Assembly: GCF_012272855.1 (NCBI RefSeq) | Contig: NZ_JAAXCQ010000007.1 | Coordinates: forward strand, 62,001-126,000 | Direction: 5' to 3' | DNA length: 64,000 nucleotides | Source: Arenibacter sp. 6A1 | GTDB taxonomy: Bacteria > Bacteroidota > Bacteroidia > Flavobacteriales > Flavobacteriaceae | Part shown: positions 1 to 64,000 of the stretch, in pieces | How positions within the stretch are numbered: position 1 is the first letter of the stretch | Layout of the letters: the number at the start of each line of letters is the position of its first letter | Position numbers and translations under genes: made by a program | The notes under the pieces: model-generated | What the model was told of the DNA's origin: nothing | Seen by the model: only the letters and a program-made list of their open reading frames with translations | Databases searched by the model: none

Positions 1-1739
1 ACCACTACCTTTCCGGGTTCGGAATCGAATATTTTCCCCACATCATCTACATTGGGCGCCCTAAATCCGGTAGACGCATTGGAGGTTATCTGCAGATCGG
101 TCTTTGGAAACCAACTAAAGCCTAAACTCCCCGTTAAAGCCCCGGTACTAAGGGTAGCATTATCGAAAGGAAAAGGGTAGAAAGTCTTATCAAAAGTAGC
201 ATCGACCCATACGTGGCTATAGCGTAGGCCCGATAAAAAGGTAAAATTAGGCTTGGTTTTTAGCTCTCCACTAATATACCCGGCCAGGGTTTGCCATGAG
301 GCGCCGTCCGGATACCTAGTGGCCGAAGCCATGGTAGCCCCGGTGGTGATATCTTCCTCACTTCCTGTAGACCCCACCCTATTAAAAACGTATTCCGTTC
401 CGTAGTACAACCTAAGGCTGCCCATTCTTTTATTTTCGAAATCGATATTGACCGAATAGGCGTCTACATTTTCTTTGGTAGAAAAGCGGATGTCCTTTTG
501 AAACCCTCTATCGTTTCTGCTTTCCTGAAAATTTTGATAGGCCGTCGTAATTTTTAAGCCGTCATAGAAGCTTCCCTTTCCGTTTTGAACCAACTGAAGG
601 TTTCCCATAAACCACTTTTGAGGACCATAATACCACTCTGCAGAACGCAAGCCTGTATTGTCCTTAGAAGGCCTTATCAATCTATCGTACCTCGCATAAT
701 CCGAAGTTTCCGAGTAAAATGTATTCAGGTTTAAGTTCCAATTGTTATTGGGTTTAAAGGCTATTTTTTGCATCAGGTTAATTTGGTCGTAACCCGAGCT
801 GCGCTGTTTTTTAGCATTGGGATTTTGGACCAATTTATCTTCGCCATTTTCCCTGATGACGTACTGTTTTCTCAGATAGGAATCGGGACCGTGCGACCCC
901 ATTTTTAGGTCGCCAAAATCGCTATAGCTCACACTGGTCAAAAAGGCCCATTTCTTTTTCCCCACATTTACATCTAAATGATAGGTCCCCTCATTATTCG
1001 CAGAAGCATACCTATAATAGCTACTTCCCGAAAAGGAAAGGCTATCGGTACTGGAGAACTCTGGTCTATGGGTATAAAAATTCATCACCCCACCAATGGC
1101 GTCGGAACCATAGATGACCGAACCGGGACCAAAGATTATCTCGGTGTTTTTTACGGTGAAGGGATCTATAGAAATAACATTTTGCAGGTTACCTCCTCTA
1201 AAGATGGCATTGTTCATCCGCACACCATCTACAGAGATCAATAATCTATTGGTCGCAAAACCGCGGATCATAGGGCTTCCGCCTCCGAGTTGACTTTTTT
1301 GTACAAAGACTTTCCCGCTTTGCTGCAATAGGTCTGCCGAGGTTTGGGGGGCCGTAAACTGTATGGCTTTAGCGCCTATAACAGCCATCTTTTGTGGAAT
1401 GTCCTTTCGTTGCTGTTCCCATTTAGAAATAGACATTACCACTTCTTCTAACTGTTCCATACTGGGGAACAAGTATATTTTGCCTCGGTTTACGACATGA
1501 TTTTTATTTGCTTTGGCGGTTTGGTAGCTAAGATGCCTAAAGGTTATTCGCTCATGATCCCCAAAAACAGAAAGATCGCATTCTCCCGTAAGTCCCGAGA
1601 GAACAGTGATCGATTTATCTACATTATAAAGCACTACATTGGGAATGGGCTGCCCATCTTCGGCATCCAGAACAATGATTTTTTGGGCAGAAAGTCCTTG
1701 AAATATTAGAAATAAAACAATAAAAATAATCTTTTGCAT
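1..1739 (-). CDS. TonB-dependent outer-membrane receptor, heme/hemoglobin-receptor-like, 3' end cut by window
   Basis: Translating the minus strand from the ATG at 1739 gives an open frame of about 579 residues that leaves the window, so the C-terminal barrel is missing. It starts with a Sec signal peptide (MQKIIFIVLFLIFQGLSAQ), then a short carboxypeptidase-regulatory-like beta domain (VLDAEDGQPIPNVVLYN), then a TonB plug with the segments PMIRGFATNRLLISVDGVRM and GPGSVIYGSDAIGGVMNF. The plug wording resembles the hemoglobin/transferrin/lactoferrin receptor family. The rest is alternating aromatic barrel sequence. Such receptors import scarce ligands using TonB/ExbBD energy; heme or another iron source is an inference. 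The gene starts 1 nt after the recO stop and is probably cotranscribed with it. Confidence 0.9.
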   Translation of the reverse strand, partial: MQKIIFIVLFLIFQGLSAQKIIVLDAEDGQPIPNVVLYNVDKSITVLSGLTGECDLSVFGDHERITFRHLSYQTAKANKNHVVNRGKIYLFPSMEQLEEVVMSISKWEQQRKDIPQKMAVIGAKAIQFTAPQTSADLLQQSGKVFVQKSQLGGGSPMIRGFATNRLLISVDGVRMNNAIFRGGNLQNVISIDPFTVKNTEIIFGPGSVIYGSDAIGGVMNFYTHRPEFSSTDSLSFSGSSYYRYASANNEGTYHLDVNVGKKKWAFLTSVSYSDFGDLKMGSHGPDSYLRKQYVIRENGEDKLVQNPNAKKQRSSGYDQINLMQKIAFKPNNNWNLNLNTFYSETSDYARYDRLIRPSKDNTGLRSAEWYYGPQKWFMGNLQLVQNGKGSFYDGLKITTAYQNFQESRNDRGFQKDIRFSTKENVDAYSVNIDFENKRMGSLRLYYGTEYVFNRVGSTGSEEDITTGATMASATRYPDGASWQTLAGYISGELKTKPNFTFLSGLRYSHVWVDATFDKTFYPFPFDNATLSTGALTGSLGFSWFPKTDLQITSNASTGFRAPNVDDVGKIFDSEPGKVV

Positions 1740-1740
1740 A

Positions 1741-2460
1741 CTAACCAAAAACTTCATTTAAAACAGCAAGCGATTTAGGCTTTCTAAATCCTTGTAAGTG
1801 TAACTCGTAATACAGGACAAGGTTTTTTAGCAATTCTTGCCGTGTAGATTTCTTCATTTTTACAGCAGCTAAACCATCAAAATCTGTGCCCAATAGACTG
1901 TTAAAATAAAATATATTTTCGCCCGAAAGGTTAGGATTTAGGGAGGGGGATTTTAAAAATTCGCCTTCCAACAAATCAAAATAAGGAAAATCCCTATTTT
2001 GGGTATCCGGATAAAAGCCTAGATATTTGGTAAGAGTCAGCAAGAAATACAAATGAAAATTGGCCATTTCCTCATGGGTATCGAGCCATTGCAAGGCGTG
2101 TTCTATAAAACTAAACAGCACCTCATTGGGTTCTTCCTCGCCAATACTATTGCTCAACATTTCGGCCAAAAAAAAAGCCAAGGCATTTTTGGCAACATTG
2201 GCGTGTATACTTTGATAATGATAAGCAACCTTGGCTTCCCTGATACTTTCTAAAGTGCCTTTGTTTTTGTGAAAGGCCTGTATTTCCAATTGTACCAATG
2301 GCTGAAAATAGGCCGATTTCAACTTTCCTCTTTTAGAAGACAGCACCCCTTTTAACAGATAAGACTTCACCCCGTCGGTCTGGGTGAAAATTTTAGTGAT
2401 TAAACTGGTATCCCCATATTTTATGGCAGATAAAACAATGGCCTTTGTATTTACAAGCAT
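1741..2460 (-). CDS. recO: DNA repair protein RecO
   Basis: A 239-residue protein opening with MLVNTKAIVLSAIKYGDTSLI, the typical RecO OB-fold N-terminus (about residues 1-80), followed by the helical C-terminal domain. RecO works with RecR and RecF to load RecA on SSB-coated single-stranded DNA. The protein contains no cysteine at all, so the zinc-binding cysteine cluster found in some RecO proteins is absent; absence is normal for Bacteroidota. It starts with ATG, and its stop is followed after 1 nt by the TonB receptor start, so the two probably form an operon. Confidence 0.93.
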   Translation of the reverse strand: MLVNTKAIVLSAIKYGDTSLITKIFTQTDGVKSYLLKGVLSSKRGKLKSAYFQPLVQLEIQAFHKNKGTLESIREAKVAYHYQSIHANVAKNALAFFLAEMLSNSIGEEEPNEVLFSFIEHALQWLDTHEEMANFHLYFLLTLTKYLGFYPDTQNRDFPYFDLLEGEFLKSPSLNPNLSGENIFYFNSLLGTDFDGLAAVKMKKSTRQELLKNLVLYYELHLQGFRKPKSLAVLNEVFG

Positions 2461-2495
2461 CGGTATCCGATTTATAGCACAAAGATACTACAAAG

Positions 2496-2525
2496 AGACC
2501 TGTTAGGGAGGTCCCTAACAGGTCT
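2496..2525. repeat. 30-nt near-perfect palindrome between recO and gdhA
   Basis: The left arm AGACCTGTTAGGGA (2496-2509) and right arm TCCCTAACAGGTCT (2512-2525) are exact reverse complements separated by GG. It lies between the gdhA stop (2565) and the recO start (2460), both on the minus strand. It could act as a gdhA transcript-end hairpin, but no strong U-run follows, so a REP-like palindrome is at least as likely. Confidence 0.7.
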
Positions 2526-2564
2526 TATGAGAATGCATCCGTGGATACATGGATTTAAAAGAAA

Positions 2565-3908
2565 TTAAATAACGCCTTGCGCCAGCATAGCGTCGGCTAC
2601 TTTTACGAAACCGGCAATATTGGCTCCTTTTACATAATTGCAATATCCATCTTCTTCTTTTCCGTATTCGATACAAGAATCGTGAATATCACTCATAATT
2701 TTCTGAAGTCTTTCATCTACTTCCTCACGAGTCCAGCTGATACGCAAAGAGTTCTGAGACATTTCCAATCCTGAAGTGGCTACCCCACCGGCATTGGAAG
2801 CTTTCCCTGGTGCAAATAAAATTTTAGCCTGGTGAAATGCATGGATAGCTTCTGGTGTCGAAGGCATATTAGCCCCTTCTGCCACACAAATACAGCCATT
2901 TTTCAATAAAGTCTCCGCATTTTTGCCATCCAACTCATTCTGGGTAGCACAAGGAAGTGCTATATCGCACTTTACCTCCCATGGTGTTTTTCCTTCAAAG
3001 AATTCTGCCGAAGGATATTTCTCGGTATATTCAGAAATTCTACCACGTCTGTTATTTTTTAAATCTATGACAAAGGCAATTTTCTCATCATCAAGTCCGT
3101 CTTTATCGTAGATATATCCGCTAGAATCAGATAAGGTAACTACCTTACCGCCCATTTGGACAACTTTTTCTGCGGCATATTGCGCCACATTTCCAGAACC
3201 TGAGATCACTACCGTTTTTCCTGCAACGGTCTCATTTCTGGTTTCTAACATGCTTTGTGCAAAGTATACCGTACCGTAACCTGTTGCTTCTGGTCTAATT
3301 TTAGAACCACCCCAAGAAAGTCCCTTTCCTGTTAACACCCCGGTAAACTCGTTACGGATCTTTTTATACATTCCGAACAAGAAACCGATTTCTCTAGAAC
3401 CTACTCCGATATCCCCTGCAGGCACATCTGTATTAGGACCAATATGTCTAGAAAGCTCGGCCATAAAGGCATGGCAAAAACGCATTACCTCGTCGTCTGA
3501 TTTTCCTTTAGGGTCAAAATCCGATCCTCCTTTACCACCACCCATAGGCAGGGTCGTTAGACTGTTTTTAAATACTTGTTCGAAAGCAAGAAATTTTAAA
3601 ACACTGGCATTTACGGTAGGATGAAAACGCAATCCACCTTTATATGGTCCGATGGCAGAATTCATTTGGACTCTATATCCTCTATTTACATGAACAGCTC
3701 CCTTATCATCAACCCAAGCAACTCTGAAAGAGATTAACCTTTCTGGCTCGACCATTCTTTCTAATATGCTTTTGCCTTTATAAATATCATTCTCGGCAAT
3801 GTAAGGTATAACCGTTTCCGCTACTTCATGTACAGCTTGTATGAATTCTGGTTCATGACTATTACGAGCCATCACCTCTTCCATAAATGCATTTATTCTT
3901 TCTTCCAT
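2565..3908 (-). CDS. gdhA: NADP-specific glutamate dehydrogenase
   Basis: With the ATG at 3908 the protein has 447 residues, the same length as E. coli GdhA. A longer frame begins at a TTG (3959), but that codon overlaps a TAATTTTG -7 promoter element, so the ATG is preferred. The catalytic-lysine motif PMGGGKGGSDFDP sits at about residues 121-133, followed by GKSDDEVMRFCHAFM and DTDVPAGDIGVGSREIGF. A Rossmann GSGNVA motif lies in the C-terminal half. It catalyses reductive amination of 2-oxoglutarate with ammonium and NADPH, linking carbon and nitrogen metabolism in the cytoplasm. It is a monocistronic gene. Confidence 0.96.
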   Translation of the reverse strand: MEERINAFMEEVMARNSHEPEFIQAVHEVAETVIPYIAENDIYKGKSILERMVEPERLISFRVAWVDDKGAVHVNRGYRVQMNSAIGPYKGGLRFHPTVNASVLKFLAFEQVFKNSLTTLPMGGGKGGSDFDPKGKSDDEVMRFCHAFMAELSRHIGPNTDVPAGDIGVGSREIGFLFGMYKKIRNEFTGVLTGKGLSWGGSKIRPEATGYGTVYFAQSMLETRNETVAGKTVVISGSGNVAQYAAEKVVQMGGKVVTLSDSSGYIYDKDGLDDEKIAFVIDLKNNRRGRISEYTEKYPSAEFFEGKTPWEVKCDIALPCATQNELDGKNAETLLKNGCICVAEGANMPSTPEAIHAFHQAKILFAPGKASNAGGVATSGLEMSQNSLRISWTREEVDERLQKIMSDIHDSCIEYGKEEDGYCNYVKGANIAGFVKVADAMLAQGVI

Positions 3909-3956
3909 AAAAAAATTAACTATCTGTTGATTATTAATAAATATTGAGTTTGTTGA

Positions 3957-3964
3957 CAAAATTA
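3957..3964 (-). promoter_or_regulatory. -7 element of the gdhA promoter (TAATTTTG)
   Basis: The minus strand reads TAATTTTG here, matching the Bacteroidota -7 consensus TAnnTTTG, 48 nt upstream of the ATG at 3908. No clear TTTG -33 box is visible at the expected spacing. Its position argues against the upstream TTG start. Confidence 0.45.
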
Positions 3965-4014
3965 TATATTTTCTTTAATGTATACGCATATTCCATGCAA
4001 ATTCACTAAGAAAA

Positions 4015-5169
4015 TCACTGAATTGCTTGATTTAAATCAGCAATTAAATCTTCCCGATCCTCGATTCCTACACTTAATCGAATTAAGGCATCTACTACGC
4101 CACTTTTTTCTCTCTCTTCTGCAGGTATACTTGCATGGGTCATGCTAGCAGGATGCCCCGCCAAGCTTTCCACGCCCCCCAGGGATTCGGCCAGGGTAAA
4201 TAATTGAAGTCTTTCTACGATGGCTATTGCTTCTTTATAGCTGCCATTTTTGGGAACAAAGGAAATCATGCCCCCAAAGTCTTTCATCTGACTTTTTGCG
4301 ATTTGGTGATTTGGGTGGTCCTCAAATCCGGGCCAATACACCTTTTCTATTTTGGGGTGCTTCGCCAAAAATTCGGCTACAGCCCTTCCATTTTCACAAT
4401 GCCGCTGCATTCTCACATGCAGGGTTTTGATGCCCCGTAGGACCAAAAAGCTATCCATGGGACCACAAACGGCACCACTGGCATTCTGTATAAAATATAA
4501 TTTATCGGCCAATTCCTTGTCTTTTACGACTAGGGCTCCCACCACCACGTCGCTATGGCCACCTAAGTATTTCGTCGCGGAATGCATTACTATATCGGCC
4601 CCTAAATCTAAAGGCAACTGTAAATAAGGCGTCGCAAAGGTATTGTCTACCGCCAATAATACTTGATGTTTTTTCGCCAAGGCCGCAACAGCCTTGATAT
4701 CTATGATGTTCATCATAGGATTGGTAGGGGTTTCTACCCAAATTAGCTTGGTATTCTTATTGATATACTGCGCTATTGCCGAGGCATCCTGCATTCCTAC
4801 AAAATGAAATACAATGCCGTAATTTTCGAAAATCCTTTTAAAAATACGGTAACTCCCCCCGTACAGGTCATTGGTAGATATTACCTCATCACCAGGGGAC
4901 AATAGTTTAATAACAGCATCTATGGCAGCCAATCCGCTTCCAAAAGCCAAACCATACGTACCGTTTTCTATACTTGCCAAGGAATTCTCCAAGGCCGATC
5001 TGGTCGGATTAGCACTCCTAGAATACTCATATCCCTTGTGCCCGCCAGGGGTACTTTGGGCATAGGTAGAAGTTTGGTAAATAGGAGGCATTACCGCGCC
5101 ATAGGCCTTGTCCGGAAATTGCCCTCCATGGATGGTTTTACTGTTAAATTTCAATTGTTCTTTACCCAT
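4015..5169 (-). CDS. Cystathionine gamma-synthase / gamma-lyase (PLP trans-sulfuration enzyme)
   Basis: The ATG at 5169 gives 384 residues; a GTG two codons upstream is also possible. It is a fold-type I PLP enzyme of the Cys/Met metabolism family. The motif SATKYLGGHSD places the PLP lysine at about residue 200, and YEYSRSANPTRSALE and VETPTNPMM are family signatures. It either joins activated homoserine and cysteine to cystathionine or splits cystathionine; sequence alone does not separate metB from mccB-type function. It is a single gene with its own divergent promoter. Confidence 0.9.
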   Translation of the reverse strand: MGKEQLKFNSKTIHGGQFPDKAYGAVMPPIYQTSTYAQSTPGGHKGYEYSRSANPTRSALENSLASIENGTYGLAFGSGLAAIDAVIKLLSPGDEVISTNDLYGGSYRIFKRIFENYGIVFHFVGMQDASAIAQYINKNTKLIWVETPTNPMMNIIDIKAVAALAKKHQVLLAVDNTFATPYLQLPLDLGADIVMHSATKYLGGHSDVVVGALVVKDKELADKLYFIQNASGAVCGPMDSFLVLRGIKTLHVRMQRHCENGRAVAEFLAKHPKIEKVYWPGFEDHPNHQIAKSQMKDFGGMISFVPKNGSYKEAIAIVERLQLFTLAESLGGVESLAGHPASMTHASIPAEEREKSGVVDALIRLSVGIEDREDLIADLNQAIQ

Positions 5170-5185
5170 ATTCACTTTAATTATA

Positions 5186-5193
5186 CAAATCTA
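5186..5193 (-). promoter_or_regulatory. -7 element of the cystathionine enzyme promoter (TAGATTTG)
   Basis: The minus strand reads TAGATTTG, matching TAnnTTTG, 16 nt before the ATG at 5169. It is arranged divergently with the element at 5225-5232. Confidence 0.4.
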
Positions 5194-5224
5194 CCTTTAT
5201 CTTTTAGAGATTGCAATGATATTG

Positions 5225-5232
5225 TAGCTTTG
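5225..5232 (+). promoter_or_regulatory. -7 element for the downstream lipoprotein gene (TAGCTTTG)
   Basis: TAGCTTTG matches TAnnTTTG and lies 24 nt before the ATG at 5257. No convincing -33 box was found. Confidence 0.4.
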
Positions 5233-5256
5233 TACTTTTCTATAAATCTTTATTTT

Positions 5257-6000
5257 ATGAACACTAAATTAGCGTTTTTGTTACTTCCATTGTTTTTCTT
5301 GAGCTGTACCAACCAAGACAAACTTGTTTTTGAGCCTTTAGAATTTAAGGAGGCCAGTTGTGACAACTGCCCTAAAGTTACCGTTCAAATTCCCAAAGCA
5401 CTAGAAAACCATGCCCTGGCCTCTATCATCAACAATACCCTGCGAGAGGAGGTTATTTCCATGTTATCCTATGATGATGAATTTGAACCTACCACTATAG
5501 AAGAGGCTATTCGCTCTTTTAACAATGGCTACTCGGATATGAAAAAACTGTATGCCGAGGAACCTGTTGGTTGGGAAGCCATTATTGATGGTACCGTCAC
5601 TTACGAAGACGATACTATCATCACTATCAAGCTTAACTCCTATTCCTTTACCGGAGGGGCCCATGGATATACTTCTACGCAGTTTTTTAATTTTGACAAG
5701 AAAAATAACATAGAAGTTAATACGCTGGATTTTATTGATGACTTGGATCAATTTCGTTTGTACGCCGAAATTAAATTTAGAGAACAAGAAAAAATTCCCT
5801 CGGACAAGTCTATAAACACCACCGGTTTTATGTTCGAAAACAATTTATTTTATCTTCCAGAAAATATTGGTTTTACAAAAGAAGGCCTACAACTGTATTA
5901 CGAACAGTACGAAGTAGCTTCCTATGCTGATGGCCCTATTTTATTAAACCTTCCTTTTCAAGAGATACAACCCTATTTGTCCTTAAAAATAAAATCTTAG
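5257..6000 (+). CDS. Lipoprotein with DUF4163/DUF3298-like (RsiV-type) domains
   Basis: The ATG at 5257 gives 247 residues beginning MNTKLAFLLLPLFFLSCTNQ, a type II signal peptide with lipobox LSC. The open frame extends further upstream but that part overlaps the promoter and the start of the divergent gene. The mature part has YSFTGGAHGYTSTQFFNFD at about residues 125-145, the G-G-A-H-G-Y signature of DUF3298/RsiV-like proteins, preceded by a DUF4163-like segment. In the family these domains occur in envelope proteins; the function here is unknown. Its stop codon overlaps that of the converging DinB gene by 4 nt. Confidence 0.75.
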   Translation: MNTKLAFLLLPLFFLSCTNQDKLVFEPLEFKEASCDNCPKVTVQIPKALENHALASIINNTLREEVISMLSYDDEFEPTTIEEAIRSFNNGYSDMKKLYAEEPVGWEAIIDGTVTYEDDTIITIKLNSYSFTGGAHGYTSTQFFNFDKKNNIEVNTLDFIDDLDQFRLYAEIKFREQEKIPSDKSINTTGFMFENNLFYLPENIGFTKEGLQLYYEQYEVASYADGPILLNLPFQEIQPYLSLKIKS

Positions 6001-6467
6001 TTAGCCTTACCTCCAACAACCTTTGATAGGGCAAGAACGGCACCAAGGTGAATTCCCTCGTGAAAAGCATTGAAGGCCAAAGCGTCTTCTACCTTTTCCA
6101 AGGTTACGTCTACACTAGTGGTATAGGTGTTATAGGTCGTAAAAATGCCATCTTCATAGTCCTTTTTTACCCACTCTACGGTAGAGATCAATAAATTCCC
6201 TATAAGATCTATCTCCTCATCGGTAGCCGTACCATCGGGAGCGGTGCCTTTTTTAAACTTATCGACCAAGGCCTCATCTACCCTCATTTGCTGACCTCCT
6301 AATTTATATACCAACAACTGTTGGGTTACTACCACATGGGCAATATTCCACCAGATATTATTGCGAAATCCGTTCGGGATTTCCAATAGATTTTCCTTAG
6401 GGGTTTCCTTTAAAAACTTATATAATAGTTTTCTATTCTTCAGCGTAATATCAAATACCTTTTCCAA
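5997..6467 (-). CDS. DinB-superfamily four-helix protein
   Basis: A 156-residue protein of the DinB/YfiT-like four-helix-bundle superfamily. Likely metal-ligand histidines are in NIAHV (about residue 39) and HEGIH (about residues 136 and 140), the usual three-histidine arrangement. Family members bind a divalent metal and some are thiol-dependent S-transferases; the substrate here is unknown. The start is a TTG at 6467: no in-frame ATG exists between it and the upstream stop. It converges on the lipoprotein gene with a 4-nt overlap. Confidence 0.8.
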   Translation of the reverse strand: MEKVFDITLKNRKLLYKFLKETPKENLLEIPNGFRNNIWWNIAHVVVTQQLLVYKLGGQQMRVDEALVDKFKKGTAPDGTATDEEIDLIGNLLISTVEWVKKDYEDGIFTTYNTYTTSVDVTLEKVEDALAFNAFHEGIHLGAVLALSKVVGGKAN

Positions 6468-6638
6468 TGCTAGCTTTTTCTGTGATTATAACTTTAGTCT
6501 AGGCATTAAAAATAGTGCAATTCGATGAAAATAGGTTTCTTTGTACCCTAAAATTAGCATTATCCATATTGCTTTTAGCAAAATACCTCCGTTTGGCATG
6601 GAAAAATGTGAAAAGTAAAAAATTAAACATCAATTTAA

Positions 6639-6992
6639 ATGAAAAGAATATTTCACTTGAGTAGCTGTGATACCTGTAAAAGAATCCTCAAAGAACTGCA
6701 GCCTTTAGATGGTTTTGAACTTCAGGATATAAAGACCGAAGCTATAACGCCCGAACAGCTAGAAGCCATGGTGGCATTATCGGGTAGTTATGAGAGTTTG
6801 TTCAGTAAAAGGGCGCGACTCTACCAAGAGCGGAAGCTGAAAGAACAAACACTTACCGAAACCGATTACAAAGCATTGATCCTAGAACATTATACCTTTT
6901 TAAAACGCCCAGTTATTCTAATGGAGGATGCCATCTTTATTGGCAATAGCAAATCGACCGTTGCAAAGGCACAGGAAAAAATCCATTCGTGA
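6639..6992 (+). CDS. ArsC/Spx-family thioredoxin-fold protein
   Basis: A 117-residue protein with CDTC at residues 10-13, the position of the active-site cysteine in the ArsC/Spx/YffB family, and a conserved C-terminal part (KRPVILMEDAIFIGNSKS) typical of arsenate-reductase-like proteins. No ars genes are nearby, so a role in arsenate reduction is not supported by context; a Spx/YffB-like thiol role is possible. The stop overlaps the GTG start of the next gene (GTGA), which implies translational coupling. Confidence 0.82.
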   Translation: MKRIFHLSSCDTCKRILKELQPLDGFELQDIKTEAITPEQLEAMVALSGSYESLFSKRARLYQERKLKEQTLTETDYKALILEHYTFLKRPVILMEDAIFIGNSKSTVAKAQEKIHS

Positions 6993-7882
6993 GTAAAAGA
7001 ACACTAGCACTATTGGCAGCTTTTGCTGCCAGCATTATTTATGGTTTAAACCATACCATTGCCAAGGGAGTGATGCCTACGCATGTACAACCCTATGGGT
7101 TTATATTATTACGCCTTTTGGGAGCCACCGTACTCTTTTGGGCAATATCTTTTTGGGGACCAAAAGAAAAAATATCCAAAAAAGATTGGGGCCGATTATT
7201 CCTTTGCGCCATTTTCGGAATGGCCGTTAATATGCTGTCCTTTTTTAAGGGACTTTCCTTGTCTACCCCCATCAATAGTGCTGTTCTTGCCACGATTACC
7301 CCCATTATTGTAGTGGTTTTATCGGCCATACTTATCAAGGAAAAAATAACCTTACAAAAGGGGTTTGGAGTGCTTTTGGGCCTTATTGGGGCTTTGGCCC
7401 TTATATTGTTCGGGGTAAAGGTAAAACAAGACGCCCCTAATATTCCTTTGGGGAATTTCCTGTTTCTAGTAAACGCCACAAGCTTTGGCTTTTACCTTCT
7501 ATTGGTAAAGAGCTTATTGGGAAAATATCATCCTTTGACCATTATGAAATGGTTGTTTACCGTTGGTTTTCTCCTTACCCTTCCGATAAGTTATTCGGAA
7601 TTTGCGGAAATAGAATGGCAGCAATTGCCTTTAGACATCATTGGCGCCATCCTTTTTGTAGTTATTGGCACCACCTTTTTGACCTACTTGTTTAATGTGT
7701 TTGCCCTTACCCAACTAAAGGCTTCTACAGTGGGAGTTTTTATCTATATACAGCCACTTGTAGGTATATTGTTTGCCATAGGTACGGGTAAGGACCAACT
7801 AAGTTTGATAAAAATAATAGCCATTATTTTGGTCGTTGTCGGGGTGTATTTAGTGAGCAAGACTCCTAAACCAACTCCTTAG
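6989..7882 (+). CDS. EamA/DMT-superfamily transporter
   Basis: A 297-residue hydrophobic protein with about ten membrane helices and two EamA repeats (about residues 5-140 and 155-290). It starts with GTG overlapping the previous stop by 4 nt. Features such as TPINSAVLATITPIIVVVLSAILIKEKIT and the second-repeat KASTVGVFIYIQPLVGILFA are typical of drug/metabolite exporters. Substrate unknown. The 3' end overlaps the converging thioesterase gene by 17 nt. Confidence 0.88.
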   Translation: MSKRTLALLAAFAASIIYGLNHTIAKGVMPTHVQPYGFILLRLLGATVLFWAISFWGPKEKISKKDWGRLFLCAIFGMAVNMLSFFKGLSLSTPINSAVLATITPIIVVVLSAILIKEKITLQKGFGVLLGLIGALALILFGVKVKQDAPNIPLGNFLFLVNATSFGFYLLLVKSLLGKYHPLTIMKWLFTVGFLLTLPISYSEFAEIEWQQLPLDIIGAILFVVIGTTFLTYLFNVFALTQLKASTVGVFIYIQPLVGILFAIGTGKDQLSLIKIIAIILVVVGVYLVSKTPKPTP

Positions 7883-8342
7883 GACGTCGTCCAAATTTAC
7901 GGGTATCTTCCCTGGTCAGCACCTTAAATCCTGCTGCCCTGGGCACCTTATTAAAGGCCTCCAAAAAATTATTTTCCAAAGGGGTCAAACTCCTTGTTTT
8001 TAAATCTATCCAGGCCCCCATGACTTCACAATGGGCAAAGTTCACCCCCTTGTCGTCATAAAAATCATGATGAAATTCAAAAAACATACCATCTTCACTT
8101 AAGCCCATAAGCTCTAGGGACACCTTTACCGGCTTGCCCAAAAAGGCTTCTCTATAGTAATACATATGCTCATGAAACACCACCGGACCTAGGTTATGTA
8201 TTGCCATGCTCTTCTGATCGAAGCCCAGCTCTAGTAAAAACGCCATTCGGGTGTGACTCATAAAGTTTAAATACGCAGAATTTGCCATATGACGGTTGGC
8301 ATCGACATCACTCCATCGGATTTCAAAATCTTTTAAATACAT
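7866..8342 (-). CDS. Acyl-CoA thioesterase, hotdog fold
   Basis: A 158-residue protein starting MYLKDFEIRWSDVDANRHMA. The W-x-D-x-D-x-x-x-H-x-N/A pattern is the 4-hydroxybenzoyl-CoA thioesterase/FatB-like hotdog signature, with the catalytic Asp in DVDANRH. It probably hydrolyses acyl-CoA or acyl-ACP; substrate unknown. The strand is opposite to the neighbouring genes, with a short 3' overlap with the DMT transporter. Confidence 0.85.
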   Translation of the reverse strand: MYLKDFEIRWSDVDANRHMANSAYLNFMSHTRMAFLLELGFDQKSMAIHNLGPVVFHEHMYYYREAFLGKPVKVSLELMGLSEDGMFFEFHHDFYDDKGVNFAHCEVMGAWIDLKTRSLTPLENNFLEAFNKVPRAAGFKVLTREDTRKFGRRPKELV

Positions 8343-8393
8343 CTTTTTATTTATTACATTTGTTATGCACGCATAATATTTTCAAAAATACTA

Positions 8394-8401
8394 TAGTTTT
8401 G
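8394..8401 (+). promoter_or_regulatory. -7 element upstream of the nitronate monooxygenase gene (TAGTTTTG)
   Basis: TAGTTTTG matches TAnnTTTG, 72 nt before the ATG at 8474. On the other strand TATTTTTG (8390-8383) is a possible -7 for the divergent thioesterase gene. Confidence 0.35.
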
Positions 8402-8473
8402 TGAAAGGAGGACATTTTTACACACGAACTTAAGCGGCCTTTATTTATTAATCATATAAATCCAATCACCAAT

Positions 8474-9448
8474 ATGAGCACAAAAGCATCTTTTATTAAA
8501 GACCTATCCTTACCGGCCATTGCGGCACCCATGTTTCTTATCTCTGGCCCAAATTTGGTTATAGAATGCTGTAAAAACGGTATCGTTGGTACTTTTCCTG
8601 CCTTAAACCAACGTACTACGGAAGGCTTTGAGGCATGGGTCATAGAAATTAAGGAAGCTTTAAAAAGTTTTGAGACCGAAACGGGCAAAAAGGCAGCGCC
8701 TTTTGGCGTAAATTTAATCGTTCACCCTACCAATCCCAGGTTGGAAGCCGATTTAAAGGTCTGTATAAAACATAAGGTGCCCTTAATCATCACTTCTTTA
8801 GGGGCGGTTTCCCAACTCGTTGATGCCGTTCACAGTTATGGCGGACTGGTATTTCATGATATCATAAAGAAAAGACATGCCGAAAAGGCTGCTGAAGCCG
8901 GGGTAGACGGATTAATATTGGTTGCTGCCGGTGCGGGCGGCCATGCGGGGACTATTAACCCCATATCATTGGTGGCCGAGATAAAAAAGTTTTACGACAA
9001 AACCATATTGCTCTCGGGCTGTATCAGCACTGGGCGAGACATTGCCACGGCCTTGCAGATGGGGGCAGATTTAGCCTATATGGGGACTCGTTTTATCAAT
9101 ACCAAAGAAAGCAATGCTCCAGACGAATACCGAAAAATGATTGTGGACGCAGGGGCCAGTGATGTGGTATATACCGCTGCCGTATCTGGGGTACATGCCA
9201 ACTTTTTAGGCGCAAGCTTAAAAGCTGCCGGAATAACCGAAGAAGACCTAAAAAAAGATACTAAGATAGATTTTGGCAAGGAACTGGATACCGAAGCTAA
9301 GGCATGGAAAACAATCTGGTCTGCCGGGCAAGGGGTCACGACCATAGATTCTGTCGAAACCGTGGCAGATTTGGTGAAAAATTTAAAAACTGAATTTAGG
9401 GAAGCCATAGAAGCACAGCATAAATTATTGGAAACCTATCCAAAATAA
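8474..9448 (+). CDS. Nitronate monooxygenase (2-nitropropane dioxygenase family)
   Basis: A 324-residue TIM-barrel flavoprotein. The N-terminal LPAIAAPMFLISGP and the FMN-phosphate-binding motif AAGAGGHAG (about residues 151-159) are diagnostic of the NMO family. Family members oxidise alkyl nitronates such as propionate-3-nitronate, a detoxification role; the native substrate is not shown by sequence. It is followed after 72 nt by a YheT-type hydrolase on the same strand. Confidence 0.88.
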   Translation: MSTKASFIKDLSLPAIAAPMFLISGPNLVIECCKNGIVGTFPALNQRTTEGFEAWVIEIKEALKSFETETGKKAAPFGVNLIVHPTNPRLEADLKVCIKHKVPLIITSLGAVSQLVDAVHSYGGLVFHDIIKKRHAEKAAEAGVDGLILVAAGAGGHAGTINPISLVAEIKKFYDKTILLSGCISTGRDIATALQMGADLAYMGTRFINTKESNAPDEYRKMIVDAGASDVVYTAAVSGVHANFLGASLKAAGITEEDLKKDTKIDFGKELDTEAKAWKTIWSAGQGVTTIDSVETVADLVKNLKTEFREAIEAQHKLLETYPK

Positions 9449-9520
9449 ACCCAGATTACTGGACTTTTAAAAAGAAGCGTTTCTTTTTGCCAGATCTATA
9501 ATTACAAAACAACCATAAAG

Positions 9521-10483
9521 ATGCCCATTCATCCCACACATTACAACCCACCCTTCTTGTTTAAGAACGGCCATTTTTCTACGATTTACTCGGGAATGGT
9601 CAGAAGGGTCAACGGTCTTGTTCAAGAACGGGAGCGGTTAAAACTAGAGGATGGGGATTTTTTGGATTTAGATTGGAGTTTTGCCCCCCATCCCACCAAT
9701 AGAGTAGCCATACTTTTGCACGGTTTGGAAGGCAATGCCCAGCGGCCATACATTAGTGGTAGCGCCCTACAGTTCAACAAAAATGGCGTGGATGTCTGTG
9801 CCATAAATTTCAGAGGGTGCAGCGGAGAAACCAATAAGCTGTTCCGGTCTTATCATTCTGGAGAGACCCGAGATCTGGCCGCAGTGGTAGAATATCTCTT
9901 GCACAAAAAAAATTATGACCATATCTATTTAAAAGGCTTTAGCCTAGGCGGAAATGTAGTCTTAAAATACTTAGGGGAAGAGAATGCCATTCCCAAGGAA
10001 ATAAAGGCGGCTATTGCCGTTTCTGTCCCTTGCAACTTGCACTCCTCGCTCGTAGAACTCTTAAAACCTAAGAATGCCCTCTATGCCATGCGTTTTAAAA
10101 AACACTTGGTAGAAAAACTTAAAATAAAACAATCCCAATTCCCCGATAAGATTTCGGATCAGGATATTGCCAATATTGTGACCCTTAAGGATTTCGATGA
10201 CATTTACACCAGCAAGGCCCATGGCTTTAAGGATGCTATGGATTACTACCAACAAAGCAGTTCTCGACAGTTTTTAAAGGCCATAGAAATTCCTTCCTTA
10301 TTGATCAATGCCAAAAACGATTCCTTTTTAGGGAATCAATGTTACCCCTACCAAGAAGTAGACCGCAACAATTTTTTACATCTAGAAGTTCCCCTTTATG
10401 GAGGGCATGTTGGATTTTATGATCAGAACAACGTCACTTATACCGAAAAAAGAGCGTTAAAATTCATAGAAGAACTTCCATAA
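9521..10483 (+). CDS. Alpha/beta hydrolase of the YheT family
   Basis: A 320-residue hydrolase. The oxyanion region ILLHGLEGN (residues 64-72), nucleophile elbow GFSLGGN (Ser141) and late GGHVGF histidine form the catalytic set of the YheT/ABHD1-3-like family, which begins with the typical phrase PPFLFKNGHFSTIY. These enzymes are esterases or lipases of uncertain substrate. It is intact and cytoplasmic, with no signal peptide. Confidence 0.87.
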   Translation: MPIHPTHYNPPFLFKNGHFSTIYSGMVRRVNGLVQERERLKLEDGDFLDLDWSFAPHPTNRVAILLHGLEGNAQRPYISGSALQFNKNGVDVCAINFRGCSGETNKLFRSYHSGETRDLAAVVEYLLHKKNYDHIYLKGFSLGGNVVLKYLGEENAIPKEIKAAIAVSVPCNLHSSLVELLKPKNALYAMRFKKHLVEKLKIKQSQFPDKISDQDIANIVTLKDFDDIYTSKAHGFKDAMDYYQQSSSRQFLKAIEIPSLLINAKNDSFLGNQCYPYQEVDRNNFLHLEVPLYGGHVGFYDQNNVTYTEKRALKFIEELP

Positions 10484-10520
10484 TTAATCTATTTGCTATA
10501 TTAGTGGCGAAATACTTAAA

Positions 10521-11003
10521 ATGATGAGAAAAATATTTATTGCTTTAGCATTAGTTGGTTTAATTACCAGCTGTGGAGAGAAAAAAGAGGAAAAGAAGGG
10601 CGGCTTTGAAATGAACCGTACCAAGAAGGAAGTGAAGACTACTACGGTAAGCGAAGGTGTTCCTGTAGATATGAGCAACAAGGGTGTTGGCCCTATCAAA
10701 TCTATCTCTTTTCCAGAGGCTATCGATGCTGATTTGGCTGCAAAAGGGAAAAAATTATTTAACAGTGCATGTGTAGCCTGTCATATGGTAGACCAACGTT
10801 TAATTGGTCCTGCTCTTAAAGGTGTTTTTGAGAGAAGAAGCCCAGAATGGGTAATGAACATGATGTTAAATCCTGATGGCATGCTTAAGGAAGATCCTAT
10901 TGCAAAGGCCCTATTAAAGGAGTACAACAACGCTATTATGCTTAACCAAAACTTATCTGAAGACGATGCCAGATCATTGGCCGAGTATCTAAGATCTCTA
11001 TAA
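10521..11003 (+). CDS. Lipoprotein monoheme cytochrome c
   Basis: A 160-residue protein with a lipobox signal (LVGLITSC, Cys18) and a lysine/glutamate-rich linker. A single heme motif CVACH lies at residues 84-88, and candidate axial Met ligands fall in MNMMLNPDGM at about 112-121. It is a class I c-type cytochrome, lipid-anchored in the periplasm, carrying electrons to a terminal oxidase or reductase. No oxidase genes are in the window, so the partner is unknown. A strong terminator follows. Confidence 0.9.
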   Translation: MMRKIFIALALVGLITSCGEKKEEKKGGFEMNRTKKEVKTTTVSEGVPVDMSNKGVGPIKSISFPEAIDADLAAKGKKLFNSACVACHMVDQRLIGPALKGVFERRSPEWVMNMMLNPDGMLKEDPIAKALLKEYNNAIMLNQNLSEDDARSLAEYLRSL

Positions 11004-11025
11004 AAATAACATTTTTACAAGTACA

Positions 11026-11068
11026 TGGGTTTGTTGCAACGGCGCGTTGGTAACAAACCCATTTTTTT
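11026..11068 (+). terminator. Rho-independent terminator after the cytochrome c gene
   Basis: TGGGTTTGTT (11026-11035) pairs perfectly with AACAAACCCA (11052-11061) and is followed by seven T. Confidence 0.85.
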
Positions 11069-11160
11069 TACTACAAAGTCACGGAATAAAATCAATATTC
11101 AAGGGCTATAGGGCCATGTCGGTGCCTTGAATTTTTCTTATAGCCCCTATCATAAATATT

Positions 11161-11241
11161 TGGGCGTTCCCTCCTGCGTCGGGCGGGCTATTGGCTATAT
11201 CCCTTGCTCCGCTACGGGGATGCCGCCGCTATCCCTAACGC
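11161..11241 (-). repeat. REP-like repeat, short class (copy A)
   Basis: An 81-nt unit reading, in the opposite orientation to copies B, C and E, from GGGCGTTCCCTCC to CCCTAACGC. Its centre has the short hairpin arms ATCCC/GGGAT. It matches copies at 39478-39557 and 60227-60306 closely. An AACAATAA-rich AT tract follows its AACGC end. Confidence 0.8.
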
Positions 11242-11479
11242 TTCTCAGTGAACAATAAGCAATTAACAATAAAAAAAGAGTTGTACTTCCCTGATAAACG
11301 TTGTCCGGTTTTAGATATTGATTTCAGTGTTAAAGAACAGCTTTTATTAATCATTGTTTAAAGAATCCCGACTTAAAGGGGTATTCTTGACTACAACCCA
11401 AAACCAGTCATACCTGACTTCTAAGAGGTTAGTTTTTAGTTTCCAGTAGATTGTAGATGCTGTTTTCGGCGTGCTAGCG

Positions 11480-11494
11480 CGAGCGTCACGCTCG
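11480..11494. repeat. Short palindrome CGAGCGT-C-ACGCTCG
   Basis: CGAGCGT and ACGCTCG are exact reverse complements around a single base, in a GC-rich context that contrasts with the AT-rich surroundings. Confidence 0.5.
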
Positions 11495-11762
11495 TGCCCG
11501 TACAGAAAAGAATAGGGAGACAGCAATAATTTTGAAGAATTCTATTTATATCGGATAGTAACTTTTTGAAGTGCGTTTACTTTTAATTGGTCAATCTAAA
11601 ATAGGGGCGTACAGTACTGACAACTGGTTACCGTTTACTGATTATTTTTTTTATTGTTAATGGTTCCTTGTATTCCTGTCCATGCCTGAATAGCATTGAC
11701 CGTTTTTAAGCATTGTCAATTGCTAATTGAAAATCTCTACTTCCATGGCCAACGCGCCAGCT

Positions 11763-11810
11763 GGCCCCTTACTGCAAATGCAAATCGTTGCATTTTCCGC
11801 TCGGTCCTCT
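11763..11810. repeat. 48-nt direct repeat, copy 1
   Basis: Starts GGCCCCTTACTGC and ends GCTCGGTCCTCT. It is identical to 11875-11922 and contains a hairpin AATGCAA/TTGCATT. Confidence 0.8.
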
Positions 11811-11874
11811 TTTCTCTGTTTTCTTTTCTCTATTTCTTATAGCTAATTGTTTACTGCTTATTGTAAATTGATTT

Positions 11875-11922
11875 GGCCCCTTACTGCAAATGCAAATCGT
11901 TGCATTTTCCGCTCGGTCCTCT
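11875..11922. repeat. 48-nt direct repeat, copy 2
   Basis: Identical to 11763-11810, 112 nt downstream in the same orientation, separated by a TC/AT-rich spacer. Confidence 0.8.
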
Positions 11923-11968
11923 CTTTTCTTTTATCCAAATGGAAATTGTTCACTATTTACTGTATTCC

Positions 11969-12060
11969 GCGTTAGGGATTGCAGCGGCATCCTTTTTTAG
12001 AGGGCCGTAGGGCCTTTAAAAAAGATACAGCGGAAAGAGCGACCCGATAGGGGAACGCCC
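11969..12060 (+). repeat. REP-like repeat, long class (copy B)
   Basis: A 92-nt unit from GCGTTAGGG to GGGAACGCCC. Its centre has a longer hairpin (CCTTTTTTAGAGGGCC against GGGCCTTTAAAAAAG). It differs from copy D (60048-60139, inverted) at only a few positions and faces copy A. Confidence 0.8.
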
Positions 12061-12083
12061 AAAAAACGGTGTTTCAACCGCAT

Positions 12084-12113
12084 AAAAAAACCCCATATCC
12101 AGAAGATACGGGG
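12084..12113 (-). terminator. Terminator of the sulP gene
   Basis: On the minus strand CCCCGTATC (12113-12105) pairs with GATATGGGG (12099-12091) and is followed by seven T. Confidence 0.8.
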
Positions 12114-12137
12114 CTTTTGTTTTTAAGATATATGCGT

Positions 12138-13676
12138 TTAGATCTTATCTACAACCACCTTATAGGTAGGGTCTTCGATAATGTTTACGTCTATAATACT
12201 ATCTGCATTTGTCAATAGTTTTAAACAGTCGGAGCTCAAATGTCTCAAATGTAATTTTTTACCTTCTTTCTGATAGCGTGCAGTGATTTTATTCAGCGTA
12301 TCTATGGCCGACATGTCTACCACCTTGCTCTCCTTGAAATCGATTACGACTTCATCGGGATCGTTGGCTACATCGAATTTTTCGAGAAATGTAGCGGTAG
12401 AACCAAAGAAAAGCGGACCGTATATTTCATAATGTTTAACCCCATTTTCATCGATATGCTTTCTAGCCCTAATACGTTTTGCACTTTCCCAGGCAAATAC
12501 CAAAGAAGAAATTATCACACCGATCAATACCGCTAGGGCCAGGTTGTGTAACACAATGGTCACGGCAGCTACCAAAATCAACACAAAAATATCGTGTTTG
12601 GGCATCTTATTGATAATTTTGAAACTTACCCATTCGAAGGTACCTATAGCTACCACCATCATTACACCTACCAAAGCAGCCATCGGGATCTGCTCTATGA
12701 GAGGCCCCCCGATCAAAATTATTACCAATATAGTCATGGCACCTATAATTCCGGATAGTCGTGCTCTTGCTCCCGATCCGACGTTTACCAAGGTTTGGGC
12801 CACCATAGCACATCCTCCCATACCGCCAAAAAAACCATTGACAACATTGGCAATACCTTGTGCAGCCGCTTCCCTATTAGACTGACCTCTAGTATTGGTA
12901 ATTTCATCGACCATATTTAGGGTTAAAAGCGTCTCTACAAGTCCAACACCCGCCATTATCAATGCGTATGGAAAAATAATCATCAGGGTCTCTAAAGTAA
13001 AAGGGATTTCTGGGATATGAAATGAAGGCAAGGAACCACTTACCGAAGCAATATCCATTACTTTTTTGGTATCTATATCAAAAGAATACACAATACCGAA
13101 TACCACCAATATAGCGACCAATGAAGCAGGTACCGCCTTGGTAATTTTAGGTAATAAGGCTACGATTGCAATGGTTAATAGGGTTAAACCGGCCATGATA
13201 TATAGGGCCGAGCCTTCCATCCAACCTTCCATGCCGTTTTCGACAGTTTTAAATTGGGCTACCTGTGCCATAAAAATGATCACGGCAAGTCCGTTTAAAA
13301 ATCCGAACATCACTGGTTGCGGAATGAGGCGAACAAACTTTCCCAGCTTAAACAGCCCCACCAATAATTGCAGCACTCCGGCCAAAGCCACCGCCGCAAA
13401 CAGATATTCTACCCCGTGAGAAGCAGCCAAAGCGATTAAAACAACTACCGTAGCACCTGCACCACCAGAAACCATCCCTGGTCTTCCACCAAAAATTGCC
13501 GTCACGATCCCCATTAAAAAGGCAGCATACAGTCCCGTTAAAGGAGATAAGCCTGCCAAAATAGCAAAGGAAAGAGACTCTGGTATCATGGTCATGGCAA
13601 CCGTTAGTCCAGCTAAAACTTCATTTTTATAGTTTATTTTCTGACTAAAATCAAATAAGTTCAAATAATTCTTCAC
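12138..13676 (-). CDS. SulP-family anion transporter with C-terminal STAS domain
   Basis: A 512-residue SLC26/SulP protein. The N-terminal portion (about 1-390) has about a dozen hydrophobic helices, with LTVAMTMIPESLSFAILAGLSP as the SulP signature. The C-terminal 110 residues (VVIDFKESKVVDMSAIDTL) are a STAS domain. It transports sulfate, bicarbonate or related anions across the inner membrane; the substrate cannot be read from sequence. The start is GTG at 13676, preceded by a -7 element, with a clear terminator downstream. Confidence 0.92.
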   Translation of the reverse strand: MKNYLNLFDFSQKINYKNEVLAGLTVAMTMIPESLSFAILAGLSPLTGLYAAFLMGIVTAIFGGRPGMVSGGAGATVVVLIALAASHGVEYLFAAVALAGVLQLLVGLFKLGKFVRLIPQPVMFGFLNGLAVIIFMAQVAQFKTVENGMEGWMEGSALYIMAGLTLLTIAIVALLPKITKAVPASLVAILVVFGIVYSFDIDTKKVMDIASVSGSLPSFHIPEIPFTLETLMIIFPYALIMAGVGLVETLLTLNMVDEITNTRGQSNREAAAQGIANVVNGFFGGMGGCAMVAQTLVNVGSGARARLSGIIGAMTILVIILIGGPLIEQIPMAALVGVMMVVAIGTFEWVSFKIINKMPKHDIFVLILVAAVTIVLHNLALAVLIGVIISSLVFAWESAKRIRARKHIDENGVKHYEIYGPLFFGSTATFLEKFDVANDPDEVVIDFKESKVVDMSAIDTLNKITARYQKEGKKLHLRHLSSDCLKLLTNADSIIDVNIIEDPTYKVVVDKI

Positions 13677-13694
13677 AACATTGTTTTAAGCCGG

Positions 13695-13702
13695 CAAAAA
13701 TA
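13695..13702 (-). promoter_or_regulatory. -7 element of sulP (TATTTTTG)
   Basis: The minus strand reads TATTTTTG, 18 nt before the GTG start at 13676. It matches TAnnTTTG; no clear -33 box. Confidence 0.4.
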
Positions 13703-14275
13703 CTCGATTTTGCCCTTTTTTGAACTATGATCTTGCTAAAAACCAATTAAAACCTTAAATCTCAATAGATAAGAAGCTATCCAATGGTACATTATAAGGG
13801 ATAAAAACATTGATTTATCCTTATGTTCCAAATTTGTTTTCATTGATAAAAGCGACCTAGGGCATTCCTGTTTCTTCCCAAAAAACATGGTCACACCTTG
13901 TCGTTTAGTAGAATTATCAACGCTCTTGATTACAAAACAAGGGTATTGAAGCCCCTCATTGTTGCTATTTTTAAGGCGCTGTAAACCTTCATGACTTGTC
14001 TCTTTGATTGTTAAAAAAACAATACTACATTGCCGTTGTTAAATAAAATTACCTTTACAAAAAATATAAGCCCATAGGAAGCATTCCGAATTTTTACTCC
14101 TGTGCTAAAATTAAATACTAAGAAATGTCTTAGCACTGCTTTTCGGCATGGCATAGAACAAGGATATAGGAAATAACATTTAAAATAGAAACTATAAATT
14201 TAGAACGGAGTGCAGTAACTTATCTTACTACTCCCCTTTTATGGAAGGATTTAGATTTATATAAAAACTAATAGC
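13703..14275. other. Intergenic region between divergent sulP and gpsA
   Basis: About 570 nt without a supported ORF, repeat unit or RNA. It must contain the gpsA promoter, but no confident TAnnTTTG element was located close to the GTG start. Confidence 0.5.
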
Positions 14276-15277
14276 GTGAAAAATGATATAAAATTTGCAG
14301 TATTGGGAGGTGGCAGTTGGGCCACGGCCATTGTTAAGATGTTAACGGAAAATGCAGACACCGTTAATTGGTATATGCGGAATGCCGATGCCATCAACCA
14401 CATTAGAACACAAAGCCACAATCCAAACTATTTAAGTTCCGTAGAATTTCACACCGAGCAATTAGAATTGACCGACGACCTAAATGTTGCCGTTGCCAAT
14501 GCCGATGTGCTTATTTTTGCCATTCCATCTGCCTTTTTAGACAAAGAATTGCAGCAACTAACGGTAGACATCAAGGAAAAGACCATTTTTTCTGCTATCA
14601 AGGGTATTGTTCCGGAGTCTGGTTTAATTGTCGGCCAGCATTTCCATGAAAACTACGGTGTTCCCTATGACAATATCGGTGTTATCACCGGTCCTTGCCA
14701 TGCCGAAGAGGTAGCCTTAGAGCGATTGTCGTATTTAACCATTGCCTGTTCTGATATGGAAAAGGCAGAATTGGTTGCCGAACACCTCAGCAGCAACTAT
14801 ATCAAAACAAAAATATCCGATGATATTATAGGGACGGAATACGCCGCTATGTTGAAAAACATTTACGCCATTGCAGCGGGAATTGCCCATGGTCTTGGTT
14901 ATGGGGACAATTTTCAAAGTGTCCTTATGAGCAACGCCATCCGAGAAATGAAACGCTTTATTAAACGGGTACATAAAATGAAGCGGAATATTAACAATTC
15001 GGCTTATTTAGGCGATTTACTGGTGACCGGATATTCTGTTTTTAGCCGTAACCGTATGTTTGGGAATATGATCGGGAAAGGATATACCGTAAAAAGTGCT
15101 ATGATGGAAATGAAAATGGTGGCCGAGGGGTACTATGCTACCAATAGTGCACATCTGATCGTTTCCAAGCACAAGAAAAAATCGAAAACACCGATATTAA
15201 ATGCTGTGTACGAGGTGCTTTATGAGAATAAAAATCCAAAAACAGTGTTTCAGGATTTGACCGATAAACTAGATTAA
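14276..15277 (+). CDS. gpsA: NAD(P)-dependent glycerol-3-phosphate dehydrogenase
   Basis: A 333-residue protein with an N-terminal Rossmann motif VLGGGSWATA (about residues 9-18), FAIPSAFL, the GPCHAEEVA motif and the family KNIYAIAAGIAHGLGYGDN segment containing the catalytic lysine. It reduces dihydroxyacetone phosphate to sn-glycerol-3-phosphate for phospholipid synthesis. The start is GTG at 14276. It converges with glpD, which oxidises the same product; the two share a bidirectional terminator. Confidence 0.94.
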   Translation: MKNDIKFAVLGGGSWATAIVKMLTENADTVNWYMRNADAINHIRTQSHNPNYLSSVEFHTEQLELTDDLNVAVANADVLIFAIPSAFLDKELQQLTVDIKEKTIFSAIKGIVPESGLIVGQHFHENYGVPYDNIGVITGPCHAEEVALERLSYLTIACSDMEKAELVAEHLSSNYIKTKISDDIIGTEYAAMLKNIYAIAAGIAHGLGYGDNFQSVLMSNAIREMKRFIKRVHKMKRNINNSAYLGDLLVTGYSVFSRNRMFGNMIGKGYTVKSAMMEMKMVAEGYYATNSAHLIVSKHKKKSKTPILNAVYEVLYENKNPKTVFQDLTDKLD

Positions 15278-15340
15278 TTCTTTTTACAACAGTCTATTCT
15301 AGTCTTGGATATCGGCCTTCCAAGAGTTTAAAAAACACCG

Positions 15341-15381
15341 AAAAATGTCTATAAGAGGTTCTGCCTATTATAGACATTTTT
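15341..15381. terminator. Bidirectional terminator between gpsA and glpD
   Basis: AAAAATGTCTATA (15341-15353) and TATAGACATTTTT (15369-15381) are exact reverse complements, giving A-run/T-run flanks usable from both sides. Confidence 0.85.
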
Positions 15382-15428
15382 GCTTTTTGCTTGTGCCCCC
15401 TTGCTTGCCAAAAAAAGTGCATGCAAAC

Positions 15429-17093
15429 TTATCCTGGCACAGAAAAACCTGAATGTTCCTTTATATCGGCCAGCAGCTGGGCCCTATACCCTTCTATGGC
15501 ATCGTCACTGAGTTTAAACATAATTTTAAATTCGGCCAATACGGGCTCCATATATTCGTTAACACTCTCAATATCAAAATACAGCCTCCCTGTTCTTCTA
15601 ATAAAGAAATCCATTGGGGTGTGAATCATCTCGTGCTGTACCCCAAACTTTAATTCTGCCAAGACCATCCGCAACTGCTGATCATCTCCATTTTCTTGGG
15701 CATATATTTCTAGGATATTTTCTGTTTGTTTCCCATAATTGGTAACCAAGTACCAAGCATCGTATTTTGAAAAGCCGTCGGCCTCTATTCTTTTATATAC
15801 TTTAGAAATGTATTTTTTTACCTGTTTGTACGATTTAAAATCGTTTCCACACAGGGGTATCTTTTCGGTGGTACATTCCTTTAGCGTCCTATGATGGTCC
15901 TCCTCCATTTTTTTTGCGACCAGGTTTACGACGCGTTCGGCCATTTTTCGATAGCCCGTAAGTTTCCCCCCAGCAATACTGATGAGTCCGGTTTCGGAGG
16001 TAAAAATCTCATCCTTGCGCGACAATTCCGAAGCCGATTTTCCTTCTTCGTAGATCAAGGGCCTTAATCCGGCCCAGGAAGAGATGATATCTTCTAACTC
16101 CAAATTTATCGTTGGAAACATATTATTTACGGCCGATATTAAATAAATAGCATCGGCAATTTCGGTTTTCACATGGTCTTTGTCCTCATCGTATTTGGTG
16201 TCCGTAGTCCCTATATAGGTGATTTTTCCCCTTGGAATGGCAAACATCATCCGTCCATCGGGAATATCGAAATACACCGATTGTTTTACGGGTAATTTCT
16301 CGTACGGAAACACTAGGTGCACTCCTTTGGTGAGTTGTAAATGCTTCCCTTTTTTGGAATTATTGAGTCCTCTTAGCTCGTCTACCCATGGCCCGGCAGC
16401 GTTGACCACATAACTACCTCCTACCGTAAATTCGGTATTCAAAATATGATCCTTTACCGCTAATCCGGTTACCTTATCATCCTCATAGATAAAATTGGTC
16501 ACTTCCGTATAATTTACGGCCGTGGCCCCGTAAAAGAGGCTGGTTTTTATATTTTCGAGGGTTAAGCGGGCATCGTCCGTTCGATACTCGGCATAATACC
16601 CGGCACCTTTTAAAATTTTCTTGGGCAATAAGGGCTCTAGTTTTAGCGCCTCTTTCTTTTCCAACATTTTACGCTTGTCCTCTCCGCTTACCTGGGCCAA
16701 TATATCGTATACTTTTAGCCCAATGGAGGTGAGCCATTTTCCGTAGGAACCATGCTCTATCAGGGGGAGCAACATTTTCTCGGGCAGGACCAAATGCGGG
16801 GCCAAATGGTGAACAATAGCGCGCTCTGATCCTACTTCCTTGACCAACCAGAAATCGAATTGCTTTAGATAACGCAATCCGCCATGGATCAACTTTGTAG
16901 ACTTACTACTGGTGCCAGAGGCAAAATCGTTTTTTTCGAGCAGAGCAACTTTCAGCCCCCTAGAGGCCGCATCCAAGGCGATACCGGCACCAGTAATCCC
17001 GCCGCCGATCACCAGCAAATCAAAATGCTCTTCAGACAGTTTGGCTGCCGTTTTAAATCTTTCAAGAGTAGAGAATTCTAAGGGCTGTTTCAT
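15429..17093 (-). CDS. glpD: FAD-dependent glycerol-3-phosphate dehydrogenase
   Basis: A 554-residue flavoprotein. The FAD-binding motif LVIGGGITGAGIALDAASRG lies at about residues 27-46, followed by SGTSSKSTKLIHGGLRYL and, in the mid region, GGKLTGYRKMAE and the C-terminal DAO_C helical domain. It oxidises glycerol-3-phosphate to DHAP at the membrane and feeds electrons to quinone. It starts with ATG and stands alone; no glpK or glpF is in the window. Confidence 0.94.
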   Translation of the reverse strand: MKQPLEFSTLERFKTAAKLSEEHFDLLVIGGGITGAGIALDAASRGLKVALLEKNDFASGTSSKSTKLIHGGLRYLKQFDFWLVKEVGSERAIVHHLAPHLVLPEKMLLPLIEHGSYGKWLTSIGLKVYDILAQVSGEDKRKMLEKKEALKLEPLLPKKILKGAGYYAEYRTDDARLTLENIKTSLFYGATAVNYTEVTNFIYEDDKVTGLAVKDHILNTEFTVGGSYVVNAAGPWVDELRGLNNSKKGKHLQLTKGVHLVFPYEKLPVKQSVYFDIPDGRMMFAIPRGKITYIGTTDTKYDEDKDHVKTEIADAIYLISAVNNMFPTINLELEDIISSWAGLRPLIYEEGKSASELSRKDEIFTSETGLISIAGGKLTGYRKMAERVVNLVAKKMEEDHHRTLKECTTEKIPLCGNDFKSYKQVKKYISKVYKRIEADGFSKYDAWYLVTNYGKQTENILEIYAQENGDDQQLRMVLAELKFGVQHEMIHTPMDFFIRRTGRLYFDIESVNEYMEPVLAEFKIMFKLSDDAIEGYRAQLLADIKEHSGFSVPG

Positions 17094-17198
17094 CTATGGC
17101 TATGGTTTAAGGAAGTTCGTTATAAGAACACCAAAATAATGGGCCTCTATAACTGTCTTAAAGATAGTTGAATAATCTGCTATTACCAAGGGCAATCC

Positions 17199-19550
17199 TT
17201 ACTCTATGGTAATGGTGATAGCAGCCTCTTGGCCCGAGGCATCTATTGCGGTTATGGTATGCTTCCCTGGCTCAGGAAGTAATCCGATTTCATGGAAATG
17301 GGAAGTTTCGCCAACAAATTTTTCATCTATATACCAGTAGACCGTGGTTGCCGGTTTAATATGGGCCAGTTTAAAGATCAGTTCGTTTTTTACGCCTTCA
17401 AAATTCTTTACAAGGCTCATCCGGTTGCCATTGTTAGGGTAGATAAATTCCATTTGATTCCCCCTGTCCTGAATGCAGTCGGCCAGAAAGGGCGGCAAGC
17501 TTTTATACGTGGGGTGACTTCGTTTATAGTAATACTCTATTAATGGGGGCAATACAAACCAAGACTCGGCTTGGGCATTGGACAGATCGATACAGGAAGC
17601 GTTTACCCTGTACTGCCCCTGTTCTTCCAAATAAATTTGTTGATGGTACTTACAGGGCGCTACAAAGTTTTCCTTATTGGGAATCGCTACTGTATTTTTC
17701 GGACATATATCCGTAGCTAGGTAGCCGCTTTCCAAGCAGGTTTCCATCCTTATAAATTCGTCCAGGGGCTCTTGGAACCATGGCGACCTTGGCAAAAGAT
17801 CGAACACATCAAACAGTATTGGAGCGGCAGAGGTTACTCCGCTTACATTGGGCCTGCCTTCGCCATCGGCATTCCCTACCCATACCCCTACCACATAGTC
17901 TTTGGTTACTCCTATGGCCCAGGCGTCCTTATTGCCAAAACTGGTTCCTGTTTTCCATGCCACTTGCTTGGAAGAATCAAAAAACTCCCAGGATTCATTC
18001 CCATCAGGGCGATTTACTTCTTTCATCGCCTCAAAGGTGAGGTAGATACTGGCGGCATCAAAAATGGTTTTTTCGGTCGATTTTTTACCAAAATCGGCCC
18101 GGTCCTTCTCTTTGATAATGGGAGCTATAAATTCTCCCTTAAAGTACTCGCTAGAGGTTTCATTAAAATGATTTACGGTGCTGGCCAAGGAAGCATAGGT
18201 TTTGCACAAATCCCACAAGGTACTTTCTGCCCCGCCCAAAACCAATGTCAGCCCATAGTGATTGGCAGGTTTATTGAGTCCCCGAAGGCCAAAAAAGTTT
18301 AACTGTTCCCTGAATTTTTGCACGCCATAGTCCTGTAAGAGACGTACCGAAGGAATATTCAGCGATTTCGCCAAGGCCTTATCGGCCCGTATAGCGCCGC
18401 TATAACTTTCGTTAAAATTCTGGGGCGTATACCCGGCTATTTGAGTGGGTATATCGGGGATGAGCATCCCGGGCAACAATTCTCCCGCATCTAACATGGC
18501 AGTATAAAGAAAAGGTTTTAAAACACTACCGGTACTTCTAATAGCCTGTACCATATCTACGTCCTTTTCGTGTTCCCTATCTGTAGGCGTGTTTCCTACA
18601 TAGGACAATACCTTACGCGTTTTTACATCCATCACCATTACAGCCGCGTTATGCACCTGGTTTTGTCTTAGGTGCTGGTAATGTTTGTCTACAATGGTAT
18701 TTACCGAAAGCTGTAGATTTTCGTCGATGGTGGTACGGATTCTTTTACCCTTATCGTCCTTGGCAATATAGTGCAGCAGATGTGGCGCCTTTTTAGGTAA
18801 TGGAAATGGTTTTTGGGGCAATTTTTCTAGGAGTGCCAGTTGGTAGGTGGTACTGTCTATTCGGGTGGTTTTATACAGTTTGTACAGCAGCCTATTTCTT
18901 TTTTGCAGTAAGCGCTCCTGGTTTTTTCCTGGATAAATTAAACTAGGGGCATTTGGCAATACCGCCAAGGTAGCCGATTCTGCCCATGACAATTGATGCG
19001 CCTGTAGTCCGAAATAGCGCCAAGCGGCCACTTCCAATCCAACCACATTGCCCCCAAAGGGAGCGTGACTGGCATAGCGTTTTAATATGTCTTTTTTAGA
19101 ATGGCGGAGCTCTAGCCTTGTCGCCAATATAAGTTCTATCAGTTTTTCGCCATAGGAACGTTGCCTTTGCCCCCTATGCAGGCGGATCAACTGTTGGCTA
19201 AGGGTACTGCCCCCTCTGATGGTTTTCCCCGATTTTATATTTGCCGCTAGGGCCTTTGCCATGGCCACGGGGTTAAATCCCGGGTGCTGGTAAAAATAAG
19301 CGTCTTCAAATAATAACAGGCAGGTTTCAAATTTATGGGGAATACTATCTACTTCAGGAAACCGCCATTGTCCGTCGTCTGCGATCAGGGCTCCCAGCAA
19401 CCGACCAGAAGTGCTCTCTACAACGGTGGCCGTCGGTGCCGTAAATAATTGTTTTGGAAGGCAAAAATAATAGGCGATCATCAAAAAAAGGCCCAAAAGA
19501 AGTTTCTTGGGATGCCTTTTAATAAATGTGACGACGCTACTACTCTTCAT
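17199..19550 (-). CDS. pbpC: Penicillin-binding protein 1C (bifunctional transglycosylase/transpeptidase)
   Basis: The ATG at 19550 gives 783 residues; an 11-codon longer frame begins with GTG at 19583. After one membrane helix (LLLGLFLMIAYYFCLP) comes a GT51 glycosyltransferase domain with RGGSTLSQQLIRLHRGQ, then the transpeptidase domain with STGSVLKPF (SxxK) and KTGTSFGNKDAW (KTG), then a C-terminal BiPBP_C domain. It polymerises and crosslinks peptidoglycan in the periplasm. In many bacteria pbpC lies beside an alpha-2-macroglobulin gene; here that gene (27888-33398) is on the same strand but 8 kb upstream, beyond the accessory island. Confidence 0.94.
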   Translation of the reverse strand: MKSSSVVTFIKRHPKKLLLGLFLMIAYYFCLPKQLFTAPTATVVESTSGRLLGALIADDGQWRFPEVDSIPHKFETCLLLFEDAYFYQHPGFNPVAMAKALAANIKSGKTIRGGSTLSQQLIRLHRGQRQRSYGEKLIELILATRLELRHSKKDILKRYASHAPFGGNVVGLEVAAWRYFGLQAHQLSWAESATLAVLPNAPSLIYPGKNQERLLQKRNRLLYKLYKTTRIDSTTYQLALLEKLPQKPFPLPKKAPHLLHYIAKDDKGKRIRTTIDENLQLSVNTIVDKHYQHLRQNQVHNAAVMVMDVKTRKVLSYVGNTPTDREHEKDVDMVQAIRSTGSVLKPFLYTAMLDAGELLPGMLIPDIPTQIAGYTPQNFNESYSGAIRADKALAKSLNIPSVRLLQDYGVQKFREQLNFFGLRGLNKPANHYGLTLVLGGAESTLWDLCKTYASLASTVNHFNETSSEYFKGEFIAPIIKEKDRADFGKKSTEKTIFDAASIYLTFEAMKEVNRPDGNESWEFFDSSKQVAWKTGTSFGNKDAWAIGVTKDYVVGVWVGNADGEGRPNVSGVTSAAPILFDVFDLLPRSPWFQEPLDEFIRMETCLESGYLATDICPKNTVAIPNKENFVAPCKYHQQIYLEEQGQYRVNASCIDLSNAQAESWFVLPPLIEYYYKRSHPTYKSLPPFLADCIQDRGNQMEFIYPNNGNRMSLVKNFEGVKNELIFKLAHIKPATTVYWYIDEKFVGETSHFHEIGLLPEPGKHTITAIDASGQEAAITITIE

Positions 19551-19646
19551 ATTTAATTGAATGAATATATCCCCGAAAAACACCTCCTAGCTATCCCCTA
19601 GGGTTTTAGATCATGGTAAAGTCTGACTGTTTCCTCTCCAGCAATT

Positions 19647-19721
19647 CCCTCTAGGCCGTTAATTTCTTATAGCCTTCAACATCCTTGACTAGGATGGTTG
19701 TAGCAATAACGGCCTAGAGGG
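19647..19721. repeat. 75-nt extended palindrome with 15-bp perfect arms
   Basis: CCCTCTAGGCCGTTA (19647-19661) and TAACGGCCTAGAGGG (19707-19721) are exact reverse complements. The inner region carries a second imperfect arm pair (CAACATCCT / AGGATGGTTG), so the whole folds into a long hairpin. It lies between the 118-residue ORF and pbpC. No U-run follows, so it is not a typical terminator. Confidence 0.75.
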
Positions 19722-19738
19722 CCTGTTAGTGTCTTTCC

Positions 19739-20095
19739 TTATTCAATATATTCTTTTTCTATAAAATAGCCTACGATGGCTTCTTTCATCAAAACCGTCT
19801 GCTCCCCAGCCTTCAGGGTAGGCAATTCTTCTTTAATGGTGTAATGTGGCCATCCGTCCTCATCAAAATAGTCGAACTCATAATACCCATAAGGCTCCAA
19901 CAACCTGCAGATAGCGATATGCATCAGGTTAAGCTTTTCGTCTTTTTTGTATTTTTTATGGATTTGACCCAATTCCTGTACTCCTACCAAATAAATAATG
20001 GCATCTAATTCTAGGGGATCCCCATCGGCAAATTGGGCCGATAATTTTTGGACCAAAAGCTCCCATCTTTCTTTTAATTGTATATCTCTAGACAT
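19739..20095 (-). CDS. Conserved small protein of unknown function
   Basis: A 118-residue soluble acidic protein (MSRDIQLKERWELLVQKLSAQ...). It is helical at the N-terminus, followed by an aromatic/acidic stretch GYYEFDYFDEDGWPHY. There is no signal peptide, membrane helix or cysteine motif. It starts with ATG, and codon use looks like the core neighbours. I recognise no family. It is divergent from cvpA. Confidence 0.7.
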   Translation of the reverse strand: MSRDIQLKERWELLVQKLSAQFADGDPLELDAIIYLVGVQELGQIHKKYKKDEKLNLMHIAICRLLEPYGYYEFDYFDEDGWPHYTIKEELPTLKAGEQTVLMKEAIVGYFIEKEYIE

Positions 20096-20179
20096 GATAA
20101 TTTTTACTTTATTAGATCTGTTCCCTCGCTAACAAGCGCCTAAGGGGACAGAAGTTTCCAAAGGTACAAATCAAAGTTC

Positions 20180-20187
20180 TATATTTG
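20180..20187 (+). promoter_or_regulatory. -7 element of cvpA (TATATTTG)
   Basis: TATATTTG matches TAnnTTTG, 15 nt before the ATG at 20203. Confidence 0.4.
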
Positions 20188-20202
20188 TGAAAAGAGTTTT
20201 TT

Positions 20203-20754
20203 ATGGGCACAGTAGATATTATTTTAGGGTTATTGTTGTTATATGGTCTTTACAAAGGCTTTAAAAATGGCCTTTTTGTAGAAATCGCCTCTTTAATAGC
20301 CCTTATCGCCGGCTTGTATGGTGCCTTTCACTTTTCCTATATCACTGGGGAATATCTTGGTGAACGAATGGATTGGAATGAAAAATATATCAATACGGCC
20401 TCCTTCATTATTACCTTTATCCTTATTGTAGTGTTGGTAAACATCATTGGGAAACTATTGACCAAAATTGCCGATTTTGCCATGCTGGGCTTTTTGAACA
20501 AAATGGCGGGAGGTATTTTTGGCGCTTTAAAAGTGGCCATTATAATAGGGGCCCTTTTGATATTTTTTGATAAAAGCAACAACCAGCTTGGCTTTGTAAA
20601 GGAAGACACCATTCTGGAATCTAAACTCTACACCCCGGTAAAAGATATTGGGGAATTGGTATTTAGCAAGGTATTAAAGCACGCCGACCAATTGGAGGAT
20701 TCTCCGGTAGAAAAAGAAACCATGCCAGCCACCGAGGCTAGGGGGCACTATTAA
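20203..20754 (+). CDS. cvpA: CvpA-family inner-membrane protein
   Basis: A 183-residue protein with four hydrophobic segments. The N-terminal VDIILGLLLLYGLYKGFKNG and mid GFLNKMAGGIFGALKVAI are the CvpA/colicin V production family signatures. The polar C-terminal tail is variable. In the family it affects envelope stress and secretion; its mechanism is not known. It is the last core gene before the accessory island. Confidence 0.88.
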   Translation: MGTVDIILGLLLLYGLYKGFKNGLFVEIASLIALIAGLYGAFHFSYITGEYLGERMDWNEKYINTASFIITFILIVVLVNIIGKLLTKIADFAMLGFLNKMAGGIFGALKVAIIIGALLIFFDKSNNQLGFVKEDTILESKLYTPVKDIGELVFSKVLKHADQLEDSPVEKETMPATEARGHY

Positions 20755-21017
20755 CCGAACACTACTTCCTATATTCTTTTAGAATTGTTGCGCCTTTGGT
20801 TTTGGGAACTCCCCTTAGCCAGCAATCCTATATTAACTTCTCATAACTGTCACTTACTTTTTTGTAGTTTTTTTCTTTATTTTTTATTTGTCGTTTACTT
20901 ACTAATGTTATAATATTGATCTTTCTGTTTATGAGAGGATAGCTGTACCGTATATGGTTACTGTTGTCTAGGGTGATGAATGGTATATATTAAACGGATG
21001 TAACGTCGTTATCTGCA

Positions 21018-21380
21018 ATGAAAATGAATTATAATCCACTTTTAGAACCACAGAGAGAAAAAGCAGGCTCAACTACTTTTGGTAAATATGGATATCAGTA
21101 TCACTTGGCATTGTTCCGAATAATTGAAGAACACAAGGAGTTCAACGAATATGCAGTATTTTTAGAATTGCATGAGGACGTAGTAAACTCTAATTCATTA
21201 GACCAATCAAGCGCAACATTTGATTTTAAACAATTTAGAACTAATAAACCAAGATTTACCGAGCATGGATTAACCAAAAAAACTAAAACTAAGCCTTCCG
21301 TTTTAGCAAAACTTGTTGGTAGCTGCATAAACAAAGACTATAGTCTTCTGATCACCTCAATGAATATGGTTCAGAAGTGA
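21018..21380 (+). pseudogene. N-terminal fragment of a DUF4297 (Cap4-like) dsDNA nuclease
   Basis: A 120-codon frame containing GSTTFGKYGYQYHLALFRII, ELHEDVV and FDFKQFRT. The E...ED...F-x-K-Q spacing matches the PD-(D/E)xK core of DUF4297 dsDNA-nuclease proteins, as in the CBASS effector Cap4. The family is normally several hundred residues longer, but here the frame stops at 21380 and continues into an unrelated-looking ATPase end in another frame. AT-rich composition differs from the flanking core genes. It looks like the 5' remnant of an anti-phage nuclease gene. Family assignment is from remembered motifs. Confidence 0.55.
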
Positions 21381-21586
21381 TTGCTCCCCTAGTAATTGAT
21401 ACACCTAATCAACAGGAGCAGTCATTATCTAATTATGATAAGATTGTTGAAATCTTAACCCAAGATTTACCATATAATTCGCAAGTTATTGTTTGTGCAA
21501 TGAAAAACGAGCAATTAAAACCTAACGAATCAATCACTAATGTGATAGAGCTAGATGAACGAAAAATTTTGATAAATAAAAAGTAA
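21344..21586 (+). pseudogene. C-terminal fragment of an ABC/SMC-like ATPase
   Basis: A shifted frame overlapping the DUF4297 fragment. It reads EYGSEVIAPLVIDTPNQQEQ, a Walker B plus D-loop-like pattern (hydrophobic run, Asp, Thr/Ser-Pro, then NQQ), followed by LPYNSQVIVCAMKNEQL. It lacks Walker A, so only an end piece remains. It probably derives from a partner ATPase gene joined to the nuclease remnant by deletion. Confidence 0.45.
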
Positions 21587-21701
21587 TATCAATTATAAAA
21601 ATATTTGGCTTGGCTAAGTGATAAACCTAAGGAGCAGTATTTCAAACTCTCCTACGTTTCTTAGTCGGGTCATTAGGAATAATTAACACCTTGAAAAAAC
21701 A

Positions 21702-23570
21702 ATGAACTTTTCAATAGACGCAAGTACTTTTACGCTAAAACATAACTACAAAGATCATGAAAATCAAATTTTAAATAGAAACGTTAAATATGTAATTCCT
21801 ATTTATCAGCGTCCCTACTCTTGGACAGAAAGTCAAATACAAAAATTTATTTCAGATATTTTTATTTCGTTTTGGGGCTATAATAAAAGTAGTCATTCTG
21901 AACCTATGTTTATAGGTACTATGCAGTTATCAAACATCCAGAATAACGAACAGGACATTATCGACGGACAGCAAAGAATAAGTACATTTTTAATTCTTTT
22001 AAAAGTTTTAAAATTAGAATATCCGAATTTAAAAGAGTTAGAATCATTAACCTTCGATTGGCTAAAAACTAAAGTTAATAGTGGAAAACAACAAGAGAAA
22101 TTAATGGAGTTAATAAATACAACTTCTTTAGATAATCTGACAGAAACTGGTCTGAATAAATACCTTGAGAATGCAATCCTAATTCGTCAAATTTTTCTTA
22201 AAAATATTAAACAACGTAACGAAGATGACATTTCTTTTAATCCAAAAAGCTTTTTAGAGTATCTATATTCTAATATCTACTTTGTTGTTATAGAAACAAA
22301 TGCGAGTTTATCAAAAACACTTCAAATTTTTGATGCCATTAATACCACAGGTTTAGACTTAAATGCTGGAGATATTTTTAAAATTAGAATGTTTGAGTAC
22401 CTAAATAAAAATGGCGATAACGATAGCATATTTAATGAAATCAGCAAACTCTACGAAAAAATAGATGCAAAAAACAAAGAAGTTGAAACGCGATTAACAG
22501 ATATAAGAGGAATACTAAACATATATCAATTCTATCTTATTGCTAAATACAAATTACCAACTGTTTTATACTCTTATGGTGTAGATACTTTCTACGACCG
22601 ACTTTTTGAAACATTATTTAACATCAATAAATGGGAACATTTCAAAAACAATGTAGAAGATAATAAAATAGCTTTGTCGTTGGAGGAAATTAACAATATT
22701 ATATACCTACGGTACGAATGGGAAATTAAATGGCGTAAAAATGAATATGGAAATGTGAAAAATAAAGGGTTACAATATTTGTGGTGGTGGTCAAGATATA
22801 GTAAATTTTGGATATTCAAATTTGTTTTCCTATTCATTTATAAAGATGACCCTATTCGCTACAACAAACTTTATGAGTTTTCAGAAAAATTAATTAAAGT
22901 TTACTTATTATACAGCATTGTTTATCAAAAGTCTGTAAACAAAATTAAAGGTCAATTTAACAACCAATTACTTGATTTGTTAGTTAATGGTAACTATTCA
23001 GATTTAATTAATCACATTGACCAAAAACTATTAACAGGAAGTGATTGGGAGAAAAACAGATTTAAAGAAATCTTAACCGGAGACATCTTATATAGTAGTA
23101 AAGTGAAAAATATTCTTTGCAGACTATCTGCACTTTTGGAAGAGAATTATACAAGTGAAAATCCAGAAGAAATAAGGTTAATAACTGAAAAGTTATTTCA
23201 TCTTCAAATAGATATTGAACACATTCAGTCTTATAATGATGAAAATTTAGAGGAACGAGATAGAGTAAAACAAACTTGGGGCGACAATTTAAACTCTCTT
23301 GGAAACTTGGTTGTCTTAGAACAAAATATAAATCGTTCTATCAACAATTCAGAAAATAAAAAGCTTGAAAACTATAAATTAAGTTCATACAACATTGTTA
23401 ATAAAATTCTTGTTGACCAATATGACAATTGGAATTTAAACAAATGTTTATTACGTAAATCTTACGAGATTTCTAAAATTTGTGAGTACGTTATTGAAAC
23501 AAAAGTAACTGTGCCTAGACGAGTAGGTAAAGGGTCGACTCACCCCGACAATGTCTCGCTGACTATGTAA
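21702..23570 (+). CDS. DUF262-DUF1524 protein, GmrSD/SspE-type modification-dependent restriction enzyme
   Basis: A 622-residue soluble protein. The N-terminal DUF262 domain carries VIPIYQRPYSWT (31-42) and IIDGQQRIST (86-95), the nucleotide-binding ParB-like motif. The C-terminal DUF1524 domain has DIEHIQ (about 503-508) and NSLGNLVVLEQNINRS (about 530-545), the H...N...N pattern of a His-Me finger nuclease. Family members cut DNA with modified bases (GmrSD, BrxU) or act with phosphorothioation (SspE). No dnd/ssp genes are in the window, so a stand-alone type IV role is more likely. Codon use is AT-rich. The last dozen residues (KGSTHPDNVSLTM) look unlike the domain and may come from a junction. 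Confidence 0.85.
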   Translation: MNFSIDASTFTLKHNYKDHENQILNRNVKYVIPIYQRPYSWTESQIQKFISDIFISFWGYNKSSHSEPMFIGTMQLSNIQNNEQDIIDGQQRISTFLILLKVLKLEYPNLKELESLTFDWLKTKVNSGKQQEKLMELINTTSLDNLTETGLNKYLENAILIRQIFLKNIKQRNEDDISFNPKSFLEYLYSNIYFVVIETNASLSKTLQIFDAINTTGLDLNAGDIFKIRMFEYLNKNGDNDSIFNEISKLYEKIDAKNKEVETRLTDIRGILNIYQFYLIAKYKLPTVLYSYGVDTFYDRLFETLFNINKWEHFKNNVEDNKIALSLEEINNIIYLRYEWEIKWRKNEYGNVKNKGLQYLWWWSRYSKFWIFKFVFLFIYKDDPIRYNKLYEFSEKLIKVYLLYSIVYQKSVNKIKGQFNNQLLDLLVNGNYSDLINHIDQKLLTGSDWEKNRFKEILTGDILYSSKVKNILCRLSALLEENYTSENPEEIRLITEKLFHLQIDIEHIQSYNDENLEERDRVKQTWGDNLNSLGNLVVLEQNINRSINNSENKKLENYKLSSYNIVNKILVDQYDNWNLNKCLLRKSYEISKICEYVIETKVTVPRRVGKGSTHPDNVSLTM

Positions 23571-23582
23571 GTTTAAAACAAC

Positions 23583-23616
23583 AGGGGTTAAACTTTTAAA
23601 AGTCTGCCCCTTTTTT
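23583..23616 (+). terminator. Terminator after the DUF262 gene
   Basis: AGGGG (23583-23587) pairs with CCCCT (23607-23611) around an inner self-complementary ACTTTTAAAAGT, followed by a T-run. Confidence 0.6.
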
Positions 23617-23830
23617 CATAGATCATCAGTAACTGATTCTTATGCGACTCCACGTATATGCTTGGTCTTGGTCAATGCCCAGACAGATCAGGTTTTTCCG
23701 TTTCCTTCCCGCCAGCGGCCTCATTCACTAAAATAGTCTACTAGAAAATTTCTTGACGTTCTGCCTTCCAAGAATGTCATGATCAGTAGCGTGGTCGGTT
23801 TTTCTAGCAATTTTAATCCTTTCATCGGTT

Positions 23831-24004
23831 AAAATATTTTCTTACAAAAAATAATTTTGCTTAATTGAAGCTCTTGATTGGCTTCGCTCGCTATGTGCTG
23901 AGGCAAAATTGCTTCGCTCAGGAAGTCCTGTTTAAAACGAAACCATATACTAGAACATAACCAAATAAGGGCTATGTAGACATTTATAAATAATAGCAAC
24001 CTTA
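23831..24004 (+). repeat. RAYT upstream flank, direct-repeat copy 1
   Basis: Starts AAAATATTTTCTTACAAA and contains GGCTTCGCTC and CAGGAAGTCCTGTTTAAAA, then a weaker match up to the RAYT start. It corresponds to 26089-26224 in the same orientation; this copy has an extra stretch with a second GCTTCGCTC. The rest of the 23617-24022 gap shows no ORF. Confidence 0.65.
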
Positions 24005-24022
24005 ACTGTATCTATAAAACCA

Positions 24023-24679
24023 ATGTCTGATAAATTCCAAAATAAATACCGGATTCCTTCTGCTCGGATGAAAAATTGGGATTATAGTTGGAATGCCCCT
24101 TATTTTGTAACCATCTGCACAAAGAACAAGGAACATTTTTTTGGTGAGGTAGTAACTACTACTGACTTGGGCACGTCCACCATGGAATTGTCCGAAACTG
24201 GAAAAATGGCAGAAAAATATTGGTCTGAAATACCACAACATTTTCCTTTTGTAGCATTAGGTGCCTATGTGGTAATGCCAAATCATGTGCATGGTGTCAT
24301 TATTATTCATAAAACCGATGATAGAATTAATGGCGAAAAAAACGATAGAGGGTCCGTGGTAGAGACGCCCAAATTGGGCGTCTCTACGAACAAATCCCTT
24401 GACGACGCAATTTCCAATAATTCCACAACCAATCCGTATACCCCCATGAATCGCACAGCCTCCGCATCCCAGAAATGGAAATCAGGCACATTGGGTGTCA
24501 TTATCAATCAATACAAACGAATTTGCACCATTAATGCCCGTAAGATTCATGCTGGTTTTGCTTGGCAACCACGTTTTTACGATCATATCATTCGTTCCAA
24601 CGAATCGTTTCTAGAAATAGAAACCTATATTCACGAAAACCCTGAAAAATGGAGTCATGATAAATTTAATAATCTTTAA
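24023..24679 (+). CDS. REP-associated tyrosine transposase (RAYT, IS200-like Y1 family)
   Basis: A 218-residue protein. The histidine pair is in MPNHVHGV (His88, His90); the C-terminal signature WQPRFYDHIIR...YIHENPEKW is typical of RAYT proteins, and the catalytic tyrosine is probably in NQYKR near residue 168. Y1 transposases cut single-stranded DNA at hairpins; RAYTs are linked to REP palindromes rather than to their own IS ends. A 27-nt palindrome lies in frame inside the gene (residues about 113-121, ETPKLGVST). A broken tandem copy follows. The gene appears intact. Confidence 0.88.
   Translation: MSDKFQNKYRIPSARMKNWDYSWNAPYFVTICTKNKEHFFGEVVTTTDLGTSTMELSETGKMAEKYWSEIPQHFPFVALGAYVVMPNHVHGVIIIHKTDDRINGEKNDRGSVVETPKLGVSTNKSLDDAISNNSTTNPYTPMNRTASASQKWKSGTLGVIINQYKRICTINARKIHAGFAWQPRFYDHIIRSNESFLEIETYIHENPEKWSHDKFNNL
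24360..24386. repeat. 27-nt palindrome inside the RAYT gene (copy 1)
   Basis: The arms TAGAGACGCCCAA and TTGGGCGTCTCTA are exact reverse complements around one A. It is translated in frame as part of the transposase. Confidence 0.85.
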
Positions 24680-24725
24680 ACAGCATGAAGGATAGACGGT
24701 TAGACATCCAAATGGATGTTGTAGC

Positions 24726-25200
24726 AAATACCGGATTCCTTCCGCGCGAATGAAAAATTGGGATTATGGTTGGAATGCCCCTTATTTTGTAACCATCTGC
24801 ACAAAGAACAAGGAACATTTTTTTGGTGAGGTAGTAACTACTACTGACTTGGGCACGTCCACCATGGAATTGTCCGAAACTAGAAAAATGGCAGAAAAAT
24901 ACTGGTCTGAAATACCACATCATTTTCCTTTTGTAGCATTGGCTGCCTATGTGGTAATGCCAAATCATATGCATGGTGTCCTTATTATTCATAAAACCGA
25001 TGCTAAATTTAATGGCAATAATGTCGAAAAAAACGATAGAAGGCCCGTCGTAGAGACGCCCAATTTGGGCGTCTCTACGAACAAATCCCTTTACGACGCA
25101 AATTCCGATAATTCCACCTTCCATCCGTACACCCCTATGAATCCCACCCCCTCCGCATCCCAGAAATGGAAATAAGATATATTGGGTGTCATTATCAATC
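24726..25200 (+). pseudogene. Tandem RAYT copy, truncated at both ends
   Basis: Very similar to 24045-24520 of the intact RAYT gene. It lacks the first codons: homology begins at AAATACCGGATTCC, just after a small palindrome ACATCCA/TGGATGT at 24704-24719. The serine codon TCA of the intact copy is TAA here, ending the frame at 25175, and similarity stops about 25 nt later. The MPNHMHGV histidines are kept but the C-terminal signature is lost, so it cannot be an active transposase. The best remaining frame is 24750-25175. Confidence 0.85.
25051..25077. repeat. 27-nt palindrome inside the RAYT pseudogene (copy 2)
   Basis: Same arms as 24360-24386 with T instead of A in the centre. The arms are unchanged although the gene is dead. 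Confidence 0.85.
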
Positions 25201-25390
25201 ATCACCAAAATTTCCAGAAAGAAACCGACTGATAAGCACTTTGCGGCAAGGAATTTGAACAAAAACAACCAACCATAAAAAATTGATTCACAGAATATTT
25301 AGAATAAATTTAAAATAACTACGTTTTTGGATTAGGGATTTTATCGACTTATTTGTTTTATGTAAAAACAATTAACAAAAATTACTATAA

Positions 25391-25819
25391 ATGAAAAGAT
25401 CATATTTTAAGCTACTTACGATTTTAACTGTAATGACATTATTTCTAGGAACAATTACATCTTGTTCTGATGATGATGATGCAAGGGTGAATATTACTGT
25501 CAATGAAGGACCTTCTGGAGATATTGGTGGAGATTTTACTGGTAATGGTGGAAATGGCTCAAGAACTATCAATTGGACCAACAACTTGGCAACGGCTGAC
25601 TATAACGCCGATATTACTGCCACAGTATCTGGAATATTTCAAATTGTAGTAGCAGATGCAAATGGAACTATAGTTCTTGACAAAACTCTGAATGGTAAAA
25701 CCGAACCCGATAGTATAGATGGGGTAACAAGAGCTGGAGAACCTGGAAATTGGACTGTTACTATTACGCTGACTTCATTTAATGGAGACGGAAGTTATTC
25801 ATTAAGTGCTGGAGACTAA
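25391..25819 (+). CDS. Small acidic lipoprotein, candidate surface-exposed
   Basis: A 142-residue protein: signal MKRSYFKLLTILTVMTLFLGTITSC with lipobox, then SDDDD directly after the cysteine. Acidic stretches like S-D-D at this point are the lipoprotein export signal described for flavobacteria, so surface exposure is plausible. The rest is glycine/asparagine-rich, then a Ser/Thr-rich beta sandwich (WTVTITLTSFNGDGSYSLSAGD). No known family recognised. It has its own terminator. Confidence 0.7.
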   Translation: MKRSYFKLLTILTVMTLFLGTITSCSDDDDARVNITVNEGPSGDIGGDFTGNGGNGSRTINWTNNLATADYNADITATVSGIFQIVVADANGTIVLDKTLNGKTEPDSIDGVTRAGEPGNWTVTITLTSFNGDGSYSLSAGD

Positions 25820-25853
25820 TCGTAGTTGATACATATATAAATTAATAAAATAG

Positions 25854-25882
25854 GGCTGTCATTAAATTGATAGCCTTTTTTT
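25854..25882 (+). terminator. Terminator after the accessory lipoprotein gene
   Basis: GGCTGTCA (25854-25861) pairs with TGATAGCC (25868-25875, one G-U pair) and is followed by seven T. The remaining 25883-26088 stretch shows nothing. Confidence 0.75.
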
Positions 25883-26088
25883 ATATGCTATATATGAAAT
25901 CTACAGCCAATAATTATAATAAAAAGTATTCGGCCCGCCGAAATATACCAAGGCCGAATATCTTGCCCACAGATATCCCCCTGCTCTACCCTATAAACCT
26001 TAAAACATTGTTATAAAAAGCGCCTTTCTTAAGGCTGTTTTGTTTTTTAAAAGTGACTTGCTCCCGTCTAATGAATAGATTCTATTTG

Positions 26089-26224
26089 AAATATTTTCTT
26101 ACAAATAATATTTTCCCTAAATTGAAGCTCTAGATCGGCTTCGCTCAGGAAGTCCTGTTTAAAACGAAACCATACATTAGAAATTGACTAGAGAAGGTTT
26201 AAGTAGATATTTATAAAACAACCT
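26089..26224 (+). repeat. RAYT upstream flank, direct-repeat copy 2
   Basis: Matches 23831-24004: ATATTTTCTTACAAA, TCGGCTTCGCTCAGGAAGT, CCTGTTTAAAACGAAACCATA, then AGTAGATATTTATAAA. No transposase follows; a 49-codon zinc-ribbon ORF does. Confidence 0.65.
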
Positions 26225-26273
26225 AATTTACAAACAGTTAACCATACCAATAACTTATTTAAATAATAAAAAA

Positions 26274-26423
26274 ATGCCCATATTAAGAAATCTAAAATGC
26301 GGTATCTGTAAAGCTAAAAGCTCTCAAGGAGATGTAATATACGGTAAACCAGTAGCTTATAACCCTACAGAAGAACAAAAAAAATGTAACCACATTTGGC
26401 TTAATGATGATTCATTTTTTTAA
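26274..26423 (+). CDS. 49-residue putative zinc-ribbon protein
   Basis: ATG MPILRNLKCGICKAKSSQGD... ending KKCNHIWLNDDSFF. Cys9-x2-Cys12 and Cys38-x-His40 could bind one zinc. There is no signal peptide. It is short, so coding status is uncertain, but the Cys/His pairs and the similarity in style to the 26720 ORF support it. Confidence 0.45.
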   Translation: MPILRNLKCGICKAKSSQGDVIYGKPVAYNPTEEQKKCNHIWLNDDSFF

Positions 26424-26490
26424 AGATTTAGTTGATCTTTAAACCGCCAGTTTCTATAATTAGACGCTCATTGTAGACTACTTACTCGGA

Positions 26491-26649
26491 ATGAAAGCAA
26501 ATAGATATATCTTGGAGCATATAGTTAGAAGGAATAGTAAAAGAAAGGAAACAATTGAAAAATGTAATGACGCCACATTGGATATTGTTATAAAAACAAA
26601 TCCGATTAAAAGATTAATGGCAGAATTGCACACGGATATTGCGAGGTAG
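26491..26649 (+). CDS. 52-codon basic ORF ended by a palindrome
   Basis: The frame MKANRYILEHIVRRNSKRKE... is rich in Lys/Arg and ends at a TAG that is the first triplet of the palindrome at 26647. It may be a fragment of a longer gene cut by that insertion, or a chance frame. No family recognised. Confidence 0.25.
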   Translation: MKANRYILEHIVRRNSKRKETIEKCNDATLDIVIKTNPIKRLMAELHTDIAR

Positions 26650-26673
26650 AGGCCCCAAAATTGGGCATCTCTA
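26647..26673. repeat. Diverged third copy of the RAYT palindrome
   Basis: Reads TAGAGGCCCCAAA then ATTGGGCATCTCTA. It has the same length as the copies at 24360 and 25051 with a few substitutions, and is outside any transposase gene. Confidence 0.65.
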
Positions 26674-26719
26674 GTTTTGTACCATTCATTAATTATCGAA
26701 TTATTAAAGCCTATTACGA

Positions 26720-26932
26720 ATGATATTTTTTAAGAAAAAAGAACCTCAACCTGTAGAAGTAGCAGGAAATACTTTAAGATGCCCCGTATGCCGCAACGAT
26801 CAATTCTGGAGCAGAAGGGCACAATTGAATTCTGCTGTAGCCTCATTCTTCAGTCTAGATTGGGCCAATAGAAGTGCTAGCTGTTTTGTATGCTCGGAAT
26901 GTACCCACATATCGTGGTTTCTGGGAAAATAA
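26720..26932 (+). CDS. 70-residue zinc-ribbon protein
   Basis: MIFFKKKEPQPVEVAGNTL then RCPVC (Cys21, Cys24) and CSEC (about Cys58, Cys61), a two-knuckle zinc ribbon, ending THISWFLGK. It is probably a small nucleic-acid- or protein-binding factor; the exact family was not identified. It lies just after the palindrome at 26647. Confidence 0.65.
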   Translation: MIFFKKKEPQPVEVAGNTLRCPVCRNDQFWSRRAQLNSAVASFFSLDWANRSASCFVCSECTHISWFLGK

Positions 26933-27027
26933 ATCGTGCTAGTGGTAATTTTATAGCGTACGAAAGAAGAAGGAATCAGGCCTAAATTTACATTTACCGG
27001 ATTCATCAACCCAAAAAAATCGCAAAA

Positions 27028-27166
27028 AAAATGCTGCCTAAAACATCATTTGACCATTTCCAAAATCAGCTACGTATTGACTTTGGAACGGGTACAAAAA
27101 ACAAAATCCTTATGGGCTATACTACCTTATAGGATGTTTTTGCTAAGATGTTTAAGACAGCATTTT
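27028..27166. repeat. 139-bp MITE-like element with 20-bp terminal inverted repeats
   Basis: The left end AAAATGCTGCCTAAAACATC (27028-27047) matches the reverse complement of the right end (27147-27166) at 18 of 20 positions. The interior holds no gene. It sits immediately downstream of the 27177-27725 lipoprotein stop. No target-site duplication was identified with confidence. Confidence 0.4.
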
Positions 27167-27176
27167 AAACAGACAT

Positions 27177-27725
27177 TTAATTTTCTGTTTCTAGTTCGTT
27201 TTCAGGGGTATCCTTGGTATAGGTAAATGTAACAACCGTCTGTATAACCTCTCCATTTGGTTGTCTTACCGTTGAATTCAACGAAAAAGTATACGCCGTA
27301 TTCTCTTCGTTAAATTCTAAAACTACATTCTGGCTAGAGCAATTCCCCACCAAACTCAAAACCTTTCCTGTGTACTTCCAAGAACCGTTTATTTTTAGTT
27401 TATTAGAACAGTCATCCGTGTTTTCTGCTTGGTTATATTTATAACCTCTATTGGTTTCAAAGGTATAGGAAGCATCTCTTTCGCAAGCTGAATATTGTTG
27501 GTAAATATTCTTGTTTGGGTTGTCTTGTTGATCATCCGTAATATCTACTTCTTTTTCAGATGTAATAGCGGTCAGTTTCCATGTTCCCAACAACACATTT
27601 TCATTTTCAAGTAATGGCCCTGTAAATTCTTCGGGACATTCTATTGTATTATCTGTACTACAACTACTAAACAAACTAGTGATGGCTAAAACCCCAACCA
27701 CTAATAAGGATTTACTTTTATTCAT
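27177..27725 (-). CDS. Lipocalin-like lipoprotein
   Basis: The ATG at 27725 gives 182 residues: MNKSKSLLVVGVLAITSLFSSCSTDN, a lipobox signal peptide. The longer open frame would put the signal peptide inside the protein, so this start is chosen. The mature part has LLGTWKLTAITSEKEVDI and INGSWKYTGKVLSLVG, the lipocalin-like pattern common in Bacteroidota envelope lipoproteins, plus several cysteines that could form disulfides. Ligand unknown. Confidence 0.75.
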   Translation of the reverse strand: MNKSKSLLVVGVLAITSLFSSCSTDNTIECPEEFTGPLLENENVLLGTWKLTAITSEKEVDITDDQQDNPNKNIYQQYSACERDASYTFETNRGYKYNQAENTDDCSNKLKINGSWKYTGKVLSLVGNCSSQNVVLEFNEENTAYTFSLNSTVRQPNGEVIQTVVTFTYTKDTPENELETEN

Positions 27726-27887
27726 TTTAACGATTTTTAATTCATTAATAAGAATGCAGTATGTGCCAAATGGTTGCGCAAAAACCTCAACAATATTATA
27801 CCTTTCCATTTAGAAAGTACTGCCTAAAAAAACAACACTCGCCTACTTCTCCAAATCCTTTTTATTAAAACACTAAAGCATAGATAT

Positions 27888-30800
27888 TTACGGGATCACA
27901 TGAACCCACATCCCTTTTGTACGCGCCTTATAATCATTATCGTACATAGATTGCGCCTGTATCCCTGGCAAATAATATTTTCCAAGGAAGGACGCATTTA
28001 GCAATACCCTAAAGGTTTTGGTTTCATTTTTCTTCATATCAAAATAGAAATTCGCCCTATCATCCCTCAGATCGGTATGGGTAACATCATTCTCTTCAAA
28101 ATCGCCAAAGTCTGTAAATCTCGTATTCACTATCTCCCAACCGCTTGGAAATATTTGTGTTAGGGCTACATTTTTAATAGTATTCGCGCTGGTATTGGTC
28201 AGGGTGACCTCTGCTACAAAATCGGTTCCTTGTCCTAGGGAAGTAGGGTCTAGTTTAGATCCGTTCCTGCCTTTATAGACCACTTTGGCCACTAAATTTT
28301 GCTGTTGTTCCTGTTCTTCCCCTACTGGTAGCACTCCACTATTTAAGACCCCGACGTACAGCGTATTGTTCCCGGTATTCTTCAAAACGAGCTTATTATT
28401 TCCGTTTTTGATATTCAGAGAGCTATTGGCCAAGGGTTTTTCCGTGGCTACATTGTCAGTTTTCCCCTGTAATGTTATACTGGCCGCTATGCCCTTGCCT
28501 CCCAACATTCCGGCAAATTTTGCCATGGCCAGTAGACAATAGCTAGTGGTTTGGGTATTCATCCATTGATCTTTACTTAATTCCTTGGCTAGGACTTTTG
28601 CTAATTCTTGGGCCTCTACCTTATCTTTTAGCAGTACAAAAGTTTCTAGAGCCATTGCCCTATTTCTTTCGGAAGACCCAAAGGTTAGATCATTGAATCG
28701 GTTCCTGTCAAAATCAAAGTTTGCGGACTGCACCAAATCTTTTGCGATATTGTTTTGCCCTATGAGGGCATAGCTTGCCGCCAAACGGTATTTGGCTTCA
28801 TTAGACAAGGTAGCTGTTTCCCTGAGTCTGTTCATAGAGGCAATATCCGAATTCCCGGAAAGGGCAAGGGTATACAACCGATATGCCTGGGCCAAATCTG
28901 AGGCATTGGCTTCTGCCCGCCATTGTTTGGCGCGATTCTGTTGGTACTGTATCCATGCCGATTTGAATCCCAAGGGCAGGACATAACCTTTGTTTGCTGC
29001 TTCCAATAAAAAATGCCCTGCAAAGGAGGTACTCCAATCATCGGCATTTTGTTGTCCTGGCCAATACGAGAAACCTCCATTCGCAATTTGTGATGCCCCC
29101 AAGCGTTTTATGGCAGCGGTGACATTTTCTTGAAGCTGTTTTTTTCTAGATGCCGGCACCTCAAAAACATCGGTAAGATATAGTTGCGGAAAGGCAGCCG
29201 CGGTAATTTGTTCCAAGCAGCCATGTGGATATTGAATTAAATATTCCATTCTGCCGTTAAAATTCATGGGCGGAAGGGTAGATAATTCTATTGCTGCCGA
29301 ATTGCTCCCGGGTATCCCAAAAGTTTTTAGGGCAATGGTCTTGGTTTCTCCAGCTTCCAAAGCAAGCTCTTCAAGGCTTGTGGTTACCGGATTTGGGTTC
29401 ACAACATCGATCGGGATTTCGAAAGAGGCGTATTCCCCATTTCCGGAAGCTTCTACCACCACTTTCCCGATCCCATTAAAATCTGCCACGGACAACTGAA
29501 AATACGCCATCTTTTCCTCGGGCTGGGAAAATGTCACGTTTTGCTCCGACCCACCTAGGACGGTAAAGGATGGGTCTTCTTTGATTTTTAAACGCACTTG
29601 TTTTATTTTATTCTCCAGGGCAAAAACGGTTACCGGCAAGGTCACAGATTCGCCCGGGGTAATTTTCCTTGGCAAAGAAGCCAACACCATCAAGGGTTTA
29701 CGAACGGGGGTTGATTTCTCTGCTGTTCCATAGGCTGCTTTTTTGGAATTTCCTGCCACTACCATAGTACGTACTGCTCCAATATATTTAGGGATGGTTA
29801 TTTTGTGCGATTTTGTCTCCCCTTCCTTTAAAGTAAAAGGCCCCAAATGAAGCACCATTGGTTTAAATCGGTTTGCTTTTCTATTTTTAGCGCCTATCAA
29901 CTCCCCATCTCCACCGATGGCAAAAACCTGATCGATTCTGCCCCCGAAAGCGCCAATAACATCGTCGTACACATCCCAGGTTTTTACCCCTAAAGCTTCA
30001 TGGGCATAAAAGGTATTCCATGGATCTGGTGTTTTAAACCGAGAAAGATCTAATATCCCCTCATCAACCACAGCAATCGTATAGGTCATTGCCTTGCCTT
30101 GTTTTTCATTGACCTTAAGGGCAAAACTTTCTTCTGGACGCAATAGCGCCGGCATTGTTATATTAGGTTCTAACTTGGTCGTAGGATTTTCTACGGCAAT
30201 AGGCACCACGCCATACATCCGTATGGGGGAATCGTTTATGGTAGTAGCATGGGGTTGTAACAAGCTTATGCTCAGATAGACATTTGGCGTATGCGCTTCG
30301 GTAATGGGAATTTCAAATTTAGTCTCTCCATTTTGTGTTTCTACCCAAAGGGAATGCAACACCTCTGTGCCATTCTCCAAAGTTACTAAGGCTCTTCCTC
30401 CTTGGGAACTTGGCAGGGTAACGATGGCTTTTTCACCCACCTTATAAGATTCCTTGTCGGTTGAAAACACTAACATAGTAGCGGCAGACGGATCGTTTTT
30501 ACGCGACTTCCCTGCCCAACCCGGCCAATCTACATAGATGGTCTGTCCCGTCGCGTGTTTGCCTTTTTCATCTTCTACGCGAACCAAATACCGGCCCCAT
30601 TCCGGATATTTTAAGGTAAAGGTAAATTCGGCCTTCCCCTTTGCATCGGTGCTTAGGTATTTTTCGAATACTTTTTCCTGGTAATTGTCACTGTTAAAAC
30701 TAGAGAGATTTTCATTGGTAGTTTCCCACCACCATCTCCACTGAACCTTATAAACGCTCGCTTTTAATTTCTCGGCCGCCTTAGGGTTGCCTTTTTCATC

Positions 30801-33398
30801 AACGGTTACTACCTCAAACTTCTGGGGCACATCGGTGAGCAACATCCCTCTTTTCTCATCGCCTTTCGGCGCATTTAAACCTACGTATGTACTATAAGGG
30901 GAAAGGGGCATGCCAAAAACATCCGTACTAAAATCGCCCCCGTTTTCATAAACCTTCGCCAGAAAAACCGCGTTTAACATCCCTGGAGCTTCACTGGTAA
31001 ATTGTGGACGAATTGAAAAAGCAGCCTTTCCCTCGGCGTTGATCTTATTGTTGAACACTAATAGGTCTTCCGATTTAAAAGTGCGGGTAGGATCGTCAAA
31101 AACATAGCCTTCAAAATTTTTAAAATGGGTAGCCTGCGGTTTAAATTTTGCGGTAATATCGGCCTTTAGGTTTTTTGCCGTCGCTCCGTGCAACCAAGCT
31201 ACTTCTAGTTCGCCCTTTATAGGTTTTGCCAAGGATAAAAGCTCTTGGGAAAAGGTCGTATTTATTTTTAAGCGATTTGGTTTTATGGTTTCTATCCTAA
31301 GTTTTTTGACAAATGTGGCTCCGCCCACCGCTACCTTTGCTGTCCAATTCCCAGTAGGGGCATCGGTATCGGTTTTTAGGGTAAAGGCATACATATTATC
31401 TATAGGATTCGTATGCACTTGTCTGGCCACAAGTTTCTGGTACGGATCTATCAGTTCTAACTTTACAGGATGATTTTCTGGAAGTTTATTGGCATTATCG
31501 TTCAACATAAAAGTCAGGTACAAGGTATCCCCTGGACGCCATACCCCACGTTCGCCAAAAATGAAGCCCTTAATTCCTTTTTGGGGCTCTAGGCCAGACA
31601 CCTTAAATTTACTCACCGACAGCGCATTGCCATCATTGAGTTTAATATAGGTTTTTTGTCCTTGGCTTTCCGCGATGGCAAAATAGGCCATGTGCTCCGC
31701 TTCGTATATAGAAGTCCCATCCACACCGGTCGTTACCTGTCCTATAGCTTGTTGCTGATAATTGTAAAAAGTAACTTTGGCCCCGCTAATAGGAGCTGTA
31801 CTCACTAGATCGTTTACACTGACAAAATAACTTTTATTGGTCCCTTTCTTGATGATAACCCCCAGATTGGTCGCTAAAATATTGGTCGAGGCTGTTTTAT
31901 CATAGTAATAGGAAGTATGACAGGGATTATCGCGTTCGTTCCAGTTGTAGTTCTCATAGTAATCTTCGTAATAGGATTCTATTTCGTCCCAACGGCTATC
32001 TTCAGACGCTTGATCAAAATCATCGATCGCCGCATCGCTTTTGTCAAAATTGTTGGACTCGCATTGGTATAAGCTGTAAGTCGGCTTGATACTAAAAGCT
32101 ACCTTGTAAAGGGCCCCGGGCTCTGGACGTATCAGGGATTTTAGATCCAGGGCATGGGCTACCCATTTATCTGCATTCGAGGAAGCATTATTTTGAAGAT
32201 CTAGTTTTATATACGCAATAGGTCTACCTACTTGTTTTAGGTTATAGTCTTCATTTAAATTGTTATCCTGTAAGAACTGTAATATATTATTTTCGAAAAT
32301 CCGATATACTTTTACGTCTACGGCCTTTAGGTTTACTGCCTCAAAATTTATTTTCAGATTATTCGAGGAGGGCAAAATGGTACCATTGGACAATAAGCGA
32401 ACTTCTGGTTTCATTTGTTCAAAAGCCAGCCGTTCTTCGTATTTCGTTTTTAACTTATAGCCATCGATACTTTGAATGCCCTCAAATACTTCAAGCTGTG
32501 GCGTACCGATAACGGCTTTGGAAGGGAAAACTTTTAAGGTATTGCCCACAACATCATAGGTAAGTTCTTTGGCACCTTCCAAAACAACCAGCCCTTTAAA
32601 ATTTTGTTCTTTCTTAAGAGGGTCAGAAAAGTTAATACGCAACATCTGTTGCGCTCCGTTGGATACTTCGACATTGAGAATGCTAAAATTATTTTTACCA
32701 GGAATTACTATCGTATTGGCCCCCTTACTTTCAATTCCCAAATGAGCTCCACTCCACCGTATCTCTAATTCACTGTCCTCCTCAAATCTCCGGATACTGT
32801 CTATTTTAAAATAAAATTGGGTTCCTTTACCTATGGCTGTTTCAAATTTTATGGGAATGTCATTGCCATTTTGTGATGCCTCGACCATTTTTTTGGCCTT
32901 TTCCAAACTTAATTGATCTGCACTTTTTATATGTCCTTCAACAAATTGATACTCTTTAGAGTACGATTGTGGCGCTTGGGCATATACATTAAACTGCTGC
33001 TTTATAGTCTTTACCTGAAAAGTAAAGACGTGCAGCTCCTTTGGAATCTCTGGAATAATTTTCCCTAGGTTTAACCGAAATTTATAGGAAGTATCATGAT
33101 CAAAACCGTTTAGGGGTACAAAAGCCAAAGTAGTACTATTTAGGGCTATCACCTTTCCTTTAAGCTCAGGCGATGGTTGTAACAAATCGTCATGTAGCTC
33201 TTTTCCCTGTTCCCATTCTGCTATTGGGGTAGTGAGCACAACCCGAATTTGATCTTCCGAAGAAATTATACCATGGGACACTTCGTTGATATACTCCTTG
33301 TACCTATTTATATTGTCTATGGCATCTAAAACGGTTTCTTTTTTCTGCTTACAACCGATTAGAAGTATAAATAACACGGAATAGAATATAAATTTCAT
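27888..33398 (-). CDS. Bacterial alpha-2-macroglobulin, thioester-containing lipoprotein
   Basis: A 1836-residue protein starting MKFIFYSVLFILLIGCKQKKE (lipobox, Cys16). It has repeated macroglobulin-type beta domains with an MG2-like segment FIFGERGVWRPGDTLYLTFML, then an alpha-2-macroglobulin core with the thioester motif YPHGCLEQI at about residues 1391-1399. A helical toroid domain (WSTSFAGHFLLEAANKGY) and a final beta domain follow. Such proteins trap attacking proteases in the periplasm and are paired with PBP1C as an envelope-repair module. The intact CLEQ thioester supports an active trap. Confidence 0.93.
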   Translation of the reverse strand: MKFIFYSVLFILLIGCKQKKETVLDAIDNINRYKEYINEVSHGIISSEDQIRVVLTTPIAEWEQGKELHDDLLQPSPELKGKVIALNSTTLAFVPLNGFDHDTSYKFRLNLGKIIPEIPKELHVFTFQVKTIKQQFNVYAQAPQSYSKEYQFVEGHIKSADQLSLEKAKKMVEASQNGNDIPIKFETAIGKGTQFYFKIDSIRRFEEDSELEIRWSGAHLGIESKGANTIVIPGKNNFSILNVEVSNGAQQMLRINFSDPLKKEQNFKGLVVLEGAKELTYDVVGNTLKVFPSKAVIGTPQLEVFEGIQSIDGYKLKTKYEERLAFEQMKPEVRLLSNGTILPSSNNLKINFEAVNLKAVDVKVYRIFENNILQFLQDNNLNEDYNLKQVGRPIAYIKLDLQNNASSNADKWVAHALDLKSLIRPEPGALYKVAFSIKPTYSLYQCESNNFDKSDAAIDDFDQASEDSRWDEIESYYEDYYENYNWNERDNPCHTSYYYDKTASTNILATNLGVIIKKGTNKSYFVSVNDLVSTAPISGAKVTFYNYQQQAIGQVTTGVDGTSIYEAEHMAYFAIAESQGQKTYIKLNDGNALSVSKFKVSGLEPQKGIKGFIFGERGVWRPGDTLYLTFMLNDNANKLPENHPVKLELIDPYQKLVARQVHTNPIDNMYAFTLKTDTDAPTGNWTAKVAVGGATFVKKLRIETIKPNRLKINTTFSQELLSLAKPIKGELEVAWLHGATAKNLKADITAKFKPQATHFKNFEGYVFDDPTRTFKSEDLLVFNNKINAEGKAAFSIRPQFTSEAPGMLNAVFLAKVYENGGDFSTDVFGMPLSPYSTYVGLNAPKGDEKRGMLLTDVPQKFEVVTVDEKGNPKAAEKLKASVYKVQWRWWWETTNENLSSFNSDNYQEKVFEKYLSTDAKGKAEFTFTLKYPEWGRYLVRVEDEKGKHATGQTIYVDWPGWAGKSRKNDPSAATMLVFSTDKESYKVGEKAIVTLPSSQGGRALVTLENGTEVLHSLWVETQNGETKFEIPITEAHTPNVYLSISLLQPHATTINDSPIRMYGVVPIAVENPTTKLEPNITMPALLRPEESFALKVNEKQGKAMTYTIAVVDEGILDLSRFKTPDPWNTFYAHEALGVKTWDVYDDVIGAFGGRIDQVFAIGGDGELIGAKNRKANRFKPMVLHLGPFTLKEGETKSHKITIPKYIGAVRTMVVAGNSKKAAYGTAEKSTPVRKPLMVLASLPRKITPGESVTLPVTVFALENKIKQVRLKIKEDPSFTVLGGSEQNVTFSQPEEKMAYFQLSVADFNGIGKVVVEASGNGEYASFEIPIDVVNPNPVTTSLEELALEAGETKTIALKTFGIPGSNSAAIELSTLPPMNFNGRMEYLIQYPHGCLEQITAAAFPQLYLTDVFEVPASRKKQLQENVTAAIKRLGASQIANGGFSYWPGQQNADDWSTSFAGHFLLEAANKGYVLPLGFKSAWIQYQQNRAKQWRAEANASDLAQAYRLYTLALSGNSDIASMNRLRETATLSNEAKYRLAASYALIGQNNIAKDLVQSANFDFDRNRFNDLTFGSSERNRAMALETFVLLKDKVEAQELAKVLAKELSKDQWMNTQTTSYCLLAMAKFAGMLGGKGIAASITLQGKTDNVATEKPLANSSLNIKNGNNKLVLKNTGNNTLYVGVLNSGVLPVGEEQEQQQNLVAKVVYKGRNGSKLDPTSLGQGTDFVAEVTLTNTSANTIKNVALTQIFPSGWEIVNTRFTDFGDFEENDVTHTDLRDDRANFYFDMKKNETKTFRVLLNASFLGKYYLPGIQAQSMYDNDYKARTKGMWVHVIP

Positions 33399-33929
33399 GG
33401 CGGAAAGTTTTATAAAAGTAAATATAAACGGTTTTTCCTGTGTAAGAAAAATATTTCCAATTGATTATTAAGGAATTAACATCCGAAGACTGCCACTTTC
33501 TAAGAAACTAAGGCTACTTCCCGATGCTATCATTATCTATTCCTAAACCCATTCCCCCTCGAAAAACTGACGCCATCCATTAACGAAAAAAACAACTGCT
33601 ACCCTATGGATTAAAGCAAGCCTTCATTATTTCTTTTCTTTGCCACCCCTCTGTTAATAATGGACTCGAGACCCAATGGTTACAATGCACTACAAAGGCA
33701 CCCTACTATGGAAAAGGAAATGTACACATACTGCGGTCAGTGTTACAGTGAATGCCGCTGGAAATCTGTATTTTACCCAATGATTCTATAAGGAAGTCTT
33801 CTTAAAGATATTTTCTTTTGTTAATTTTAATACATATTCTTTGGAAACAATGGTATTATGGTAGTTTTCTATAAATAGTCCTTATGGAAAACACAGTATC
33901 TTTGAAGACGCACTAAAATAAAAATACTT
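33399..33929. other. Intergenic region between divergent alpha-2-macroglobulin and nbaC genes
   Basis: No convincing gene or repeat; the longest frames seen are under 40 codons. It contains the nbaC promoter near its right end. Confidence 0.5.
33897..33904 (+). promoter_or_regulatory. -7 element of nbaC (TATCTTTG)
   Basis: TATCTTTG matches TAnnTTTG, 25 nt before the ATG at 33930. Confidence 0.45.
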
Positions 33930-34469
33930 ATGTCTGTAAAACCCCCTTTTAATTTAACGAAATGGATCGCTGAAAACCGGGACACCCTAAAGCCGCCCGT
34001 AGGCAATAAAAACCTGTATAAGGATGCCGGCGATTATATTGTCATGATCGTGGCCGGACCAAATGCCCGAAAGGATTATCACTACAATGAAACCGAAGAA
34101 CTTTTTTATCAGTTAGAGGGTGCTATTGAGGTTCATATTCAGGAAAACGGGGAAAAGAAAACGATGCTTCTTGGCCCTGGGGATATGTATCTTCATCCGG
34201 CTAAAGTTCCCCACTCCCCAGTAAGACACGAAGGATCTATAGGATTAGTCATAGAACGCAAACGTGCCGACATGAATATTGACGACGGCTTGCTTTGGTT
34301 TTGTGACAACTGTAATCACAAGCTCTACGAGGCTTATTTTACGCTAAATGATATAGAAAAAGATTTTCTGGCGCATTTTAAAACTTTTTATTCGTCCTTA
34401 GATCATAGGACCTGTAAGAATTGTGGAACCGTTATGCCTGTTGATAAACGCTTTATTGCCGAAGAATAG
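33930..34469 (+). CDS. nbaC: 3-hydroxyanthranilate 3,4-dioxygenase
   Basis: A 179-residue cupin. The metal-binding region DYHYNETEELFYQLEG (about residues 49-64) and HSPVRHEGSIGLVIERKR match HAAO. The C-terminus carries CDNC and CKNC pairs, the rubredoxin-like iron site of the bacterial enzyme. It opens the ring of 3-hydroxyanthranilate in the kynurenine route of tryptophan degradation. Other pathway enzymes (KMO, kynureninase) are not in the window. Confidence 0.93.
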   Translation: MSVKPPFNLTKWIAENRDTLKPPVGNKNLYKDAGDYIVMIVAGPNARKDYHYNETEELFYQLEGAIEVHIQENGEKKTMLLGPGDMYLHPAKVPHSPVRHEGSIGLVIERKRADMNIDDGLLWFCDNCNHKLYEAYFTLNDIEKDFLAHFKTFYSSLDHRTCKNCGTVMPVDKRFIAEE

Positions 34470-34532
34470 TGTATATTTAAAAAGTTTAAAAATGTGATTA
34501 TCCGGATATTACCTTTAATTCTCCATTAATTA

Positions 34533-36182
34533 ATGATCAGTAAGAAAAGTTATAAATACCTAATTATCCTTTTGATCGGCGGATTAATTTCTTCTTTACT
34601 TTTCTATTATGCTAATCAAAGGCGCATCGCCGAAAACGAGGTGTTTGTAGAAAACACCATCACGAGAGCTAAATTAAAATTCAACCAGGAGCTTTTAAAA
34701 GTAAATACGGTCCTAGAGTCTATGGCGTTCTTTTTTGAGAACAATAAGCAAGTTACCCTAGATAAGTACATAGAATTTACAAACCCATTTGTTTCTGGTT
34801 TACCAGGGATAAGAGCTTTAGAGTGGGCACCACGGTTAAGCCCAGGGAATCTCATGCATTTAGACGAGGGCCAAGTAAGGGTCTTGGATAGCAGTTTCAA
34901 TATCACGAAAATAAATTTCAATTCAGCCCATGGAAACTTTGCTCCGACGCGGGACTATTATCCTATAATCTATACGAATCCAAGGGATTATTTACAAAAG
35001 GTAATCGGTTTAGACATCGCCTCGGTTCCCATGGTTGGGGGCGCTCTTAGATTGGCAGACAGCACCCAAAAGATTGTAAGCTCTAAACCCTTAAACTTAA
35101 TCACTTCTAAGAACAGAGAACACTTTGGCTTTGTTATGATAAAAGCTGTCTTTGGTACCGACAAAAAACAAGTTGACGGATATGTCTTGGGCGTATACGA
35201 TATGACCGCTTATATCGAAACCATTTTGGGGCCAGAAATGAAGGTGTTGGATATCTTTATAACCGACGTTACAGAAGAAATCCTCCCTTTATATTATAGC
35301 TCCCCAATACTCATAAAGAACAACAATCTTAAGGCCAGCAATGAGACGAGCATTGATATTGGCAATAGAAAGTGGGAAATTCAATTTTTCGCCAAAGAGG
35401 GGTTATTGGTATATCCGCACACTAGGGAATCGTATTTTTTACTTCTTTTCGGGATGGTCATTTCTTCCTTAATTGGCGTTATTGCGTTTAAAAATGATCG
35501 GTACCAAAATACTTTAGAGAATGAAGTGCGCACACGGACCTTGGATTTGGAAAAATCGAACAAGGAAAAAGAAAACCTGCTGCAAGAAATACACCATAGG
35601 GTAAAAAACAATCTGCAAATGACCTCGAGCTTAATTAACATTCAAAAAAGAAAGCTCACCAATAAGGCGGCCATTGCGGCCTTAGAAGAAAGTCAGTCCA
35701 GAATATCTGCCATTGCCCTTACGCATCAAAAAATTTACCAGGACGAGAATTCAAAATCAGTAAATTTAAGGGAGTACTTAACCGATTTAATGGCCTACCA
35801 GAAAAAATTGCTTCCCTCGGTGAATTATGCCATCCATTGTTCTCAGATCACTTTAAACCTAGATGTAGCCTTGCCTATTGGTCTAATTATTTCAGAATTG
35901 GTCACCAATGCACTAAAACATGCTTTTAAGGAACATCAATTTAACAACAATCTCAGTATTACCGTTATTCAAGATAGAGAAGGAGAGCAGCTAATTCACA
36001 TCACCGTTGCGGATAACGGCAAGGGGCTACCGCCAGACTTCGACCCCAATTACACCAGTGGTATAGGCTTTAAAATCATCAATTCGTTCTGCAAACAAAT
36101 TACAGGAAAGCTAAGCTATAACTCTTCATCCCAAGGCACTTGTTTTACCCTAAGTTGTAAAAATTTAGAAAATTTAATTTAA
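34533..36182 (+). CDS. CHASE-domain sensor histidine kinase (HisKA_2 type)
   Basis: A 549-residue protein with two membrane helices (about 7-25 and 297-315) flanking an extracytoplasmic CHASE domain (about 30-290; GLPGIRALEWAPRL). A short coiled coil follows, then a HisKA_2 dimerisation domain with the phospho-acceptor in EIHHRVKNNLQMTSSLI and a HATPase (DNGKGLPPDF, GIGFKII). The ligand is a small molecule in the family sense only. No response regulator is adjacent, so it is an orphan. It follows nbaC by 63 nt. Confidence 0.9.
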   Translation: MISKKSYKYLIILLIGGLISSLLFYYANQRRIAENEVFVENTITRAKLKFNQELLKVNTVLESMAFFFENNKQVTLDKYIEFTNPFVSGLPGIRALEWAPRLSPGNLMHLDEGQVRVLDSSFNITKINFNSAHGNFAPTRDYYPIIYTNPRDYLQKVIGLDIASVPMVGGALRLADSTQKIVSSKPLNLITSKNREHFGFVMIKAVFGTDKKQVDGYVLGVYDMTAYIETILGPEMKVLDIFITDVTEEILPLYYSSPILIKNNNLKASNETSIDIGNRKWEIQFFAKEGLLVYPHTRESYFLLLFGMVISSLIGVIAFKNDRYQNTLENEVRTRTLDLEKSNKEKENLLQEIHHRVKNNLQMTSSLINIQKRKLTNKAAIAALEESQSRISAIALTHQKIYQDENSKSVNLREYLTDLMAYQKKLLPSVNYAIHCSQITLNLDVALPIGLIISELVTNALKHAFKEHQFNNNLSITVIQDREGEQLIHITVADNGKGLPPDFDPNYTSGIGFKIINSFCKQITGKLSYNSSSQGTCFTLSCKNLENLI

Positions 36183-36237
36183 ATACTAATATTCATTTTT
36201 ATATTTATGGCAATTAGCAATACAAAGTCTAAATGTA

Positions 36238-36245
36238 TAGCTTTG
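36238..36245 (+). promoter_or_regulatory. -7 element of the ALDH gene (TAGCTTTG)
   Basis: TAGCTTTG matches TAnnTTTG, 36 nt before the ATG at 36282. Confidence 0.45.
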
Positions 36246-36281
36246 TATAAATCTAACATTTATAAATAAAAAAGTTATAAA

Positions 36282-37835
36282 ATGTCACAAATTGCAAAAA
36301 CCTTCGGAATTAATGATGCCCTTAAGCAATTAGGGATTCAAGATATTAATCCAGGCACTTCTACTGGATCCGAAAACTTTTCTTCTGGAGAAATCATATC
36401 GTCTTATTCTCCTGTAGATGGAGCCTTAATTGCAAAGGTACAGGCCACTACCCCAGAAGACTATGATAAAGTAATTACTGCCGCTACATCGGCTTTTAAA
36501 ACATGGAGAACCAAGCCTGCCCCTTTGAGAGGTGAAATTGTACGCCAGTTTGGCGATAAATTGCGCGAACTAAAGGAACCTTTAGGGAAATTAGTATCCT
36601 ATGAAATGGGAAAAAGTTACCAAGAAGGATTGGGCGAGGTACAGGAAATGATCGATATCTGTGATTTCGCTGTTGGCTTGTCCAGACAATTGCACGGACT
36701 TACCATGCATTCCGAAAGACCAGGTCATAGGATGTACGAGCAATACCATCCTTTGGGAGTAGTAGGTATTATTTCGGCCTTCAATTTCCCAGTAGCGGTA
36801 TGGGCGTGGAATACGGCCTTAGCATGGGTCTGTGGAGATGTATGTATATGGAAACCGAGTGAAAAAACACCTTTATGCGGTATTGCCTGTCAAAAAATCG
36901 CTGCAGACGTCTTTAAGGCCAATAATTTGCCTGAAGGGATCTCTAATTTAATCAATGGCGATTACCAAGTAGGAGAGCTTATGACCAAAGATGTCAGAGT
37001 TCCTTTAATATCTGCCACAGGATCTACCAGAATGGGTAAAATAGTTGCCCAAGAGGTTGCCGGACGCCTAGGAAAATCCTTATTGGAGCTCGGTGGTAAC
37101 AACGCCATTATTGTGACTCCGGATGCCGATATTAAAATGACCGTTATAGGTGCTGTATTCGGTGCTGTAGGTACTGCCGGACAGCGATGTACTTCTACCC
37201 GTAGACTGATCATCCATGAGGATATTTACGATACCGTTAAAAATGCCGTAGTAACTGCTTATAAACAACTACGCATTGGGAACCCATTGGACGAAAACAA
37301 CCATGTTGGGCCACTGATCGATACCGATGCAGTAAAAATGTATCAGAATGCTTTAACTAAAGTAGTAGAAGAAGGTGGTAATATTATAGTAGAAGGTGGA
37401 GTTTTAAGCGGTAACGGATACGAAAGCGGCTGCTATGTAAAACCAGCTATTTCCGAAGCGCAACCTTCCTATTCTATTGTACAACACGAAACTTTTGCCC
37501 CTGTATTGTATCTGTTAAAATATTCTGGGGATGTAGAAAATGCCTTGGAAATACAAAATGGGGTAGCCCAGGGATTATCTTCGGCCATTATGACCAATAA
37601 CCTAAGGGAAGCAGAAAGGTTCTTATCGGTAAACGGTTCGGATTGCGGTATTGCCAACGTAAACATAGGAACTTCGGGTGCCGAAATTGGCGGTGCCTTT
37701 GGAGGAGAAAAAGAAACTGGTGGCGGACGTGAATCTGGCTCAGATGCTTGGAAAGTGTATATGAGAAGACAAACCAATACCATTAATTACACAACAGAGT
37801 TGCCTTTGGCACAAGGGATAAAATTTGATTTGTAA
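36282..37835 (+). CDS. ALDH7-type aldehyde dehydrogenase (alpha-aminoadipic semialdehyde / piperideine-6-carboxylate dehydrogenase)
   Basis: A 517-residue NAD(P)-dependent dehydrogenase. The catalytic Glu is in LLELGGNN (about 270) and the nucleophile in GTAGQRCTSTRR (about Cys306). The C-terminal GTSGAEIGGAFGGEKETGGG and ESGSDAWKVYMRRQ are the ALDH7 (antiquitin/AmaB) signature. It probably oxidises alpha-aminoadipic semialdehyde in lysine breakdown; other aldehydes are possible. It has its own promoter and terminator. Confidence 0.92.
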   Translation: MSQIAKTFGINDALKQLGIQDINPGTSTGSENFSSGEIISSYSPVDGALIAKVQATTPEDYDKVITAATSAFKTWRTKPAPLRGEIVRQFGDKLRELKEPLGKLVSYEMGKSYQEGLGEVQEMIDICDFAVGLSRQLHGLTMHSERPGHRMYEQYHPLGVVGIISAFNFPVAVWAWNTALAWVCGDVCIWKPSEKTPLCGIACQKIAADVFKANNLPEGISNLINGDYQVGELMTKDVRVPLISATGSTRMGKIVAQEVAGRLGKSLLELGGNNAIIVTPDADIKMTVIGAVFGAVGTAGQRCTSTRRLIIHEDIYDTVKNAVVTAYKQLRIGNPLDENNHVGPLIDTDAVKMYQNALTKVVEEGGNIIVEGGVLSGNGYESGCYVKPAISEAQPSYSIVQHETFAPVLYLLKYSGDVENALEIQNGVAQGLSSAIMTNNLREAERFLSVNGSDCGIANVNIGTSGAEIGGAFGGEKETGGGRESGSDAWKVYMRRQTNTINYTTELPLAQGIKFDL

Positions 37836-37857
37836 TCCCCTTGTAACTTTATAACTA

Positions 37858-37902
37858 AAAGCCCGCTATATACAGAATCAAATTCGGCAAATAGCGGGCT
37901 TT
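37858..37902 (+). terminator. Terminator after the ALDH gene
   Basis: AAAGCCCGCTAT (37858-37869) and ATAGCGGGCTTT (37891-37902) are exact reverse complements. Confidence 0.8.
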
Positions 37903-38754
37903 ACAGCTAACTAACTCAAATAAAAAACCTTCAATTATTCCCCTTTTATACTCAGGGTCCAATACTTTTATTCTATTGTTCTATTGTTCTATTTTTAAGG
38001 GACTTTGTCTCATCTACAGACCATCTTCCGCGGAGCAGTGACTGTGCTCCAAGCAATACAACCATACACACAAATTTCCAAATTTTCATTAGTGTCTTCA
38101 TTTGTTTTATTGTAAGGGGTTGTTACTCTTTTTTCTTAGGTGATACACCTCATACGTCTTTTATCTTTTTTGCCTTCACATTTAACTTTATGGCTTAAGG
38201 AGTGCCCAAAACTCGACCTTCCATTGCAAGCCGTCCTACCATGGACCGGTAGCATTTTATTTTTAAGGGACTCTAAAATACAACCTAAAACAATGAAAAC
38301 AATCTAGTTATGTACATCTGACAACCATAGCTGTATAAATGTCCACTATGCTGTATTTTCCGCTCCTATAACATGGAGAAAAAAGGTTTTTCAGCAGAAA
38401 ATAAGGAATCTCCTTATATACTACATCGTTCTTAACTAGCTGATAAAGAATATTTTTCGTCTAAGTTATTAATCTTTTTAAGATTTTTTTAATACATTGT
38501 AGACTACAACCATTAACCCAAGCCAACGATGACCAAAAGAAAAACCTAGCAAAGCCCGTTATTTATAAGCATTATTGTTGCCCACAGCTCTTCTGATCTA
38601 CTTCCCCTACTCCTTCGAAAGGTAAAAATTCAACGACCTGTTAAGAGGGACATACGGCGTCCAGATATTTTAAAGCGTTGTTCGGAAAGAAGTACGAGAA
38701 ACCACTAATCACCAAAAAAAAAAACAATAAACCTATATTTAAAACCACACTAAT
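37903..38754. other. 850-nt intergenic region
   Basis: It contains a short tandem repeat of TTCTATTG units near 37970-37995 and a minus-strand 42-codon frame (38101-37973) that I do not consider a supported gene. Nothing else recognisable; the promoter of the HhH gene must lie at its right end. Confidence 0.4.
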
Positions 38755-39333
38755 ATGAACGTTGAAAATCTGAACGGCTGGAGCTTGATAATTCTGATTA
38801 TAGTTGGAATCATTTGTGCCATCATAGGATATTTTATGGGCAAAGGCAAATTTGTAGCTCCCGAACATTCGGCAGAATTAACAAGCCTGAGAAGCAAGAA
38901 CGATAAATTGGAGGCCGACTTATTGGCCTGTAACCAAAAGCTAACGGAAATGAATGCTGCTCCCATACATTCGAATGCGATTACGCCCCCATCGATGACC
39001 AAAGCAACCTCGGCTACAGCTAATAATTCGATTCCTTTTAGTGCTACTGCTGCCAAGGCGGCCTTGGGGAAAAGTATTAAGGAAAACGACTTAAAAGTAG
39101 TGGAAGGTATAGGTCCAAAAATTCAGCTATTATTCCATTCTTTCGACATTACCACCTGGCAAGCGTTATCGGAATCATCGGTATCTAAATGCCAGGAGGT
39201 GTTGCGTTCTGGTGGCGACCGTTATAAAATCCACGACCCTTCGTCATGGCCATTACAAGCTAAAATGGCTTATGAAGGCAAATGGAAGGAACTACAAAGA
39301 TGGCAAGACGAACATAAGAGAGGTAAGCTGTAA
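38755..39333 (+). CDS. Membrane-anchored helix-hairpin-helix protein
   Basis: A 192-residue protein with one N-terminal membrane helix (LIILIIVGIICAIIGYFMG). A short coiled-coil linker (LRSKNDKLEADLLACNQKL) and a low-complexity Ala/Thr/Ser stretch follow. The C-terminal domain has LKVVEGIGPKIQLLFHSFDI, a helix-hairpin-helix like those of DUF4332-type proteins, and ends WPLQAKMAYEGKWKELQRW. HhH domains bind DNA or proteins; with a membrane anchor the role is unclear. Confidence 0.8.
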   Translation: MNVENLNGWSLIILIIVGIICAIIGYFMGKGKFVAPEHSAELTSLRSKNDKLEADLLACNQKLTEMNAAPIHSNAITPPSMTKATSATANNSIPFSATAAKAALGKSIKENDLKVVEGIGPKIQLLFHSFDITTWQALSESSVSKCQEVLRSGGDRYKIHDPSSWPLQAKMAYEGKWKELQRWQDEHKRGKL

Positions 39334-39477
39334 TTTATGGTAAGGGCTCAAAAACAGGGCAACATGGGCTTATATTATATCCTTTTTCCCAACTGATACT
39401 TATAAGAACGGTTTAAAGGCCTTTTTAACGCCCTGCTACTTGGCAATTGAGCACTGGCTTCATGTATATAACATACC

Positions 39478-39557
39478 GCGTTAGGGAGCGCGGCGGCATC
39501 CCCGCAGCATGGCAAGGGATATAGCCAAGCGCCCGACCGACGAAGGAGGGAACGCCC
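39478..39557 (+). repeat. REP-like repeat, short class (copy C, solo)
   Basis: An 80-nt unit from GCGTTAGGGA to GGGAACGCCC with the hairpin ATCCC/GGGAT. It has the same core as copies A and E and no inverted partner nearby. The remainder of the 39334-39666 gap has no ORF. Confidence 0.8.
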
Positions 39558-39666
39558 AAATTATAATGTTTCCATTTATACAAATTTAAAATTGGCCCCA
39601 CTTACATATGACTGTAAACGGCCTTGTGAGGTGCATGGAAAAAATCGCTTAAAAAAGTCCATAAAA

Positions 39667-39691
39667 AAAGCCGGTTACAATAACCGGCTTT
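39667..39691. terminator. Terminator of the desaturase gene (bidirectional)
   Basis: AAAGCCGGTTA (39667-39677) pairs perfectly with TAACCGGCTTT (39681-39691) across CAA. It lies just below the desaturase stop on the minus strand, with A/T flanks on both sides. Confidence 0.8.
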
Positions 39692-39695
39692 CGTT

Positions 39696-40694
39696 TTATA
39701 CCATTCTACCATTGGCCTCGACCCATTTGAACTTGTACTGGTCTTCTGGATATTTCATCCTACTAGCAATACGCTCTAATCTGTCCGGTAATTTCATCAG
39801 ATAATCCCTTGCCCTTTCGGCATCGTCATTTAGGGCTCTAATACTATCTAATTCCCAATAAGAATTCAGTTTTTTCAATATGTCGATATAATCCTGTGCG
39901 GTATACACCCCAAGTCTCTGAGCGCAATTTGAGAAAGTTTCGAATGCCGAACCGATCTCTCCTCCAGACTCTCTTAGGAAATGTGCAGGCATCACAATCT
40001 TTTTCTTCATCATATCTGCAAAGGCCAGCATCATCTGACTAGGGTCCTGTTCAAAGATTACCTTCACAAACTCCCTATAAGCCAAATGGTGGCGCATTTC
40101 GTCACCAGCGATAATGGTACACATTTTCCCTAACAGGGAATTGCCGCCTTTTTTACACATTTGACCTACTCTTTTATGAGAGATGTTGGTCGCCAATTCT
40201 TGAAAAGAGGTGTACACAAAGTTTTTGTATGGATCCCTATCCGTTCCGATATCGAAACCATCGGCAATAAGATGTTGGGTAGTGATTTCCATTTCGCGCA
40301 TATTTACCCTACCTGACAAATACAGATATTTATTTAGGACATCGCCATGTCTATTCTCTTCTGCGGTCCAATGGCGCACCCATTTGGACCAGCCATTTTT
40401 ATTTTCTCCATGTTGATCTATCCCTTCTACATCCATCAACCATGATTCATAAGTAGGCAAAGCCTCTTCTGTAATGGTATCGGCCACCAAAGTCACCCAT
40501 AGATCATACCCCAATTCCTTGGCTTCTTCACGAATTTGGTGAACATCGTCTAAAAAGGTATCACTTTCAGAATTAGGTAAAAAATCTGTAGGCTGCCAAA
40601 TATCATTTATAGGAATAAGGTATGAGTCTATAAAGCCTTCTACCTTGCTCTCTATGGCTTTCATTACTTCTATTCTAACGTTCTTATTTGACAT
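39696..40694 (-). CDS. Acyl-ACP desaturase (soluble di-iron)
   Basis: The ATG at 40694 gives 332 residues; a 16-codon upstream extension starts with GTG and is less likely. Di-iron ligands are in WTAEENRHGD and AGDEMRHHLAYREF, the two E-x-x-H motifs of plant-type stearoyl-ACP desaturases. It inserts a cis double bond into acyl-ACP, tuning membrane fluidity. It is soluble, with no membrane helices. Confidence 0.92.
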   Translation of the reverse strand: MSNKNVRIEVMKAIESKVEGFIDSYLIPINDIWQPTDFLPNSESDTFLDDVHQIREEAKELGYDLWVTLVADTITEEALPTYESWLMDVEGIDQHGENKNGWSKWVRHWTAEENRHGDVLNKYLYLSGRVNMREMEITTQHLIADGFDIGTDRDPYKNFVYTSFQELATNISHKRVGQMCKKGGNSLLGKMCTIIAGDEMRHHLAYREFVKVIFEQDPSQMMLAFADMMKKKIVMPAHFLRESGGEIGSAFETFSNCAQRLGVYTAQDYIDILKKLNSYWELDSIRALNDDAERARDYLMKLPDRLERIASRMKYPEDQYKFKWVEANGRMV

Positions 40695-40756
40695 AGTATA
40701 ATTTTTTGTAAATATCTTTATTAATCTTGAAATATTGCCCACCTAGGGCATTAAAT

Positions 40757-41482
40757 TTAGTTTCTACCCTTTTCTAAAGGGTAAAACTTATGTACCGGGT
40801 CGCTTTGCCAATATTCCTTGGTGTTGGCATCCATGATGGTCAATGGGCCCATAAAAGCCGCTCCGGTATCGATATTCCAAACATTCGCTGCATTTTGCGG
40901 GGTTGTTTTTCCTATCCTTGTCACTGGGGTATGGCCTATAAAGATCTCCTTGTAATGCGTTAGTCTTTGCGGATAAACAGCATCCTTTAAGGTTAGTTTT
41001 GGATCTAGGGACAAGGCCAATTCCCATAAGGTTCTATCCCAATAAAGGGTCTTTGTAAAATACTCTTCTGTTACACCCTTTAAGTTAGTAAATCCTGCAT
41101 GAAGAAACAAGCGATTTTCTTCATCTAAATAATAATTTTCCAAAGCATTGAAAAACTGGATATGGGCTTCTTTTTTTGTTTCGGCCAGCTGTCTGTAAGA
41201 TTGCAGTGTGGCATTGCCACCGTGCTGCAACCAAAGATGGTTGTCCTCGCCGCTTTGCAGCCAATCGAGACACAGTTCATCATGGTTCCCCCGTAAAAAG
41301 GTACAGCTATAGGTATCTTTTAACTCCATTAAAAAATTAACGGTTCCTACGGCTTCACTCCACCCATCGACATAATCTCCTAAAAAGATCAAATGGTCGT
41401 CGGGCGTGACTTTGGCTCTTTCCATTGCCTGTTGTAGCGCTTTTAATCCAGCGTGGACATCTCCAATTACCAGTATTCTCAT
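40757..41482 (-). CDS. Calcineurin-like metallophosphoesterase (PrpE/ApaH/PPP type)
   Basis: A 241-residue protein. The metal-binding motifs GDVHAG (7-12), GDYVDGW and LRGNHDEL are in the canonical order, with late His residues in IGHTPVTRIG. Family members are Ser/Thr phosphatases or dinucleoside tetraphosphatases; the substrate cannot be decided here. It lies 62 nt upstream of the desaturase on the same strand. Confidence 0.88.
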   Translation of the reverse strand: MRILVIGDVHAGLKALQQAMERAKVTPDDHLIFLGDYVDGWSEAVGTVNFLMELKDTYSCTFLRGNHDELCLDWLQSGEDNHLWLQHGGNATLQSYRQLAETKKEAHIQFFNALENYYLDEENRLFLHAGFTNLKGVTEEYFTKTLYWDRTLWELALSLDPKLTLKDAVYPQRLTHYKEIFIGHTPVTRIGKTTPQNAANVWNIDTGAAFMGPLTIMDANTKEYWQSDPVHKFYPLEKGRN

Positions 41483-41756
41483 TGTGCAAAAATCGCAAAT
41501 AGCGCTGTAATAACAATACTAAAAAGAAAATTTCCAAAAATGTTAAAATGATGAAGGCGAATGACATATCACTTAAACTGCGTATCCATAGGCCCTATCC
41601 GATTAAATACACACAAAACGGTATAAGAAACAAATTCAGATTAAAAAAATAATAATTTTTATTTGCACACTTTTTACATTTTAAAATTCCCTACACAACT
41701 GCTTATCAGGTTTTTAACTACTTTTTCTTGTAAACATTCATGATTTAAGTCATCTT

Positions 41757-41784
41757 TTTGTTGAATTTATTTTTAATACTTTTG
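41757..41784 (+). promoter_or_regulatory. Promoter of the class II ribonucleotide reductase gene
   Basis: TTTG at 41757-41760, a 16-nt spacer, then TACTTTTG at 41777-41784. This is the best match in the window to the Bacteroidota -33/-7 pattern, 40 nt before the ATG. The rest of the 41483-41824 gap shows no ORF and no cobalamin-riboswitch box that I could recognise. Confidence 0.5.
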
Positions 41785-41824
41785 TCTCGATACTATAAAC
41801 ACATTCACCTTAAAATCTTATTCT

Positions 41825-44377
41825 ATGTCGACTGAAATAGCCCAAAGACCACAAAAGACCTATACCCAAGAAGAAGCGTTTGAAGCTTCTCTTGCCTATT
41901 TTAAAGGAGATGATCTTGCCGCAAGGGTATGGATAAACAAGTATGCCCTTAAGGACTCTGAAGGCAATATTTATGAGTTGACACCGGATGATATGCATCG
42001 TAGGATTGCAAAGGAGATCGCCCGCATAGAAAAAAAGCACCCCAATCCTAAAACCGAGGAGCAAATTTTTGACCTTATCAAAAATTTCAAATACATCGTC
42101 CCCCAAGGGAGCCCGATGGCCGGCATAGGCAATCCATTTCAAATTGCATCCCTATCTAACTGCTTTGTCATTGGCAACGATGGGCAATCCGATTCTTATG
42201 GGGGCATCATGAAAATAGACCAAGAGCAGGTACAGCTGATGAAGCGCCGTGGCGGTGTAGGGCACGACTTGTCGCACATACGCCCAAAGTCGTCCGCAGT
42301 AAAAAATTCGGCCCTTACCTCTACGGGCCTAGTCCCTTTTATGGAACGGTACTCTAACAGCACACGAGAAGTAGCACAAGACGGAAGAAGGGGCGCCTTA
42401 ATGTTATCGGTTTCTATAAACCATCCGGATGCAGAAGATTTTATCGACGCAAAAATGGAGCAAGGAAAAGTAACCGGCGCCAATGTTTCCGTTAGAATAG
42501 ATGATGCTTTTATGCAATCTGTGGACACCAATGTCCCTTACACCCAAAAATTCCCCATCCACAGTGACTCTCCCAAGGTGGAGAAAACTATTGATGCTCA
42601 AAAACTTTGGGGTAAAATAGTGCATAACGCATGGCAGTCGGCAGAACCAGGGATTCTTTTCTGGGATACCATTATCAATGAATCCGTTCCTGATTGTTAT
42701 TCTGATTTAGGATACAAAACGGTCTCTACCAATCCTTGTGGTGAAATTCCCTTGTGCCCATACGATTCTTGCCGATTGTTGGCCATAAATCTTTTCTCGT
42801 ATGTAGACCAGCCCTTTACCAAGGAGGCTAGTTTTAATTTCGACTTATTCAAAAAACATATTGCCGATGCACAGCGTATTATGGACAACATTATTGATCT
42901 TGAATTGGAAAAGATCGATGTTATTCTAGAAAAAATAAAATCGGACCCTGAACTGGAAAGCACCAAGGCGGTAGAATATAACTTATGGAACAACATTAAA
43001 GAAAAAGCTGCCCAAGGCCGCCGTACCGGGATAGGCATTACTGCCGAGGGCGATATGTTAGCGGCATTAGGCCTGCGTTACGGAAGCGACAAGGCTAACT
43101 CCTTCTCTATTGAAGTACATAAAACCATCGCTTTAGAGGCTTATAGGGCTTCTGTGCATTTGGCCAAAGACCGAGGCGCCTTTGACATTTTTGATGCCGA
43201 ACGAGAAAAAAACAACCCCTTCATTCTTCGTCTTAAGGAGGCCGATGAAGAACTCTACTATCAGATGTTAGAATTTGGACGAAGGAATATTGCATTATTG
43301 ACCATAGCCCCAACAGGAACCACCAGTTTAATGACTCAAACAACTTCGGGCATTGAACCTGTTTTCCTTCCTGTTTACAAGCGCCGTCGCAAAGTTAACC
43401 CCAACGATAAGGATGTACGGGTAGATTTTGTAGATGAGGTTGGTGATTCTTGGGAAGAATACACCGTTTTCCATCATAAATTTAAACAGTGGATGTCCGT
43501 GAACGGTATAGACACCACAAAAAACTACAGTCACGAAGAATTACAAAAAATCGTGGCCAAGTCTCCTTACTACAAAGCGACCTCTAATGATGTAGATTGG
43601 CTTAGCAAGGTGCGTTTGCAAGGGGCGGTACAAAAATGGGTAGACCACAGCATCAGTGTCACCATAAACCTTCCCAATGACGCTACCGAAGAGTTGGTAG
43701 GGAAATTGTACTTAGAAGCTTGGAAAGCTGGTTGTAAAGGCGTTACCGTATACCGAGACGGATCTAGGTCCGGTGTTTTAATTTCCAATGAACCTGCGAA
43801 AAAGGAGGAGGAAGAGGCCCTTACGCCTTTTCCTACCAAGCGCCCACAGATATTGGAGGCCGATGTGGTAAGACTTCAGAACAACAAGGAAAAATGGATC
43901 GCCTTTATTGGATTGATAAACAACAAGCCTTATGAAATTTTCACCGGGATGGCCGATGATGAAGATGGGATACTAATTCCTCGTTGGGTAAATAATGGTT
44001 TAATCATAAAGAACAGAAATGACGACGGTTCCTCACGTTACGATTTTCAATACAAGAACAAAAGAGGCTACAAAACAACTATTGAAGGGCTTTCCCATAA
44101 GTTTGACCCAGAATATTGGAACTATGCCAAATTAATTTCGAGCACCCTAAGACACGGAATGCCCATTGAAAATGTGGTAGACCTTATTAACAGCTTACAA
44201 TTGGACAGCGAATCTATCAACACCTGGAAAAATGGTGTGGCCAGAGCCTTAAAACGATATGTAGAAGACGGTACAGAAGTAAAGGGCCAAAAATGCGAGG
44301 CCTGCAACTCTAACAACCTGATCTACCAAGAAGGCTGCCTTACCTGTAAGGATTGTGGATCTTCGAAATGCGGATAG
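41825..44377 (+). CDS. nrdJ: Adenosylcobalamin-dependent (class II) ribonucleotide reductase
   Basis: An 850-residue protein. The active-site loop VSTNPCGEIPLCPYDSC and the APTGTTSLM motif fit the NrdJ family; the barrel begins near SNCFVIGNDG, and MKRRGGVGHDLSHIRP is conserved. The C-terminus (GQKCEACNSN...CLTCKDCGSSKCG) is a zinc-ribbon-like cysteine cluster typical of class II enzymes. It makes deoxyribonucleotides with or without oxygen if B12 is present. No nrdAB or nrdDG is in the window. Confidence 0.93.
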   Translation: MSTEIAQRPQKTYTQEEAFEASLAYFKGDDLAARVWINKYALKDSEGNIYELTPDDMHRRIAKEIARIEKKHPNPKTEEQIFDLIKNFKYIVPQGSPMAGIGNPFQIASLSNCFVIGNDGQSDSYGGIMKIDQEQVQLMKRRGGVGHDLSHIRPKSSAVKNSALTSTGLVPFMERYSNSTREVAQDGRRGALMLSVSINHPDAEDFIDAKMEQGKVTGANVSVRIDDAFMQSVDTNVPYTQKFPIHSDSPKVEKTIDAQKLWGKIVHNAWQSAEPGILFWDTIINESVPDCYSDLGYKTVSTNPCGEIPLCPYDSCRLLAINLFSYVDQPFTKEASFNFDLFKKHIADAQRIMDNIIDLELEKIDVILEKIKSDPELESTKAVEYNLWNNIKEKAAQGRRTGIGITAEGDMLAALGLRYGSDKANSFSIEVHKTIALEAYRASVHLAKDRGAFDIFDAEREKNNPFILRLKEADEELYYQMLEFGRRNIALLTIAPTGTTSLMTQTTSGIEPVFLPVYKRRRKVNPNDKDVRVDFVDEVGDSWEEYTVFHHKFKQWMSVNGIDTTKNYSHEELQKIVAKSPYYKATSNDVDWLSKVRLQGAVQKWVDHSISVTINLPNDATEELVGKLYLEAWKAGCKGVTVYRDGSRSGVLISNEPAKKEEEEALTPFPTKRPQILEADVVRLQNNKEKWIAFIGLINNKPYEIFTGMADDEDGILIPRWVNNGLIIKNRNDDGSSRYDFQYKNKRGYKTTIEGLSHKFDPEYWNYAKLISSTLRHGMPIENVVDLINSLQLDSESINTWKNGVARALKRYVEDGTEVKGQKCEACNSNNLIYQEGCLTCKDCGSSKCG

Positions 44378-44404
44378 GTCTTTAATTGAGATTTTATTTT
44401 AGAA

Positions 44405-44442
44405 AGCTATGCCCCTAAATTTATAAATTTAGAGGCATAGCT
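44405..44442 (+). terminator. Terminator after nrdJ
   Basis: AGCTATGCC (44405-44413) pairs with GGCATAGCT (44434-44442); the inner CTAAATTTATAAATTTAG is also palindromic, giving one long stem. Confidence 0.75.
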
Positions 44443-44493
44443 AGTTTTAGTGCATATTTCTACTTAATTTATGCTATTAAATAAGGAAAGCGG

Positions 44494-45450
44494 ATGAAAA
44501 ATGTTTTTTGTATCGGAGAGTTATTGATTGATTTCATTGCCGAAAAGCAGGGCAGTGATCTTTCCAAGGCTACCGAATTTACAAAAAAAGCAGGAGGTGC
44601 CCCGGCCAATGTCGCCTGTGCCATCAGCAAACTTGGCGGAGAAAGTGCTTTTGTAGGGTGTATAGGCGAAGATCCGTTTGGGTCTTTCTTACTTAATACC
44701 CTTACGGAATCTGGGGTAGATATTTCCTTTGCCCAACGCTCCAAAACCTTTACCACTTTGGCCTTTGTATCCATTGCTTCGGACGGAGAAAGGGACTTTG
44801 TCTTTAGCAGGGGAGCAGACAGGGAATTAACATACCACCCTGAACTATCAGCTCAGTTTAACGGAAATATTGTCCATTTTGGAGCTGCAACAGCTCTTTT
44901 GGGCGGTCCCTTAGAAGAAACCTACGCGCTTTATTTAAAAGACGCTGCCAAAAACAATGTATTTATCAGTTACGATCCCAATTTTAGAGGGGACCTATGG
45001 AAAGGCTCTGAAGCTATTTTTATTAAGAAATGCCGACCCTATATCGCTAAGGCACACCTATGTAAATTTAGCCTGGAAGAAGCCCAACTGCTCAGCGGAA
45101 AACAAACACTAGAAGAGGCCTGTGAAATACTTCATGCTCTGGGCACAAAAATAATAACAGTTACCTTGGGTGAAAAAGGCACTTATTTAAGTACTCCGAC
45201 CCTTAAAAAAATAATCCCAACAATTAAGGTAAGCCCAATAGATACCACCGGAGCAGGCGATGCTTTTATAGGGTGTTTATTAAAAATACTGGCCACAAAA
45301 GAAAACCCCTTGTCGCTATGGGAACACGGAGCACAATTAGAAGAGATGGTGTCAGAAGCCAATAAGGCAGGCGCCATTACCACTACTAATTTTGGAGCTA
45401 TAGCCGCCCTCCCCGACCAAGCTCAGCTTGACAGTTACCCTCTTCGTTAA
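44494..45450 (+). CDS. PfkB-family carbohydrate kinase (fructokinase-like)
   Basis: A 318-residue ribokinase-fold protein. It starts MKNVFCIGELLIDFI, has KKAGGAPANVACAISKLGG (PfkB signature 1) and DTTGAGDAFIGCLL (signature 2 with the catalytic Asp, about residues 250-263). It phosphorylates a sugar, most likely fructose, in the cytoplasm. It is a single gene between the nrdJ terminator and the converging AlbA_2 gene. Confidence 0.88.
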   Translation: MKNVFCIGELLIDFIAEKQGSDLSKATEFTKKAGGAPANVACAISKLGGESAFVGCIGEDPFGSFLLNTLTESGVDISFAQRSKTFTTLAFVSIASDGERDFVFSRGADRELTYHPELSAQFNGNIVHFGAATALLGGPLEETYALYLKDAAKNNVFISYDPNFRGDLWKGSEAIFIKKCRPYIAKAHLCKFSLEEAQLLSGKQTLEEACEILHALGTKIITVTLGEKGTYLSTPTLKKIIPTIKVSPIDTTGAGDAFIGCLLKILATKENPLSLWEHGAQLEEMVSEANKAGAITTTNFGAIAALPDQAQLDSYPLR

Positions 45451-45464
45451 GGATTTTGAACTGC

Positions 45465-46601
45465 TTAATTATAGGTCATCTTACGAATAATACGCAAAGA
45501 CTCCTTTACGGATCGGTATACGCTTAAATCGTAATTTTTAAGTAGCGGTTTTGCTTTTTCCAAGTATACTTTAGCTACTTCAAAGCCGCTGATATAACAA
45601 ACCAACAGGGTATCTGGTAAGGAACCTAAATCTTTTCTTTCGACGGCATCCAACCGAATTCCCTTTTCTATCTTTTTTAACAAGGCCACTTTGGCATTAA
45701 ATATATGGTGAAGACTTCTTTTATCGTATAAAGGCGGCTCAAAGATTAAATCGCTCTTAATAGTATAGGTTCCGTTTTCAAAAAAGGTAATCACCATTTT
45801 TTCTAAGGGGTAATACTTTTGCTGAGAACTGAGCCCCAATTGTATATATTCTATAGTTGTAAAAGAATCCTCATCATAGGCAATAGTAATTTCGTCGAAT
45901 TCCGAATAAAACAATTTCACTTGTTCATTGATCAGTTCGATATCAACTCGGGAATAATAGGTATGTTCTTTTACTTTTTTCTGATTTCCGGCCCAACAAA
46001 CAACAAATTGTTCTTTAAACACCTTATAATTACTCGTTAGGTCCTTGTGCCTAAGGTTTAAGAAATCGACCACCCCATCCAGGGTCAGTTCAATATTGTT
46101 TTTCGCATGTTGTTCTATGGTGGCTACTACTTGAGAATTGATATCCTTTAACTCTATTCCGTAGGCCTTAGGCATACTAATACTGCCTTCCCTAAAAAAT
46201 ACCGCCCCTCCATAATATTTCCATATATTTTTTCGCAGGGAACAGACCTTGCCATTAGATCTAATGGTCACCAGCCCCACCACCTTATTTATAGGCAAAT
46301 GTGGAAAAGGAATATTCTCGTACGAAATCAGGGGAGGATTATCTATGTAGGCATTGACCAAATTCTGAATTTTGCTATCGTCGAAAAAATCGACCCCTAC
46401 AATTTTATTTTCTTCATCCTCTACCCCTACAACTATAAAAGAATGGTTATTGGGATTACTATTGGCCAAGGCACAAACATGTTTCAAAAACTTTCCTTTC
46501 CCTTCTTTCTGGCCAATATCTATAAAGCGCTTCTTATCATAAAAACTATTCTCGTCGTTATGAGCTAAAAGGTTTTTAACAAGAAGGCGTTTATTGATCA
46601 T
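45465..46601 (-). CDS. AlbA_2 (Schlafen-like) domain protein
   Basis: A 378-residue soluble protein. The N-terminal 150 residues (FIDIGQKEGKGKFLKHVCALANSNPNNHSFIVVGVEDEENKIVGVD) match the AlbA_2/Schlafen-like fold: a lysine-rich entry, then A-x-A-N-S, a core V-G-V strand and an ending near GGAVFFREGS. The C-terminal 220 residues match nothing I recognise. The Schlafen-like fold is found in nucleic-acid-acting proteins; the role here is unknown. Its ATG overlaps the stop of the upstream SDR gene (ATGA), so the two are coupled. Confidence 0.75.
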   Translation of the reverse strand: MINKRLLVKNLLAHNDENSFYDKKRFIDIGQKEGKGKFLKHVCALANSNPNNHSFIVVGVEDEENKIVGVDFFDDSKIQNLVNAYIDNPPLISYENIPFPHLPINKVVGLVTIRSNGKVCSLRKNIWKYYGGAVFFREGSISMPKAYGIELKDINSQVVATIEQHAKNNIELTLDGVVDFLNLRHKDLTSNYKVFKEQFVVCWAGNQKKVKEHTYYSRVDIELINEQVKLFYSEFDEITIAYDEDSFTTIEYIQLGLSSQQKYYPLEKMVITFFENGTYTIKSDLIFEPPLYDKRSLHHIFNAKVALLKKIEKGIRLDAVERKDLGSLPDTLLVCYISGFEVAKVYLEKAKPLLKNYDLSVYRSVKESLRIIRKMTYN

Positions 46602-47371
46602 GAATTTCTATTAACGATAGTACTACTAGCTTGGGCCGTTGGCATGACTATTAAATCTGCTATATTTACATGATAGGGCCGTGTCACTACAAAATGGATA
46701 ATATCTGCGATATCTTCTGGTTTTAATGGCTGAAACCCTTGATACACTTTGGAAGCCTTCTCCTGATCTCCTTTAAAACGGACCTTGCTAAATTCTGTAT
46801 CTACCAGGCCAGGATTCACCGCTCCTACCCGTATTCCGTATTGGTTTAAGTCTATCCGCATCCCTTGGTTAATAGCATCAACGGCATGCTTACTAGCACA
46901 ATACACGTTTCCCTTAGGATATACTTCCTTCCCTGCCGTGGAACCTATATTAATAATATGCCCGGCTTTACGTGCTATCATTTTAGGCAAAATGGCCTTG
47001 GACACGTACAACAAGCCTTTGACATTGATATCTATCATGGCTTCCCAATCGTCTAAACTACCTTCTTCTATAGGGTCTAACCCATGAGCATTCCCAGCAT
47101 TATTTATTAAAATGTCTATTTCGGAAAAATCTTCTGGGAGTCCATCAACAGCTTCAAAAACAGCCTTTTTATCCCGAACATCAAAATTTAAAATACAGAC
47201 CTTGGTATGTACAGAGAGTTCCTTTTTTAATTTCTCCAATTCCGTAATCCTTCTTCCGCACAACACTAAATTTATTTTATGGGTAGCGAAAAGTTTCGCG
47301 GTTTCCATACCGATACCACTAGTGGCGCCTGTAATAAAGGCAATTGGTTTTTCTTGATCTGTTTTACTCAT
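46598..47371 (-). CDS. Short-chain dehydrogenase (SDR, YdfG-like)
   Basis: A 257-residue classical SDR. The cofactor motif TGATSGIG (about 14-21), NNAG (about 90-93), the catalytic Ser in INIGSTAGKEVYP and YCASK (Y-x-x-x-K) are all present. The overall pattern resembles YdfG-type 3-hydroxy acid/serine dehydrogenases. It overlaps the start of the AlbA_2 gene by 4 nt, giving a two-gene operon. Confidence 0.9.
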   Translation of the reverse strand: MSKTDQEKPIAFITGATSGIGMETAKLFATHKINLVLCGRRITELEKLKKELSVHTKVCILNFDVRDKKAVFEAVDGLPEDFSEIDILINNAGNAHGLDPIEEGSLDDWEAMIDINVKGLLYVSKAILPKMIARKAGHIINIGSTAGKEVYPKGNVYCASKHAVDAINQGMRIDLNQYGIRVGAVNPGLVDTEFSKVRFKGDQEKASKVYQGFQPLKPEDIADIIHFVVTRPYHVNIADLIVMPTAQASSTIVNRNS

Positions 47372-47426
47372 AAAATATAGTTAGGCGATTTATATTACGC
47401 CCTATAAAAATAAGACATAACATCGT

Positions 47427-47591
47427 ATGGGACAAACATCCGGACATTCAAAACAACCCCTAGAGGACTTTATTTTTTTACTTGCGAAGACCATGGATGC
47501 ACGACTGAGACCCCCTCTTTTTAAAGAAGCTATTGATAGGTACAAAAACCGGGAGCATTTTTATATTAGGGTAAGTGAAACCACTCTTTAA
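47427..47591 (+). CDS. 54-residue hypothetical ORF
   Basis: ATG frame MGQTSGHSKQPLEDFIFLLA... ending KNREHFYIRVSETTL. Composition is protein-like with no low complexity, but there is no recognised family and no clear promoter. It is divergent from the SDR gene. Confidence 0.3.
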   Translation: MGQTSGHSKQPLEDFIFLLAKTMDARLRPPLFKEAIDRYKNREHFYIRVSETTL

Positions 47592-47932
47592 AGCATCGCT
47601 TATTTAATATCCTAAAGTATTCAATCCTTAATATGAGCCGGAATTATCGCTTGTTTAGAAGTGTTTTTTGTTTTTTTTTGCGAGGTCTTTTACATTTTTT
47701 AAAGAATTGCTTTTATCTTGGCTGTTAAAAGTTTGGAGTTGATTTTTGAATAAGCCACTTTCTTTTACATAAGTTTGTGATATTATGAAAAAATCCCTTA
47801 ATTACTTCATAAAAATTGATGCCACTTTTAACATTTAACCATACATTAACAAGCTATAACTAAATAAATTTTCAATTTGCATGAAGTTAGTTATAACGGA
47901 ATTTAAACCAAATAGATAAACAATAGCATTAT
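47592..47932. other. Leader region upstream of the MoxR-Bat operon
   Basis: An AT-rich stretch without a supported ORF. It should contain the operon promoter; no confident TAnnTTTG near the MoxR start was found. Confidence 0.45.
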
Positions 47933-48934
47933 ATGGAAGAAAATACTTCGGTAGATATCAGCGCCGTAAATGAGAAAATTGCGCAGGAGAGTGCTTTTAT
48001 TGACCTTCTTATTTTAGAGATGAACAAAGTAATCGTTGGTCAGAAACATATGATCGAACGCTTACTGATAGGGCTTTTAGGGCAGGGACATATATTATTG
48101 GAAGGGGTTCCAGGACTTGCCAAGACTCTTGCCATCAACACTTTGGCGAAGGCCGTAAAAGGAAGTTTTAGCCGTATACAGTTTACGCCAGATTTATTGC
48201 CTGCAGATGTTGTGGGAACCATGATTTACAACATGAAAGTCAATGATTTCTCCATCAAAAAGGGTCCTATATTCGCTAATTTTGTATTGGCTGATGAGAT
48301 AAACCGAGCTCCGGCAAAGGTACAATCGGCCTTATTGGAAGCCATGCAGGAAAAGCAGGTTACCATTGGTGATGAAACCTTTATATTGGACAAACCATTT
48401 TTGGTGATGGCCACCCAAAACCCTGTAGAACAAGAAGGAACTTATCCGTTGCCTGAGGCTCAGGTAGACCGTTTTATGTTAAAAACGGTTATAGACTACC
48501 CAAAACTGGCCGAAGAGCAGTTAATTATTCGTCAAAACCTTAATGGTGCTTACGAGCAAGTAAAGCCCGTCATTTCTGTAGACCAGATCTTAAGTGCCCA
48601 GAAAGCGGTCAAAGAAGTGTATATGGACGAAAAAATAGAGAAATATATTCTCGATATTGTTTTCGCCAGTCGTTATCCTGAAAAATACAACTTGGCTTCC
48701 CTTAAACCTTTGATAAGTTTTGGAGCTTCGCCAAGAGGAAGTATCAACCTGGCTACTGCTGCAAAATGCTATGCCTTTATCAAAAGAAGAGGCTATGTGG
48801 TGCCCGAAGACGTTCGTGCCGTAGTACATGATGTTTTACGTCATAGAATTGGGATTACCTATGAGGCCGAAGCAGAAAACATAACCTCAGAAGACATTAT
48901 CAATAAGATCGTCAACGAGATTGAAGTTCCTTAA
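47933..48934 (+). CDS. MoxR-family AAA+ ATPase, first gene of the Bat operon
   Basis: A 333-residue AAA_3 protein. Walker A lies in LLEGVPGLAKTLAIN (about 56-70) and Walker B in NFVLADEINRAPAKVQSALLEAMQE; sensor motif MATQNPVEQEGTYPLPEAQ is diagnostic of MoxR. MoxR ATPases act as chaperones for VWA-domain partners, which are encoded downstream. The following DUF58 gene starts about 100 nt later. Confidence 0.93.
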   Translation: MEENTSVDISAVNEKIAQESAFIDLLILEMNKVIVGQKHMIERLLIGLLGQGHILLEGVPGLAKTLAINTLAKAVKGSFSRIQFTPDLLPADVVGTMIYNMKVNDFSIKKGPIFANFVLADEINRAPAKVQSALLEAMQEKQVTIGDETFILDKPFLVMATQNPVEQEGTYPLPEAQVDRFMLKTVIDYPKLAEEQLIIRQNLNGAYEQVKPVISVDQILSAQKAVKEVYMDEKIEKYILDIVFASRYPEKYNLASLKPLISFGASPRGSINLATAAKCYAFIKRRGYVVPEDVRAVVHDVLRHRIGITYEAEAENITSEDIINKIVNEIEVP

Positions 48935-49031
48935 AACAGTGGGTAGTTTTTAGAACACTGTAGGGCAGTGCTAAATTCTATTTTTCAAAAACCTATTGAA
49001 ATTCAATACCTATTGAAGACTGTTTATTACC

Positions 49032-49901
49032 ATGATGGATACCAAGGAATTACTTAAAAAAGTTCGTAAAATAGAGATTAAGACAAGACGTCTTTCCGAC
49101 CATATTTTTGGGGGAGAATACCACTCTACTTTCAAAGGTAGGGGAATGACCTTTAGTGAGGTACGCCAGTATCAATTTGGCGACGACGTTAGATCTATAG
49201 ATTGGAACGTAACGGCCCGATACAATGAACCTTATGTAAAAGTTTTTGAAGAAGAGCGAGAGCTTACCATGATGCTCCTAGTAGATGTCAGTGGCTCGGA
49301 ACTATTTGGCACTAACAATCAATTTAAAAAGGACATCATTACCGAGATATCGGCCACCTTGGCTTTTTCGGCCCTTCAGAACAATGATAAGGTGGGTCTT
49401 ATGCTGTTCACAGATGAGGTAGAACTTTTTATCCCTCCTAAAAAAGGAAAAAGTCACGCCCTTAGAATCATTCGCGAACTGTTAGAATTTTCTCCAAAAA
49501 GCAAGAAAACCAATTTAGAGGCGGCCTTAAAATTCCTTACCAATGTAATGAAGAAGAAGGCCATTGTTTTTGTGCTCTCGGATTTTATCACCGATGACTA
49601 CCTACAGACCTTGCGCATTGTAGGTAAAAGACATGACCTTACCGGTATCAGAATTTATGACGAAAAAGAAACACAAATCCCCAATTTGGGAATGGTACAG
49701 CTGCAAGACGCCGAAACTGGTGCCGTGCAATTGGTAAATACCCAATCGAAGAAAGTACGCCTTAGCTATGAAAAACACTATCAGGAACAAGTAGCTTACT
49801 TTCAGGAGACCTTTACCAAAGCGGGCTGTGGTGTGTTGAGTTGTCGGGTAGACGAAAGTTATGTAAAAAAATTGTTGGGTTATTTTAAGCGACGAGGATA
49901 A
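49032..49901 (+). CDS. DUF58 domain protein
   Basis: A 289-residue protein of the DUF58/VWA-like family: GEYHSTFKGRGMTFSEVRQYQFGDDVRSIDWNVTARYNEPYVKVFEEERE is the DUF58 signature, followed by a VWA-like LLVDVSGSELFG. It begins with two consecutive ATGs (49032, 49035). It nearly always accompanies MoxR and the Bat proteins. The next gene starts 5 nt after its stop. Confidence 0.9.
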   Translation: MMDTKELLKKVRKIEIKTRRLSDHIFGGEYHSTFKGRGMTFSEVRQYQFGDDVRSIDWNVTARYNEPYVKVFEEERELTMMLLVDVSGSELFGTNNQFKKDIITEISATLAFSALQNNDKVGLMLFTDEVELFIPPKKGKSHALRIIRELLEFSPKSKKTNLEAALKFLTNVMKKKAIVFVLSDFITDDYLQTLRIVGKRHDLTGIRIYDEKETQIPNLGMVQLQDAETGAVQLVNTQSKKVRLSYEKHYQEQVAYFQETFTKAGCGVLSCRVDESYVKKLLGYFKRRG

Positions 49902-49906
49902 GAAAA

Positions 49907-51553
49907 ATGAACGATTATAAATTATTTTCACCTAAAAGAATCTCTCTAGGGACACTGCTATTCATCCTTTTTTTCTGTTTCAAAGGCTTTTCCCAAAGTC
50001 TGCCTAGCGTTTCTTCTACGGTAGACACAACTGCTATAAAGATAGGGGAGCAAATACGGTATAAAATTACGGTAGAGGCAGATTCATCGGCACAGGTAAT
50101 TTTTCCCGAGGGGCAGACCTTTTCTCCTTTGGAAACCGTGGAGGCTTTAAAAACAGACACCGTAAAACAACTGGATAGGGTTACCTTACAAAGAATATAT
50201 GCCCTAACCCAATTCGATTCTGGCGCCTATACCATTCCGAAGCAATATATAGTGGTGAACGGAAAATCATTTTTTACCGATTCCATTCAGGTCCATGTCG
50301 CCAACGTTTCGGTAGACACTTTGACCCAGAAGCTGTATGATATTAAACCTATCATTGAGGTAGAAAAGAGCAATTCGGGACTTTGGAAAATTATCTTGGG
50401 CATATTAGGGGCATTACTTCTTGTAGGCGGATTGGTTTATTGGTTTGTCTTTAGAAAAAAGCCGTTGACGGCTGCCGAAAAAATTGCCTTATTACCGCCT
50501 TTTGACAGGGCCATCTTAGAGCTGAAAGAACTAGAAAACTCCAAATATCTAATTCAGGACGATTTTAAGTCCTATTATTCGGAATTAACGGATATTGTCC
50601 GTTCTTATTTGGAAGAAGAAGTACATGTAACGGCCTTGGAAAGCACCACTGACCAGTTGATAGACACCTTGGAAATGATGAAGGATGCCGGTCAGCTGAA
50701 GTTAGAGGAAGATACTATTAAACAGTTTAAACAAGTGTTACAAACCTCAGATTTGGTAAAATTTGCCAAGTCTAAACCGGAGACTTCGGTCGCCGAGCGA
50801 GATCGAAAATCGGTAGAACAGATCGTTATAAAAACCAAGGAGGCGATTCCCGAGCCGACCGAGGAAGATTTGTTGCAACGCGAAGAATATTTAGAAGCCC
50901 TGGCAAAAAAGAACCAGAAGAAAAAATTGGTCCTTACCGCCGTCATTGGTGTTTCCATACTCCTGATTGCAGGGGTGGCCACTATTGGATACTATGGTTT
51001 TGGATATGTAAAAGATACTGTTTTAGGACACCCTACTAAAGAATTATTGGAGGGCGAATGGGTACGCAGCGATTACGGGAATCCTCCTATCGGTCTGCAA
51101 ACTCCAAAGGTTTTATTGCGACAGCCGGTAAAATTACCGCCAGAAGCGCAGGCCAATATTAAGGAAATACAAGCTTTCGCCTACAGAAGTTCTATCGGTT
51201 TATTTACGGTAGCCACAACCTCAATGACCTTGACACAAGCTGTAGATCCTAATTTTGAAGAAACGGCAGAACAGCTATTGAAAGCTTTTGAAGCCCAAGG
51301 AAACAAAATAATCACCACCAAGGAAGAAGAGTTCTATTCAGTTTCGGGCGTTAAAGGCGCCAAATTATACGGTAGCGGAAAGTTTTCTGTTCCGGAATCT
51401 AAAGAGCTTGTAGATGGAAAGTATGTTATTCTTTTCTTTGGCGGCAAGGGTTTCCAACAAAATATAATGCTGAGCTGGTTATCCGAAGACGCTTATGCCG
51501 AACAGATCGTAGACAAAATTTTAAACACCGTAGAAGTAAAAACAACATTATAA
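49907..51553 (+). CDS. BatD-like signal-peptide membrane protein of the Bat operon
   Basis: A 548-residue protein: signal peptide ending GFSQ, a beta domain (about 30-150, BatD-like), and a membrane helix IILGILGALLLVGGLVYWFVF (about 162-182). A cytoplasmic helical part and a second helix (VLTAVIGVSILLIAGVATIGYYG, about 342-364) precede a C-terminal globular domain of about 180 residues with no recognised family. The order of domains suggests a scaffold for the VWA proteins. Its stop is directly followed by the BatA ATG. Confidence 0.75.
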   Translation: MNDYKLFSPKRISLGTLLFILFFCFKGFSQSLPSVSSTVDTTAIKIGEQIRYKITVEADSSAQVIFPEGQTFSPLETVEALKTDTVKQLDRVTLQRIYALTQFDSGAYTIPKQYIVVNGKSFFTDSIQVHVANVSVDTLTQKLYDIKPIIEVEKSNSGLWKIILGILGALLLVGGLVYWFVFRKKPLTAAEKIALLPPFDRAILELKELENSKYLIQDDFKSYYSELTDIVRSYLEEEVHVTALESTTDQLIDTLEMMKDAGQLKLEEDTIKQFKQVLQTSDLVKFAKSKPETSVAERDRKSVEQIVIKTKEAIPEPTEEDLLQREEYLEALAKKNQKKKLVLTAVIGVSILLIAGVATIGYYGFGYVKDTVLGHPTKELLEGEWVRSDYGNPPIGLQTPKVLLRQPVKLPPEAQANIKEIQAFAYRSSIGLFTVATTSMTLTQAVDPNFEETAEQLLKAFEAQGNKIITTKEEEFYSVSGVKGAKLYGSGKFSVPESKELVDGKYVILFFGGKGFQQNIMLSWLSEDAYAEQIVDKILNTVEVKTTL

Positions 51554-52552
51554 ATGTTAGAAAATATTTCTTTTGCCAACCCACAATTTTTCTGGTTGCT
51601 ATTATTGCTACCAGTGGCAATCCTTTGGTATTATTTTAAAAGAAAGGAAGAAAGTGCTTCTTTGACCATATCGAGCATCAAAGGGTTTTCCCAAGACAGC
51701 CTATTGCCCAAGTTAAAACCTGTGTTGTTTTTAATGCGGCTCATAGCCCTTGCTGCCATTATAGTAGCTATGGCACGACCACAAACCGAGGAAATCTCTA
51801 CCAAAACAAAGACTACTAAGGGAATAGATATAGTTATGGCCATAGATGTATCTTCTAGTATGTTGGCCAGAGATCTAAAACCGAATCGTTTGGCAGCTTT
51901 AAAAGAAGTTGCTGCCGATTTTATAAAGCAACGCCCAAATGACCGTATAGGACTGGTAGAATATGCCGGAGAAAGCTATACGAAAACCCCTATCACCAGT
52001 GACAAGGCTATTGTTTTAAGAGCATTGGACGACGTCACTTATGGCAAACTTACCGATGGTACGGCCATAGGTATGGGTTTAGCAACCTCCGTAAACCGAT
52101 TAAAAGACAGCAAAGCCTTGAGCAAGGTGATTATTCTGTTAACCGACGGGGTAAACAATTCGGGCTTTATAGAACCGAAAACCGCTGCTGATTTAGCCGT
52201 TGAATTCGGGATAAAAACCTATACCATTGGCTTGGGGAGCAATGGAACCGCTCTTTCTCCTGTTGGCTATAATTCCGACGGTTCTTTTAGGTACGCCATG
52301 CAAAAAGTTGAAATAGACGAGCAATTGTTGAAAGACATCGCCACGGCTACCGGAGGGAAATATTTTAGGGCTACGGACAACAAGAAACTAGAAGCTATTT
52401 ATGACGAAATAAACAAGCTGGAAAAAACAGAAATCGAAGAATTTAAATACCACAAGCACGAAGAAAAATTCAGACCTTGGGTTCTTTTGGCCCTAGGCCT
52501 GCTTTGCGTAGAGTGGTTCGTGCGCAACACCTTGTTCAGAAGCTTTATATAA
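51554..52552 (+). CDS. batA: BatA, VWA-domain membrane protein
   Basis: A 332-residue protein with an N-terminal membrane pair, a VWA domain with the metal-binding motif MAIDVSSSMLARDLKPNRLAALK (D-x-S-x-S, about residues 95-101), Thr and Asp MIDAS residues in TDGVNNSG, and a C-terminal membrane helix. BatA and BatB are aerotolerance-associated proteins that assemble with MoxR-type ATPases. It begins immediately after the upstream stop. Confidence 0.92.
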   Translation: MLENISFANPQFFWLLLLLPVAILWYYFKRKEESASLTISSIKGFSQDSLLPKLKPVLFLMRLIALAAIIVAMARPQTEEISTKTKTTKGIDIVMAIDVSSSMLARDLKPNRLAALKEVAADFIKQRPNDRIGLVEYAGESYTKTPITSDKAIVLRALDDVTYGKLTDGTAIGMGLATSVNRLKDSKALSKVIILLTDGVNNSGFIEPKTAADLAVEFGIKTYTIGLGSNGTALSPVGYNSDGSFRYAMQKVEIDEQLLKDIATATGGKYFRATDNKKLEAIYDEINKLEKTEIEEFKYHKHEEKFRPWVLLALGLLCVEWFVRNTLFRSFI

Positions 52553-52596
52553 CCGAATGAAATTGATCGTTACCGATCATAAATGAAGAAAACAAA

Positions 52597-53634
52597 ATGA
52601 TTCAATTAGACGAAAAAACATACCTATACCTGTTGTTCATAATTCCTGTGGTAATTGTCTTTTTTGTATTGCTTCAAATATGGAAAAAAAGGACCCAAAG
52701 GAAATTTGCGGACCTCGCTTTATTAAAGCGATTGACGCCCGATAAATCGGACTTTAAGGCTACTTTAAAATTAATTGTTCTTTTATTGGGGGTGGCCTCA
52801 TTAGCCCTGGCCCTGGCCAACCCTAAAATTGGGACAAAATTAGAAACGGTCAAACGCGAAGGGGTCGATATTGTTTTTGCGGTCGATGTTTCCAAGAGTA
52901 TGTTGGCCGAAGATATTGCCCCCAATAGACTGGAAAAATCAAAAAGATTGGTTTCCGAGATCATCAATCAACTGGCCAGTGACCGAATTGGGATCATTGC
53001 TTATTCCGGCCAGGCGTTTCCACAATTGCCGATCACTACAGATTACGGGGCCGCCAAAATGTTTTTACAGAGTATGAACACCGATATGCTTTCTTCACAA
53101 GGAACTGCAATCGACCAGGCCATAACATTAGCATCTACCTATTACAATGACGATGAGCAAACCAACAGGGTACTGTTTATACTTTCGGACGGGGAAGATC
53201 ATTCCGAAGGTTCTATCGCACAAGCTATAGAAGATGCGACCAAAGAAGGAATACGCATCTTTACCATTGGGGTAGGAAAAACAAAAGGAGCGCCTATTCC
53301 TATAAAAAGAAAAGGTGTCTTGGAAACCCTAAAAAAGGACTCCAATGGAGAGGTCGTCATTACCAAACTGGTCGAAGAGACCCTTATTGATATTGCCAAC
53401 CAGGGCAATGGGGAGTATATCAATGGAGAGAATACCGAAACGGCGGTTGAGTTCATAAAAGAACGCTTAAACGAAATGGACAAAAAAGAGTTTGAAGCCA
53501 AACAATTTGCCGAATACAAAGACCAGTTTCAATGGTTTTTGGCGGTTGCTCTTTTATTGCTATTTTTAGACCTCTTTATACTAGACCGAAAAACCAAATG
53601 GCTTAAAAAGCTCAATTTGTTTAACGAACGATAA
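52597..53634 (+). CDS. batB: BatB, VWA-domain membrane protein
   Basis: A 345-residue protein with the same layout as BatA: two N-terminal helices, a VWA domain with FAVDVSKSMLAEDIAPNRLEKSK (MIDAS) and LSDGEDHSEG, and a terminal helix (FLAVALLLLFLDLFIL). It is clearly a paralogue of batA. It starts 44 nt after batA. Confidence 0.92.
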   Translation: MIQLDEKTYLYLLFIIPVVIVFFVLLQIWKKRTQRKFADLALLKRLTPDKSDFKATLKLIVLLLGVASLALALANPKIGTKLETVKREGVDIVFAVDVSKSMLAEDIAPNRLEKSKRLVSEIINQLASDRIGIIAYSGQAFPQLPITTDYGAAKMFLQSMNTDMLSSQGTAIDQAITLASTYYNDDEQTNRVLFILSDGEDHSEGSIAQAIEDATKEGIRIFTIGVGKTKGAPIPIKRKGVLETLKKDSNGEVVITKLVEETLIDIANQGNGEYINGENTETAVEFIKERLNEMDKKEFEAKQFAEYKDQFQWFLAVALLLLFLDLFILDRKTKWLKKLNLFNER

Positions 53635-53644
53635 AGGAAAGATT

Positions 53645-54523
53645 ATGAAGAAGATCATGTATGTACTCTTATTGATAGGGTGTTTTTCGTATGCACAGGA
53701 CAAGGAAAAGGATAAAGAAAAGAAACAGTCACTTCTCTCCTCTACCAATTATGTTTGGGAAGGCAACAAAGACTTGGAAAAAAGCGATTTTGTCCATGCA
53801 GAAGCCAATTACCGAAAAGCTATTTCCAAGAGTGCCGACAACGGTATAGCCCCCTACAATTTAGGGAACACCTATTATCAGAACGAAAATTACAGTGAAG
53901 CCTTTGGACGCTATAAGCAAGCTGGCGAAATATCGACCAATAAGGAAGATAAACACAAGGCCTATCACAATATGGGCAATGTCTTTATGAAAAACAAGGA
54001 ATACCAAAAAGCAGTAGATGCTTATAAGGAAGCCTTGCGAAACAATCCTAGTGACGAAGAAACCCGTTACAATTTGGCCTTGGCAAAAGAATTGCTAAAA
54101 AAACAGCAGGACGAACAAAAAAACGATCAAAACAAGGACGACAAGGACAATAAGGACCAGCAGGATAAGGAGGACAAGAACGAGGATAAAAAAGAAGGAG
54201 ACAACCAAGATAAAAACAAGGGCGAGGATTCCGACAACGAAGACCAAAAGAAAGAAGAAGGAGACGAAGGAGATAAGGGCGACGAAAAGAAAGAAGAGAA
54301 TAAAGAAGGTGAAGGGGACGAAAAAGAAGAAAAGGACCAGCAGCCCAACAAAGGAGATCAACAGGACGACAAACAACAACAGCAACCCAAACCCAACCAA
54401 TTATCCCCTCAACAGGTGAAAAACTTGTTAGAGGCCATGCAGAACGAGGAGAAAAAGGTGCAGGAAAAATTGGATGCCCAAAAGGTAAAAGGTGCTAAGG
54501 TTAAAAATGAAAAAGATTGGTAG
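53645..54523 (+). CDS. batC: BatC, TPR protein with a long Lys/Glu/Asp-rich tail
   Basis: A 292-residue protein: signal peptide (LLLIGCFSYAQ), then tetratricopeptide repeats (about 38-140; APYNLGNTYYQNENYSEAFGRYKQ), then a very long charged tail (about 150-255) made almost only of K, E, D, N, Q and G. A Pro/Gln stretch and a final helix LLEAMQNEEKKVQEKLDAQK follow. The tail is probably disordered. It produces two hydrophobic shadow frames on the minus strand. It follows batB by 10 nt. Confidence 0.88.
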   Translation: MKKIMYVLLLIGCFSYAQDKEKDKEKKQSLLSSTNYVWEGNKDLEKSDFVHAEANYRKAISKSADNGIAPYNLGNTYYQNENYSEAFGRYKQAGEISTNKEDKHKAYHNMGNVFMKNKEYQKAVDAYKEALRNNPSDEETRYNLALAKELLKKQQDEQKNDQNKDDKDNKDQQDKEDKNEDKKEGDNQDKNKGEDSDNEDQKKEEGDEGDKGDEKKEENKEGEGDEKEEKDQQPNKGDQQDDKQQQQPKPNQLSPQQVKNLLEAMQNEEKKVQEKLDAQKVKGAKVKNEKDW

Positions 54524-54528
54524 CAACA

Positions 54529-56307
54529 GTGAACATAAAAAAATACATTTCGGTTTTACCCTTGCTTTTCCTGTGTTTTTTGGTAAAAGCCCAAGGGAAT
54601 GATGCGGTAACCTTTGAGATGAAGCCCAGCAAGACCAAACTTGGCCTTAACGAGCGCATCCGGGTAGATTTTACGATGAACAAGGACGGCGACAATTTTA
54701 CCCCTCCGGATTTTAATGGTTTCCGAGTATTGATGGGGCCTTCACAATCTATAAGTTCTTCTTGGATCAACGGGGTCCGTAGTTTTTCAAAAACCTATTC
54801 CTATACCCTTGCACCTACGGGCCGGGGCATATTTACCATTAAACAAGCCACCATTGTTATCGATGGGGAAACCTACAAATCGCTTCCCCAGGACATTGAA
54901 GTCACTGCTGCAGTAGACAAACCCGATGCCGAAAAAACGGTAGATGATGTAGCCGATGAAAGCCTGCATTTGGTTGCAGAGCTCTCTAACCCTACCCCCT
55001 ACCTAAATGAAGCGGTTACCGTTGTCTACAAATTATACGTCAGTCCGACCATAGATGTCACCAATTTTAGAGCTTTGGACAACCCTAAATACAACGATTT
55101 TTGGAGTCAGGATATGCCCATTAGCAAGTATACTACCGAGAATACTACGTTTAAGGGACAGGCCTACAGATCGGTAATTTTAAAAAGAGTAGTACTGTAT
55201 CCTCAGAAAACAGGGGAATTAGAAATAGAGCCTTTATCCTTGGATGTAAGTTTACAAGTACCTACTAATAGGCGCGACTTTTTTGGGGGCCGTATTTTTG
55301 CACAGGCCAGCAAGACGGTTTCTGCCGGAAAGCGCACTATTGCCGTCAAAGCTTTGCCTACAGAAGGAAAGCCTGCTGATTTTAGTGGGGCAGTAGGCGA
55401 TTTTAAGTTTTCTGTTACCACTAGCAAAACAAGTTTAAATGCCTCCGAATCCCTACAGGCGGTAGTTAGCATTAATGGAAAAGGTAATTTAAAATTATTT
55501 GAAATTCCGAAATTAAATTTGCCAAGCTCTTTAGAAGTTTACGAACCAGAGTTTAATGAAAACATCCGTACCAATCTTTCGGGAATGGAGGGAATGATCA
55601 ACAATAGCTATACTGTGGTACCTACCTATAAAGGAAAGTACCCTATCCCTAGCATATCCTTCAGCTATTTTAACCCTAAAACAGAAAAATATCACACCTT
55701 AAATTCAGAGGAAATATTAATCAACGTTATCGAAGGTCCTTCTAGCGGATCCATAAATACCAGAGGCGGTGCTGTTTTAAACAAGCAAACTATAGCTGCC
55801 ACTGGCAACCAATTTGTGTTTAATAAATTAACCCCTAATTTAACTCCTAAGGAAACCAATTACTTTTTTGGCAGTAATCGTTTTTTCCTTTGGTGGTTAC
55901 TTCCTATCCTATTGATTCCATTGGCCATCCTTTTTGGTAAAAAACGCGAAGCCATCTCGAGCGATGTAGAAGGAAACAAGATTAAAAGGGCCAATAAATT
56001 AGCGAAAAAATACCTTTCTGCCGCCAAGAAGACCTTGGGCGACAAGGAAGCGTTTTATATAGCCTTGGAAAAGGCCCTGCACAACTATTTAAAGGCTAAA
56101 TTAAAAATAGAGACCTCCGAATTCAGCAAGGATAAGATTACCACTTTATTATCAGAAAAAAATGTTGACCTTGCTACGAGTGAAGGATTTATCGGCTTGT
56201 TGAAAAATTGTGAAATGGCCCGTTACAGTCCATTTTCCGTGGTACAAATGCAACAAGACTACAATACTGCTAGTGAAGTAATTTCCCAATTGGATAAACA
56301 GATATAG
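54529..56307 (+). CDS. batD: BatD family protein
   Basis: The GTG at 54529 gives 592 residues: MNIKKYISVLPLLFLCFLVKAQ is a signal peptide, so this start is preferred to the TTG at 54517 that overlaps batC. Several beta domains follow (BatD/oxygen-tolerance family; FRVLMGPSQSISSSWINGVRSFSKTYSYTLAP), then a membrane helix (FLWWLLPILLIPLAILFG, about 445-462) and a cytoplasmic helical domain. It works with BatA and BatB at the inner membrane. Confidence 0.9.
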   Translation: MNIKKYISVLPLLFLCFLVKAQGNDAVTFEMKPSKTKLGLNERIRVDFTMNKDGDNFTPPDFNGFRVLMGPSQSISSSWINGVRSFSKTYSYTLAPTGRGIFTIKQATIVIDGETYKSLPQDIEVTAAVDKPDAEKTVDDVADESLHLVAELSNPTPYLNEAVTVVYKLYVSPTIDVTNFRALDNPKYNDFWSQDMPISKYTTENTTFKGQAYRSVILKRVVLYPQKTGELEIEPLSLDVSLQVPTNRRDFFGGRIFAQASKTVSAGKRTIAVKALPTEGKPADFSGAVGDFKFSVTTSKTSLNASESLQAVVSINGKGNLKLFEIPKLNLPSSLEVYEPEFNENIRTNLSGMEGMINNSYTVVPTYKGKYPIPSISFSYFNPKTEKYHTLNSEEILINVIEGPSSGSINTRGGAVLNKQTIAATGNQFVFNKLTPNLTPKETNYFFGSNRFFLWWLLPILLIPLAILFGKKREAISSDVEGNKIKRANKLAKKYLSAAKKTLGDKEAFYIALEKALHNYLKAKLKIETSEFSKDKITTLLSEKNVDLATSEGFIGLLKNCEMARYSPFSVVQMQQDYNTASEVISQLDKQI

Positions 56308-57072
56308 ATGATGAAGCGCGGATTATATATTTTATTTTTTTTGGTATGCAGCTTGGGAATCTCCCAAAACCAGGATTTATTTAAGCAGGCTACCTCCCTT
56401 TATAACGAAGGCAAGTTTGATGAAGCTGCTGAAAACTACTTGGCCATCCTAGAAAACGGGGAGCATTCTGCCGAATTGTATTTTAATCTGGGAAATACTT
56501 ATTACAAATTAAATAAGATTGCCCCCAGTATTTTCTACTACGAAAAGGCCTTATTGCTAAACCCAAACGATAGGGACATAAAAAACAATTTGACCTTTGC
56601 CCAGAACATGACCTTGGACGATATAGAAACCTTGCCTCAACCGGGTATTTTCAGGTTTTACAAGGCAGTTACTTCTTTCTTTTCCTTTGATCAGTGGGCG
56701 TACTTGGCCGTCGCTTTCATGATCTTATTTGTTTCCTTGTACATTCTTTTTTACTTCCTGGCCTATGCCACCCAAAAGCGAGTGGCTTTTATAAGCGCAC
56801 TTGTCTTTTTTGTATTTTCTATAGGGAGTTTTATTTTCGCTTATGTACAATATGCTGACTTTAAGGCAGAACAACCAGCCATTGTATTTGCAGAGGAAAT
56901 CAGCATTAAATCCGAACCTAATGCCAGAAGCCAAGAAGTGTTTGTTTTACATGCAGGGACCAAGGTGAATGTATTGAACCAATTAAACGATTGGAAAAAA
57001 ATAGCGCTGATCAACGGTAAAACTGGTTGGGTACCAGCCAAGGAAATTAGGGACATCAAAGATTTTAAATAA
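56308..57072 (+). CDS. batE: BatE, TPR and SH3-like membrane protein
   Basis: A 254-residue protein: signal peptide (LYILFFLVCSLGISQ), a TPR domain (ELYFNLGNTYYKLNKIAPSIFYYEKALLLNPND), two membrane helices (about 135-190) and a C-terminal SH3b-like domain (ISIKSEPNARSQEVFVLHAGTKVNVL...GKTGWVPAKEI). It ends the Bat operon and starts directly after batD. Confidence 0.9.
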   Translation: MMKRGLYILFFLVCSLGISQNQDLFKQATSLYNEGKFDEAAENYLAILENGEHSAELYFNLGNTYYKLNKIAPSIFYYEKALLLNPNDRDIKNNLTFAQNMTLDDIETLPQPGIFRFYKAVTSFFSFDQWAYLAVAFMILFVSLYILFYFLAYATQKRVAFISALVFFVFSIGSFIFAYVQYADFKAEQPAIVFAEEISIKSEPNARSQEVFVLHAGTKVNVLNQLNDWKKIALINGKTGWVPAKEIRDIKDFK

Positions 57073-57529
57073 TACCCTTACATTTAAAAAAGTTTTGTCT
57101 GTTAGCTACGCTCTAGAGCATCTTCTATGAGGAATATTTTCTTGTTCGTATAATTGCATTTATAGATTTTTATTCTATTTACACCATATTTCATATTCCT
57201 GAAACCCGGCGAAGCTGTAGTAGGGATTACACTACATATCTAAGGGATGGTTCCAATTTTATCGTGGATATTACCCTTGCTTCCCCGAATTGCTTTTTTA
57301 GTTAAGATTCGTTTAATATTTTTGACACCAGAAGAAATAGCCTAGAATTTGCTAATCGCTCTTATAACCCAAGAGAAACACAAAGTTTTCGGCCATATTT
57401 TTTATTAAAAATAAAAGTACATTCCTTTTATTACTACTAATCTAATTCTTTACGGAAGTAGAAAATGGTTTTAAGAAGCTGAACCTAAACAAGATTCAAC
57501 TAATTTTACAAAAAAAAGAAACAGGACAC
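57073..57529. other. Intergenic region between batE and the carbonic anhydrase gene
   Basis: About 460 nt with no supported ORF, terminator or repeat; a short CTCTAGAG palindrome is not followed by a T-run. Confidence 0.45.
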
Positions 57530-58159
57530 ATGGAAACTATAGACAAAGTCTTTAAAAACAATGAAAAATGGATTGAAGGAAAGCTACAAAACGATCCAAA
57601 ATTTTTTAGCGATTTAGTAAAAGGGCAAAAGCCTGAAATTCTTTATATCGGATGTTCTGATAGTAGAGTGGCTGCAGAAGAAGTAATGGGTCTTGGTCCA
57701 GGCGATGTATTTGTACATAGAAATATTGCCAATATGGTCATCAGTATTGACTTAAATGCGATGTCCGTCATCAACTATGCCGTAGACCATTTAAAGGTAC
57801 AGCATGTTATCGTTTGCGGTCATTATTCTTGCGGGGGCGTAAAAGCAGCGATGCAATCGGCAGATCTGGGGATTTTAAACCCTTGGCTCAGAAATATTCG
57901 CGACGTGTACAGGATTCATAAAACCGAATTGAATGCCATAGAGGATGAAGATCAAAAATACGATCGCCTAGTAGAACTCAATGTGCAGGAACAGTGTATT
58001 AACCTCATAAAAACCGCTGCCATTCAAAGGGCCCACAGAGACCGTAACTTAAAGGTTCACGGATGGGTTTTTGATGTAAAAACCGGAAAGCTAATAGACC
58101 TTAAAATCGATTTTAAGGGTATTCTTAATAGTATCATGGAGATTTATCACCTAGAGTAA
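57530..58159 (+). CDS. Beta-class carbonic anhydrase
   Basis: A 209-residue protein. Zinc ligands are Cys42 (GCSDSRV), His98 and Cys101 (GHYSCGG), with the Asp44/Arg46 dyad, the complete beta-CA set. It interconverts CO2 and bicarbonate in the cytoplasm. A SulP transporter, often its partner, lies far away in this window (12 kb). It is followed by a clear terminator. Confidence 0.94.
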   Translation: METIDKVFKNNEKWIEGKLQNDPKFFSDLVKGQKPEILYIGCSDSRVAAEEVMGLGPGDVFVHRNIANMVISIDLNAMSVINYAVDHLKVQHVIVCGHYSCGGVKAAMQSADLGILNPWLRNIRDVYRIHKTELNAIEDEDQKYDRLVELNVQEQCINLIKTAAIQRAHRDRNLKVHGWVFDVKTGKLIDLKIDFKGILNSIMEIYHLE

Positions 58160-58185
58160 ATCGGCCATCGATATTTCTGTTTTAC

Positions 58186-58227
58186 AAGGGTAGCCTTCTC
58201 TATATGAGATTGCTACCCTTATTTTTT
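58186..58227 (+). terminator. Terminator after the carbonic anhydrase gene
   Basis: AAGGGTAGC (58186-58194) pairs with GCTACCCTT (58212-58220), then A and a six-T run. The remainder of the gap to pheS (58228-58455) shows nothing. Confidence 0.8.
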
Positions 58228-58455
58228 GTTGCAAAAAATAATAGAAAATTCCCCGGAAAGCTTTAGTATCCCTAGCGGCATCGGAGCCATAGGTTGCTTG
58301 CTTACCTCTATAGTACAGCCAATATCACCAAACACCTCCAATATCAATCAGACAAATTCGGTCTAAATACCGAGGTTTTCTAAAAACCCGCCTGAAAAAT
58401 TATAAGGCCCATTTTTTATTTCCATAAAAATCATGCCTCTTGCCATAAAAGTTTT

Positions 58456-58463
58456 AAATTTGC
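58456..58463 (+). promoter_or_regulatory. -7 element of pheS (TAAATTTG)
   Basis: TAAATTTG matches TAnnTTTG, 40 nt before the ATG at 58504. Confidence 0.4.
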
Positions 58464-58503
58464 ACTTCCTATTTTCAGGACAAACACAAGCCAAGTGATG
58501 AGC

Positions 58504-59523
58504 ATGATAGAACAAATAAAAGAGCATATCCAAGAGGTTGAAAAGTTTTCATCCAATGATAAAGAAGCTATTGAGGCTTTCCGTATTAAGTATTTAGGAA
58601 AAAAAGGATTGTTCAATCATTTTTTCGCCGATTTCAAAAATGTTCCCAAGGAACAGAAAAAGGAATTTGGACAAACTATCAACGAACTTAAAACTGTAGT
58701 TACCGAAAAGGTAGCCCTTTTAAAAGATACTCTTGAAAATAGTGTTGAAGAAAAAGGAATTTATGGCGATTTAACAAGGCCAGGCGAACCTTTACCCCTA
58801 GGGTCAAGGCATCCGATATCTATTGTTAAGAACCAGATCATCGAAATCTTTTCTAGAATTGGGTTTAATGTATCCGAGGGTCCAGAAATTGAAGACGATT
58901 GGCATAATTTTACGGCATTGAACCTTCCAGAATACCATCCGGCAAGGGACATGCAGGACACCTTCTTTGTACAAACCGATCCGGACATATTATTACGTAC
59001 CCACACCTCCTCGGTACAGGTGCGATATATGGAAAACAACACGCCTCCCATCAGAACGATTTCTCCGGGGAGAGTATATAGAAACGAGGCTATTTCCTCG
59101 CGTTCCCATTGTTTTTTCCATCAGGTAGAAGGTCTTTATATTGACAAGGACGTTTCCTTTGCCGATTTAAAACAGACCCTTCAGTTTTTTACTACGGAAC
59201 TTTTTGGAAAATCAAAGATCAGGCTAAGGCCTTCTTATTTCCCATTTACGGAGCCTAGCGCAGAAGTAGATGTATACTGGGGATTAGAAACAGAAACCGA
59301 TTATCGAATGACCAAAGGTACCGGTTGGTTGGAAATCATGGGATGTGGTATGGTTGACCCTAATGTACTTACCAATTGTGGTATTGACCCTAACGAATAC
59401 TCTGGCTTTGCCTTTGGAATGGGGATAGACCGTATTGCTTTGTTGTTGCACCAGATTTCCGATATTAGATTATTGAGCGAAAACGATGTGCGATTTTTAG
59501 AGCAATTTAAAAACGCTTATTAA
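58504..59523 (+). CDS. pheS: Phenylalanine-tRNA ligase alpha subunit
   Basis: The ATG at 58504 gives 339 residues; an ATG two codons upstream (58498) is also possible. It has an N-terminal coiled coil, then the class II aminoacyl-tRNA synthetase core with EDDWHNFTALNLPEYHPARDMQDTF, motif 2 (HQVEGLYID) and motif 3 (GFAFGMGIDRIALL). It charges tRNA-Phe as an alpha2-beta2 complex; pheT is not in the window. Confidence 0.95.
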   Translation: MIEQIKEHIQEVEKFSSNDKEAIEAFRIKYLGKKGLFNHFFADFKNVPKEQKKEFGQTINELKTVVTEKVALLKDTLENSVEEKGIYGDLTRPGEPLPLGSRHPISIVKNQIIEIFSRIGFNVSEGPEIEDDWHNFTALNLPEYHPARDMQDTFFVQTDPDILLRTHTSSVQVRYMENNTPPIRTISPGRVYRNEAISSRSHCFFHQVEGLYIDKDVSFADLKQTLQFFTTELFGKSKIRLRPSYFPFTEPSAEVDVYWGLETETDYRMTKGTGWLEIMGCGMVDPNVLTNCGIDPNEYSGFAFGMGIDRIALLLHQISDIRLLSENDVRFLEQFKNAY

Positions 59524-59580
59524 TCCGCCATTCCAAAAAGAAAATAGTTTATATTTCCCTTTAAAGATCCTTTACAATAC

Positions 59581-59976
59581 ATGAAAAAAGATATTGAAAT
59601 TCCAATTGCAGAACATGTTTATGTTGCTGTTATCCACGAATGGAACGAAGAATTTTTGGAAAAAAATTGGAATGTATACCTTATAAACGATAGGGAAACC
59701 ACCATCGAAGCCGCCATTGCCGTTTCTAATGGCTATGAAGGCGATAGAAAAACATCTACGATGCGCCATGGTTTAGGCGATATCAATGGAAAGGATTTTA
59801 AGAAAATAGAAGAACTTCAGGAAGATATACTAAGCTTTACCAATGAGTTCTTCGTGACTTTTTTCGCCGATAACAAACTATACGAAAAGCGATTCATTTT
59901 CGAAAAAAACAGCATTAACGAAGCTAATTTCAAACCTCTTCCCGTATTGGAGCAAGAAGGTATATTGGCCGATTAA
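59581..59976 (+). CDS. Small conserved protein downstream of pheS
   Basis: A 131-residue soluble acidic protein (MKKDIEIPIAEHVYVAVIHEWNEEFLEKNWNVYLIN...), predicted alpha/beta with no signal peptide or cysteine. It starts 57 nt after pheS and is probably cotranscribed. I recognise no functional family. Confidence 0.7.
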   Translation: MKKDIEIPIAEHVYVAVIHEWNEEFLEKNWNVYLINDRETTIEAAIAVSNGYEGDRKTSTMRHGLGDINGKDFKKIEELQEDILSFTNEFFVTFFADNKLYEKRFIFEKNSINEANFKPLPVLEQEGILAD

Positions 59977-60020
59977 TCTTAAAAACGCCCCGTTTTACCC
60001 CATTATATATTTTAAAGCGT

Positions 60021-60043
60021 AAAGCCCCTTTTTTAGGGGTTTT
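60021..60043 (+). terminator. Terminator after the pheS operon
   Basis: CCCCT (60025-60029) pairs with AGGGG (60035-60039), extended by AAAG/TTTT flanks and followed by T. It abuts repeat copy D. Confidence 0.5.
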
Positions 60044-60047
60044 ATTT

Positions 60048-60139
60048 GGGCGTTCCCCTATCGGGTCGCTCTTTCCGCTGTATCTTTTTTAAAGGCCCCA
60101 TGGCCCTCTAAAAAAGGATGCCGCTGCAATAGCTAACGC
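60048..60139 (-). repeat. REP-like repeat, long class (copy D)
   Basis: A 92-nt unit inverted relative to copy E, with the long central hairpin (CTTTTTTAAAGG.. / ..CCTCTAAAAAAGG). It matches copy B at almost every position. The 87-nt linker to copy E is AT-rich with repeated AACAATAA and TTGTTTATTG words. Together D and E fill the 59977-60470 gap, which has no ORF. Confidence 0.8.
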
Positions 60140-60226
60140 TTTTCAATGAACAATAATGAGTGAACAATAATCAATTAGCATAATTCTCATTGTTAATTGC
60201 AAATTGTTTATTGTAAACTGAATTCC

Positions 60227-60306
60227 GCGTTAGGGACCGCGGCGGCATCCCCGCAGCAGCGCAAGGGATACAGCCAAGGGCCCGCCCGACGAAGGAGGGA
60301 ACGCCC
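60227..60306 (+). repeat. REP-like repeat, short class (copy E)
   Basis: An 80-nt unit from GCGTTAGGGA to GGGAACGCCC, near-identical to copy C and to inverted copy A. It faces copy D head to head. Confidence 0.8.
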
Positions 60307-60470
60307 AAATTAATATGCTAAGGACCCAGATCTTCCCTACTACTTTGCACAGCTTTACAACATGAATAACACACTTTCCCATTCGTTTTTTTAACGCAAC
60401 ATTAACCCTCTGTTAGTTCGGATAATCCCGAACCAATTGTATATTTAAAAAATTTTTTTTAAACAATATT

Positions 60471-60962
60471 TTGGATTTAGAGCTAGAAAAAAGTGAACTT
60501 ATAGAAGAATTGGGAGTGTATTTTGAAACCAACAAAATACTTTCTCATTTAGCCGCCCGGATTTTTTCGCTGCTTATACTGTCCGAAAAGGACGGAACTA
60601 CTTTTGACGAATTGGTAACAACTTTAAAAGCCAGCAAAAGTTCTGTTTCTACAAATTTGCAATTGCTGCAAAATACTGGACGGGTGATATACTTTACCAA
60701 ACTAGGCGATAGAAAACGTTATTTTAAGGCGGCCCCCAATGATATTATTGTTCAGTTGGATAAAAAAATTGCACAATGGGAACAAGAAAAGCAATTACAT
60801 GAAAAACTCTTTGCTTTTAAAACGAACTTATATAAAGAGCATAATAAATACGATGAAAATCTGCCAGGGCTGCAATACACTAAAAATTATGCGTTGTTTA
60901 TAAACGATTTCATCAAAAATTTAAAAACCCTCAAAAACAACTTACAAAACACCCTTAACTAG
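60471..60962 (+). CDS. GbsR/MarR-type transcriptional regulator of the efflux operon
   Basis: A 163-residue winged-helix protein: ILSHLAARIFSLLILSEKDGTTFDELVTTLKASKSSVSTNLQLLQNTGRVIYF is a GbsR/MarR-like DNA-binding domain, followed by a helical dimerisation tail. It starts with TTG at 60471, for lack of an in-frame ATG. It lies 8 nt before the adaptor gene, so it probably controls its own operon. Confidence 0.82.
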   Translation: MDLELEKSELIEELGVYFETNKILSHLAARIFSLLILSEKDGTTFDELVTTLKASKSSVSTNLQLLQNTGRVIYFTKLGDRKRYFKAAPNDIIVQLDKKIAQWEQEKQLHEKLFAFKTNLYKEHNKYDENLPGLQYTKNYALFINDFIKNLKTLKNNLQNTLN

Positions 60963-60970
60963 CATTTTAT

Positions 60971-62080
60971 ATGAAAAAAGTACTATTCCTTCTTGTCCCG
61001 ATATGCATCTCCCTTTTACACAGCTGTGGTGAGGTTGCCGCTACCCCTAAAGGAGCATCGGCCATGTCGCTGCCCACGGTTAAAGTAGAAAAAAGATCTG
61101 TAAACAACTTGTCCAAATATCCAGCGAGTATCGAAGGAATGATCAACAGCAAGGTAAGGGCAAAAGTTTCGGGCTACATACAGGAAGTACTGATAGACGA
61201 AGGCCAGCAGGTAAAAAAGGGACAACTTTTATTTACGCTAGAAACCCAAGCCCTATCCCAAGATGCCAGCGCGGCCAAGGCCCGAATAAATGTAGCGCAA
61301 TTAGAGGTTGACAAATTACGCCCCTTGGTTGCAAAAAATATTATAAGCCAGGTGCAATTAGAGACCGCCAAGGCCAATTTAGAGCAGGCAAAAAGCAATT
61401 ACCAAAGTATTGCAGCCAATATTGGGTATGCCAACATCATTAGTCCCGTCGACGGTGTTGTAGGCGCTATTCCTTATAGAAAGGGAAATTTGGTAAGTGC
61501 CCAAGATGCCGTTCCACTGACCACCATTTCGAGCATTGAAAATGTATATGCTTTTTTCTCCATGAACGAGAAGGAGCTTATTAAATTTTTGCGCGAAACC
61601 GAAGGAAAAACACAGGAAGAAAAAGCCAAGAATCTACCAGAGGTGCAGCTATTATTGGCCGACGGGTCGCTTTACGAGCACTCGGGGACGATAGAAACCA
61701 TTACTGGAGAAGTAAATCCGGCCACGGGAACGGTAAAATTCAGAGCTACTTTTCCTAACGAAATGGGACTTTTAAGAAATGGCAGTAGCGGCACGATTAT
61801 CCTTCCTTCAGAACTGAACGATGTATTGGTGGTTCCTTCTTTGTCTACCTACGAACAACAGGGCAAAAAATTTGTGTACTTGGTAGACGGAGATACACTG
61901 GTCCCCAGAGCTGTTAGGTTACTTGCAGATGTTGACGGCATTTCAGTAGTCGAGGGCATTGAAGAAGGCCAGCAAATTTTGGCCAAAGGCCTTGGAAAAG
62001 TAAGGGCTGGTACCCAAATAGTACCGGAATTAACTTCTTTCGACGAAATCATCAATTCATTCAACACGGTTTTTAAATAA
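60971..62080 (+). CDS. RND efflux periplasmic adaptor (membrane fusion protein), lipoprotein
   Basis: A 369-residue protein with a lipobox signal (LLVPICISLLHSC, Cys19). The lipoyl half-motifs VRAKVSGYIQEVLIDEGQQVKKGQLLF and YANIISPVDGVVGAI flank a coiled-coil hairpin (about 90-150), followed by beta-barrel and membrane-proximal domains. It links the inner-membrane pump to an outer-membrane channel. It lies 10 nt before the pump gene. Confidence 0.93.
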   Translation: MKKVLFLLVPICISLLHSCGEVAATPKGASAMSLPTVKVEKRSVNNLSKYPASIEGMINSKVRAKVSGYIQEVLIDEGQQVKKGQLLFTLETQALSQDASAAKARINVAQLEVDKLRPLVAKNIISQVQLETAKANLEQAKSNYQSIAANIGYANIISPVDGVVGAIPYRKGNLVSAQDAVPLTTISSIENVYAFFSMNEKELIKFLRETEGKTQEEKAKNLPEVQLLLADGSLYEHSGTIETITGEVNPATGTVKFRATFPNEMGLLRNGSSGTIILPSELNDVLVVPSLSTYEQQGKKFVYLVDGDTLVPRAVRLLADVDGISVVEGIEEGQQILAKGLGKVRAGTQIVPELTSFDEIINSFNTVFK

Positions 62081-62090
62081 TCTAGCTAGC

Positions 62091-64000
62091 ATGTTAAAAA
62101 CATTCATAGAAAGGCCGGTATTATCTACCGTCATATCCATTATTATCCTATTATTGGGGGGTTTAGGTCTCTCTGAACTACCCGTAACCCAATACCCGGA
62201 TATAGCCCCTCCTACGGTTTCTATTAGTGCCAGTTATCCTGGTGCCAACGCCGAGACCATATTAGAAAGTGTGATAGTCCCCATAGAGGAACAAATTAAT
62301 GGTGTAGAAGGCATGACCTATATGACCTCTACGGCCAGTAACTCGGGAAGTGCCAATATAACAGTCTTTTTTGAACAAGGGGTAGATCCCGATATTGCCG
62401 CGGTAAACGTTCAAAACAGGGTATCTAGGGCTAATGCCTTGTTGCCCGCAGAAGTGATTAGGGCCGGGATTACGACCCAAAAACAACAAAGTTCCGCCCT
62501 AATGTACGTGGCCTTGTTTTCTTCTAATCCCGACTATGACGATACCTTTGTTCAAAATTACTTGAACATCAATATCAAACCGGAGTTACAGCGTGTAAAG
62601 GGTGTTGGTGCCGTCAATGTTTTTGGCAGCAAGGATTATTCTATGCGCGTTTGGTTAGACCCTTCAAAATTGGCTGCCTATAAGCTGACTACTACAGAGG
62701 TGGTGAGTGCTATTGGCGAACAAAGTTTGGAAGCCGCAGCAGGTTCCTTAGGTCAAAATTCAGGGGAATCCTTTGAATACGTAATCAAATATAAGGGGCG
62801 TTATAAAACGGCCGAAGAATATGGCGATATCATCATTAAATCTTTGGGCAATGGAGAAATCCTAAGGCTAAAAGATGTGGCCAAAGTAGAACTTGGTGCT
62901 TTTTCGTATACCTCTCTCTCTAGATCTAAGGGAAACCCCGGTGTTAACTTTGGCGTTTTTCAGACCCCAGGCTCTAACGCCCAGGAAATTATAGAAAACC
63001 TGTATGTAAAATTAGAGGATCTAAAAGAGCAATTTCCAGAAGGCGTGGAATACCTAATTAATTACGACACCAATAAGTTTTTAACGGCCTCCATGAATAA
63101 GGTAAAAAACACGCTTATAGAAGCCTTCTTATTGGTTTTTTTAGTGGTTTTTATTTTTCTTCAAGATTTCAAATCGACCTTAATTCCGGCTATAGCCGTT
63201 CCGGTATCTATTATCGGTACTTTCTTTTTCCTTAATTTATTTGGCTATTCCCTGAATTTACTAACCCTATTTGCTCTTCTTTTGGCGATTGGGATCGTGG
63301 TAGATGATGCTATTGTAGTGGTAGAAGCCGTACATGCCAAATTAGAAGAAGGGTATGATTCTGCCAAAGAAGCTACCGTGAGTGCCATGAGCGAAATTAG
63401 CGGCGCCATTGTTTCTATAACCTTGGTGATGGCAGCGGTATTTATTCCTATTACTTTTATAAAGGGACCTTCTGGCGTTTTCTATGAGCAATTTGGGGTA
63501 ACCTTGCTTATCGCTATATTAATTTCTGCCGTTAACGCTTTAACCTTAAGTCCGGCTCTTTGTGCTATTTTCCTTAAACCGCACCATGGAAAAGACCAGA
63601 AAAAGGGACTTTTGCAACGTTTTTATATGGCTTTTAACGCCGCTTTTGAGGCCAGCACCAAAAAATACGTCAAGTCATTGTACTTTTTAGTGAAGCACAA
63701 ATGGGTAACGGCAGCCATATTGCTACTTGCTGCTGGCTCTATTTGGTGGGCGAACAGCACTACTCCTAGTGGTTTTGTACCTGCAGAAGACAGAGGGGTA
63801 ATATTTATGAACATTGAACTTCCCCAAGGTGCTTCCTTGGACAGGACGTACAGCATTACCCAAGAGCTCTATCAAACCATCAACACCATTGAAGGTATAA
63901 AAACCGCTTCTATTATTAATGGGAACAACTTTTTCTCTGGCGCAGGAAGTTCCTATGGAATGGGCTTTATCATTTTAGAGAGCTGGGAAGACAGAGATAC
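62091..64000 (+). CDS. RND (AcrB/HAE1-type) multidrug efflux pump, 3' part outside window
   Basis: The open frame from ATG 62091 runs off the window after about 636 residues. It starts MLKTFIERPVLSTVISIIILLLGG and has the porter-domain sequence QYPDIAPPTVSISASYPGANAETI. LLAIGIVVDDAIVVVEAV is the transmembrane helix 4 segment with the two proton-relay Asp residues, as in AcrB-type pumps. It exports hydrophobic compounds with proton exchange. Outer-membrane channel gene not visible. Confidence 0.95.
   Translation, partial: MLKTFIERPVLSTVISIIILLLGGLGLSELPVTQYPDIAPPTVSISASYPGANAETILESVIVPIEEQINGVEGMTYMTSTASNSGSANITVFFEQGVDPDIAAVNVQNRVSRANALLPAEVIRAGITTQKQQSSALMYVALFSSNPDYDDTFVQNYLNINIKPELQRVKGVGAVNVFGSKDYSMRVWLDPSKLAAYKLTTTEVVSAIGEQSLEAAAGSLGQNSGESFEYVIKYKGRYKTAEEYGDIIIKSLGNGEILRLKDVAKVELGAFSYTSLSRSKGNPGVNFGVFQTPGSNAQEIIENLYVKLEDLKEQFPEGVEYLINYDTNKFLTASMNKVKNTLIEAFLLVFLVVFIFLQDFKSTLIPAIAVPVSIIGTFFFLNLFGYSLNLLTLFALLLAIGIVVDDAIVVVEAVHAKLEEGYDSAKEATVSAMSEISGAIVSITLVMAAVFIPITFIKGPSGVFYEQFGVTLLIAILISAVNALTLSPALCAIFLKPHHGKDQKKGLLQRFYMAFNAAFEASTKKYVKSLYFLVKHKWVTAAILLLAAGSIWWANSTTPSGFVPAEDRGVIFMNIELPQGASLDRTYSITQELYQTINTIEGIKTASIINGNNFFSGAGSSYGMGFIILESWEDRD

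Follow-up and report, generated by a model that had tools for sequence, protein, structure and literature searches.

The window, by which we mean the whole 64,000-nt stretch of DNA analysed here (contig NZ_JAAXCQ010000007.1 of Arenibacter sp. 6A1, positions 62,001 to 126,000), carries an intact RAYT gene and a RAYT pseudogene, each with a palindrome that is translated in frame. The features considered below are as follows.

24023..24679, + strand: intact RAYT (TnpAREP, Y1 HUH transposase) of 218 aa, from ORF translation with profile and fold matches
24320..24478, + strand: variable low-confidence loop that holds the palindrome, about residues 100-152, from pLDDT and homologue alignment
24359..24387, + strand: internal double-foot REP palindrome (GTAG..CTAC) of the intact RAYT, 29 nt, 14-bp arms, centre A, residues 113-122
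24464..24547, + strand: ASQKWKSGT and helix alphaC, residues 148-175 (model helix 157-175), from the AlphaFold model and covariation
24726..25208, + strand: RAYT pseudogene, a direct repeat of the intact gene (ORF 24750-25175), cut off before helix alphaC
25048..25080, + strand: palindrome of the pseudogene, 33 nt, 16-bp arms, centre T, read as VETPNLGVST
26646..26673 (within 26642-26673), + strand: degenerate third palindrome copy, 84% of the 32-nt reference

A RAYT gene, its pseudogene and their palindromes

Translation of the intact gene revealed NHVH at residues 87-90, WQ at residues 181-182 and a Y202-xxx-NP motif (YIHENP, residues 202-207). The NCBIfam model REP_Tyr_transpos (NF047646) matched with an E-value of 9.7e-13 but at 48.2 bits, under its cut-off of 80. 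A profile search of the PDB returned one credible match, the E. coli RAYT 4er8 (E 2.7e-6), and the same structure, which is bound to a REP hairpin, was the best PDB match of the fold search (E 1.1e-5, TM-score 0.52 by target length, rmsd 8.0), followed by the ISDra2 and IS608 transposases. We rejected an IS200/IS605 insertion sequence, as the protein has Y-xxx-NP instead of the class 1 Y-xxx-Q and its match to Pfam Y1_Tnp is weak (13.6 bits, under the cut-off of 23). By the motifs described in PMC6006769, the window gene is a RAYT of the TnpAREP subclass 2.4 type.

In the AlphaFold model (mean pLDDT 77.5), the core is predicted well and one loop with low confidence, pLDDT being below 50 at residues 100-113 and 119-152. 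This loop, which is probably disordered, lies between model strand 88-95 and helix 157-175, and its sequence differs widely across the 120 best of 3853 homologous proteins; the original prediction had indeed put the palindrome in a variable loop after the histidine motif. The 27-nt palindrome with 13-bp arms described there is present, but it is only the inner part of the 29-nt and 33-nt palindromes listed above. The two 27-mers (24360-24386 and 25051-25077) differ, as stated, by their central base alone, A in the former and T in the latter. The intact gene reads VETPKLGVST at the palindrome, so that both copies encode the expected ETPKLGVST-like residues (V-E-T-P-K/N-L-G-V-S-T).

The pseudogene is 95% and 86% identical to the intact RAYT in two blocks, and its frame stops at 25173-25175, ahead of the helix and the catalytic-tyrosine region. 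Its arms are perfect, as the original prediction observed. However, the two copies share 90.4% of their aligned bases (413/457) beyond the palindrome, so the 28 unchanged arm bases of the dead copy have a probability of about 0.06. Taken alone this is weak evidence, and with two further genome copies decayed we discarded the perfect arms as proof of selection at the DNA level.

The degenerate third copy has short weak RAYT matches nearby, at a nearly constant offset from 26413, and may belong to the remains of an old RAYT. Upstream of the intact RAYT lies a block (23829-23990) that recurs with 82-85% identity about 2.2 kb downstream, at 26086-26217 and close to this third copy; the RAYT unit may have been duplicated here long ago. 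With up to 3 mismatches allowed, the 27-mer had no match in the window beyond its two known positions (100 shuffles, mean 0), and Rfam gave no match in 23500-27000. On one side of these elements, a 622-aa ORF (21702-23570) carries YVIPIYQRPYSW and DGQQR near its start, and may be a DUF262-type protein; on the other, an 1836-aa ORF (27888-33398, - strand) with a YPHGCLEQ motif presumably resembles a bacterial alpha-2-macroglobulin.

Copies of the palindrome in the same genome and genus

The strict hairpin pattern GTAGRGAC..GTCYCTAC occurred six times in the 4.67-Mb genome, always with the core GCCCAAnTTGGGC, while a reversed-pattern control gave 0 matches. Two of the six are the window copies; the search for the palindrome elsewhere, proposed with the original prediction, thereby yielded perfect copies at four further places. 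The hairpins at C46:16345 and C11:333348 lie in RAYT relics that match the window gene at 75% over 183 nt and 80% over 116 nt, respectively, and these matches include the palindrome unchanged; the two relics are 88% alike and hence not independent. Those at C11:302829 and C11:318487 have only some 45 nt in common with the RAYT region. With two or more of the four perfect copies beyond the window located in RAYT relics, the palindrome could have spread by gene duplication rather than by REP mobility. Two copies have decayed and lost their symmetry (the third window copy, and C2:164550 with 3 mismatches in 25), which counts against the explanation that we favour below. Within 1 kb of the window RAYT, only the internal copy of the pseudogene shares its core, and the strict pattern gave no other near one.

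The second RAYT of the genome (L010, G000:C59:180055-180591; 46% identity, helix type NQFGPQSKNLAS) has no internal palindrome of the strict pattern. Across 18 genomes of the genus, RAYT sequence was detected at E 1e-10 in two, namely our own and, as a partial match, G306, and the palindrome was found in the same two. G306 has two copies, of which the one examined lies in a RAYT relic and has perfect arms that run 7 bp past the GTAG foot.

The palindrome in homologous RAYT genes

Because the 120 nearest proteins are biased towards the motif, our counts rest on loci found with the N-terminal profile only. The sample comprised 210 RAYT loci: 80 from named genomes (best 80 of 414), 129 from genomes of the phylum, and the window. 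The phylum loci were drawn among the matches listed, 29 automatically and 100 by hand, and are thus not a random draw; hand-picking left out a few loci near contig ends or in short frames. We called a RAYT complete when three anchors (HUH, helix and WQ) stood in one open frame, which held for 141 of the 210. The other 69 lack an anchor, some being intact genes missed by the patterns, and 31 of them went into a held-out set (see below); the 141 do not include L010.

A perfect palindrome with arms of at least 9 bp was found in the loop between the HUH motif and the helix in 100 of the 141 complete RAYTs (71%, the window's included), compared to 0.9 expected when the same peptides are synonymously recoded with pooled codon usage. 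For arms of at least 14 bp, the counts were 54 observed and 0.025 expected. The outcome that would have spoken against the original prediction, the same residues encoded by non-palindromic codons, did not occur, as the loops of homologues are palindromic far beyond what their peptides need. Its other check, a search for homologues without the palindrome, found 41 complete RAYTs of 141 that lack an internal one, which counts against our best explanation. The frame of the foot could be placed in 52 of the 100 palindromes and was VET in 38, RDA in 14 and the frame that reads TAG as a stop in none; two reading frames are thus in use and the encoded peptides differ. The cores are diverse (GTTGCA, GCGATT, AAGGCA, AGGGCA, GCAAAA and ACGGCA among others), and so is the distance from the HUH motif (quartiles 10-31 codons). 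In the foot region, 9 paired double changes were counted in 475 cells (95 palindromes by 5 positions), and 16 double changes were seen compared to 4.6 expected, which is suggestive at most of compensatory change. The comparison as a whole shows, as far as sequences can, a palindrome that is common in the RAYT family and maintained as DNA symmetry, not as a peptide.

In-frame REP palindromes also occur in a second, N-terminal loop, at about codons 40-53 (L060, L061, L062, L063, L086, L102 and L169; 5 of the 141 complete RAYTs), and L060 has one at its C terminus too. The N-terminal core of L063 is of another type than its own helix class, a point against a match between the two. The loops of P0031, P0088 and P0028 contain repeated LGVST-like pieces; the palindrome-derived segment seems to expand in tandem in these proteins.

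Covariation of the core and helix alphaC

Removal of 4 near-duplicates from the 100 palindromic loci left 96 rows; of their 4560 pairs, 4409 have N-domains that differ at 35-65% of residues. Two mis-anchored rows were also removed, leaving 94 for the covariation analysis. Core distance correlated with distance in a 17-residue segment whose last residue is the helix Y (partial r 0.445 with N- and C-part distances controlled for, n=94, p 0.001, the floor of 1000 permutations), while a control segment of 20 residues directly upstream of the loop did not (partial r -0.07 with the core, n=94). In the 24 rows whose palindrome is nearer the upstream side, the helix segment still gave 0.445 compared to -0.23 for the upstream control, and where at least 20 codons separate palindrome and motif (n=24) r was 0.59. 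A correlation was also seen for the 17 residues that follow the motif and include the remainder of the helix (0.334), so that the signal is not confined to the motif, which counts against our best explanation. Single N-part columns reached at most 0.195, and the N- and C-parts averaged 0.00. The strongest columns lie just before the helix (Q150, K151 and W152 in the window RAYT) and within it, up to a few residues past YK; by eye, the helix positions are spaced roughly as one face. One strong column presumably corresponds to K82 of the E. coli RAYT, by our own alignment. K82 contacts the bulge of the REP (PMC8266576). The core thus covaries, beyond overall relatedness, with the presumed REP-binding helix just downstream.

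The helix also predicts the core. The nearest helix (24 residues) gave an identical 6-nt half-core in 43 of 94 rows, compared to 19 for the nearest N-domain and 3.1 by chance; when relatives at less than 40% N-domain distance were excluded, the figures were 35, 6 and 2.2 of 94. At least 5 of 6 core bases were right in 25 of the 31 held-out loci, 12 of them exact (mean 5.16, random 2.33); these are loci that failed the anchors yet have a palindrome and a recognisable helix, and five of them have one helix sequence in common. A further test took RAYTs that lack an internal palindrome and have foot-bearing hairpins no more than 300 bp away; the prediction reached 5 or more of 6 bases in 13 of 19 (mean 4.74, random 2.38). 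Phylogenetically, neither set is independent of the rows used for training, which include a close relative of one of the 19. The failures, which count against the rule, were L154, L204 and L216 (1-2 of 6) and L089, L169 and L181 (4 of 6).

The rows were also sorted into six core and motif classes, whose limits were set with the data in view. Of the 94 rows, 62 matched in both, 24 fell in neither class, 8 in one only, and none was crossed. On a tree from which loop and helix were left out, the core class changes 40 times, and so does the motif class. Independent pairs on supported branches numbered 1-3 per class, with none opposite and none significant, and the window's class sometimes showed no difference. 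Comparison shows the core to match helix alphaC of the same protein and, where present, the REP copies near the gene, a correspondence read from sequences.

Hairpins outside the gene and extended arms

In the named genomes, a RAYT's own core was also found outside the gene in 13 of 40 loci, within 200 bp in 12 of the 13 (mean 0.40, compared to 0.012 for other cores). The strict hairpin was present in 60 of 118 RAYT-positive phylum genomes compared to 18 of 178 RAYT-negative ones (Fisher p 1e-14, odds ratio 9.2), with a median of 3 hairpins among the 60; the 58 of 118 RAYT-positive genomes without the strict GTAGRGAC pattern count against our best explanation. Among 14 genomes listed in full, the sole hairpin of the pattern in G013 and G137 is the one inside the RAYT gene, and G023 has none. 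The 18 genomes with double-foot hairpins and no RAYT at E 1e-15 (G260, G031 and G055 are examples) have either lost a RAYT and kept its hairpins as remains, or encode one that has diverged beyond the reach of the profile. We also considered whether flanking hairpins (within 300 bp) compensate for a missing internal REP and saw no clear sign of it (20/41 compared to 37/98).

Arms extended by at least 6 bp into the flanks in 14 of 138 distinct double-foot hairpins, inside and outside genes, where shuffled flanks would give 0.2. They represent fewer than 14 events, because a few are nested or occupy the same site in related genomes. The added sequence differs between most of them. Extensions of 6-13 bp, mostly of locus-specific flanks, were seen at L143:1810, L065:9590, L040:728, L179:514, L248:1636, L201:1474 and others. 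PMC6006769 proposes a 'central deletion of a dimer'. By our reasoning, such a deletion alone does not yield extended arms whereas hairpin-templated copying would, and the extended arms suggest fold-back copying in place.

Discussion

The enzyme and the palindrome inside its gene are most likely cognate. The claim that a REP-type palindrome within a RAYT is a candidate substrate has gained good support, from the genome copies and from the loop symmetry in homologues. Our best explanation, which we consider probable though well short of assured, is that the palindrome is the cognate double-foot REP of its RAYT, carried in frame between the HUH strand and alphaC, together with the following steps. 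When the gene is single-stranded, as on the lagging-strand template, the in-gene sequence would fold into a hairpin; the enzyme would bind it through the GTAG foot, alphaC reading the core, and could nick and carry out strand transfer there. With less assurance, the in-gene copy may be both the founding and the last-surviving REP, from which the few dispersed copies derive, and since the substrate lies inside the gene, enzyme and target might be inseparable by horizontal transfer or deletion. A wider proposal, which we put forward tentatively and think more doubtful than not, is that subclass 2.4 RAYT genes are self-contained units of enzyme and substrate: the coding sequence would be a REP master copy held by selection, alphaC and a few preceding residues would read the core by a near one-to-one code learnable from gene sequences, and in-place copying from flank to flank would keep the arms perfect and sometimes lengthen them.

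Among the roles of master copy, regulator and passenger, the last is the main rival. RAYTs may insert REPs into a permissive loop close to where these originate, and the gene would tolerate them there, their position within it being functionless; this comes close to the view in PMC6006769 that they have little impact on protein activity, and its chance falls somewhat below even. The low confidence of the loop in the model, the palindromes in the N-terminal loop (5/141) and at the C terminus of L060, and the 41 complete RAYTs without one all agree with such tolerance. It sits poorly with long perfect arms in 71% of divergent RAYTs and with genomes that have no hairpin of the pattern beyond the in-gene copy. 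A regulatory role, in which the RAYT restrains its own production by binding to the hairpin in its mRNA or DNA, would make use of a matching hairpin that lies within the transcript and covaries with the enzyme. We regard it as unlikely, given that the distance from the HUH motif varies and that the TnpAREP proteins studied so far recognise single-stranded DNA (PMC8266576).

The match of helix and core might instead reflect mere shared descent, or joint transfer of loop and helix as one cassette: the two are neighbours within the gene, related RAYTs make up most of several core types, and the held-out loci are not independent of the training rows. Yet the core is predicted much better from helix than from N-domain neighbours once close relatives are excluded (35 compared to 6 of 94), hairpins outside the gene match too (13/19), and the segment upstream of the loop shows no match, which leaves this reading quite improbable. 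Selection on the VETPxLGVST peptide itself is the least credible reading. Six of its residues are at least 90% conserved in 120 top homologues (best 120 of 3853), a set that includes the query and the window pseudogene, but in other relatives the same kind of palindrome is read as RDAINRVST, VETLHATSL and further peptides, and on the two frames and the synonymous null we rejected a function of the peptide.

Each RAYT gene that carries its presumed target inside is, once sequenced, a labelled pair of enzyme and target; the covariation points to a short helix segment and yields predictions of specificity open to cleavage assay. The original prediction had called a transposase with its own candidate substrate unusual. 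However, double-foot REPs inside TnpAREP subclass 2.4 genes have been published (PMC6006769), and the in-gene REP is thus a known phenomenon that the window case fits. In the open-access literature searched, we found no report of helix-core covariation in subclass 2.4 or of DNA-level maintenance of the in-gene palindrome. As in subclass 2.4 (RAYT group 4), of which PMC6006769 gives the motifs, the window protein has the HUH motif NH[IFV]H as NHVH, the WQ and the class 2 Y-xxx-NP, a variable insertion between beta3 and alphaC, and a GTAG..CTAC double-foot palindrome in frame inside the gene; its YIHENP is one residue off the subclass consensus YIxNNP. A large majority of subclass 2.4 members have REPs within 1 kb of the gene (PMC6006769), whereas the core of the window RAYT recurs at that distance only in the pseudogene.

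Palindromes translated in frame within genes are also known from intragenic GTAG/CGTC REPs and Rickettsia RPEs, but the host genes described in PMC3733652 serve DNA repair, synthesis and so on and are not the cognate transposase. E. coli TnpAREP with its REP (PDB 4er8) shares the fold of the window protein, and its helix alpha3 contacts the hairpin (PMC8266576). It differs in belonging to group 2, not group 4, and in having REPs outside the gene, with a bulged stem. According to the same paper, groups 2 and 3 were tested in vitro, and contact of alpha3 with the perfect-palindrome REPs of group 3 was left as speculation. The IS200/IS605 transposases (IS608 and ISDra2) have the same Y1 HUH fold and hairpin substrates, but their hairpins border the element at its ends (PMC8266576), unlike the palindrome of the window RAYT, which lies inside the gene.
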